Below are positions 1 to 37,872 of a stretch of DNA of 37,872 bases, one piece after another (positions within the stretch are counted from its first letter, which is position 1; each line of letters starts with the position of its first letter). A model generated the notes under the pieces. The model saw nothing but the letters and a program-made list of their open reading frames with translations. It made no database searches and was not told the DNA's origin. A program made the translations under genes and the position numbers. The DNA is from an uncultured Alphaproteobacteria bacterium (GTDB taxonomy: Bacteria > Pseudomonadota > Alphaproteobacteria > UBA11222): contig CALAQW010000028.1 in the NCBI GenBank assembly GCA_937888955.1, positions 1-37,872 on the forward strand, read 5' to 3'.

Positions 1-168
1 GGTGAGGTTACGCGAGGGATACTGATCAATATTTGGGCGCAGTCGGGATCCGCGGGCCGATAACTGCCTAATATTGAGGCGGTGCGGGGTATTTTTTGCG
101 CCGTTTAACGTGTCGCGCAGCGGTAGATATCCCGTTATGTGCGGCAAATACTCCTTGAATTCAATCAC
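1..168 (-). CDS. Possible hypothetical ORF, partial at left edge
   Basis: A minus-strand frame opens at a GTG (168) and stays open to the window edge for 56 codons, so its end is not seen. The GTG overlaps the TGA of the small ORF at 161-331, which would suit translational coupling. The predicted peptide has mixed charge and no motif I recognise. Its third-position GC is only about 60 percent, which looks lower than in the confident genes nearby. It may be a real small gene, the decayed end of a frameshifted gene together with the 161-331 ORF, or noise. An alternative reading is that 1-63 on the plus strand is the last 20 codons of an upstream gene ending in TAA; that also cannot be tested here. 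Confidence 0.15.
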   Translation of the reverse strand, partial: MIEFKEYLPHITGYLPLRDTLNGAKNTPHRLNIRQLSARGSRLRPNIDQYPSRNLT

Positions 169-331
169 TTATATTCTTCTTACTGCGCCTGCCGCCGGCG
201 GCTGGCACATGAGTTGCTACAGCAGATATCAGGACCGTACTTCGCGCATCCGCGAAGCCGATAGGTTTATCCAAGAGCTTGTCGTTATCGGGGCGAAAGC
301 TGGGGGCTGCGTTGGCAACGAGGCCAGACAT
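161..331 (-). CDS. Possible small hypothetical protein (56 aa)
   Basis: This minus-strand ORF starts at ATG (329-331) with a clear purine-rich Shine-Dalgarno (GGGGAGGAAC) a few bases upstream, and ends at TGA (161-163). The peptide begins MSGLVANAAPSFRPDNDK and has a basic tail (GGRRSKKNISD). It has no signal peptide, membrane segment or known motif. It is divergent from the formate/nitrite channel, with about 80 bases between the two starts. The only support is the good ribosome-binding site and its position, so function is unknown and the ORF could be fortuitous. Confidence 0.25.
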   Translation of the reverse strand: MSGLVANAAPSFRPDNDKLLDKPIGFADARSTVLISAVATHVPAAGGRRSKKNISD

Positions 332-412
332 TAACTGTTCCTCCCCGGTTACGGATATTGCGCCACCGACATCAAGAAGCCCGCAACGTCGTGGTATTTG
401 AAAGGGGTTTTC

Positions 413-1261
413 ATGTCTTATGTCGCGCCACAGGAATTTGCCGCAAAAATGATAGAGGCCGGCGAATCCAAAATCTTCATGTCTGCCAAGGATACGCTGA
501 TCCGCGCCTATATGGCCGGTGCAATTCTTGCGCTTGCCGCCGCATTCGCGGTGACGATCACAGTGAATACGGGCAATCCGCTTGTCGGGGCGCTGCTCTT
601 CCCGGTGGGCTTCTGCCTGCTGTATCTGTTGGGATTTGACCTTTTGACCGGCGTGTTCACGCTTGTGCCGCTGGCGCTGATCGCAAAGCGGCCCGGCTGT
701 ACAATGCCGGGGTTACTTCGAAACTGGGGGCTTGTGTTTATCGGAAATTTCGCCGGCGCGCTGACAACCGCGGTCTTCATGGCGATTATTTTCACCATGG
801 GCTTCAGCGAGGAACCCAACGCCATCGGGCAGAAAATCGGGCATATCGGTGAATCGCGCACATTGGGTTATGCGGCGGCCGGCGCGTCAGGCATGCTGAC
901 CCTGTTTATCCGCGCGGTGATGTGCAACTGGATGGTGTCGACCGGTGTGGTGGCCGCGATGATGTCGACGTCGGTATCAGGCAAGGTCATCGCAATGTGG
1001 ATGCCGATCCTGATCTTCTTCTATCTTGGCTTTGAACATTCCATCGTGAATATGTACCTGTTCCCCTCGGGCATCATGCTGGGCGGCGAGTTTACCTGGT
1101 ACGACTATTTCATGTGGAACGAGATTCCGACCGTTATCGGCAATCTGGTGGGCGGTCTGACATTCGTCGGTGCGATGATCTATGCAACCCATTACAAGAC
1201 ATCGCAAAGCCGCAGGCCAGCCGACAGCTCGGCCGAAGGCAGTCATTTCGCGACGAAATAA
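413..1261 (+). CDS. Formate/nitrite transporter (FNT) family channel
   Basis: This is a 282-residue inner-membrane protein of the FNT family (FocA, NirC, HSC relatives), which form pentameric channels for small monovalent anions such as formate, nitrite or hydrosulfide. Six hydrophobic segments are visible. The family's central-pore histidine lies in GFEHSIVNMYLFPSG near residue 210, and LLGFDLLTGVF matches the region of the conserved constriction threonine. I start at ATG 413 because AAAGGGG lies five bases upstream; a TTG at 398 would add five residues. The next gene is a PP2C/kinase fusion only 63 bases away on the same strand. Such fusions accompany nitrite channels in nitrate-assimilation clusters of other proteobacteria, so nitrite is the favoured substrate. 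That is inference, because no nitrate or nitrite reductase is in view. Confidence 0.9.
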   Translation: MSYVAPQEFAAKMIEAGESKIFMSAKDTLIRAYMAGAILALAAAFAVTITVNTGNPLVGALLFPVGFCLLYLLGFDLLTGVFTLVPLALIAKRPGCTMPGLLRNWGLVFIGNFAGALTTAVFMAIIFTMGFSEEPNAIGQKIGHIGESRTLGYAAAGASGMLTLFIRAVMCNWMVSTGVVAAMMSTSVSGKVIAMWMPILIFFYLGFEHSIVNMYLFPSGIMLGGEFTWYDYFMWNEIPTVIGNLVGGLTFVGAMIYATHYKTSQSRRPADSSAEGSHFATK

Positions 1262-1272
1262 TCCGCAAATCC

Positions 1273-1300
1273 GCCCTGCCCCGACATAACGGGGCAGGGC
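1273..1300 (+). other. Perfect 11-bp intergenic hairpin after the FNT gene
   Basis: GCCCTGCCCCG (1273-1283) and CGGGGCAGGGC (1290-1300) form a perfect 11-bp stem with an ACATAA loop, 11 bases after the FNT stop. No T-tract follows, so this is not a standard intrinsic terminator. It more likely protects the 3' end of the channel mRNA, or attenuates or processes the transcript before the kinase/phosphatase gene, giving unequal expression of the two proteins. Confidence 0.7.
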
Positions 1301-1324
1301 ACGCGGCTGAACGGGGCGCGCATC

Positions 1325-3088
1325 ATGGCGGCTGAAAATGCCGATAAAATTGCTTCGTCTGTGCAAGGCGCACAGCTGGAAGTGGCGATCGGCCAGGCCT
1401 CGTCCGCCGGCGTCAAGAAACTCAATCAGGATTTTCATGGCGCGCTGATCCCCGAAAACCGCGCACGCCAGCTCAAGGGCATTGCCGCCGCGATCGCGGA
1501 TGGCATTACACCAAGCCCTGTCAGTCACATCGCCGCGGAAACGGCGGTAAAAAGCTTCCTCCTCGATTATTACTGCACAAGCGATGCCTGGTCGGTGAAA
1601 ACCGCCGCAAGCCGGGTGATCGAGGCGACCAATGCCTGGCTGCATAGTCAAAGCCGTTTCACCGAGGACGCCAATCGGGCGCATGTCACGACCTTCAGCG
1701 CCCTCGTCCTGAAAGGGCGCAGGGGATATATTTTTCACATCGGCGACAGCCGCATCTGGCGGGTTGCCGGCAGCGCCCTGGAATGTCTGACGGTCGATCA
1801 TCGGTTAAAGATTTCCGATACGGAAACCTACCTCGCGCGCGCACTGGGCCTTGCACCATCGGTTGAAATCGATTTTCGCGACGTCTCCCTCGCGGTAGGC
1901 GATATCCTGGTTCTGACGACCGATGGCGTGCACGACTATCTCAGCGAGGCGCGCATCGCTGAGGTGGCGAGCGCTGCTGCAAATCTCGACGATGCGGCAG
2001 CACAGCTCATCGATGAGGCGCTGGCCGCAGGCAGCAACGATAATCTGACGATCCAGATCCTGCGCCTCGATCATCTTGGCGCACCTGATATGGAAGGGGC
2101 CGTCGACGAAATCGGCCAGCTTCCGATTGTCAGCCCGCCACAGCCACCCTGCACCATCGACGGTTTCCGTGTGATCCGCCAGCTGCATGCAAGCAACAGA
2201 AGCTATATCTATCTTGCGGAGACGGCGGAAACCGGAAAACGGGTCATTCTGAAATTCCCGTCGGTCGAGGTCGACGGCGACCGCCAGTTCCGGCAACGTT
2301 TCGCGATGGAGGAATGGGCCGCGCGCCGCGTCCGCTCACCCCATGTCATGTCGGCCTCCGATTGCAACGGCCCCAGAAGCAGCCTCTACCTTGTTTTCGA
2401 CTGGATCGATGGCATCACACTCAGACAATGGATGCGTGACAACCCCAAGCCAGGCATTGCGACAGTGCGCGGCATCCTCGAACAGATCGGGCTGGGGCTG
2501 CAGGCGTTCCACCGCAAGGACATCTTGCATCAGGATCTCAGACCCGAAAACATTCTGATCGACGGCAATGGCACCGTGACACTGATCGATTTCGGGTCGG
2601 TGCGCATCGCAGGCATCGCTGAAACCATGCATACGCCCGACAATACGGATATTCTCGGCACCCACCAGTACAGCGCACCGGAATATTTCCTGTGGCAAGG
2701 CGGGTCGGAACGATCCGATATCTTCTCGCTCGGGGTCATCGCCTATGAAATGCTGACCGGGCGGTTGCCCTATGGCGCCCGGCTTGCCCGCGCCCGCACG
2801 ACAAAGGCGCAAGCCGCGGTCAGCTATGCCCCGGCGCGCCAATTCAATGAGGCGGTTCCAGGCTGGCTCGAGCATGCGCTGTGCAAGTCGGTCGCGGTGC
2901 AGCCGGCGCAACGGCAGGCCGTTGTCTCAGAATTCATTGCCGATCTTCATCGCCCGCGATCCGATTTTCGATCCGGTGACTGGGTGCCGCTGATGGCGCG
3001 TGACCCGCTCCGCTTCTGGAGAACGCTATCGCTTATCCTGCTGGTCGCGCTGCTGACGCTTGGCTATCACCATTTCACCGGCATATAG
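1325..3088 (+). CDS. Bifunctional PP2C phosphatase / Ser-Thr protein kinase, C-terminal membrane anchor
   Basis: This 587-residue fusion has a PP2C-type phosphatase at about residues 20-245: LNQDFHG, IADGITPS, GDSRIWRV near 140, TTDGVHDYLSE near 198 and GSNDN near 240. A Hanks-type kinase follows at about 285-540: the ATP-binding Lys in VILKF near 310, catalytic loop HQDLRPEN near 401, DFG near 421 and an APE-like SAPEY. A single C-terminal membrane helix (about 564-585) follows, so both domains should face the cytoplasm. The P-loop is atypical: LHASNRSYIYLAE stands where GxGxxG is expected. The catalytic loop has HQD rather than HRD, but the Asp is kept, so activity is plausible but not certain. 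It shares an operon with the FNT channel and probably tunes nitrogen-related transport or metabolism. The target is unknown. Confidence 0.88.
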   Translation: MAAENADKIASSVQGAQLEVAIGQASSAGVKKLNQDFHGALIPENRARQLKGIAAAIADGITPSPVSHIAAETAVKSFLLDYYCTSDAWSVKTAASRVIEATNAWLHSQSRFTEDANRAHVTTFSALVLKGRRGYIFHIGDSRIWRVAGSALECLTVDHRLKISDTETYLARALGLAPSVEIDFRDVSLAVGDILVLTTDGVHDYLSEARIAEVASAAANLDDAAAQLIDEALAAGSNDNLTIQILRLDHLGAPDMEGAVDEIGQLPIVSPPQPPCTIDGFRVIRQLHASNRSYIYLAETAETGKRVILKFPSVEVDGDRQFRQRFAMEEWAARRVRSPHVMSASDCNGPRSSLYLVFDWIDGITLRQWMRDNPKPGIATVRGILEQIGLGLQAFHRKDILHQDLRPENILIDGNGTVTLIDFGSVRIAGIAETMHTPDNTDILGTHQYSAPEYFLWQGGSERSDIFSLGVIAYEMLTGRLPYGARLARARTTKAQAAVSYAPARQFNEAVPGWLEHALCKSVAVQPAQRQAVVSEFIADLHRPRSDFRSGDWVPLMARDPLRFWRTLSLILLVALLTLGYHHFTGI

Positions 3089-3176
3089 ACCCGCCTAATT
3101 GTTTTCGGTGAACCGGCAATTGCCGCAAGTTTCTTTGACCGAAACAGCCGCCCGCGCAACCCGCTTCATATCTGCG

Positions 3177-3214
3177 AAATTACAAATTGTAATTTTATAA
3201 CATTTCACTATGCT
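3177..3214 (+). promoter_or_regulatory. Palindromic operator over a promoter ahead of znuA (possible Zur box)
   Basis: AAATTACAAATTGTAATTT (3177-3195) is a perfect 9-1-9 palindrome. It overlaps a -35-like TTGTAA (3187-3192), which is 16 bases before TATGCT (3209-3214). The layout is that of a repressor site blocking RNA polymerase. Zinc uptake genes are normally repressed by Zur (a Fur-family protein binding AT-rich palindromes), so a Zur operator is the natural guess. The site has not been matched to a specific matrix. Confidence 0.6.
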
Positions 3215-3226
3215 GAATCCGTAATC

Positions 3227-4267
3227 ATGGCGGGTCTATTTATGCGGTTTGTTTATCTTACATTCTTTCTGTTGCTGTTTTCGATGCCTGTCAGGGCCGC
3301 GACCGATACGACAGAGGGCGAGATTCTGGTCACCATCAAACCCCTGCACAGCCTTGTTTCGGCTGTCGCCGGGCCTGAGCAGAACGTTGCGCTGCTACTG
3401 ACCGGAAACTACTCGCCACATGATTTTGCGCTGCGCCCCTCGCAGATGCGGCAATTGCAATCGGCGAAGGCTTTCTTCTATGTCGGGGAAGGGCTTGAAA
3501 GCTTTCTGCTGCAGGTGCTGCCATCATTGCCAAATGACCAGTTACGCGTTGCGGTTTCTCACTCACCATCTGTCAAACTCCTGCCAAGTCGGCGGGCAGG
3601 TATATGGCCGCAACAGCATGATGATCATCATAATTCAGATCATCATGACGCAATCCGCAACATTGATGATCATGAACATGATGATCACGAAAAGACGGAT
3701 GATCATGACGACCATGGTCACGCGGCCCATGATCATGGCGGCGTGCATGATCCGCACATCTGGCTCGATCCGGCCAATGCCGCCCTCATCGCGGCCGATA
3801 TCGCCGAAAATCTCGCGCGGGCCTTTCCTGAAAACCGGTCCCGTTACACTGCAAATGCCGCCACCTTGCAATCAAAGCTGGCCGCGCTCGATACAACGCT
3901 GCAAGCACGCCTTGAGCCGGTCAAAGGCAGGCCGTTCATTCAGTTTCACGACAGCGTGCAATATTTCGAAGCCCGCTACGGGCTCAAGGGCCTTGGCGCC
4001 ATTAATCTGGAGCCGGACGATTCGCCTTCCGCAAGACGGATCGGCGATATCCAGAATCTGATCGCAGATCAGAATGTTCGCTGTGTCTTTCGCGAGCCGC
4101 AATATTCAGACCGGCTTGTCCGGATCGTTATCGCCGACAGCGGCGCGTCAAGCGCGACGCTTGATCCGCTTGGCGTCCCTTTTTCCCCTGGACCCGAGCT
4201 GTATTTTCAGTTGATGGAGGGCATTGCGACAGCAATGCGCGAATGTCTGGGATCGACCGCGCCCTAG
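3227..4267 (+). CDS. znuA: ZnuA-like periplasmic zinc-binding protein
   Basis: This 346-residue cluster A-I solute-binding protein delivers Zn(II) to an ABC importer in the periplasm. A signal peptide is evident (MRFVYLTFFLLLFSMPVRA, then cleavage). Metal-ligand histidines lie in NYSPHDF (H65), DPHIWLDP (H177) and QFHDSVQYF (H241), with the fourth ligand region near FREPQYS. A His/Asp-rich loop at about residues 127-175 is typical of zinc rather than manganese proteins. ATG 3227 is used; ATG 3242 gives a more conventional signal peptide and may be the true start. No ZnuB permease or ZnuC ATPase lies next to it, so the rest of the transporter must be elsewhere. An AdcA-like manganese role is less likely given the loop. 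Confidence 0.9.
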   Translation: MAGLFMRFVYLTFFLLLFSMPVRAATDTTEGEILVTIKPLHSLVSAVAGPEQNVALLLTGNYSPHDFALRPSQMRQLQSAKAFFYVGEGLESFLLQVLPSLPNDQLRVAVSHSPSVKLLPSRRAGIWPQQHDDHHNSDHHDAIRNIDDHEHDDHEKTDDHDDHGHAAHDHGGVHDPHIWLDPANAALIAADIAENLARAFPENRSRYTANAATLQSKLAALDTTLQARLEPVKGRPFIQFHDSVQYFEARYGLKGLGAINLEPDDSPSARRIGDIQNLIADQNVRCVFREPQYSDRLVRIVIADSGASSATLDPLGVPFSPGPELYFQLMEGIATAMRECLGSTAP

Positions 4268-4349
4268 GTGAAGCTGAAATGCGTCACAGCAGTTGGCCGG
4301 AATCGCATCCACCCCTGACAGCTAAAACGGTGCCCGGCATCCGAATCGG

Positions 4350-4377
4350 TTGACTCCCCGGGCCGCTCTTCTATCAT
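4350..4377 (+). promoter_or_regulatory. Sigma-70-type promoter of the gcv operon
   Basis: TTGACT (4350-4355), a 16-base spacer and TATCAT (4372-4377) place transcription start near 4384, about 40 bases before the first glycine aptamer. It is the best-looking promoter between znuA and the riboswitch. Confidence 0.6.
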
Positions 4378-4424
4378 TCGCGGATCGGCAGGCGCTTGCT
4401 GTTGCCGACATATACAGACGACCC

Positions 4425-4645
4425 TCGCGGGAGAGATCGGGCGCAGGTTCGGGGATTATTGTCCCGGACAGAAAGTACCCGACGCCGAAGGAGCAACCGC
4501 CCCGGAAACTCTCAGGCAGCCGGACCGCAAGGTGATGAAACTCTGGAAAGCAGGTGTGCGAAAGCGCGTCTCACCGAAGGGGTAAGCCGCCATATCGCTG
4601 ATGATATGGCCGGTCAAATCTCTCAGGTTCCCGTGACAGAGGGGG
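4425..4645 (+). promoter_or_regulatory. Tandem glycine riboswitch
   Basis: Two consecutive gcvT-type glycine aptamers are present. The first (about 4425-4522) has the 5' GGGAGAG strand, CGCCGAAGGAGCAA, and AAACTCTCAGGCA closing it. The second (about 4538-4645) has ACTCTGGAAAGC, CACCGAAGGGGTAAGCC and AAATCTCTCAGG. These blocks are the conserved cores of the class. The paired arrangement is typical of the tandem glycine riboswitch, which normally turns on glycine cleavage genes when glycine is abundant, and the element sits directly upstream of gcvT. Confidence 0.93.
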
Positions 4646-4724
4646 CAGCCGCGAATGCATGGGGCATTCCCGGCGCTTCTGCGCGATTCCGCCCCCGCGG
4701 CCGCGCCATACGGGAGTTGAGTAT
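4641..4724 (+). promoter_or_regulatory. Expression platform between riboswitch and gcvT
   Basis: After the second aptamer, GGGGGC (4641-4646) can pair with GCCCCC (4691-4696). The alternative GCCGCG (4648-4653) can pair with CGCGGC (4696-4701). A small GAATGC/GCATTC hairpin (4653-4669) sits inside. The two long pairings share bases and exclude each other, as expected of a switch. There is no T-tract. The Shine-Dalgarno GGGAG (4712-4716) lies just downstream, so translational or Rho-linked control seems likelier than an intrinsic terminator. Confidence 0.5.
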
Positions 4725-5903
4725 ATGGCCGCATCGCGCGCGCCCGAAGCATCAGGGACAGACCCGGCCGAACAAAGCGGACCATTGCGGCAAACCCCGC
4801 TGCATGCGCTGCATCTGCGCCTTGGTGCCAAGATGGTACCGTTTGCGGGCTATGACATGCCGGTGCAGTATCCGCCGGGAATCCTGAAAGAGCATCTGCA
4901 CACCCGCACCGCAGCGGGGCTTTTCGATGTTTCGCATATGGGCCAGGCTGTGCTGCGCGCAAAGCCCGGCACCGATATCGCTGACAGCTTCGAACGGCTG
5001 GTGCCCGGTAATATCCGCGATCTGAAACCCGGCCAGATGCGCTACACGACCTTGCTGACCGAAGGGGGCGGCATCATCGACGATCTGATGGTGACCCGGC
5101 CATTTTCCCCCGAACATGCGGACAAACTTTTTCTCGTCGTGAATGCGGCGCGCAAGGCGGTGGATTTCGCACATATTTCGGCGGCGCTCGCCGATCTTGC
5201 CGAGTTGAAGCCGCTTGATGACCGGGCGCTGCTTGCCCTGCAGGGCCCGGCCGCCGCAAATGTTCTGAGCGCGCATATATCTCAGGCGCAGGCTTTGAGT
5301 TTCATGCAGGCACGGCGTGTCACCGTGCAGGACACAGATCTTATCGTCAGCCGCTGCGGCTATACCGGGGAGGACGGGTTTGAGATTTCAATCCCCGCCA
5401 GCCACGCCGCCGAATGGGCAGAAAAGCTGCTCGCTGCGCCCGAGGTTGAGCCCATCGGGCTTGGCGCGCGCGATTCCTTGCGGCTTGAGGCCGGTCTCTG
5501 TCTCTATGGCCATGACATCGATGAGACGACAACGCCGGTCGAGGCTGCGCTTTCCTGGTCGATCGGCAAACGCCGGCGCGTGGAGGGCGGCTTTCCCGGT
5601 GCCGCCATCATCCAGAAGCAGCTTGCCGAAGGCCCGCCACGGCTGCGCGTCGGACTTGCGCTGGAAGGGCGGGCACCGGCGCGCGAAGGGGCGGAAATCG
5701 TCGATACCGAGGGCCAGAAAATCGGCCTGGTCACAAGCGGCGGCTATGGTCCCTCGGTCGGTGGACCGGTTGCAATGGGCTATGTCGACAGCGCGTTTGC
5801 GCAACAGGACCGCATGCTTGCGATCCTTGTGCGGGGCAAACCGCTGCCGGCGCGCATCGTTGCCATGCCCTTCACGGAAAAACATTTTCATCGAAATGAC
5901 TGA
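4725..5903 (+). CDS. gcvT: Glycine cleavage system T protein (aminomethyltransferase)
   Basis: This 392-residue tetrahydrofolate-dependent aminomethyltransferase takes the aminomethyl group from lipoylated GcvH and releases ammonia and 5,10-methylene-THF. Recognisable blocks are TPLHALHLRLGAKMVPFAGY, LFDVSHMGQ, the folate-site region ARDSLRLEAGLCLYGHDID, and a C-terminal barrel with TSGGYGPSVGGPVAMGYV. I place the start at ATG 4725, nine bases after GGGAG. An in-frame ATG at 4659 lies inside the riboswitch expression platform and would add 22 residues with no family similarity. It is the first gene of the gcvT-H-PA-PB operon. The N-terminal stretch of about 20 residues before TPLH is slightly longer than usual. 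Confidence 0.95.
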   Translation: MAASRAPEASGTDPAEQSGPLRQTPLHALHLRLGAKMVPFAGYDMPVQYPPGILKEHLHTRTAAGLFDVSHMGQAVLRAKPGTDIADSFERLVPGNIRDLKPGQMRYTTLLTEGGGIIDDLMVTRPFSPEHADKLFLVVNAARKAVDFAHISAALADLAELKPLDDRALLALQGPAAANVLSAHISQAQALSFMQARRVTVQDTDLIVSRCGYTGEDGFEISIPASHAAEWAEKLLAAPEVEPIGLGARDSLRLEAGLCLYGHDIDETTTPVEAALSWSIGKRRRVEGGFPGAAIIQKQLAEGPPRLRVGLALEGRAPAREGAEIVDTEGQKIGLVTSGGYGPSVGGPVAMGYVDSAFAQQDRMLAILVRGKPLPARIVAMPFTEKHFHRND

Positions 5904-5966
5904 ATTCACACACATCACCATGGATTTTAGCGAGCCGTCCCAAATGGCGGCAGAGGGAGTTGCGCG

Positions 5967-6344
5967 ATGAGCGATATGCGTTTTACCGAAGAACATGAAT
6001 GGATCCGGCTTGATGGGGATATCGGCACCGTCGGCATTACCGATTACGCGCAGGAGCAGCTGGGCGATATCGTTTTTGTCGAACTGCCCGAACTGGGCAA
6101 AACCGTCAAACAGGGGGATGAAATCGCGGTTGTCGAATCTGTGAAGGCGGCGAGCGAGATCTATGCCCCGGTGGCCGGCGAGGTGACCGACACGAATGGC
6201 GGGCTTGAAGATGCCCCCGAAACAGTGAATGCCGAAGCCGAAGGCGGCGGCTGGTTCTTCAAGATGCGCGTTACCGACCCTGGTGAGTTGTCGGCGTTGA
6301 TGGATAGCGATGCCTATAAGAGCTACATTGCGGAGCTTGATTGA
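5967..6344 (+). CDS. gcvH: Glycine cleavage system H protein
   Basis: This 125-residue lipoyl carrier shuttles the aminomethyl intermediate between the P, T and L proteins. The lipoylation lysine is K60 in [19 protein letters not shown], and the N-terminal [24 protein letters not shown] is a family hallmark. Length is normal. GAGGGAG lies seven bases before the ATG. It sits 63 bases after gcvT, and its stop overlaps the gcvPA start by one base (TGATG), which implies coupled translation. The lipoyl-dehydrogenase L protein is not nearby; it is usually shared with 2-oxoacid dehydrogenases. Confidence 0.97.
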
Positions 6345-7693
6345 TGCGTTATCTGCCGCTCACCGATGCTGACCGGAGCGCAATGCTTGCCCGGATCGGC
6401 GTCGACTCAATCGATGCGCTGTTTCGCGACGTGCCCGAAACCGCGCGCCGCGACGGGCTGATCGCCGATCTGCCATGCCATCAGGGGGAAATGCAGGTCG
6501 AGCAGCAGATGCGCGCGATGGCTGCAAAAAACCTGTCTGCGGGATCGGCGCCTTTCTTTTGTGGTGCAGGCGCTTATCGGCACCATATTCCCGCAACCGT
6601 CGACCATCTTATTCAGCGTTCGGAGTTTCTGACATCCTACACCCCCTATCAGCCGGAAATTTCACAAGGCACGCTGCAATATCTGTTTGAATTCCAGACC
6701 CAGGTCGCAATGCTGTCGGGCATGGATGTGGCAAATGCCTCCATGTATGACGGATCGACCGGCTGTGCCGAAGCGGTGCTGATGGCGGCGCGCGCAACCA
6801 AACGCAACAAGGCGGTGCTTGCCGGTGCGCTGCATCCGCAATATCGCGCCGTTGTACAGACGACCGCGCGCTTTGCGGGGATCGAGCTTGTGCTTGCCCC
6901 GCCACGCGCAGACGGGGCCGAGGATGTGATCGCCGCGATCGATGCGGACACAGCTTGCGTCGTTGTTCAGACACCTGACTTTTTCGGACATCTGCATGAC
7001 TTGCGCCCCGTTGCGGAAGCCGCGCATGCGGCGGGCGCGCTGCTTGTTGCGGTAACGACCGAACCGCTGGCGCTTGCCGCCATCACACCACCCGGTGAGA
7101 TGGGGGCGGATATTTTTGTCGGCGAAGGCCAATCGCTCGGGGTCGGGCTCAATTTCGGCGGCCCCTATCTTGGCCTGTTCGCCGCAACCGCCAAATTGCA
7201 GCGTCAAATGCCCGGCCGGCTTTGCGGCGTAACCGAGGATGTGGATGGACGGCGCGGTTTTGTCCTGACCCTGTCAGCGCGGGAGCAGCACATCCGTCGC
7301 GAGAAGGCGACCAGCAATATCTGCACGAATTCCGGTCTGTGTTGTCTTGCCTTCACGATCCACCTGTCGCTGCTCGGAGAAACCGGGCTTGCCCGGCTTG
7401 CCGAACTCAACCATCAGGCGGCGATCACGCTTGCCGACAAGTTGACGGAGATTGGCGGCGTCACATGCCTCAATGAAAGCTTTTTCAACGAATTCACCTT
7501 GCGACTGCCCAAACCGGCACGCCCGGTGGTGCAGCAAATGGCCGAACGCGGTGTGCTTGGCGGGGTGTCGGCGGCGCGGCTTCTTCCCGACATCGCCGAG
7601 ATGGAAGACCTGTTGATCGTTGCAGCAACCGAGACGAACAGCCCCGAGGATATGGACAGTTTCGCAACCGCATTGAAGGAGGCCCTGGCATGA
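6344..7693 (+). CDS. gcvPA: Glycine dehydrogenase (decarboxylating) subunit 1
   Basis: This 449-residue N-terminal half of the split glycine decarboxylase (P protein) forms the PLP enzyme together with GcvPB. Typical blocks include [54 protein letters not shown], and the C-terminal [17 protein letters not shown]. The subunit has a PLP-transferase fold but lacks the Schiff-base lysine, which is in GcvPB. ATG 6344 overlaps the gcvH stop by one base, and the 3' end overlaps gcvPB by four. The two-subunit P protein is common in many bacteria, whereas enterobacteria carry a single fused GcvP. Confidence 0.96.
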
Positions 7694-9261
7694 TGCGACA
7701 GGGACGGCCCACACGCCCGGGCGATGCAGAGGCTTTGCCGGCGGATGAATTTGAGACCTTTTCGGGTCATCGCGGCCTGCAGCATGAGGAACCACTGATA
7801 TTCGAACAGGACGCCGCGGGGCGTAGCGGCGTCGACCTGCCCGAACCACGCACCGACCTGCCTGACCGGCTGGGCACACTCAAACGGCGCGGCGCGGTTG
7901 GTCTGCCGGGGCTCTCCGAACCCCAGGTGATGCGGCATTTTGTGCGGCTCAGCCAGATGAACTATGCCATCGATGCGGGGCTTTACCCGCTTGGTTCCTG
8001 CACCATGAAGCATAATCCGCGCCTTAATGAGAAGATGGCGCGCTTACCTGGCTTTGCCGATATTCATCCGCTGCAACCGCAAGCCAGCGTGCAAGGCGCG
8101 CTTGAACTGATGGCGGAAGTCGGGCGCTGGCTCTGCGCCCTGACCGGCATGCCGGCTGTTGCCTTATCGCCCAAGGCGGGGGCGCATGGGGAACTCTGCG
8201 GTTTGATGGCCATCCGCGCGGCGCTGGACGCACGTGGCGAAACGCGTAACCGGGTGCTTGCCCCTGAATCAGCGCATGGCACAAATCCGGCAACAGCAGC
8301 CATGTGCGGCTACACCGTCGATCCGATTCCCGCCGATGCACGCGGCCGGGTGGATATGGCGGGGCTTAGGGAAAAGCTTGGCCCCGATGTTGCCGCGATC
8401 ATGGTGACCAACCCCAATACCTGCGGCCTGTTTGAAACCGACATCCTGGAAATGGCTGACGCAATCCACGCGGCGGGCGGCTATTTCTACTGCGACGGGG
8501 CGAACTTCAACGCGCTTGTCGGGCGGGTGCGGCCGGGCGATCTTGGGATCGACGCCATGCATATTAACCTGCACAAGACCTTTTCGACGCCACATGGCGG
8601 CGGCGGGCCGGGGGCTGGGCCTGTCGTCTTTTCAGACGCGCTTGCCGCCTATGCGCCGCTCCCGCTTGTTCAGAAATCCCAGAGCGGCGAATTCAGCCTG
8701 GTCGAGCAGCTTGATGATACAAACGCCGACACAGCATTCGGGCGGATGACAGCGTTTCACGGCCAGATGGGCATGTTCGTGCGCGCCTATGCCTATATGC
8801 TGAGCCATGGGGCCGACGGACTTCGGCAGGTCGCTGAAGATGCTGTCCTGTCAGCCAATTACATTCAGGCCTCGCTTGAGGCGGATATGAGCGCCTCATA
8901 TCCTGGCCCTTGTATGCATGAATGTCTGTTCGACGATCGGTTTTTGAAGGATACCGGTGTCTCCACCCTTGATTTTGCAAAGGCGATGATCGACGAGGGC
9001 TATCATCCGATGACGATGTATTTCCCGCTTGTCGTACATGGCGCATTGCTGATCGAGCCGACGGAGACGGAATCACGCGATGCGCTCGACCAGTTTATCG
9101 CGGTACTGCAGTCGCTGGCGCGCGATGCGAAAGCGGGCAATAGCGCACGTTTCACCGGCGCACCCTATCTGACGCCGCGCGGCAGGCTCGATGAAACCAA
9201 GGCCGCGCGCAAACCGGTCTTGCGCTGGCAACCGCCGGCTCCCGCCGAAGCAGCGGAATGA
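7690..9261 (+). CDS. gcvPB: Glycine dehydrogenase (decarboxylating) subunit 2
   Basis: This 523-residue PLP-bearing half of glycine decarboxylase removes CO2 from glycine and loads the aminomethyl group on GcvH. The PLP lysine is K296 in [21 protein letters not shown]. Other conserved blocks are [16 protein letters not shown] and the C-terminal [23 protein letters not shown]. The start overlaps the gcvPA stop in an ATGA arrangement; a second ATG three bases later is also possible. It is the last gene of the riboswitch-controlled operon, followed immediately by a strong terminator. The N-terminus is about 20 residues longer than in some homologues. Confidence 0.96.
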
Positions 9262-9294
9262 AAAAAGGCCCGGCAATCGCTTGCCGGGCCTCTT
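9261..9294. terminator. Bidirectional intrinsic terminator between gcvPB and amidohydrolase
   Basis: GGCCCGGCAA (9267-9276) and TTGCCGGGCC (9281-9290) make a perfect 10-bp stem with a TCGC loop. It is preceded by six A (9261-9266) and followed by TCTT, so it can serve both converging genes. The A-run gives the better U-tract to the minus-strand amidohydrolase transcript. Confidence 0.88.
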
Positions 9295-9320
9295 AATCAA
9301 TTCAGCGCCAACCGCGGTGC

Positions 9321-10478
9321 TTATTCAGCAGCTTCCGCCTGCATGCGCCAGGATTCATTTCCCGCCGGCAGGTTGAACACGCCCGCGACATTGTCGCGCA
9401 TGATCATCTGCCGCTGCTGTTCGGTCAGCCCGCTGGCATGATCGGCAAGCAGTTCCTGCGACAGCGGCCAGGTGGAATCGGTATGCGGGAAATCATTGGC
9501 CCACAAAAGCTGTTTGGCATCCATCATGCCTGCCTGTACCGACTGGAAGGCTGTCCAATCGTCCTGGAAAGTGGTCCAGACATTGGATTTGAGATATTCG
9601 CTCGGCAGTTTACTGAGCCCTTTGATGATACCGTCTTCCGCCGCATTGAAGGCCGCGTGATCCATCCGGTAGCGGTAATGCGGCATCCAGCCGGCATCGC
9701 CTTCCGCACAGACAAGTTTCAGCTTGGGGAACCGCTCAAACGCGCCGCCCAGCACCATCAGCCCGACCACATCCTGCACGGCGCGGATAATGGCAAGGAA
9801 GCCGTTCATCGGATGGCCGCGCCGTTCATCATAGATGCTACCGCCGCGTGAAGTCAGAATGTGGAAGCAGATCGGCAGATCAAGATCTACCGCGCATTCC
9901 CAGAGCGCGTCATAGTCGGGATGATCGTAATCCTCGTAACCGGGCATGCCGGGCATCATCATGCCGACCATGCCCATCTCCTTCGCGGTCCGAAAATCCT
10001 CAATCGCGCTGTCCACATCGCGCACCGCCGTCATGGCAAGTCCGAACAGCCGATCGGGCTGATCAGCGCAGAAAGTCTGCAGCCAGCGGTTATAGGCTTT
10101 CATGCAGGCATCTTTGTAATCCATGTCGCGATGGGTGCAGATCCCCATGCCAAGCGAGGAATAAATGATTTCCGCCGCAATCCCGTCGCGATCCATATCG
10201 GCCGCGCGGGCCTTGCCATTCCAGCCGCCTGCACGGGTTTCATCAAATGTCATCGCCTGGGCACGTTTGGCGCGTTCCGCAACAGTGCGCCCGGCACCAT
10301 CGATAAAGCCGATTGGCGCAGTCTTGCGCATACCCTCGATCACATAGATATCGGCACCATCCTCACGCTTGACGATGCGCGGTGCGGTATCGCGATATTT
10401 CGGGTCGATAAAATCAACGTAACAGTTGGGCGGCTCGACAATATGTGAATCCGCTGAAATCGTGCCTCTGGGTATCAT
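9321..10478 (-). CDS. Amidohydrolase family protein (amidohydrolase-2 / ACMSD-like)
   Basis: This 385-residue metal-dependent TIM-barrel hydrolase or decarboxylase belongs to the amidohydrolase-2 group. The N-terminal metal motif is SADSHIVEPP (D10, H12). A histidine sits at the strand-end block LPICFHILTSRGG, CAEGDAGWMPHYRYRMDH follows, and the C-terminal Asp block is LLWANDFPHTDSTWP. There is no signal peptide, so it is cytoplasmic. The start is strong: AAGAGGAGAGG precedes the ATG. Homologues act in aromatic-ring degradation (decarboxylation of 2-amino-3-carboxymuconate semialdehyde and similar compounds) or are of unknown substrate; nothing nearby identifies the substrate. It is convergent with gcvPB and shares its terminator. 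Confidence 0.87.
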   Translation of the reverse strand: MIPRGTISADSHIVEPPNCYVDFIDPKYRDTAPRIVKREDGADIYVIEGMRKTAPIGFIDGAGRTVAERAKRAQAMTFDETRAGGWNGKARAADMDRDGIAAEIIYSSLGMGICTHRDMDYKDACMKAYNRWLQTFCADQPDRLFGLAMTAVRDVDSAIEDFRTAKEMGMVGMMMPGMPGYEDYDHPDYDALWECAVDLDLPICFHILTSRGGSIYDERRGHPMNGFLAIIRAVQDVVGLMVLGGAFERFPKLKLVCAEGDAGWMPHYRYRMDHAAFNAAEDGIIKGLSKLPSEYLKSNVWTTFQDDWTAFQSVQAGMMDAKQLLWANDFPHTDSTWPLSQELLADHASGLTEQQRQMIMRDNVAGVFNLPAGNESWRMQAEAAE

Positions 10479-10621
10479 CCTGTCCTCTCCTCTTGCTTAT
10501 TCTTCAATATCGTTGAGCTGACTATAACATAGTGACCAAGCAAGCGGCGAGCCCCGAACCGACAAGAGCTGCCTAACGCATAGACGACGGCCATCGCATG
10601 CTCAGGAAAAGTACGACAGGC

Positions 10622-10676
10622 CAAATAAAAATCCCGCGTTTCGCCTGCCCTGTTCGGACAGTACGAGACACGGGAT
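10622..10676 (-). terminator. Compound intrinsic terminator after the multihaem cytochrome gene
   Basis: Read on the minus strand, ATCCCGTGTCTCG (10676-10664) pairs with CGAAACGCGGGAT (10643-10631) with one mismatch and one wobble, and is followed directly by TTTTATTT. The apical loop carries its own CTGT/ACAG mini-hairpin. It lies about 90 bases after the cytochrome stop. The rest of 10479-10768 contains only the 5' region of the amidohydrolase gene and no coding sequence that I can support. Confidence 0.75.
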
Positions 10677-10768
10677 CAAATGACACGCTGCTGATTGAGC
10701 CAACCGGGTCTTCTATATCGCAACACAGAGGCACCAAAGCTCCAGGTGGAGGAGCACTCAGTCAGACA

Positions 10769-12112
10769 CTAACTTGCAATTGCGCCCTGCATGCCTTTCA
10801 GCGCCTTGTTGAACCGCCAGGAGCTATAGCTATCCTCACGGTCGACCGCGTTATAAACCGCATCGAGTGCGGTTTGCAGTTTGCGGGCTTTCGCATCGGA
10901 AACCATCTGCGCATCCACCATGGCCGCGATGATCGAATCCATCGCCATCGCAACCTGCTCTGCCGCGGCATAGTCGGCATATTCGCCTTCCAGGCCGGTC
11001 TTGATCAGACCCCCCAGAATCGCCTGCATGGCGTCCGCATCAAAGTTGTGCGATGCGAATTTCTGTACCAATTCATCGGTCAGCACACGCAAATCACGGG
11101 CTGCGGAAACCATTTGCGGCATGCCTTGCGAGGCGGCCTTGTGCAAGGCGCGGATCTTACCCGCCATTGCCTTGCCGCGCGCGGGCTCGACCGCATCCGC
11201 GACAATCCGCAACATCAGAAGGCTTGCGCCATTGACATGCGGCATGCCCGGCGTGCGATTGCCGGTACTTGTCGGCCGCCAGTCAACTTTACTCATCGAT
11301 GAGTGGCACGCATGACAATCAAACAGCACAAGCTCGGGGAACATACCATCGCGGTTACGCTTGGGGTCGGTAAGAGCCGCCAGAAGTTCCCGCGCGGCAA
11401 CCGCCTGCCCGACCGCCCATAGCTGGACGCCATCACTGACCTGCTTGCGCTTGCGGTAATCCTCGTCGATCACGAAATGCGCCGGCTGGATCTGTGTGAA
11501 TGTGTCCAGCTCAAACGACATACGCGGATGCCCGGCCCCCATGATCCGATGGGTCACGAATTTGTCCTTATTGCCGAAATGGCAGGACAGACAAAGCTCC
11601 GCACGTGCAACCGGGTCGTCAGTCGGATATAGCCCAAGCGAGATATTTTCGGCATGGGGCGGGCCGACCGCATGGCTGCTCAACCATTTCTCGCTGCCGC
11701 CGTGACAGGCTTCGCATCCGACCCCTTCACTCAACTGAAAAGACGGTCCCCTTTGCGCGGCCGGCACATTATCGGCATGACAGTCAAGGCACAGATCCGC
11801 CTCATGGGCATTTTTCAAACCCAGATTGCGGGCAATCCGCTTCGATTCATCATTGAGCAGCACCTCATATGCCTTGGCATGCTTGTCCTTCCGTACCCAG
11901 GTGACATATTCGTTCAGCAATACCGTGGATTGCGTGAAACTTGTCACCGCGCCGTGGCAAGTACTGCTGGCACAGGAAGCAACCCCCAGATGCATGACCT
12001 TGTCATTCTGCGGCAATGGCGCGTCATCGGCGACTGCCTGCCCTGCCGCGACCATCCAGGCCAGCGCAATACCGGCCAATGCCAGACAAAAAAGCCGCCG
12101 GGCATTCAACAT
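10769..12112 (-). CDS. Pentahaem c-type cytochrome, cytochrome c554-like
   Basis: This 447-residue exported multihaem cytochrome has a signal peptide (MLNARRLFCLALAGIALAWM through AVADD). Four CXXCH sites are visible: C108-H112, C133-H137, C174-H178 and C266-H270. A fifth, unusual site at C47-ASST-C52-H53 has four residues between the cysteines. The C-terminal 170 residues are helical and haem-free. Several distal histidines (HRIMGAGHPRMSF, QPAHFVID) could be axial ligands. It resembles cytochrome c554-type electron-transfer proteins of the periplasm; the donor and acceptor are unknown. I use ATG 12112, preceded by GGCGGGGGA; longer versions lack a site. It is divergent from gspE. Confidence 0.85.
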   Translation of the reverse strand: MLNARRLFCLALAGIALAWMVAAGQAVADDAPLPQNDKVMHLGVASCASSTCHGAVTSFTQSTVLLNEYVTWVRKDKHAKAYEVLLNDESKRIARNLGLKNAHEADLCLDCHADNVPAAQRGPSFQLSEGVGCEACHGGSEKWLSSHAVGPPHAENISLGLYPTDDPVARAELCLSCHFGNKDKFVTHRIMGAGHPRMSFELDTFTQIQPAHFVIDEDYRKRKQVSDGVQLWAVGQAVAARELLAALTDPKRNRDGMFPELVLFDCHACHSSMSKVDWRPTSTGNRTPGMPHVNGASLLMLRIVADAVEPARGKAMAGKIRALHKAASQGMPQMVSAARDLRVLTDELVQKFASHNFDADAMQAILGGLIKTGLEGEYADYAAAEQVAMAMDSIIAAMVDAQMVSDAKARKLQTALDAVYNAVDREDSYSSWRFNKALKGMQGAIAS

Positions 12113-12262
12113 GCCTCTTTTTCCCCCGCCCATGCAAAGCATCGTGCAAGACCCCGCTGTCAGATGCGTCGATAATTCAGCTACAATAATAGGGTAAGAC
12201 CTAATTGTGAGGTAAAATCAACTGCGTCGCTAAAATTTTATTGATAATTGTGGCATTACTGC

Positions 12263-14092
12263 ATGTCTGTTACTGGCAAACAGACAATTTTCGACCATCA
12301 TTGCCCAACATGGACCTGCGATAGTCCGCGCCGGGTGATTCGACAGACAATGTCGCGCCAAGAAGGCCAACATCGCAGCCATCACTTCAGTCAGGCAATT
12401 GTTTTGAGCAGTCAGACCGACAAGATTATCGATTATCTTCTGTCCCGCGGCGCGGTTGACGCGGCGCAGATTCGCCGTGCCGCGCGCGCGCGCGAGGCAA
12501 GCAAAGGCCGGGTCGATCTGGCGCTGACACGGCTTGGGCTTGTGGCTGAAAAAGCACTCGCGGAAGCCTATGCGGCAATCCTTGAGCTACCGCGTATCGC
12601 AGCCCGTGATTTTCCCCAGGCGCCGGTTCTGGACGGTGAGGTTTCGGTACCATTCCTGCGCAATTCGCGGCTGCTGCCGATCCGGGTTACGCCAGAGGCA
12701 GTCGCGGTTGCCGCCGCCGATCCCCTGGACAGGACTGCGATTGATGCCATCGGACTGGCACTCGGCCGGCCTGTCGAAATCTATGTCGGCCTGCCAACCG
12801 ATATCGACGCGGCAATGGCCAGACTGTTTGGCACCGGGCCGACCGGCAATGCCGCCAAAGCCGAAGTCACCAGCCAAGCAACAGGCCATGACGCAGCCGC
12901 CGATATTCAGCATCTGCAAGAACAGGATACCGACGCGGCGGCTGTCCGGCTGCTCAATCAGATTATCGCCGGCGCGGTCGCAAACAAGGCATCCGATATA
13001 CATATCGAACCGTTCGATCAAACGCTCCACATCCGCTACCGGGTTGACGGGCAACTGCGCCATGCCGCAGCGCCCGACAAAAACCTGCACCGTACCCTGA
13101 TCGGCCGGATCAAGATCCTCGCCGGTATGGACATTACTGAGCAGCGAAAGCCACAGGACGGCCGCTGCCGCATTACAGCGGAAGGACGGCAGATCGATCT
13201 GCGTGTGTCGCTTTTGCCAAGCCTTTATGGCGAAAGCGCGGTCTTGCGTATCCTCGATCAGGATCGCGCGGCACTTGATCTTGACGATCTGGGCTTTGAG
13301 CGCGCATTGCAGGACCAGATCGGCACATTGATCCGGCAGCCGCATGGCATCATGCTGATCTGTGGCCCGACCGGCAGCGGCAAGACGACAAGCCTTTACG
13401 CCATTCTCAGGCAATTGAAGGCAGAGCAGACAAAGATCGTCACTGTCGAGGACCCGGTCGAGTATCAACTCGAAGGTATCAGCCAGATTCAGACCCGCCC
13501 CAATATCGGGCTTGGGTTTGCCGAGGTACTGCGATCGGTTCTACGACATGACCCTGACGTCATCATGGTTGGCGAGGCGCGCGATGCGGAAACCGCCCGC
13601 ACTGCCGTTCAGGCGGCGCTGACCGGCCATCTTGTCCTGTGCTCGGTGCACACCAACGACGCTGCCGGGGCCATCGCACGGCTCATCGATATGGGTGTCG
13701 AGCCTTATCTGCTGGCCTCGACCCTGCGCGGTGTGCTCGCGCAACGGCTGGTCCGGCGCTTGTGCCCCGCCTGTCGTGAAGCCGATCCACATGCCGGCAC
13801 ACTTGCCGCGGATTATGCCGATACCCCTGAAATCCCGCGCGATGGCGCATATTACCGCCCGGTGGGATGCGAAGCTTGTGGCCAAACAGGTTTTACAGGC
13901 CGCATCGCCATTGCCGAATATCTGCCGGCGACAGCAACAATCCGCCAGTGCATCATCGATCGCAGACCAAGCAGCGATATTCACGATACGGCGCGGCAGG
14001 CAGGAATGCGCAGCCTGCGTATCGACGGGCTCGTCAAAGCGGCGGGCGGCATCACCGCCATTCAGGAAGTTCTGGGGGTTACCGTAGAATGA
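12263..14092 (+). CDS. gspE: GspE/PulE/PilB-type secretion or pilus assembly ATPase
   Basis: This AAA-type hexameric ATPase powers type II secretion or type IV pilus systems. An N-terminal MshEN/GspE-N domain (RVDLALTRLGLVAEKALAEA) is followed by SDIHIEPFDQTLHIRYRVDG, Walker A GPTGSGKTTS near residue 370, the Asp box around EDPVEY, and Walker B DPDVIMVGEARDAETA. A zinc-binding module follows with two CXXC pairs (LCPAC and CEACGQTGFTGR). The start is uncertain: ATG 12263 is used, ATG 12350 is an alternative, and neither has a good ribosome-binding site. It is followed 61 bases later by gspF. No secretin, pseudopilin or other Gsp gene is in the window, so this may belong to a minimal or dispersed system. 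Confidence 0.88.
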   Translation: MSVTGKQTIFDHHCPTWTCDSPRRVIRQTMSRQEGQHRSHHFSQAIVLSSQTDKIIDYLLSRGAVDAAQIRRAARAREASKGRVDLALTRLGLVAEKALAEAYAAILELPRIAARDFPQAPVLDGEVSVPFLRNSRLLPIRVTPEAVAVAAADPLDRTAIDAIGLALGRPVEIYVGLPTDIDAAMARLFGTGPTGNAAKAEVTSQATGHDAAADIQHLQEQDTDAAAVRLLNQIIAGAVANKASDIHIEPFDQTLHIRYRVDGQLRHAAAPDKNLHRTLIGRIKILAGMDITEQRKPQDGRCRITAEGRQIDLRVSLLPSLYGESAVLRILDQDRAALDLDDLGFERALQDQIGTLIRQPHGIMLICGPTGSGKTTSLYAILRQLKAEQTKIVTVEDPVEYQLEGISQIQTRPNIGLGFAEVLRSVLRHDPDVIMVGEARDAETARTAVQAALTGHLVLCSVHTNDAAGAIARLIDMGVEPYLLASTLRGVLAQRLVRRLCPACREADPHAGTLAADYADTPEIPRDGAYYRPVGCEACGQTGFTGRIAIAEYLPATATIRQCIIDRRPSSDIHDTARQAGMRSLRIDGLVKAAGGITAIQEVLGVTVE

Positions 14093-14153
14093 GTGCGCGC
14101 CTGTTCCCTCTCCCCGCCCCCGCCTGTCACTGAACAATGGAAAGCATGGACAG

Positions 14154-15275
14154 TTGAAAGCAGCACAAGTAAAGCCCGGGCAGTTCAGGGTTCGCCGGCC
14201 CGCCCTGGGCCGCGGACAGGCGGATACGAAACCGTCGCGGCAGGCACTGGCATTATTTGCGCGCTCGCTCGCCATGTTGTTGCGCGCCGGTCTGCCGATG
14301 ACAGAAAGCGTGCATTTTGCGGCTGAGGCGGCAGGCGACACATTCGCGCCCCTGTCTGATGCCCTGATAACCGAGATACGCGCGGGCAATGGCTTGTCGG
14401 AAAGCCTTGATGCCGTCGACACGGCGGCGCAGCCGGTTTTCGATCCCGCCTACCGCGCGCTGATCGCGGCGGGAGAGGCGACCGGCACCCTCGACCAGAC
14501 ACTTGACCGGCTTGCCGACTATCTTGAGAGAGCTGAAAAACTGGCCACCGCGATCCGGACGGCTTTGATTTATCCTGCCTTTTTGTTGGGCGCCACGGTC
14601 ATTTCGCTGCTCGTCCTGCTGCTGTTTGTCATTCCGCGCTATGAGATATTGTTCAGCGGAATGGGCACGGAACTGCCCTTCATCACCCGCCTTGTCATCG
14701 GGCTTGGCGATGTGATGCAAATGGCGGCATGGCTTGTGCCATTGCTCATCCTGTTTGGCTGGCTTTACTGGCGGCAAAACCGGCACAAACTCGAATTCCG
14801 CATCCGGCGGGACCGGGCATTACTGGCCCTTCCCTTTATCGGGCCGCTTGTGCAGAAGATGGTTCTTGAGCGGTGCGTGCGGATCCTTGCCGAACTTGTC
14901 ACAAGCAAGGTTGATCTGCCCTCCGCGCTTGCGCTGGCCGCAGATGCGGCGGGCAACCGGATCATCGCCTCGGACCTGAATGACGCAGCCGCCAGACTGC
15001 GCGAGGGGCAGCCGCTATCGGCGGCCCTTGGCAGCTCCGAACGCTTTCCGGACCTGTTCATCCAGCTGGCGAAAGTCGGTGAGGAAAGCGGCAAGCTCGA
15101 CGGTATGCTGACGCATCTTGCGGACATCTATGCACTTGATGTCGAAGCGGCGACCCGCCGATTGGTCACCATGATCGAACCGGCCCTGATCCTGCTGATC
15201 GGCCTGCTGATGGGGTTCATCGTCATCGCCATGATCAGCGCCGTCATCACCGTCAATGATCTGACAGTGCTATGA
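14154..15275 (+). CDS. gspF: GspF/PilC-type inner-membrane platform protein
   Basis: This 373-residue polytopic membrane protein is the partner of GspE. Two T2SSF repeats are visible. The first includes FARSLAMLLRAGLPMTESV and GEATGTLDQTLDRLADYLE. The second includes RCVRILAELVTSKVDLPSALALAA and VGEESGKLDGMLTHLADIY. Membrane segments lie near residues 140-165, 185-210 and at the C-terminus. The only start that keeps the first repeat is TTG 14154, which overlaps the TGA of a six-codon mini-ORF (MESMDS, 14137-14157); translation may be re-initiated there. The N-terminus is about 30 residues shorter than classical GspF, which may remove part of the GspE-contacting region. Confidence 0.87.
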   Translation: MKAAQVKPGQFRVRRPALGRGQADTKPSRQALALFARSLAMLLRAGLPMTESVHFAAEAAGDTFAPLSDALITEIRAGNGLSESLDAVDTAAQPVFDPAYRALIAAGEATGTLDQTLDRLADYLERAEKLATAIRTALIYPAFLLGATVISLLVLLLFVIPRYEILFSGMGTELPFITRLVIGLGDVMQMAAWLVPLLILFGWLYWRQNRHKLEFRIRRDRALLALPFIGPLVQKMVLERCVRILAELVTSKVDLPSALALAADAAGNRIIASDLNDAAARLREGQPLSAALGSSERFPDLFIQLAKVGEESGKLDGMLTHLADIYALDVEAATRRLVTMIEPALILLIGLLMGFIVIAMISAVITVNDLTVL

Positions 15276-15306
15276 TTGCTTTTCGCCGATCAGCATATAG
15301 CAGCGC

Positions 15307-15333
15307 GCAAAATTGTTCTGATGACAATTTTGC
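15307..15333 (+). other. Perfect 10-bp hairpin between gspF and flavin-fold gene
   Basis: GCAAAATTGT (15307-15316) and ACAATTTTGC (15324-15333) form a perfect inverted repeat with a 7-base centre. No T-tract follows and the stem is AT-rich. It could be an operator for the gene at 15408 or a weak transcript end after gspF. The remaining intergenic sequence shows nothing else. Confidence 0.5.
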
Positions 15334-15407
15334 AGGTCAACACCTGACTGGAAGATGATTAAATAAGGAACTTCCGCAATCTGCACCGTCTTTTAGGGGA
15401 GAAAGCC

Positions 15408-15962
15408 ATGGCAGAGTTCTTTACCGAGGTAACCGAGGCGCAGCAGAAATTCATTGCCGCACAGCACATGTTCTTCGTCGCCACCGCGGCATCCGAGGGT
15501 CGCATCAGCCTGTCGCCCAAGGGGCTTGATACCTTCCGCTGCCTGACACCCAATCTGGTCGGCTATCTCGATCTGGTCGGTAGCGGTAACGAAACCGCCG
15601 CCTATCTCAAAGCCGATGGGCGGATTACCTTCATGTTCTGCGCCTTTCAGGGGCGACCGCTGATCCTGCGGCTGTATGGAAAAGGCAGAACCGTGCAGCC
15701 GCATTCGCCCGACTGGCCGGAGTTTGCCGCACAGTTCCCCGACATGGCAGGGGCACGGCAGATTATCCTTGCGGATATCCAGAGCGTGCAGACCTCCTGC
15801 GGCTATGCGGTGCCTGAATATGAACTGAAACAGGACCGCAAGGTGCTGAGCGACTGGCTTGACAATAAGGGCGCGGACGGGCTGCATGCCTATCAGCGGG
15901 AAAAGAACATGGTCAGCATTGACGGTTTCGATACGGGCCTGTTCCCAATCAAGGCCGATTAG
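15408..15962 (+). CDS. Pyridoxamine 5'-phosphate oxidase-fold family protein
   Basis: This 184-residue cytoplasmic protein has the split-barrel flavin-binding fold. MFFVATAASEGRISLSPKGLDTFRCL and GRITFMFCAFQGRPLILRLYGKGR are the hallmark of the PPOX-like family that binds FMN, F420 or haem. GGGGAGAAAG lies upstream of the ATG. Members are often reductases or oxidases of unknown physiological substrate. It is unlikely to be PdxH itself, because the C-terminal PdxH signature is absent. It is co-oriented with the serine hydrolase 90 bases downstream. Confidence 0.85.
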   Translation: MAEFFTEVTEAQQKFIAAQHMFFVATAASEGRISLSPKGLDTFRCLTPNLVGYLDLVGSGNETAAYLKADGRITFMFCAFQGRPLILRLYGKGRTVQPHSPDWPEFAAQFPDMAGARQIILADIQSVQTSCGYAVPEYELKQDRKVLSDWLDNKGADGLHAYQREKNMVSIDGFDTGLFPIKAD

Positions 15963-16051
15963 CGCACGATAGACGCTCAGAAGACGGAACGCGCGAAAGA
16001 CGAACCGCCCGCACCAAACGAGAAAAATAAATACGTCAGAGGGAGCCCAAC

Positions 16052-17293
16052 ATGGCCAAGGCAGTGAATATCGACATACCGGGTGGCAGCGTATCTGGAC
16101 ATTGCGACGACAAGTTCGCGGCGATTGCGGCGGAATTCGCCCGCAACTTCACCGAACGCAACGAAGTCGGCGCCTCGGTCTGCGTCAAGCTTGATGGCGA
16201 AACCGTCGTTGATCTTTGGGGCGGGCATTTCACCCGTGAGCGCGACCCCGCAACCCCCTGGAATGAGGATACGGTCACGATCGTCTATTCCTCGACCAAG
16301 GGGGCGACCGCGCTCTGTGCCCATATTCTTGCTGATCGGGGCGAGTTATCCCTTGACGCACCGGTTGCTGACTATTGGCCGGAATTCGCATGTAATGGCA
16401 AGGAAAAGACGACTGTACGGATGATGCTCGACCATAGTGTCGGCGTCCCGGTGTTGCGCGAAAAATTGCCCGACGGATCGGTCTATGACTGGGACTATAT
16501 GTGCGACCGGCTGGCCGGGGAGGAAGCCTTCTGGACACCGGGGGAACGGCATGGCTATCACGCCATGACCTTTGGCTGGACGGTGGGCGAACTTGTCCGG
16601 CGGGTCTCCGGCAAGTCTTTGGGCACGTTTTTTCAGGACGAAATCGCCAAGCCGCTCGGCCTTGAATTCTGGATCGGCACGCCTGAGGCAGTCGAACCGC
16701 GCATCTCGCCGATGATTCCGTTTCGTCCGGAAAAAGGCGCTCCCTTATCGCCGCTCGTGCAGCTTGCCTTTGCTGATGACAAGTCGATCCCGGCATTGTT
16801 CCTGTTCAATGGCGGCGGCTTTCAGCCTAATAGCCGCGAGGCGCATGCAGCCGAGATCGGGGCCGCAAACGGCATCACCAACGGGCGCGGACTTGCCGGC
16901 ATGTATGCCCCGCTTGCCTGTGGCGGCAGCCTTGGCGGGACCAATATCGTCAGTCCCGAAGCGATCGCGCGCATGGGCCAGGTTTCCATGTCCACGCACC
17001 TTGACGAAACCTTGCGCGTGCCGACCCGCTTTGCGCTTGGCTTCATGAAATCGATGGATAATCGCGGTCAGGGAATCTTTGCCAACATGATCCTGGGCGA
17101 ACGCGCCTTCGGCCATGTCGGTGCGGGTGGCAGCATCGGCTTTGCCGATCCCGAATGCGGCTTGAGCTTTGGCTATACAATGAACCGGATGGGTGACGGT
17201 ATCCTGCTGAACGACCGTGGCCAGTCGCTTGTCGATGCCGCATATAAAGGCTTGGGCTACCGCTCAAATGACGGCGGCGTCTGGATCGCCTGA
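16052..17293 (+). CDS. Serine hydrolase, class C beta-lactamase-like / EstB-type esterase
   Basis: This 413-residue member of the beta-lactamase-related serine hydrolase family carries the nucleophile motif SxxK at S80-S81-T82-K83 (VYSSTKGATA). The second-motif tyrosine lies in GYHAMTFGWTVGELVRRVSG, and a late glycine-rich block GHVGAGGSIGFADPECGLSFGY stands where the KTG/HTG motif would be. No signal peptide is seen, so it is probably a cytoplasmic esterase or lactonase rather than a resistance enzyme. GAGGGAG precedes the ATG at good spacing. The substrate cannot be told from context. Confidence 0.88.
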   Translation: MAKAVNIDIPGGSVSGHCDDKFAAIAAEFARNFTERNEVGASVCVKLDGETVVDLWGGHFTRERDPATPWNEDTVTIVYSSTKGATALCAHILADRGELSLDAPVADYWPEFACNGKEKTTVRMMLDHSVGVPVLREKLPDGSVYDWDYMCDRLAGEEAFWTPGERHGYHAMTFGWTVGELVRRVSGKSLGTFFQDEIAKPLGLEFWIGTPEAVEPRISPMIPFRPEKGAPLSPLVQLAFADDKSIPALFLFNGGGFQPNSREAHAAEIGAANGITNGRGLAGMYAPLACGGSLGGTNIVSPEAIARMGQVSMSTHLDETLRVPTRFALGFMKSMDNRGQGIFANMILGERAFGHVGAGGSIGFADPECGLSFGYTMNRMGDGILLNDRGQSLVDAAYKGLGYRSNDGGVWIA

Positions 17294-17313
17294 CCGCAGA
17301 CGCCAAACACTAT

Positions 17314-17349
17314 TCAACAACAAGGCGCTTCTCAACAATAGGGCGCTTC
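17314..17349. repeat. 18-bp tandem duplication between two convergent genes
   Basis: TCAACAACAAGGCGCTTC (17314-17331) is followed directly by TCAACAATAGGGCGCTTC (17332-17349), with two mismatches. The second copy ends where the hldD stop codon begins. It is probably a small slippage duplication. Confidence 0.75.
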
Positions 17350-18336
17350 TTAGAAATAGGGATTGTCTGTCAGCAGATAGTTGCGGACATAATCGGCAAT
17401 CCCGTCTTCAAGTTCGGTGAAGTCGCGTTGATAGCCGAGCGCGCGCAGACGGTCCATGCGCGCTTCGGTGAAATATTGGTATTTGTCGCGAATCTCGATC
17501 GGTGTATCGACATATTCGATCTCCGGCGCGCGATTCATTGCCGCAAACACCCCCTGCGCCAGATCCGCGAAGCTGCGCGCCCGGCCGGTGCCAATGTTAT
17601 AGATGCCACGATAATTTCCATGATCGAGCAACCACAGGATCACGTCGACGCAATCCTTCACATAGACGAAATCGCGCATCTGCCCGCCATCGGGATAATC
17701 GGGACGATGGGATTTGAACAGCCGCACAGGTTCCCCCTTGCCAATCGTCTCGACGATCTTGCAGATGACCGAACGCATCTCTCCCTTGTGATATTCATTC
17801 GGTCCGTACACGTTGAAGAATTTCAGTCCGGCCCAGGCGAGCGGTGCCGGGCGGTTATTGGCAACAAGCCGGGTCACCCGCCGATCAAAGGCATGTTTGC
17901 TCCACCCATAGGCATTGAGCGGCTGCAGCCGCGCCAGTGCATCGGGTGACCCGTCATCGTCAAACCCTGCCCCGCCATCGCCATAGGTCGCAGCCGAGGA
18001 GGCATAGATAAACGGCGTTCCCGATTTTGCGCACCATTGCCATAAATCACAGGACAAACGGAAATTCGACTGAACGATCTTGTCAACATCGCGCTCGGTC
18101 GTTGCTGACACCGCCCCCATATGGATTATCGCCTCGACCCGTGTGGGCGAAACATCGAGAAAACTCAAAAGCTGCTCGGGCGCGATAATGTCATAGATTT
18201 CATGGGCTGCGATGTTACGCCACTTATCATCAGTCCCGAACCAGTCGCAGACGACGATTTCATGATGGCCCCGCCCGGCAAGGGCTGCAACGATGTTTGA
18301 GCCGATGAAACCGGCCCCCCCGGTGACGATGATCAT
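17350..18336 (-). CDS. hldD: ADP-L-glycero-D-manno-heptose 6-epimerase
   Basis: This 328-residue short-chain dehydrogenase-fold epimerase converts ADP-D-glycero-D-manno-heptose to the L-glycero form for the LPS inner core. The N-terminal dinucleotide motif TGGAGFIGSN, the Ser/Tyr/Lys site (YASSAATYGDG, then YGWSKHAFD) and KFFNVYGPNEYHKGEMRSV are all characteristic. AGGATGCTGAG precedes the ATG. It lies 33 bases downstream of hldE in a two-gene operon. Length is normal. Confidence 0.95.
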   Translation of the reverse strand: MIIVTGGAGFIGSNIVAALAGRGHHEIVVCDWFGTDDKWRNIAAHEIYDIIAPEQLLSFLDVSPTRVEAIIHMGAVSATTERDVDKIVQSNFRLSCDLWQWCAKSGTPFIYASSAATYGDGGAGFDDDGSPDALARLQPLNAYGWSKHAFDRRVTRLVANNRPAPLAWAGLKFFNVYGPNEYHKGEMRSVICKIVETIGKGEPVRLFKSHRPDYPDGGQMRDFVYVKDCVDVILWLLDHGNYRGIYNIGTGRARSFADLAQGVFAAMNRAPEIEYVDTPIEIRDKYQYFTEARMDRLRALGYQRDFTELEDGIADYVRNYLLTDNPYF

Positions 18337-18369
18337 CTCAGCATCCTGTTATCGCGCGCATTCCGCCGC

Positions 18370-19830
18370 CTAACGCGCAATGCGCGCGATGGTGTTTGTC
18401 GTGGAAAACCCATCCTCCAGATCGGCAAGATGGATACGGCCGCCATATGCGGCAACGATTTCATGCCCCACGACCTGCTCGACGGTATAATCGGCCCCTT
18501 TGACCAGCACGTCGGGCCTGATTGCCTTGATCAGCTCGATCGGGGTGTCTTCATCGAACAAAACCACAAGATCCACAGGCGCCATCGAGGCCAAAACGAT
18601 TGCCCGCGCCATCTCGCTTTGTACCGGCCTGTCTTCACCCTTCAGCCGCTTGATCGACTGATCTGTGTTAAGCCCCACAATCAACCGGTCGCAGGTTGCC
18701 CGCGCCTGCCGCAACAGCGACACATGGCCCGGATGAACCAAATCGAAACAGCCATTGGTGAAGCCGATCTTTTTACCGCGTGCGCGCCACTTGTCGGCCA
18801 TTTCCACCGCGCGGGTGACATTGAGAATTTTGGCTTCGGCGCCTTCCAGATCAGCGGTGTGAAGGACACCTGCCAGATCTTCACGGTAGACGACCGCCGT
18901 GCCGGCCTTGGAAACGGCAAGCCCGGCCGCCGCATTGGCAAGCGCAACCGCATCTTCCATCGGCGCCCGGGCGGCAAGCGCGACCCCAAGCGTTGCGACG
19001 CATGTATCACCTGCCCCTGATTCATCGAATACTTCAGGCGCGCGGGCCGCAAGATGCAGCACATCCATGCCATCGCGCACAAGCGTCATGCCTTTTTGCG
19101 CACGGGTGACCAGCACTGCACCACCAATCTGCATTCCCGCAACCCGGGCCGCAGCTTCAATATTGGCGTCATCACTGCATACAGCGCCAGTTGCAAGCGC
19201 AAGCTCACGCACATTAGGGGTCAGGATATCGACACCGGCATAGCGGCTGAAATCGTGACTTTTGGGGTCCGCGACAACAGGTTTGCCCGCCAGATTCGCA
19301 ATCTGGATCAGTTGCTCCAAAGACTGGGTGGTCAGCATGCCTTTTGCATAGTCAGACAGAATAACGAGATCCGCCTCGGGCAATTCGGACCGAAAAGCCT
19401 CCAGGACCTGATTTTGCACATCGTCCTCAAGTGGCGCTTGCGATTCACGATCGGCACGCAGCAATTGTTGCGATCCAACAATATAGCGCGTCTTGGTGGT
19501 CGTTTGCCGCCCCGGCACAACGACAAGCCTGCTATCGACCTCAGGCCATTCACCAAGCAGCCGCGTTGCCTCATGCCCGGGTTCGTCATCCCCCATCACC
19601 GCAATCAGCGAAACCTGCGCGCCGAGCGCGGCGATATTGCGCACCACATTCCCGGCGCCACCAAGCATCGCATTCTCACGCAGCACGCGAATGACCGGGA
19701 TCGGCGCCTCGGGCGAAATCCGCTCCACCTCTCCATAGATGAAGCGATCAAGCATCAGATCACCCACGCAAAGCAACCGCACATCGCTGAAACGTGGCAT
19801 ATGGACAGCCAATTGTCCTAACTCGCTCAT
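18370..19830 (-). CDS. hldE: Bifunctional heptose-7-phosphate kinase / heptose-1-phosphate adenylyltransferase
   Basis: This 486-residue two-domain enzyme makes ADP-heptose. The N-terminal ribokinase-like domain (about 1-320) has AMLGGAGNVVRN and the catalytic block DESGAGDTCVATLGVALA. The C-terminal nucleotidyltransferase (about 345-486) has FTNGCFDLVHPGHVSLL with the HxGH motif. The reading frame is open for a further 65 codons upstream, but homology begins at MSELGQLAVHMPRF, so I place the start at ATG 19830, which gives the usual length. It is transcribed first in the hldE-hldD operon and is divergent from the EAL-like gene. Confidence 0.95.
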   Translation of the reverse strand: MSELGQLAVHMPRFSDVRLLCVGDLMLDRFIYGEVERISPEAPIPVIRVLRENAMLGGAGNVVRNIAALGAQVSLIAVMGDDEPGHEATRLLGEWPEVDSRLVVVPGRQTTTKTRYIVGSQQLLRADRESQAPLEDDVQNQVLEAFRSELPEADLVILSDYAKGMLTTQSLEQLIQIANLAGKPVVADPKSHDFSRYAGVDILTPNVRELALATGAVCSDDANIEAAARVAGMQIGGAVLVTRAQKGMTLVRDGMDVLHLAARAPEVFDESGAGDTCVATLGVALAARAPMEDAVALANAAAGLAVSKAGTAVVYREDLAGVLHTADLEGAEAKILNVTRAVEMADKWRARGKKIGFTNGCFDLVHPGHVSLLRQARATCDRLIVGLNTDQSIKRLKGEDRPVQSEMARAIVLASMAPVDLVVLFDEDTPIELIKAIRPDVLVKGADYTVEQVVGHEIVAAYGGRIHLADLEDGFSTTNTIARIAR

Positions 19831-19909
19831 ACAGATTGGCTCGACTATCATCTTGAAAGTATCAGGCGGGCAATTCATCGCAGCATTTGCCCGATCTATC
19901 CATATCACC

Positions 19910-21319
19910 ATGGGGTACGGCGATGATAGTGCCTTACGCCTTGTTCTTACCGTCAACCAGGTCAGATGCTTGCCGGATCGCGGCATTTTCCGCTTAACCG
20001 AAAATAAACCGCTCTCAAGCGACACTCTTGGAAGATTTCAGTCCCGACAGATTTCGAGACACGCTTTAGACGAATTGGAATCCGCCGTGCAACGGACCAG
20101 TTTCGAAAATCCGGCAAGCCACGAAGCCGCCCTGACCGACTACGCCACCCGTGTCGGTCAGCATCGCAAGGATCGCCGCGCGCTGCATATCCGGCTGTCA
20201 CAACTATCGCGGGGCAGCCAGTTCGAACACCATATTCGCATCGCCATGAATACTTTCGATCCGTTGCTCAAACGGTTCGAGGGGCAGATCTTCCGCATGT
20301 GGAACAACGATCTGATTGTCACCGTCAAGGGGGCAAGCCTGGGACAGATGGATGAATATGCGATCCGTCTGCAATTCCTGTTTTCCGGTGATCCGAATAT
20401 CGCCACCAGCGAGGAAGGCGATTTCCAGCTATGTCACTGGTATGAGATGGAAAGCGATTACCCTGCTTTCCGAAAGCTAGCGGAGACGTTTGAAAGCCAG
20501 GCTGCAAAGGAACGCGAGCGGATCGAGCAAACGCAATCATCCGGCACAGTCAATAGTCTGGACAATTCAGCGGCTGCGGTTGAACCGCTGACGCCGATCT
20601 TGCTGGAACGTTTTGAAAAGGCGCTGGGAACCGCAGACCTGTCACCGATGGTGCAGCAGCAGATGATTTGCGCCATACCCAAGGGCGGCGAACCGCAAGC
20701 AGTGATGGAGGAGTATTTTGTCTCCATCGCCGCGTTGCAGAAAAAATTCCTGCCGGGCGTCAATTGTCTCAGCGATAAATGGCTGTTTCAACGGATCTGC
20801 CAGCGGCTTGATTACCGGATGCTCACAGCCCTGCCCGAGCTTGTGCAGAAAGCGACTGTACCGCTGTCAATCAATATCAATGTCGCAACGTTGCTGTCGC
20901 CTGAATTTCTCAAATTCGACGAACGCTACCAGAGACTGACCGAACTTCCCCTGATCCTCGAATTGCAGAGCATCGATCTGTTCGGCGATATGGGAGCCTA
21001 TATTTTTGCACGGGATTTCGTGCATGAGAGAGGCTATCGCCTGGCGCTCGACGGGCTGGACCAGATGACATTTCCGCTGATTGACCGGCGCAAGCTGAAA
21101 CTGGACTTCCAGAAAATTCAGTGGAATCCGGAAATTCTCAGCGATATCCGCGCCAATAAACGCGAGGAATTCATTGCTGCCGTCAACAAGACAGGCGCGA
21201 CGCGGGTCATTCTCTGCCGCTGCGATGATCAACGCGCCGTCGAGTTCGGCAAAAGCGTCGGCATCAGCCTTTTCCAGGGTCGCCACCTTGACCAAATGCT
21301 GCGGAAAAAAGCTGCCTAG
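19910..21319 (+). CDS. Degenerate EAL-like domain protein
   Basis: This protein of about 469 residues has an unrecognised N-terminal half of about 250 residues (LRLQFLFSGDPN, charged linker) and a C-terminal region that tracks the EAL fold. ININVATLLSPEFLKF corresponds to the NISP block, LPLILELQSIDLF to the ELTE block, GYRLALDGLDQMTF to the DDFGTGYS block, KLKLDF to the KID block, and SVGISLFQGRHLDQML to the final strand. The EAL tripeptide and the DDFG aspartates are missing, so cyclic-di-GMP hydrolysis is unlikely and a binding or scaffolding role is inferred. The start is uncertain: ATG 19910 is used because the frame further upstream overlaps the divergent hldE start, and later GTG/TTG codons are possible. 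Confidence 0.7.
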   Translation: MGYGDDSALRLVLTVNQVRCLPDRGIFRLTENKPLSSDTLGRFQSRQISRHALDELESAVQRTSFENPASHEAALTDYATRVGQHRKDRRALHIRLSQLSRGSQFEHHIRIAMNTFDPLLKRFEGQIFRMWNNDLIVTVKGASLGQMDEYAIRLQFLFSGDPNIATSEEGDFQLCHWYEMESDYPAFRKLAETFESQAAKERERIEQTQSSGTVNSLDNSAAAVEPLTPILLERFEKALGTADLSPMVQQQMICAIPKGGEPQAVMEEYFVSIAALQKKFLPGVNCLSDKWLFQRICQRLDYRMLTALPELVQKATVPLSININVATLLSPEFLKFDERYQRLTELPLILELQSIDLFGDMGAYIFARDFVHERGYRLALDGLDQMTFPLIDRRKLKLDFQKIQWNPEILSDIRANKREEFIAAVNKTGATRVILCRCDDQRAVEFGKSVGISLFQGRHLDQMLRKKAA

Positions 21320-21359
21320 CCCCGACCGATGCTAAGACGGCTGCTAAAATGCACGGCCC

Positions 21360-21926
21360 TCAGCGCGGCGCATGCTTTGCGAGTATGCGCTGCAGGGTCC
21401 GCCGGTGCATCCGTAATTTCCGCGCCGTCTCGGAGACATTCCGGTCGCATTGCTCAAAAACCCGCTGAATATGTTCCCAGCGGACGCGGTCAGCCGACAT
21501 CGGGTTATCGGGCAACTCGCCAACACCCTGCTCACCTGCGGTCAGCAATGCCAACTCGATCTGGTCCGCGTCGGCCGGCTTGGCAAGATAATCCACCGCA
21601 CCGCGTTTTATTGCCGCAACCGCGCTCGCAATATTGCCATAACCTGTCAAAACCACAGCACGGCAATCGGGCCTTACAGCTTCCAGCGCATCCACCACAG
21701 ACAGCCCATTGCCATCATCAAGCCGCAAATCAACAATCGCATAAGCCGGTTTGACCTCTTCCGCCAGCGCGATGCCCGCTTCCACACTTTCTGCGGTGCT
21801 GACCAGAAACTCCCGCTCCGCCATGGCGCGCGCCAGGCGATCGCGAAACGGCTTGTCGTCATCGACAATCAGCAGGGTCCGCGATCCGTCATCATCTTCC
21901 AAATTCTCTTGCCCGGTATCAGACAT
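21360..21926 (-). CDS. actR: ActR/RegA-family redox response regulator
   Basis: This 188-residue response regulator has a receiver domain with acidic pocket VDDDKPF (22-24), phospho-acceptor D66 in VDLRL, LTGYG and the lysine in YLAKP. A Fis-type helix-turn-helix follows (NVSETARKLRMHRRTLQRIL), nearly invariant in ActR/RegA/PrrA proteins. The family activates or represses respiratory, carbon- and nitrogen-fixation and photosynthesis genes according to redox state. It lies 11 bases downstream of the kinase gene actS in one operon. In Rhodobacter the homologues are divergent with senC between them; here the SCO1/SenC homologue is about 5 kb away. Confidence 0.95.
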   Translation of the reverse strand: MSDTGQENLEDDDGSRTLLIVDDDKPFRDRLARAMAEREFLVSTAESVEAGIALAEEVKPAYAIVDLRLDDGNGLSVVDALEAVRPDCRAVVLTGYGNIASAVAAIKRGAVDYLAKPADADQIELALLTAGEQGVGELPDNPMSADRVRWEHIQRVFEQCDRNVSETARKLRMHRRTLQRILAKHAPR

Positions 21927-21937
21927 ATAGATCTTCC

Positions 21938-23299
21938 CTAATTTCCCGCGCCAACCAGATCGCTGATATTTGTTTCATCAATACTCAACACTTCAATCAT
22001 CGGGCGCGGCCAAGCGATCGTCACGGCTGCGCCACCTGATTTGCGGTTTGCGAAACTGACCTGTGCACCTGTGCGTTCTAGCAAATCTTTGGCGATGAAA
22101 ATACCCAACCCCATTCCTCCCTTTTGCCCGCGATCGAGACTTACGGCCTGCCCGTCAGCAGCGAAGCGCGACCGACGCGTCGTAAGATAAGGCTCCCCCA
22201 CCAGCCCCATGATAGACGATGCGAAACCCGGACCATCATCGAGAATGCGCACACGCAGTTCCGCAGCGCTCCAAACCGCGTGCAGAATCACCTCGTTTTC
22301 AGCGAACTCGACGGCATTTTCAACAAGGTTTGACAGTGCATGCGCAAGCTCGGGGCTGCGCCGCACAAGCGGGGGCGGCTCCTCTTCAGATTTATTCGGC
22401 CCGGTCGCCCTGACCGTAATCCTGACACCCTGCGCTGCGGCATCAGCAGCGGGATAGACTTCCGATAAAATCTCGGTAATTGGCGCCACCGCCAGCATAT
22501 CGGGATGTTCGGCGCTGCCCGGCCGGTGCGACAGTCGCGCCAGAATTTCGCGGCAGCGTTCGGCCTGCTCGCGCAGCAGGGTCAAATCCTCCCGCATGGG
22601 TCCGCTGGCGGCTGCACTATGCTCAAGCTCCCTTGCGACGACGGATATGGTGCCAAGTGGCGATCCCAGCTCATGCGCTGCGGCCGCGGCCAAAGCGCCC
22701 AGCGCCGATAATTGCTGCTGCCGGGCCAACGACATCTGGGTTGCGGCCAGTGCATCGGACATCCGTCTTGTTTCCGCTGCAACCCGCCATGCATAGGCCG
22801 ACAGGAAAACCAGCCCCAAACTGATTGCCGCCCAAATACCCCCAGTGTAAAGCGCCGGCATGTTCAGCGTTTCTCCCACCCGCCAGGGCAGCGGTTCGTG
22901 CCAGAATGCCAGTAACGTGACGCATATGAAGGCCAGCCCGCCAAGCTGGACCGTGGCGCCGAGCGATAAAATCGTGGCTGATATCGTGACTGGCGCCAAA
23001 AACAACAGCGCAAAGGGATTCTGCAACCCCCCTGTCAGAAACAACAGCACGGCCAATTGCAGCAGATCATATCCAAGATAAATCCGCGCTTCCCGGCCGG
23101 TCAGTCTTTTGGAGGCGGGATATCTGAATGTCAGAACGACATTGAGCCACCCCGAGGCCGCGATCGCCGCCAAGACCGGGTAAAGCGGCAATGTGAAACC
23201 GAGCCCGAAATAAACAAATATGACCGCCGCAACCTGCCCTGCCACCGCAAGCCAGCGCAGATTGACAAGCGTGCGCAGACGGATGCGCAGCGGTGCCAT
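21938..23299 (-). CDS. actS: ActS/RegB-family redox-sensing histidine kinase
   Basis: This 453-residue sensor kinase has about six N-terminal membrane helices. The ubiquinone-sensing motif GGLQNPF lies in the membrane domain, the H-box in AAAAHELGSPLGTI, and the conserved redox-active cysteine in LREQAERCREIL. The ATP-binding domain has NLVENAVEFA, DDGPGF and GGMGLGIFIAKDLLERTG. In the family, oxidised quinone and cysteine oxidation switch the kinase off, and it phosphorylates ActR. I use ATG 23299; GTG starts up to 23332 add eleven residues and none has a good ribosome-binding site. About 20 residues extend past the usual end. Confidence 0.93.
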   Translation of the reverse strand: MAPLRIRLRTLVNLRWLAVAGQVAAVIFVYFGLGFTLPLYPVLAAIAASGWLNVVLTFRYPASKRLTGREARIYLGYDLLQLAVLLFLTGGLQNPFALLFLAPVTISATILSLGATVQLGGLAFICVTLLAFWHEPLPWRVGETLNMPALYTGGIWAAISLGLVFLSAYAWRVAAETRRMSDALAATQMSLARQQQLSALGALAAAAAHELGSPLGTISVVARELEHSAAASGPMREDLTLLREQAERCREILARLSHRPGSAEHPDMLAVAPITEILSEVYPAADAAAQGVRITVRATGPNKSEEEPPPLVRRSPELAHALSNLVENAVEFAENEVILHAVWSAAELRVRILDDGPGFASSIMGLVGEPYLTTRRSRFAADGQAVSLDRGQKGGMGLGIFIAKDLLERTGAQVSFANRKSGGAAVTIAWPRPMIEVLSIDETNISDLVGAGN

Positions 23300-23390
23300 A
23301 TTTTTTGCCGCGTCACTCACTATCACGCACACGCGCTGGCGCGATCGACAGCTTCGCTATTGCACGGGAGGCTGTCCAACCAGCCCGCCT

Positions 23391-23418
23391 TTGACAAAAT
23401 TTGTTTCACCCTATGCTT
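23391..23418 (+). promoter_or_regulatory. Putative promoter of the ABC transporter operon
   Basis: A consensus TTGACA (23391-23396) is followed after 15 bases by TATGCT (23412-23417), the same -10 hexamer as in the zinc promoter. It lies in the gap between the divergent actS and ABC genes, about 150 bases before the ATPase start chosen here. The spacer is a little short. Confidence 0.45.
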
Positions 23419-23570
23419 TATCCATTCCGCTTACCCAGGAATGTTCCATTCTTCCATCGCGGCGGAAGAAAAACGATGATTTATCGCAATTTATGTCGAT
23501 GCGTGTTCTGTTTGTCCGCCATGCTACTATCGGCATGTCATCATCATGTTCTGTGAGTCCCGGTCCGCCA

Positions 23571-24356
23571 ATGCCAATTCCTGAAACAGACCCGAAGCCG
23601 GTCATCAGCGTCACCAATCTCAGCAAACGCTTTGGAACGGTGGAGGCGGTCAGCGACATCAGCTTCACGGTCGCGGCAGGCTCCATCACTGGCCTTTTGG
23701 GCGGCAATGGCGCGGGCAAGACAACAACAATCGCCATGCTGCTTGGCCTTGTCGAACCGACCAGCGGACAGATTGACATTTTAGGGCATGCCGTACCCAA
23801 ACAACGCCATCAGGTGCTGCACCGAATGAATTTCGAATCGCCTTATGTCGATCTGCCGCATCGGCTCACCGTTGCCGAAAACCTGCGCGTTTATGCAATG
23901 CTTTACGGCGTTCGCCACACAGAAGCACGCATTCGCGAATTATGCGAAGACCTGGACCTGACAGCATTACTGAACCGTCCGGCGGGGCAGTTATCGGCCG
24001 GCCAGAAAACCCGGGTCTCACTGGCAAAGTCGCTGATCAATGCGCCAGAGCTGTTGCTGCTTGACGAACCAACCGCCTCTCTTGATCCCGATACCGCCGA
24101 CTGGGTACGCGGCTATCTTGAAAATTATTGCACCCGACATCATGCCTCAATCCTGCTTGCTTCCCACAATATGGCCGAGGTGGAACGCATGTGTGACAAT
24201 GTGCTGATGATGCGCACCGGCAGGATTGTCGACCAAGGCACGCCAGCGGGTTTGATCGCCCGCTATGGCCGGCAAAATCTCGAGCAGGTATTCCTTGATA
24301 TCGCGCGCGGCACCGGGCATGCGGCTCAATCGGAAGTAGCGGCGACACGCCAATGA
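23571..24356 (+). CDS. ABC transporter ATP-binding protein
   Basis: This ATPase of about 261 residues belongs to the DrrA/CcmA/NodI-like export group. It has Walker A GGNGAGKTTT (about 44-53), signature LSAGQKTRVSLAKS, Walker B LLLLDEPTASLD and switch His in LLASHNMAEVERMCD. The frame extends far upstream, but family similarity begins at PVISVTNLSKRFG. ATG 23571 is used, and ATGs at 23498 or 23535 are possible; none has a clear Shine-Dalgarno. It overlaps the permease gene by four bases (ATGA), so the two form one exporter. The substrate is unknown. Confidence 0.92.
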   Translation: MPIPETDPKPVISVTNLSKRFGTVEAVSDISFTVAAGSITGLLGGNGAGKTTTIAMLLGLVEPTSGQIDILGHAVPKQRHQVLHRMNFESPYVDLPHRLTVAENLRVYAMLYGVRHTEARIRELCEDLDLTALLNRPAGQLSAGQKTRVSLAKSLINAPELLLLDEPTASLDPDTADWVRGYLENYCTRHHASILLASHNMAEVERMCDNVLMMRTGRIVDQGTPAGLIARYGRQNLEQVFLDIARGTGHAAQSEVAATRQ

Positions 24357-25222
24357 CGGAACAGCGCGACACCCCGCCCGAAACCGGATTTGTGTCCAGG
24401 GTTGCCGTGACGCCTGTCTCGCAAAGCATGACGGCATGGCGGCGCATTGCCGCCATGATATTGCGTTACAGCTACCTGATCAAAGGGTCGTGGCCACGCC
24501 TGCTTGACCTTTGGTACTGGCCAACATTGCAGATCGTCCTTTGGGGCTTCATAACCGGCTTTCTGGTGGAAAACAGCAGTTTTTTCGCGCAGGCGACCGG
24601 CATTCTGCTCGGCGCTGTCATGTTATGGGATCTGCTGTTCCGTGGACAGATGGGTTTTGCCCTGTCGTTCTTTGAGGAAATGTGGTCGCGAAATCTGGGC
24701 CACCTGCTCGTCAGCCCGCTGCGGCCACGGGAACTGATCGCGGCACTGTTGGCTATGAGTGTGATCCGGACAATTGTCGGGGTTGCCCCCGCGACAGTCC
24801 TGGCAATCTGGTTTTTCGGGTTCAATCTTTATGCGCTTGGGCTGATGCTCATCGCATTCTTCATCTGCCTGATCATGGCAGGGTGGAGCATGGGGTTGCT
24901 TGTCTCGGGACTGGTTCTGCGGTTCGGCATGGGGGCGGAAAGCCTTGCCTGGGCGTTGATATTCGGCATTGCACCGCTTTGTGCGATCTACTACCCCGTC
25001 GCCAGCCTGCCCGACTGGATCCAGCCACTATCCTGGGCGCTGCCGCCCTCCCACATCTTTGAGGGCATGCGCGCAATTCTGATCGATCAGACAGTGCGCT
25101 ACGATCTGCTGCTGTCGGCCATCCTTCTTGATCTGGCATATTTCAGCGCGGCGTGCTGGTGGTTCATGCACTGCCTGAAGGTCGCCCGAAACGAGGGCAA
25201 GTTACTGCAAATTGGTGAATAG
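24353..25222 (+). CDS. ABC-2 type transporter permease
   Basis: This 289-residue permease has six predicted helices of the ABC-2 family (DrrB/NodJ-like). Segments include LQIVLWGFITGFLVENSSFF, the central block SFFEEMWSRNLGHLLVSPLRPRELI, and a C-terminal GAESLAWALIFGIAPLCAIYYPVASLPDWIQPLSWALPPSHIFEGMR typical of NodJ-type exporters. The start overlaps the ATPase stop. The pair is divergent from actS-actR. It probably exports a lipid, polysaccharide or small hydrophobic compound; there is no biosynthetic gene beside it to say which. Confidence 0.9.
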   Translation: MTEQRDTPPETGFVSRVAVTPVSQSMTAWRRIAAMILRYSYLIKGSWPRLLDLWYWPTLQIVLWGFITGFLVENSSFFAQATGILLGAVMLWDLLFRGQMGFALSFFEEMWSRNLGHLLVSPLRPRELIAALLAMSVIRTIVGVAPATVLAIWFFGFNLYALGLMLIAFFICLIMAGWSMGLLVSGLVLRFGMGAESLAWALIFGIAPLCAIYYPVASLPDWIQPLSWALPPSHIFEGMRAILIDQTVRYDLLLSAILLDLAYFSAACWWFMHCLKVARNEGKLLQIGE

Positions 25223-25272
25223 GGTGAGGGCCGGACATCGCCCGCGCGCATCGTAAATTTCCGGGCGTACCG

Positions 25273-26355
25273 CTAATTACCTGCGCCGCGGATATCACCT
25301 GAACCGAGCGGTCGCGTCTCGCCAATCGCCATCACCCAGAGATCCTCCTGCCGATACCCCTGCTGCGCGCCGGCCGCCAAAAATCTCTGCGGCGGTTCGA
25401 ATGCAGGTTCTTCGGTCAAGCCTACCGTTCCCCAATGCATGCCGATTATCGCGCGCGCGCCGATATCCTTGCCGATCTGCACCGCCTCCTCAGGCGTTGC
25501 ATGGGAGGCACGCATGATCTTGCGCGGCGCATAGGCGCCGATCCCGATCATGGCAGCATCAAACGGGCCATACCGCTCGCCAATCGCGCGGAAGACTTCC
25601 CCATAGGCGCTGTCACCACCGAAAAACAGCTGCCGATCTGCCCCGCATATCGAAAAACCCGCCCATAATGTCCGGTTTGTGTCACGTGCATTGCGGCGCG
25701 ACCAATGCACGACCGGCAAGGCGGTGATCGTGACTTCATCGATAGTCGTTTTCTCGTCCCAGTCCAGCTCGATCACCCGCTGAAAGCCACGCTTGAGGAA
25801 GAATGCGCCAAGCCGCAGCGGCGCGATAACCTGGATATGCTCCTTATTCGGCAATCGCGCCAATGTCTCTTCATCCAGATGGTCATAATGATTATGACTG
25901 ATCAGCAGAATGTCGATCGGCGGCAGGTCTTCGATTGCAATCCCGCTATCGACATAGCGTTTCGGCCCGAACCGCCCCGGCCCTGCATAATCGCTCAGAT
26001 AAGGATCGGTGATGATCGTCTTGCCGGCAAGCCGGATCAGAAAGCTGGCGTGACCAAGCCAGGTGATGCTGTCAGCGCCTTCCATATCGCGCAGCATCGC
26101 GACAGCCCGCTTCTGCGGCACCACATGTCCGTCGGGTATCGCGACCGGCTGGCGCCCCTGTCGTGTCATACGCGTGAAAAAGCGCAGCATGGTGGGAACA
26201 TCCACCTCACGCCGCGGACTGCCCGGCGGGTTTCGAAACAATCCGTTGGGCAGATGATGGAAAGGTCTGCCTTCGGCGGCTGGCTGATGGTCGGGTACGC
26301 GGCGAGGATTCCCCCTCAACATCCGCCGGTTTCGCGCTCTGATCTGAGCTATCAT
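25273..26355 (-). CDS. NAPE-PLD-like metallo-beta-lactamase-fold hydrolase
   Basis: This 360-residue MBL-fold protein contains TWLGHASFLIRLAGKTIITDPYLSD, the zinc motif SHNHYDHLD (H154, H156, D158, H159), the metal-bridging Asp in FFGGDSAYG, and a late His in GMHWGTVGLTEEPAFEPP. These match the NAPE-PLD/UlaG branch, which hydrolyses phosphodiester lipids or sugar lactones. No signal peptide is seen. The N-terminal 50 residues are basic and may be over-extended; ATG 26322 is an alternative start. It is convergent with the ABC permease. The true substrate is not known; membrane-phospholipid turnover is a guess from the family. Confidence 0.87.
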   Translation of the reverse strand: MIAQIRARNRRMLRGNPRRVPDHQPAAEGRPFHHLPNGLFRNPPGSPRREVDVPTMLRFFTRMTRQGRQPVAIPDGHVVPQKRAVAMLRDMEGADSITWLGHASFLIRLAGKTIITDPYLSDYAGPGRFGPKRYVDSGIAIEDLPPIDILLISHNHYDHLDEETLARLPNKEHIQVIAPLRLGAFFLKRGFQRVIELDWDEKTTIDEVTITALPVVHWSRRNARDTNRTLWAGFSICGADRQLFFGGDSAYGEVFRAIGERYGPFDAAMIGIGAYAPRKIMRASHATPEEAVQIGKDIGARAIIGMHWGTVGLTEEPAFEPPQRFLAAGAQQGYRQEDLWVMAIGETRPLGSGDIRGAGN

Positions 26356-26572
26356 GTCGGTACAAACGTCTCCTGCATCGCCGCCTCCAAATTCAGCCAG
26401 CGCCGGTTGAAACCACTATAACCGGCCCAGACTTATTTGGGAGCCGCGTCGGATATTTGAAGGGGAAACCTCCAAGTTCCAAGCCTAACGCCAAAACATT
26501 ACGGCTCTGTAACCGCAACCTGCCAGGTTGAGCCAGTAGCAAGAACATTGCCCTTAACCAGAAGACGATGAG

Positions 26573-27133
26573 TTACCGGTTCGACGCCTGTTCCAGCCGA
26601 TCGACGATACGTCGCTTCCGCGCGTCACGCGCATGCCATAAGGCCGTATGCCCCGCATAATCAGTGGCATTGACATCGGCACCTGCCTCCAGCAGCAACC
26701 GCACGGATTCCAGTGAACCGGACCGTGCTGCCTTCATCAGCGGCGTCTCCCCCTGCCGGTCGGCAAGATTTGCATCGGCCTCATAGGATAGCAGGACAGC
26801 AATCATCGCCGGTGCACCGATTTCAGCGGCTGCGACAAGCGCGGTCTTGCCTGTCCGCCGGTCATACAGGTCAGGCTTTGCGCCTTTTTCAAGCAGGAAT
26901 TTAAGAACAGACAGGTTGCCATGCTGCGCGGCCATGACAATTGCGGGATCCCCGCCCCGGCTGCGGCTGTTGACGCTTTGCCCTTGCAGCAACGCAGCAC
27001 GCGCATCGGCGATAGTACCTGACTTTGCCGCCTCAATAATCTCGGTATCAGGGAAGCCTTGCGCAAGAACGGGAGCCGCTAAAAAGGGCGCCCAAATCAG
27101 GAAAGACCAAAGCAAGAAAATGCGTCGTGTCAT
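26573..27133 (-). CDS. Exported ankyrin-repeat protein
   Basis: This 186-residue protein has a signal peptide (MTRRIFLLWSFLIWAPFLAA, then PVLAQG) and about four to five ankyrin repeats: SRGGDPAIVMAAQHGNLSVLKFLLEKGA, GKTALVAAAEIGAPAMIAVLLSYEA, GETPLMKAARSGSLESVRLLLEAGA and GHTALWHARD. It should act in the periplasm as a binding protein. I reject the longer frame beginning at 27208, since its extra 25 codons simply read through a 21-bp tandem duplication. Partner unknown. It is divergent from the SCO1/SenC gene and may be co-controlled with it. Confidence 0.85.
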   Translation of the reverse strand: MTRRIFLLWSFLIWAPFLAAPVLAQGFPDTEIIEAAKSGTIADARAALLQGQSVNSRSRGGDPAIVMAAQHGNLSVLKFLLEKGAKPDLYDRRTGKTALVAAAEIGAPAMIAVLLSYEADANLADRQGETPLMKAARSGSLESVRLLLEAGADVNATDYAGHTALWHARDARKRRIVDRLEQASNR

Positions 27134-27134
27134 T

Positions 27135-27176
27135 ACTATCCATCCAACTTTCCGGACTACCCATCCAACTTTCCGG
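27135..27176. repeat. 21-bp tandem duplication in the ankyrin-gene leader
   Basis: Two adjacent 21-bp units (27135-27155 and 27156-27176) differ at one base. On the minus strand each reads CCGGAAAGTTGGATGG followed by (G/A)TAGT. The inner copy ends one base before the ATG. Each copy carries a GGA-type ribosome-binding element, so the duplication doubles the leader just before the start. Confidence 0.85.
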
Positions 27177-27228
27177 CACGACCTGGCAGTGCACACCCCT
27201 GATGCCAACCGACGGTACCGGGTCGTTC

Positions 27229-27262
27229 TGTCACAGATGTCAGCCTGTCATAGATCATGACA
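27229..27262. promoter_or_regulatory. TGTCA cluster in the ankyrin / SCO1 divergent region
   Basis: TGTCA occurs at 27229, 27238 and 27246, and its reverse complement TGACA at 27258. The last pair forms TGTCAT-N5-ATGACA (27246-27262). The set lies midway between two divergent genes and looks like a multi-site regulator-binding array. The binding protein is unknown. Confidence 0.4.
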
Positions 27263-27398
27263 CAGACTGAAATCCAGCTTATATGCAGACTAAGACGACA
27301 TGCCTGCCCAGCGCGCGACATGATAACATAAACCATATCGGCATTTCACGCCGCCTTGGCGGATGATTACGCCGATTACGGCCCCGGAAGTAAGCACC

Positions 27399-28022
27399 AT
27401 GAAACGTACAATCCTGCTGGCATTCATCGCATTGTTCGCAGCCATAGGCGGGTTCCTGATCTGGCAGATATGGAATGGTGGACAAACCGCACGCGCGCCG
27501 CAGACATCGAGCGGCACGGCACTCATTGGCGGGCCGTTCAGTTTGACAGACCATCGCGGCCAGCCGGTAACAGAGGCGCAGCTACAGGGAAAGTACACCC
27601 TGATTTATTTCGGTTATTCCTTCTGTCCCGATATCTGCCCGACTGAATTGCAGGTTATCGGCGCGGCACTTGACCAGTTGCAACTGCAAGCGCCTGACAA
27701 ATCCAGTAAATTGCAGGCGTTCTTTATCACTGTTGATCCCGAGCGCGACACCCAGGCTGTCCTTGCCGACTATGTTCCGCATTTCCATCCCAAACTTGTC
27801 GGGCTGACCGGAAGCACGGAAGAAATCGCTGCCGCAGCCAGGGCCTATCGCATCTATTACGCGAAGGTCGATCCGGAAGCCGGCGCGCCAGCCGATTACT
27901 ATTTCATGGATCATGCCAACCTGATTTATCTGATGGGACCAGATGGTGGGTTCCTGACGCATTTCAGCTATGGCGTTGACGCCAACGCATTGACGCATCG
28001 CCTTATCGCTGAAATCAACTAG
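27399..28022 (+). CDS. SCO1/SenC/PrrC-family copper chaperone
   Basis: This 207-residue membrane-anchored thioredoxin-fold protein delivers copper to the CuA site of cytochrome c oxidase. An N-terminal helix (residues 4-24) anchors it with the domain in the periplasm. The copper ligands are the CPDIC pair (C76, C80) and a distal His (H172 in FMDHANL). GGAAG lies upstream of ATG 27399; the longer frame from 27363 adds twelve residues with no signal. No oxidase genes are adjacent. Its nearness to actS-actR and the FNR-type gene echoes the regB-senC-regA linkage of Rhodobacter. Confidence 0.93.
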   Translation: MKRTILLAFIALFAAIGGFLIWQIWNGGQTARAPQTSSGTALIGGPFSLTDHRGQPVTEAQLQGKYTLIYFGYSFCPDICPTELQVIGAALDQLQLQAPDKSSKLQAFFITVDPERDTQAVLADYVPHFHPKLVGLTGSTEEIAAAARAYRIYYAKVDPEAGAPADYYFMDHANLIYLMGPDGGFLTHFSYGVDANALTHRLIAEIN

Positions 28023-28057
28023 CTGCAGCCAACCCGCGCAAGGGAAGTTGCCGCGGC

Positions 28058-28807
28058 CTAAAGCTGGTCGCTGCGACTTTCCAGCGCTTCCGCGCTGACA
28101 ATTTCAACTGAGGAACGATTGGGCAGACGGATAATATCGCCCCGCTTCAATTCGCTCAGCACGCGGCTGACCGTCTCGGTCGTCAGTCCCAGATAATCAG
28201 CGATGTCACCGCGAGTCATGGGGAGCGGAACCAGCAACCCGCCATTGTCGCCACGCGCGCAGTCACCATGCCGCCGCGCCAGCGATAACAGAAAAGTGCT
28301 GACCCGCTCGGCCGCTGTCTTGCGGCCAAGTAACAAGGCATGCTCTTGCGCCTGCATAAGCTCGTCAGAGGCAATCGACAGCATCCGCTGCAACAGGCCG
28401 GGAAATTGCTGCATGAGCTTATCAAGCCCGGTTCGGGGAAAACCGCATAATACCGCGTCATCAATCGCCTCGGCGGAACAGCTATATAATTCGCCGCTGG
28501 CGATACCGACAAAATCGCCAGGTACAAGAAAGCCCGTGATCTGCCGCCGCCCGTCACTCAGCAATTTGTAGAGTTTGACATGCCCCGATATCAGATTATA
28601 GCCGGAAATGGCAGCACTACCCTCATGAATGATTGTCTCACCGGTGCCGTACCGCCTGGTCACACTGATTTCATTGAGACGGCCAATTTCATTGTCACTC
28701 AACGCCGCACACAGAGCCTGCTGGCGCACAGGGCAAGCAGCACAAGGGGCGTTGCTCGCATTTTTCCCCTCGCTAAAAGCCGGTCTGTTTGTCGTTGCAC
28801 GCTGCAT
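28058..28807 (-). CDS. CRP/FNR-family regulator with FNR-type cysteine cluster
   Basis: This 249-residue transcription factor has an N-terminal cysteine motif C22-x2-C25-x7-C33 (CAACPVRQQALC). A further Cys in LYSCSAEA (C110) matches the position of the fourth ligand in E. coli FNR. A cyclic-nucleotide-like beta-barrel is followed by the helix-turn-helix MTRGDIADYLGLTTETVSRVLSELKRG with the E..SR recognition residues of FNR. An oxygen-labile [4Fe-4S] sensor (FnrL/AadR type) is likely. It is convergent with the SCO1/SenC gene, and its promoter region holds an unusual inverted repeat (28832-28908). Confidence 0.92.
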   Translation of the reverse strand: MQRATTNRPAFSEGKNASNAPCAACPVRQQALCAALSDNEIGRLNEISVTRRYGTGETIIHEGSAAISGYNLISGHVKLYKLLSDGRRQITGFLVPGDFVGIASGELYSCSAEAIDDAVLCGFPRTGLDKLMQQFPGLLQRMLSIASDELMQAQEHALLLGRKTAAERVSTFLLSLARRHGDCARGDNGGLLVPLPMTRGDIADYLGLTTETVSRVLSELKRGDIIRLPNRSSVEIVSAEALESRSDQL

Positions 28808-28831
28808 GCCGACTGGCCCTTTTCTCTCAAC

Positions 28832-28908
28832 TATGGTGCAGTTCCCGTATGGAAATTCAGGCTAGCATATCCTGCGCTGTCCCCGAGCGGTTTTTTGACT
28901 GCACCATA
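28832..28908. promoter_or_regulatory. Paired 11-bp inverted sites flanking the FNR-family promoter
   Basis: TATGGTGCAGT (28832-28842) and ACTGCACCATA (28898-28908) are perfect inverted copies 55 bases apart. Between them, on the minus strand, is a TATGCT -10-like hexamer (28869-28864). One copy lies near position -35 to -45 and the other in the early leader, so they flank the likely start of the 28058-28807 gene. Protein looping or a long leader hairpin are both possible. From 28909 to 29097 I see only a CCGGCT/AGCCGG hairpin (about 29036-29060) and no gene. Confidence 0.55.
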
Positions 28909-29097
28909 AACAGACAATAATCTCAATATAGAGTATCAGTTGCAAAGTCTTTACGGTCTTGCTGCGGCTTCCGGTCGCATATAGGCAGGGTTAACGGGCG
29001 TGCTAGCAGCATACTCGTCGAACGGATGAGACGATCCGGCTGTAAAAAGACAGCAGCCGGCGCATCAACAGGCAGGCCCTTTCAAGGGTAAGACGTC

Positions 29098-29832
29098 ATG
29101 CATAAGATTTCTTTGCGAAATGATGCCTATGCTGTCGACATCCTGCCTGCGCTGGGCGGGGCCATCAGCAGTTTCCGCGCCTGCGCCGCCAACGGTGAGG
29201 AATTTGACCTGCTGGCGCCGGCAGACAATGTCGCGGATGACACGAACACGCGGTTTGCCGCACAGCCGCGCCTGCCTTTCATCACGCAAACCGCGGCATT
29301 GCAGGCCAATGGAGGCAATATCGCAAACAGCCCCTGGACCGTGCAGGACGCTTCAGATGTTCGGGCAACACTGACCTGCTACTTTCCGCCACTGACAACC
29401 GAGCAACCCTGGGAATTCCAGCTGTTGCAACGCATCGTCATTCAACCCGAAGGTCTGCAAATCTATCTGGCGCTGACCAATATCGGCAAGCAGCCGATAC
29501 CGGCCCGGCTTGGCATGGCCCTCCGGCTTCAACCAGCGGCTGATATCCGTTTTGGTGGCATTGCGAATTTGCCGGACGCCTTACCCTGCTGGGTCGGGCT
29601 TGCGGCACCGAACTGTCACGGGGAAATTAGCTGCCCGTCATGCCCTTTTGATCTGGCAATCGAGACAGACGCCAGTCTTTCCGCATTGTGGCTTGAGACC
29701 GCAGATTGCGCCCCCACCCCTAAAAGCGCCCCGCAAGCAGTGGCTGGCGCTGGCCCGGCGATGCTTGCGCAAGCCGATAGCTGTGCCGGGCAATTACAAT
29801 TATCGGCGCGTTTGAAGACCGCCGGACGTTGA
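29098..29832 (+). CDS. Aldose 1-epimerase (mutarotase)-like protein
   Basis: This 244-residue protein has the galactose-mutarotase fold, recognised from the N-terminal AYAVDILPALGGAISSFRA, FITQTAALQANGGNIANSPWTV and the later strand pattern LQIYLALTNIGKQPIPARLGMALRL. It is short for the family (usually 290-340), and the usual HxYFN and catalytic Glu blocks are not obvious, so it may not be a true epimerase. GGGTAAG precedes the ATG. It lies ahead of the phosphofructokinase gene on the same strand with 147 bases between, which suggests a sugar-metabolism link. Confidence 0.7.
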   Translation: MHKISLRNDAYAVDILPALGGAISSFRACAANGEEFDLLAPADNVADDTNTRFAAQPRLPFITQTAALQANGGNIANSPWTVQDASDVRATLTCYFPPLTTEQPWEFQLLQRIVIQPEGLQIYLALTNIGKQPIPARLGMALRLQPAADIRFGGIANLPDALPCWVGLAAPNCHGEISCPSCPFDLAIETDASLSALWLETADCAPTPKSAPQAVAGAGPAMLAQADSCAGQLQLSARLKTAGR

Positions 29833-29979
29833 CGATATGCCCATTGGCTGTCCGCGCCGCGCGATTTTCTGTTGCAGCACGGTATAGTTGCCCCAAAATT
29901 ACAATTAAAGGCGGCCATGCGGGCAAAGACAGGGGTGCGGGGTGAAAACGCGCAAATCGCGCGAAATGGAGGTACAGCA

Positions 29980-31137
29980 ATGAGAATTGGCGTATTGACC
30001 GGCGGCGGAGATGTTCCCGGTCTTAATCCTTGTATCAAGGCAATTTCCCGCGCGGCAGCGGAACTGGGCTGGGACGTTGTCGGTTTTCGCCGCGGCTGGG
30101 CAGGTCCGCTTAACATAAACCCTGACGATGCTGACAGCGAGCAGCGCTGGCTCATGCCACTTGACGTCGCGCACACACGCACCATCGATCGAACCGGCGG
30201 CACGGTGCTGCATACCTCGCGGACCAATCCCGGCAAGGTCAAATCACAGGACTTGCCGGACTTTTTGCGGCATAGCAGCTTTCCGGAAAATGCTGACGGC
30301 ACGATCGACTGCACCGCGCATGTGGAGCGGGTGCTTGATCATCTCGGGATCGATGCGCTGTTTCCGATCGGCGGTGACGACACATTGTCCTATGCAGCGC
30401 ATCTGCATCGCCAGGGGCTGAAAATCATGTCGATCCCGAAAACCATGGATAATGACGTATTCGGGACCGATTACTGCATCGGGTTTTCCACCGCAGTCAG
30501 CAGGTCCGTTGAATTTATCACCGCATTACGCACGCCCTCGGGCAGTCACGAACGCATCGCAGTCATCGAACTTTTTGGCCGCAATTCAGGCGAGACGGCG
30601 CTGATGTCAGGGTTTCTGGCGGATGCCGACAGGGTTGCGATCCCCGAATGTCCGGTGAATATCGACAATCTGGCACGACAGATCAGTGCGGACCGCGACC
30701 GCAACCCGTCACGCTATGCGATACTGGTTGTATCCGAAGGCGCCATGCTGGAAGGCGGCGATGTCATTGAATCGGGTCCTGAAGATGCTTATGGGCACCG
30801 TAAGCTCGGCGGTATCGGCACCCTGTTCAGCGCCGAGCTGAAAAAACGTACCGGCATCAATATCATCAACCAGTCCCTGGCCTATCTGATGCGCGCGGGC
30901 GCACCCGATTCGCTCGACCGCATGGTTGCGAACGCCTATGGCACGATGGCGGTTCAGCTTCTTGCGGATGGCGTTTCGGGAAAGATGATGGCGCTGCATG
31001 ACGGCAATTACAGCTTTGTGGACAGCGATAGCTGCATCAAGGGCGAAAAACGGGTCGATGTGCCGCAACTTTATGACCGCGACCAGTATCGCCCGCGGAT
31101 CGCACAAATACATGACAAACCGATGTTCCTGTATTGA
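29980..31137 (+). CDS. 6-phosphofructokinase, probably pyrophosphate-dependent
   Basis: This 385-residue enzyme phosphorylates fructose 6-phosphate at C1. The PFK fold is clear from MRIGVLTGGGDVPGLNPCIK, then GGDDTLSYAAHL (131-142), PKTMDND (153-159), FGRNSGETALMSGF and GGDVIESGP. The Asp in GGDD and the Lys in PKT replace the two glycines that ATP enzymes carry (GGDG and PGT). That pair is the accepted mark of pyrophosphate-dependent PFK, so the reaction would be reversible. I start at ATG 29980, eight bases after GGAGG; the frame reaches further back without support. A 9-bp GC-rich hairpin follows the gene. Confidence 0.9.
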   Translation: MRIGVLTGGGDVPGLNPCIKAISRAAAELGWDVVGFRRGWAGPLNINPDDADSEQRWLMPLDVAHTRTIDRTGGTVLHTSRTNPGKVKSQDLPDFLRHSSFPENADGTIDCTAHVERVLDHLGIDALFPIGGDDTLSYAAHLHRQGLKIMSIPKTMDNDVFGTDYCIGFSTAVSRSVEFITALRTPSGSHERIAVIELFGRNSGETALMSGFLADADRVAIPECPVNIDNLARQISADRDRNPSRYAILVVSEGAMLEGGDVIESGPEDAYGHRKLGGIGTLFSAELKKRTGINIINQSLAYLMRAGAPDSLDRMVANAYGTMAVQLLADGVSGKMMALHDGNYSFVDSDSCIKGEKRVDVPQLYDRDQYRPRIAQIHDKPMFLY

Positions 31138-31159
31138 AGACTGCCAGCGGGAACAGATC

Positions 31160-31186
31160 GCGGCGGCCGGCGCGCATGGCCGCCGC
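31160..31186 (+). other. GC-rich 9-bp hairpin after phosphofructokinase gene
   Basis: GCGGCGGCC (31160-31168) pairs perfectly with GGCCGCCGC (31178-31186) around a 9-base loop, 22 bases after the stop. No T-tract follows, so it may mark a Rho-dependent or processed 3' end. Confidence 0.55.
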
Positions 31187-31299
31187 AGATGACAATCCAC
31201 GCAATTAGGCTACACTAACAACGGCCAAATCGGCGGCAACAGAACAGGCTGCCCGCCGGGACAACAAATCACCGCTACAGTTTCCACGTGGAGAGTTTT

Positions 31300-32055
31300 A
31301 TGGAAGCGCTGACCGACCCGTTAATCTGGTCCAGCCTGCTGACGCTGACGCTGCTCGAGATTGTTCTGGGCATCGATAATCTTATCTTCATCTCGGTGCT
31401 GACATCGCGCCTGCCCGAAGAACAGCGGCCAAAAGCCCAAAAACTGGGGCTCGCGCTGGCGCTGCTTTTCCGCATTGGCTTGCTCGCGAGCATTGTCTGG
31501 ATTGTCGGGCTGACCGCGCCGCTGTTTTCGATTGGTGATTACGTGGTTTCCTGGCGCGACCTTATTCTGGTGGGTGGCGGGTTATTCCTGCTTGCAAAGG
31601 GCACCTTTGAAATTCATGACACGGTGGAAGGGGAAGGCCACACTGCAAACCCGGTGGGCAAGGCCGCGGCAAGCTTTCTGTCGATCGCTATTCAGATTGT
31701 CGCGCTTGATATCGTCTTTTCGCTTGATTCAGTGATTACAGCGGTCGGCATGACCGATAATCTGCCGGTCATGATTACGGCTGTATCGATCGCGATCGTT
31801 ATCATGATGATCGCGGCGACACCGGTTGGCAATTTCATCCAGCAGCACCCGACAACCAAGATGCTCGCCTTGAGCTTTCTGCTGCTGGTCGGCATGGCAC
31901 TGATCGCAGACGGGCTGCATTTCCATATTCCGCGCGGCTATATCTATTTCGCCATCGCCTTCTCGATTTTTGTGGAGGTACTTAATCTGATGGCCACATC
32001 GCGACGCAAAAGAAAACGCGCCGCCCAGCATCAGGCGGAGACGACATCGGCATGA
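31300..32055 (+). CDS. TerC-family membrane protein
   Basis: This 251-residue protein has about seven helices and the TerC/Alx acidic-residue motifs within membrane segments: LEIVLGIDNLIFISVL near residue 22 and ALDIVFSLDSVITAVGM near 145. The family is linked to tellurite resistance and to manganese export or co-metalation of secreted proteins. I start at ATG 31300, preceded by GGAGAG at short spacing; a GTG at 31288 would add four residues. A charged RRKRKR tail ends it. It overlaps the next gene by four bases, as the first gene of a three-gene operon. Confidence 0.9.
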   Translation: MEALTDPLIWSSLLTLTLLEIVLGIDNLIFISVLTSRLPEEQRPKAQKLGLALALLFRIGLLASIVWIVGLTAPLFSIGDYVVSWRDLILVGGGLFLLAKGTFEIHDTVEGEGHTANPVGKAAASFLSIAIQIVALDIVFSLDSVITAVGMTDNLPVMITAVSIAIVIMMIAATPVGNFIQQHPTTKMLALSFLLLVGMALIADGLHFHIPRGYIYFAIAFSIFVEVLNLMATSRRKRKRAAQHQAETTSA

Positions 32056-32462
32056 ACGATCCCGGCAGAACCGTGCGTCCCGTAACAGATATCACCGACT
32101 ATCATGCGCATGTTTACTATGACGAGGGCACCAGCAAAGCGGCAGCGCAACAATTGCGCGCGGCCATTGTCGCAGCAGGTTTCGAAGTCGCGCTGGGCCG
32201 CTGGCATGACGATCCTGTCGGACCGCATCCGGTGGGCAGCTTTCAGATTGCATTCGCCGCATCGGATTTCGCCTCGCTTGTTCCCTGGCTGGCCCTCAAT
32301 CATGGACAGAACGCGGTTCTCATTCACCCCAACACAGATGATCCGGTTGCGGACCATTCGGATCATGCGCTGTGGCTGGGCAGGCAACTGGAGCTTGATA
32401 TTCCGCTTCTCAAGCGGTTGCTGGCAAAATTCCGCGCATCGGAGAAGGACGACACGGCATGA
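32052..32462 (+). CDS. DOPA 4,5-dioxygenase family protein
   Basis: This 136-residue protein carries the small metal-dependent ring-cleavage signature: DYHAHVYYDEGTS, GRWHDDPVGPHPVGSFQIAF, and HPNTDDPVADHSDHALWLG. The histidines (H18 and H20, plus those in the PHP and HSDH blocks) are the metal-site candidates. Fungal and plant relatives open the ring of DOPA in betalain synthesis; the bacterial substrate is unknown. ATGA overlaps join it to both the TerC-like and GlcD-like genes, so all three should be co-translated. No catechol-producing gene is near. Confidence 0.87.
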   Translation: MNDPGRTVRPVTDITDYHAHVYYDEGTSKAAAQQLRAAIVAAGFEVALGRWHDDPVGPHPVGSFQIAFAASDFASLVPWLALNHGQNAVLIHPNTDDPVADHSDHALWLGRQLELDIPLLKRLLAKFRASEKDDTA

Positions 32463-33949
32463 CGCTGAAAATGCCGGCGCCCGAACCGCATATCCTCGCC
32501 AGCCGGGACAATCTGATCGCGAAGCTGAGAAGCATCGTACCCGATGGCGTGATCGATCGCGAAAACGAGTTGCGGCCCTATGAAAGCGATGGCCTGACCG
32601 CTTATGCGCAACTCCCCTTGCTTGTCGTACTGCCCGAAACGGTTGCGCAGGTGTCGGCCATCCTGAAATTATGCGATGAGTTGCAGGTCAAGGTGGTGCC
32701 GCGCGGGGCGGGCACGTCCCTGTCGGGTGGCGCGCTGCCGCTTGCTGACGGTGTATTGCTCGGCATGGCGCGGTTTAACCGGATTACCGATATCGATCTG
32801 GAAAACCGTTGCGTCACAGCCCAGCCAGGGGTCACCAACCTGGCGATTACCGAAGCGGTTACCGATGCGGGGTTTTATTATGCGCCGGACCCTTCCAGCC
32901 AGATAGCCTGTACGATCGGAGGAAATGTTGCGGAAAATAGCGGCGGCGTTCACTGTCTTAAATACGGGCTGACAACCAATAACATCCTTGGCGTCGAGCT
33001 TGTGCTGATGAATGGAGAGGTCATCAGGCTTGGCGGCAAACATCTCGATTCAGCAGGGCTCGACCTGCTCGGGGTGCTATGCGGCTCGGAAGGCTTGCTG
33101 GCGGTTATCACAGAAGTCACCGTTCGCATCCTGCCGAAACCTGAAACCGCGCGCGCCCTGTTGATCGGATTTGCGGCGAATGAGGCAGCCGGTGCCTGTG
33201 TTGCCGAAATTATCGGCCACGGGATCATTCCAGCCGGGATGGAGATGATGGATAAACCGGCAATCCACGCGGCGGAGGATTTTTGCCAGGCCGGCTATCC
33301 GCTTTCAGCCGAGGCGTTGCTGATTGTCGAGCTTGATGGAACCGCCGCGGAAGTTACCGAGTTGACCTCACAAGTCAGGGCCATCGCCGATCGCTGCGGC
33401 GCGCAATCGGTTTCGGTCAGCCAGAATGAAGCCGAACGGCTGTCATTCTGGGCCGGGCGCAAGAACGCCTTCCCTGCCATTGGCCGCATTTCGCCTGACT
33501 ATTACTGCATGGACGGAACGATCCCGCGCGGCAAACTGCCTGAAACCCTGCAACGCATGCAGCAACTATCCGCCAGCTACGGATTGCGGGTCGCCAATGT
33601 CTTTCATGCCGGCGACGGCAATCTGCACCCATTGATTTTGTATGATGCGAACAAACCCGGCGAGCTTGCGAAAGCGGAAGCGTTCGGTGCCGATATCCTC
33701 CGTCTGTGTGTGGAGATGGGGGGCGTGCTGACCGGCGAGCATGGGGTTGGCGTGGAAAAACGCGATCTGATGCCGACGATGTTCGACACGCAGGACCTTG
33801 ACCAACAGCAAAGACTGAAATGCGCGTTCGACCCGGACAGCCGCCTTAATCCCGGAAAGGTATTTCCGACGCTGCATCGCTGTGCCGAGCTTGGCCGGGT
33901 CCATGTTCACGCGGGCAAGACACGCTTCCCGCATTTACCGCGTTTCTGA
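32459..33949 (+). CDS. glcD: FAD-linked oxidase, GlcD-like (glycolate/lactate dehydrogenase type)
   Basis: This 496-residue flavoenzyme of the vanillyl-alcohol-oxidase superfamily has an FAD-binding N-terminal half (VPRGAGTSLSGGALPLADG, CTIGGNVAENSGGVHCLKYG). Its C-terminal substrate domain has FHAGDGNLHPLILYD and GEHGVGVEKRDLM, typical of GlcD and D-lactate dehydrogenases. It oxidises a 2-hydroxyacid such as glycolate. The genes for the FAD subunit GlcE and the iron-sulfur subunit GlcF that normally follow are absent: the next gene is convergent. So it may act alone, or with subunits encoded elsewhere. Its start overlaps the previous gene by four bases. Confidence 0.9.
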   Translation: MTLKMPAPEPHILASRDNLIAKLRSIVPDGVIDRENELRPYESDGLTAYAQLPLLVVLPETVAQVSAILKLCDELQVKVVPRGAGTSLSGGALPLADGVLLGMARFNRITDIDLENRCVTAQPGVTNLAITEAVTDAGFYYAPDPSSQIACTIGGNVAENSGGVHCLKYGLTTNNILGVELVLMNGEVIRLGGKHLDSAGLDLLGVLCGSEGLLAVITEVTVRILPKPETARALLIGFAANEAAGACVAEIIGHGIIPAGMEMMDKPAIHAAEDFCQAGYPLSAEALLIVELDGTAAEVTELTSQVRAIADRCGAQSVSVSQNEAERLSFWAGRKNAFPAIGRISPDYYCMDGTIPRGKLPETLQRMQQLSASYGLRVANVFHAGDGNLHPLILYDANKPGELAKAEAFGADILRLCVEMGGVLTGEHGVGVEKRDLMPTMFDTQDLDQQQRLKCAFDPDSRLNPGKVFPTLHRCAELGRVHVHAGKTRFPHLPRF

Positions 33950-33986
33950 TTCAGGGATCTAAGACGGATATGAACAGCAACGCCGC

Positions 33987-34838
33987 TCAGGCCAGCAGCT
34001 TCGAAACATATCCAGGCAACGCAAAAGCTGCCTTATGTACGGCCGGTGTGTAATATTGCGTATCGAGGTTGGCGCTGCGAAACCGCACATCGAGCTTATC
34101 GGCACTAACCGAACGCAGGGCCTTGTTATCAGTCGCCCAGCCAAATGCCATCGGTCCCCCGACATAGGTAGGCACTGAGGCAAGATAGCAGGACACGTCG
34201 GCAAATATCGGACGCAGGAAATTGACCGTCTGCTGCAATTCAGATGCCTGCATGAACGGTACACCGTTTTGCGTCACCAAAATGCCGCCTTCATTCAAAG
34301 CGGCATGACAACGTTCGTAAAAACTCCTGGTGAACAGGACCTCGCCCGGTCCGATCGGATCGGTCGAATCGACGATAATGAGATCGTATTTCGGCCCATC
34401 CTGTCCGACAAAAGCGTAGCCATCGCCGATTACCAGATCCGTGCGCGGATCCTCGAATGCATCTTTGCAGATTTCCGGAAGATATTTCTTTGAAAACTCA
34501 ATGACGGCAGCGTCGATTTCCACCATTGTCACGGTTTCGACCGTGCGATGCTTGAGTACTTCCTCCAGCATGCCGCCATCGCCACCACCGATAATCAAGA
34601 CACGGCGCACCGCGCCATGCGCCAGAATCGGCACATGGGTCAGCATCTCGTGATAGATGAACTCGTCCCGGGTTGTTGTTTGCAGAACCGTATCGAGCGT
34701 CAGCACCTTGCCGAATTTGGCATTCTCAAACAGCACAAGATGCTGATGCTCGGTCTTGCTTTCATAGAGGATATTTTCAGCACGCAACCCCAGACGCAAC
34801 GCGTCATGAAGTTGTTCGTACCGCCAATCTCCACTCAT
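33987..34838 (-). CDS. speE: Spermidine synthase
   Basis: This 283-residue aminopropyltransferase moves the propylamine of decarboxylated S-adenosylmethionine to putrescine. The S-adenosyl site GGGDGGMLEEVLKH, the substrate-binding Asp in VDSTDPIGPGEVLF, and FIYHEMLTHVP are diagnostic. Length is normal. The start overlaps the speD stop (ATGA), so the decarboxylase and synthase are made together. It is convergent with glcD, with only 37 bases between. Confidence 0.96.
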   Translation of the reverse strand: MSGDWRYEQLHDALRLGLRAENILYESKTEHQHLVLFENAKFGKVLTLDTVLQTTTRDEFIYHEMLTHVPILAHGAVRRVLIIGGGDGGMLEEVLKHRTVETVTMVEIDAAVIEFSKKYLPEICKDAFEDPRTDLVIGDGYAFVGQDGPKYDLIIVDSTDPIGPGEVLFTRSFYERCHAALNEGGILVTQNGVPFMQASELQQTVNFLRPIFADVSCYLASVPTYVGGPMAFGWATDNKALRSVSADKLDVRFRSANLDTQYYTPAVHKAAFALPGYVSKLLA

Positions 34839-35296
34839 AGGCCCCTGCCCCGCAACCTTTCTTCAACGGTCACAACTTCAGGCGCGAATGCCTTGCGCAA
34901 GACATCGACGGCCAGATGCGGCTTGGCGGCACCGCACATAAAGACATCAAATGCGGCAAAGCCATATTCCGGCCAAGTATGCACACTGATATGCGATTCA
35001 GCCAGAACCGCAACGCCTGACACGCCGCCATTAGGCGTGAAGTGGTGCAGATGGATATGCAGTAAGGTCGCCCCTGCCGCAGTCACACAATCACGTAATA
35101 CCGCATCGATATATTCCTTGTCGTCGAGGCGGTGCGCCTGACGCAGGTCAATCAACAAATGCGAACCGGCAAACCGCTCGCCGTCCCGTTCGATCAGGAA
35201 ATCCTTACGCTCTTCCACCTGCTCTCCGGCCGGAAGCACCGGTCTAGGATTTTCCAGACACGGCTCGGCCACCTTCGTGCGCGCCTTGGCGGGCAT
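34835..35296 (-). CDS. speD: S-adenosylmethionine decarboxylase proenzyme
   Basis: This is a pyruvoyl enzyme made as a proenzyme and self-cleaved between Glu and Ser in LAESHISVHTWPEYG (E100/S101 from the start used), which leaves the pyruvoyl group on the larger chain. The catalytic CGAAKPH block follows. It is a class 1B bacterial type. ATG 35296 gives 153 residues, but a TTG at 35350 with GGGAG upstream and a GTG at 35386 are possible; either would leave an N-terminal extension of 18-30 residues. A small AACAAG/CTTGTT hairpin (35389-35405) lies in the leader. Confidence 0.93.
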   Translation of the reverse strand: MPAKARTKVAEPCLENPRPVLPAGEQVEERKDFLIERDGERFAGSHLLIDLRQAHRLDDKEYIDAVLRDCVTAAGATLLHIHLHHFTPNGGVSGVAVLAESHISVHTWPEYGFAAFDVFMCGAAKPHLAVDVLRKAFAPEVVTVEERLRGRGL

Positions 35297-35506
35297 CGTA
35301 TGGAGCTTTGTATCGAGGGTCTGGAATTTATGGGAAAGCGTGGCGGACAATCTTAAATACTCCCGCTGAAATGTGAACGAAAGCACGCAACAAGGGGCGC
35401 TTGTTATGCCCGGAAACCCTAAAGATCAAGCAAAACTTGCCCGGCTTCCCGAGCCAACTCCTGATTTTTAACATCAACCCATTGAGGGGGCTAATAAATT
35501 CCCTTT

Positions 35507-35665
35507 TCAAAACGCGCAAAATTCAATCGTCTTCGCAGCACCATTGCCCCATTCAACAACCGGAGTACCGCCTGACTTTACATCCTTGCGCCGTGCAAAG
35601 CCTATCGCCCCGGCCGCCTTCACTATTAGCCATAAAATTCTGCTGATCCATTGTGGTGCGCTCAT
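35507..35665 (-). CDS. Small putative membrane peptide (52 aa)
   Basis: A 52-codon ORF starts at ATG (35663-35665) seven bases after AGGA. Its peptide (start MSAPQWISRILWLIVKAAGA) has one N-terminal hydrophobic helix, then FARRKDVKSGG and a C-terminal FCAF. The frame is open far upstream (to 36109), but that extension is a low-complexity arginine/cysteine-rich read and not convincing. It is oriented like speD-speE and 120 bases upstream of speD. No homologue is recognised; it may be a small membrane protein. Confidence 0.4.
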   Translation of the reverse strand: MSAPQWISRILWLIVKAAGAIGFARRKDVKSGGTPVVEWGNGAAKTIEFCAF

Positions 35666-35783
35666 GCGTTTTTCCTGTCGGGCGTTCCTGCAAGCACCAC
35701 TCCCGATTGTCATCCCACGCCAAATCTTACATTCCCTATACACCTGATGGAACCATGGCAGGCATGACGCGCCGGCAGACATC

Positions 35784-35813
35784 AAATGCCGCCTCCGAAA
35801 ATGCCGCCTCCGA
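35784..35813. repeat. 15-bp perfect tandem repeat in a gene-poor region
   Basis: AAATGCCGCCTCCGA is repeated exactly twice (35784-35798 and 35799-35813), followed by a partial TGCC. It lies inside 35666-36119, where I see no convincing gene. On the minus strand one frame reads GGGI-F-GGGI and then a stop. Confidence 0.85.
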
Positions 35814-36119
35814 TGCCAGGCACAGCAACATTTTGCTGCAGTGCAGATACCGTCAACTTCTCCCTTAACGCCAGCACTCAAAGTACCGGCAGGCCACCCG
35901 CATAGCGGGAACTGCCTTTCACCCTTCACCCACGAACGCCGCACAGCCTGCATATCTCTGTACGACTCCTGCAAATTCGTGATGTGCAGCTTCAAAGAGA
36001 TAATTTTGGTGCCCACAGTTGTCCAGATGTGACAGGCCCGCATGAAGCTGCGTCCGAGCATACTCCTGATGCGCCGCATCTGACCTTTAATGCGCCGCAT
36101 CTGGTGCAATTCTACAACA

Positions 36120-36457
36120 GTTGCCTAAAATCAAATAGTCATTAAAAAAAATGTCTAGACTCATTATTAGACTGTATATTAGTTGTCATAAAAATTACCT
36201 TTTATTGAATAGGTTATCGAATTTTGGGCAAGACGGGTTTAGGAAGCTCGAGCAAAGCGCGGCAAAAGAACAAATGCGCATCCGCTGGAGCAGCCCCCCG
36301 ATTGCTGGTCAGACAGTGCTGAAATTGTGGTTGTGAGGCCCCTCAAGCTGTTTGCAAGAACTTCTGGTCAATTGGACCGCGTGCTTGCGAACTCGATGCT
36401 CAGCTAAGCATCGAATCATCCTTGGTGACAATTTGTCATCATGCCTCACACAGACTT
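36120..36457 (+). ncRNA. Candidate structured RNA or leader upstream of the DUF1302 gene
   Basis: An AT-rich stretch (36120-36230) has promoter-like elements, including a TTGTCA (36183) about 16 bases before TTGAAT. Structured sequence follows. TCGATGCT (36393-36400) pairs with AGCATCGA (36407-36414), and TGACAATTTGTCA (36426-36438) is a palindrome. No ORF here is convincing. The whole is capped by the strong terminator at 36458-36492, so a transcript of about 200-300 bases should end there. Either an independent small RNA or a long leader with attenuation would fit. The exact 5' end is a guess. Confidence 0.35.
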
Positions 36458-36492
36458 GGCGGCTTGCTACTCATAGCAAGCCGCCACTTTTT
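36458..36492 (+). terminator. Strong intrinsic terminator ahead of the DUF1302 gene
   Basis: GGCGGCTTGCTA (36458-36469) and TAGCAAGCCGCC (36474-36485) make a perfect 12-bp stem with a CTCA loop, followed by ACTTTTT. It points in the plus direction although no plus-strand gene ends nearby. It therefore terminates a non-coding transcript or attenuates the downstream gene, whose ATG is 72 bases further on. Confidence 0.88.
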
Positions 36493-36564
36493 CGCAATTC
36501 CCGCCAAGCTGCCCATTGCCCAAAAGTTCGCGGTTAAAAAAAGCAACTTGCATGGGAGGCATGT

Positions 36565-37872
36565 ATGTCAATTCAGAACGCAAAACGCAGCGCCAGCTCC
36601 ACTGGCTCATCATCTCGACAGAACCTCAGAACCGGTGTGGCAATTGCCGCTATCGCTATTGCCGTCGGCGCGCCCGCGGCAAATGCGGCGGAATTTCAAA
36701 TGGGAGAGGTTCAGGGTTTCGTCGATACGGTCGTATCGGCCGGCGCCTCCATCCGGACAAGCGCGCGAGATTGCGAAAATGTCAGCTCCGCCAATGGCGG
36801 CTGTCCGGACCTGGATGCAGCCGGCCTGTTGCCCTCGAATGGCGGCGCAACCAACGGTGATGACGGCAATCTGAACTATGATCAGTGGGATGTATTTTCC
36901 GCGGCCTTCAAGGCGACATCCGAAGTGCAGCTGGGCTGGCGGAACTTCACCGCTTTTGCGCGCGGCACAGCTTTCTACGATCCGGCGGTGACAAATACCG
37001 ATTTCCGCAATCTGGAAGATGCCCAGCGCAGCGAAATCGCGCAATCGGCGAAAATGCTCGACTATTTCGTTTCCGGCAGCTTTGAAGTCGGCAATCAGCC
37101 ACTTGATGTGCGTGTCGGCAACCAGGTGATCAGCTGGGGCGAAAGCACCTTCATCCAGAATGGCATCAATGTCATTAATCCCATCGATGTCGCAGCTGCA
37201 CGCAAGCCGGGCTCTGAAATCAAGGAATTCTTTACTCCTGTGCTCGCGGCGCATGCCTCACTTGGTCTGCCCAACAATCTGAGCCTTGAAGGCTTCTATC
37301 AGTTCAAGTCCGACAATATCGTCCCTGATCCGTCTGGCACCTTCTTCAGCTCTGCTGATATTGTCGGCCGCGGCTCGCAGCCGCTGAAATCAGGCAGCAA
37401 TGATTTTGGCGATGACATGGTGCAGGACCCGGTGATCGGCGGGGTCGCGGTTCCCTCCAACCCGTTCGCTGTCGGATTGCCTGGCCAGCGGACTTCCGCG
37501 CATATCGCGCGCGCCAATGATGTGAACGCCAAAGATGGCGGTGAATATGGGCTTGCCTTGCGCTACTATGCGGAAAACTTCAATCAAGGGACGGAATTCG
37601 GCGTCTACTTCCTGAATTATCACTCCCGGCTGCCGATCCTTCAGGTTTCGATGTCCAATCCTGCAGCAGCCTTCAGCAACCAGTCCGGAACGAATTTTGG
37701 CGCACTCGGCGCAGGTTTCGGTTTCGGCACGGGCCCCGGCGGCGCACTTGTTGATGCGTTCGAGGTTGGCGAAACTCTGTGTAACCTCGCCATCGCGCCC
37801 GTTGCGGGCGGTGCGCCAGTGTCTTTGCGTGCGCCTGGCGGACGCGCCAACTGGGTCCTGAGCTCGACGCGA
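36565..37872 (+). CDS. DUF1302-family outer-membrane protein, partial
   Basis: This frame is open to the right edge for 436 codons. GGGAGG lies five bases before ATG 36565. A cleavable signal sequence is visible (about residues 20-43, VAIAAIAIAVGAPAANA and then cleavage). The mature start EFQMGEVQGFVDTVVSAGASIR and blocks such as VRVGNQVISWGESTFIQNGIN and INPIDV are typical of DUF1302 proteins, which look like outer-membrane beta-barrels often paired with DUF1329 lipoproteins. The role is unknown, with hints from relatives toward uptake of hydrophobic compounds. It lies directly behind a structured region and terminator. The C-terminus is outside the window. Confidence 0.85.
   Translation, partial: MSIQNAKRSASSTGSSSRQNLRTGVAIAAIAIAVGAPAANAAEFQMGEVQGFVDTVVSAGASIRTSARDCENVSSANGGCPDLDAAGLLPSNGGATNGDDGNLNYDQWDVFSAAFKATSEVQLGWRNFTAFARGTAFYDPAVTNTDFRNLEDAQRSEIAQSAKMLDYFVSGSFEVGNQPLDVRVGNQVISWGESTFIQNGINVINPIDVAAARKPGSEIKEFFTPVLAAHASLGLPNNLSLEGFYQFKSDNIVPDPSGTFFSSADIVGRGSQPLKSGSNDFGDDMVQDPVIGGVAVPSNPFAVGLPGQRTSAHIARANDVNAKDGGEYGLALRYYAENFNQGTEFGVYFLNYHSRLPILQVSMSNPAAAFSNQSGTNFGALGAGFGFGTGPGGALVDAFEVGETLCNLAIAPVAGGAPVSLRAPGGRANWVLSSTR

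Follow-up and report, generated by a model that had tools for sequence, protein, structure and literature searches.

A clade-restricted, multi-copy family of probable leader RNAs tied to DUF1302 genes in uncultured Alphaproteobacteria

Described alphaproteobacterial RNAs and the DUF1302 locus

Members of the alpha-R8 group of small RNAs (sRNAs) consist of a weak hairpin, a 10-nt single-stranded anti-Shine-Dalgarno (anti-SD) stretch, UUUCCUCCCU, and a terminator (PMC12559287). The rhizobial sRNAs AbcR/alpha-r15 and NfeR1 carry anti-SD motifs that block the ribosome sites of mRNAs for transport proteins (PMC8844928). Terminator-type leader attenuators and riboswitches combine a structured leader and an intrinsic terminator before one gene family. 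Among the proteins with the DUF1302 domain, AmeA was described as a predicted outer-membrane protein adjoining an RND efflux transporter (PMC6394551). The window analysed here, a stretch of 37,872 nt, is contig C28 of the 3.0-Mb genome of an uncultured alphaproteobacterium (G000) and ends within a DUF1302 gene, for whose protein neither a solved structure nor an NCBIfam name was found.

A genuine structured RNA, absent from existing catalogues and ending in a terminator, is encoded by the segment upstream of this gene (36120-36492). It resembles alpha-R8 (RF00519, suhB/MmgR; Caulobacter SisA-D) in its alphaproteobacterial host, its multi-copy siblings and the succession of a hairpin, a single-stranded anti-SD stretch and a Rho-independent terminator, which was found in all copies as P3, AUGCCUC and the terminator. 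It differs in its seed, CAUGCCUC rather than UUUCCUCCCU (UGCCUC stands at that position in all eight copies), in its additional P1 and P2 domain and in being always located upstream of DUF1302. Identity with suhB/MmgR was rejected, as the scores against RF00519 were 22.7, 21.7 and 13.0 bits, compared with a gathering cut-off of 41, and the motif fails; of the six genomes of the bacterial family, five contain true alpha-R8/suhB members at other loci. A candidate anti-SD motif is also shared with AbcR/alpha-r15 and NfeR1, but these are not linked in cis to a single target family, and the AbcR motifs, CUCCUCCC and UUCCCCUC, are unlike the seed of the leader RNA. The likeness to attenuators and riboswitches lies in the structured leader and terminator before one gene family, the difference in the lack of a conserved antiterminator or known ligand and in a very narrow distribution. 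Neither the segment nor six loci with the other copies gave an Rfam match (release 15) above the gathering score. The Rfam scan of the window detected only glycine riboswitches, a tandem at 4418-4641 (+; 63.5 and 34.4 bits) ahead of an ORF at 4659, and no tRNA or tmRNA gene was found with ARAGORN.

Structure, conservation and distribution of the RNA

The structured, conserved part of the segment is 36303-36492 (+), with its onset near 36303 and not at 36120, and consists, from 5' to 3', of hairpins P1-P3, the unpaired CAUGCCUC and a terminator composed of a 13-bp stem and a short U-tract (Table 1). The original prediction, made from the DNA letters, had described a perfect 12-bp stem with a T-tract; the terminator was confirmed, and its perfect stem was found to be 13 bp long (36457-36469/36474-36486, loop CTCA, followed by CTTTTT). 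This was the longest stem among the 12 terminator-like sites in 33500-37872, compared with 5.4 +/- 2.1 such sites in shuffled sequences. The predicted 8-bp hairpin, P2, is exact (TCGATGCT/AGCATCGA), and the 13-nt palindrome at 36426-36438 (TGACAATTTGTCA) makes up most of P3. P1 is composed of outer arms at 36350-36358 and 36384-36392 and an inner stem at 36365-36369 and 36375-36379, with an internal loop, CGCGUG, that is invariant in the eight-copy alignment. Folding of 36200-36492 gave a z-score of -5.1, with none of 200 shuffles as stable, and a z-score of -2.6 was obtained for the segment without the terminator. The pairing of UGUGAGGC with 36443-36450 was seen in the predicted folds of the window copy and of G001_C5a; other copies have a local hairpin, P0, in place of this strand, with only 65% of cells paired.

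Table 1. Features of the leader RNA and its DUF1302 gene in the window
Feature	Position	Strand	Evidence
AT-rich zone, probable promoter/operator region	36125..36215	+	Sequence; bins 36126-36150 and 36176-36200 with 84-92% identity to G001
Conserved core of the leader RNA	36303..36452	+	95-98% identity with G001; covariance-model matches in 4 genomes
5' strand UGUGAGGC	36332..36339	+	MFE fold; can pair with 36443-36450 (GCCUCACA), hiding the anti-SD
Hairpin P1	36350..36392	+	Standard pairing of the arms in 100% of cells, 8 copies
Hairpin P2, the predicted 8-bp hairpin	36393..36414	+	Double-sided changes in 5/8 pairs; 95% of cells paired
Hairpin P3, including the 13-nt palindrome	36423..36441	+	Pairing in 100% of cells; double-sided changes in 2 pairs
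Candidate anti-SD CAUGCCUC	36440..36447	+	UGCCUC invariant in 8/8 copies (alignment)
Intrinsic terminator, 13-bp stem and U-tract	36457..36492	+	8/12 aligned stem pairs with double-sided changes across copies
Terminator-to-ribosome-site spacer, weakly conserved	36493..36554	+	51% identity (60% in second orthologous pair)
Ribosome site GGAGGCATG, DUF1302-specific signature	36555..36563	+	Counts of motif GGAGGCAYGNRTG in 6 genomes
DUF1302 gene, truncated by contig end	36565..37872	+	PF06980, E = 4.1e-103

As had been stated, no gene leads into the segment, the nearest upstream gene being speD on the opposite strand (speD and speE are divergent), and no credible ORF was found, since none of at least 80 aa lies within 36120-36492 and the P2 loop of a homologue that is otherwise about 98% identical differs by a 1-nt indel, which argues against coding. 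The AT-richness of the proposed promoter-like zone (about 36125-36215) was borne out, but no sigma-70 consensus match was present on its + strand. Just upstream of this zone, at 36069-36103, two exact copies of the direct repeat ATGCGCCGCATCTG lie 21 nt apart.

When the segment was compared by BLAST with 96 related genomes, it was found only in G001, a genome of the same genus. At this orthologous locus, identity is 98% in the RNA core and 100% over the 45 nt before P1, compared with 83% for the DUF1302 gene, 83-84% for the flanking genes, about 75% for the upstream DNA and about 51% for the spacer. The terminator is altered with its stem kept (GCTA-CTCA-TAGC to GCC-GTGACA-GGC). In a second orthologous pair (G000 C110 and G001 C10), the region from P1 to AUGCCUC is 95% identical, the gene 81% and the spacer 60%, and the P0 region is variable (47%). 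With a spacer identity of 51-60% against a core identity of 95-98%, there is no evident sign of a conserved promoter following the terminator.

The first covariance model (R1), based on the two orthologues, matched relatives in the other genus of the bacterial family and sites before further DUF1302 genes of the same genomes. In total, eight copies were found in four of the six genomes of the family, representing two genera, and each comprises P1, P2, P3, the invariant UGCCUC and a strong terminator. Every one of the eight immediately precedes a DUF1302 gene on the same strand, a short distance from its start codon. Paralogues with their own copy occur within one genome (C28 and C110 in G000; C5a, C5b and C10 in G001; C203 and C40 in G004), and at one locus of G001 (L004, contig C5, 346-3614) a tandem of two RNA-DUF1302 units occupies one strand, both units having their own copy of the leader. 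A second model (R2), run over the six genomes, recovered the same eight copies, at E values between 1e-25 and 1e-37, with no further match below 0.1; no copy was found away from DUF1302 in these whole genomes. G003 and G005 have DUF1302 genes and no copy of the RNA, the latter genome being only 64% complete. The assemblies of these genomes are at draft level, metagenome-assembled in the cases that were identified, and contig ends truncate many of the DUF1302 genes; owing to the common descent of the eight copies, copy counts do not represent independent events.

No credible match was obtained in about 700 other genomes sampled across the class and the phylum. The best match outside the family, in G180, was rejected because it lies inside glnA, those in G345, G212, G249 and G089 because they are weak and omit or break most of P1, and that in G451 (E = 4.6e-4) because about 0.2 such matches are expected in about 400 genomes. 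A pattern match in a viral contig (L040), whose likeness is limited to the short P1 pattern amid AT-rich viral sequence, was likewise discarded.

Covariation was evaluated in the eight-copy alignment for 46 named pairs, with 500 shuffles and with partners slid by 1-3 columns as controls. Pairing was retained in 91.8% of cells, compared with 81.8% in the shuffles, and 20 base pairs were changed on both sides with pairing kept; none of the 500 shuffles attained the observed pairing, double changes or covariation score. Sliding the partners lowered pairing to 32-41%, a lenient control given that the structure was partly derived from the same sequences; the double changes are the stronger evidence. 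Most of these are in P2 and the terminator, the P1 pairs being mostly invariant or wobble. The covariance search called for in the original prediction yielded a multi-copy family with compensatory changes, and the RNA strongly withstood the test of conservation and compensatory change by which it could have failed.

The UGCCUC element and the DUF1302 gene types

The unpaired CAUGCCUC is the exact 8-nt complement of GAGGCATG ahead of the DUF1302 start, and the invariant UGCCUC, placed between P3 and the terminator, is complementary to the GGAGGCAYG ribosome site. This site, which keeps a constant spacing to the start codon, is nearly confined to DUF1302 genes: the motif GGAGGCAYGNRTG had 17 matches in the six genomes, of which 13 were starts of type-A and type-B DUF1302 genes (see below), one was another gene start and three were apparently due to chance, and the backwards-pattern control had none. 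The complementarity between AUGCCUC and the ribosome site is suggestive of pairing. Taken copy by copy it is weak, with shuffle P values that ranged from 0.01 to 0.58; it extends over only 6 nt in G001_C5a and G004_C40, and whole-leader folding predicted strong pairing in only three of the eight copies. No matched compensatory change between seed and ribosome site was seen across the copies.

Three types of 5' region were distinguished among the DUF1302 genes of these genomes. Type A combines this RNA with GGAGGCAYG ahead of the start, type B has a short leader and GGAGGCACG without the RNA, and type C has neither the RNA nor GGAGGCA. The type-B genes (G000:C165, G001:C7, G002:C126, G003:C26 and G005:C205; loci L024, L026, L025, L019 and L029, respectively) share a different conserved short leader, with a TTGACA-type promoter, UGAGGCAU near the presumed 5' end and GGAUGGAGGCACG before a GTG start. 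In G000-G005, where many contigs break inside the DUF1302 genes, the DUF1302 protein bodies cluster by genus and not by leader type, which suggests recombination between DUF1302 paralogues, with the cassettes of leader and signal peptide staying distinct. Upstream of the leader RNA at two loci (L012 771-788 and L013 1641-1658, - strand), the perfect palindrome GTTAGTAATATTACTAAC immediately precedes a promoter-like TTGACG-N17-TARCGT site in both genomes and is likely to be an operator of those DUF1302 units.

Possible modes of action

The original prediction had left open an undescribed small RNA or a leader attenuating the DUF1302 gene. The leader is favoured by the association of every one of the eight copies with a DUF1302 gene, which, together with the leader position and the unconserved spacer, suggests that DUF1302 may be expressed by read-through of the terminator; attenuation itself is unproven, as no conserved antiterminator was found and the 5' arm of the terminator pairs upstream no better than shuffled arms in all eight copies. 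The most likely role of the leader RNA is to throttle genes of the DUF1302 outer-membrane protein family, and that the segment is a cis-acting DUF1302 leader, by whatever mechanism, is considered rather probable. Transcription would probably start in the AT-rich zone and proceed through P1, P2 and P3 to the terminator, where most polymerases would halt and free a short RNA, the remainder reading through into DUF1302. In the read-through RNA, AUGCCUC could bind the ribosome site GGAGGCAYG and reduce translation, a step that is advanced tentatively, at less than an even chance, and P1-P3 may keep AUGCCUC exposed or hidden in response to some signal or protein; in the copy of the window, AUGCCUC could alternatively be held by UGUGAGGC. 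The type-C genes, which lack both the RNA and GGAGGCA, were counted for the cis leader, and the type-B genes, which have GGAGGCACG without the RNA, against it. The co-location of the RNA with DUF1302 could also derive in part from duplication of whole units.

A serious, though unlikely, rival is a trans-acting, multi-copy family of anti-SD sRNAs whose genes happen to precede DUF1302 and whose AUGCCUC would pair with the ribosome sites of sibling DUF1302 genes, so that making one DUF1302 protein would silence the others; the motif targeted in DUF1302 mRNAs would be GGAGGCAUG. The alpha-R8 layout of the 3' half (hairpin, exposed anti-SD and terminator), with its 22.7 bits against RF00519, and the near restriction of GGAGGCAYG to DUF1302 starts are consistent with this reading, as are the seed of the window copy, which among the eight type-A ribosome sites binds seven more favourably than any of the window's 27 other gene starts, and the additional match provided by UGAGGCAU in type-B leaders. 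However, the four other seeds tested do not exceed background, the complementary motif persists in the type-B genes of G003 and G005, two genomes in which no RNA copy was found, the stretch from terminator to gene shows no evident conserved promoter, and co-oriented linkage in eight of eight cases is unusual for trans-acting sRNAs. As the 3' half is built on the plan of an anti-SD sRNA, the terminated product of a cis leader may also act in trans; a network in which the terminated leader RNA of each unit silences all sibling DUF1302 mRNAs through the shared AUGCCUC seed, enforcing choice among recombining outer-membrane paralogues, is considered improbable.

The leader position, the conserved multi-hairpin domain with the invariant internal-loop bases CGCGUG and the covarying terminator would suit a classic ligand-binding riboswitch or protein-binding attenuator, with P1-P3 as sensor, the terminator as expression platform and a DUF1302-related substrate as inducer. 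A classic riboswitch is unproven given the lack of a conserved antiterminator, and the confinement to one bacterial family and the few invariant residues outside P1 and AUGCCUC also make this explanation improbable. Passive insulation, in which the terminator would block upstream read-through and the hairpins merely protect the RNA end, was already disfavoured and is considered very improbable: a strong terminator does precede the gene, but the divergent speD and speE leave nothing to be blocked, and a core conservation of 95-98% with covariation far exceeds the needs of an insulator.

The cis leader remains the favoured reading of what is a new clade-restricted, multi-copy family of leader RNAs tied to DUF1302. 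This structured RNA family, absent from Rfam and defined by sequence, covariation and gene linkage, provides a first handle on the control of DUF1302 proteins, whose domain is of unknown function. If the seed model is true, the family would bridge cis-acting leaders and trans-acting anti-SD sRNAs, and its multi-copy siblings would illustrate an RNA family spreading together with its target.
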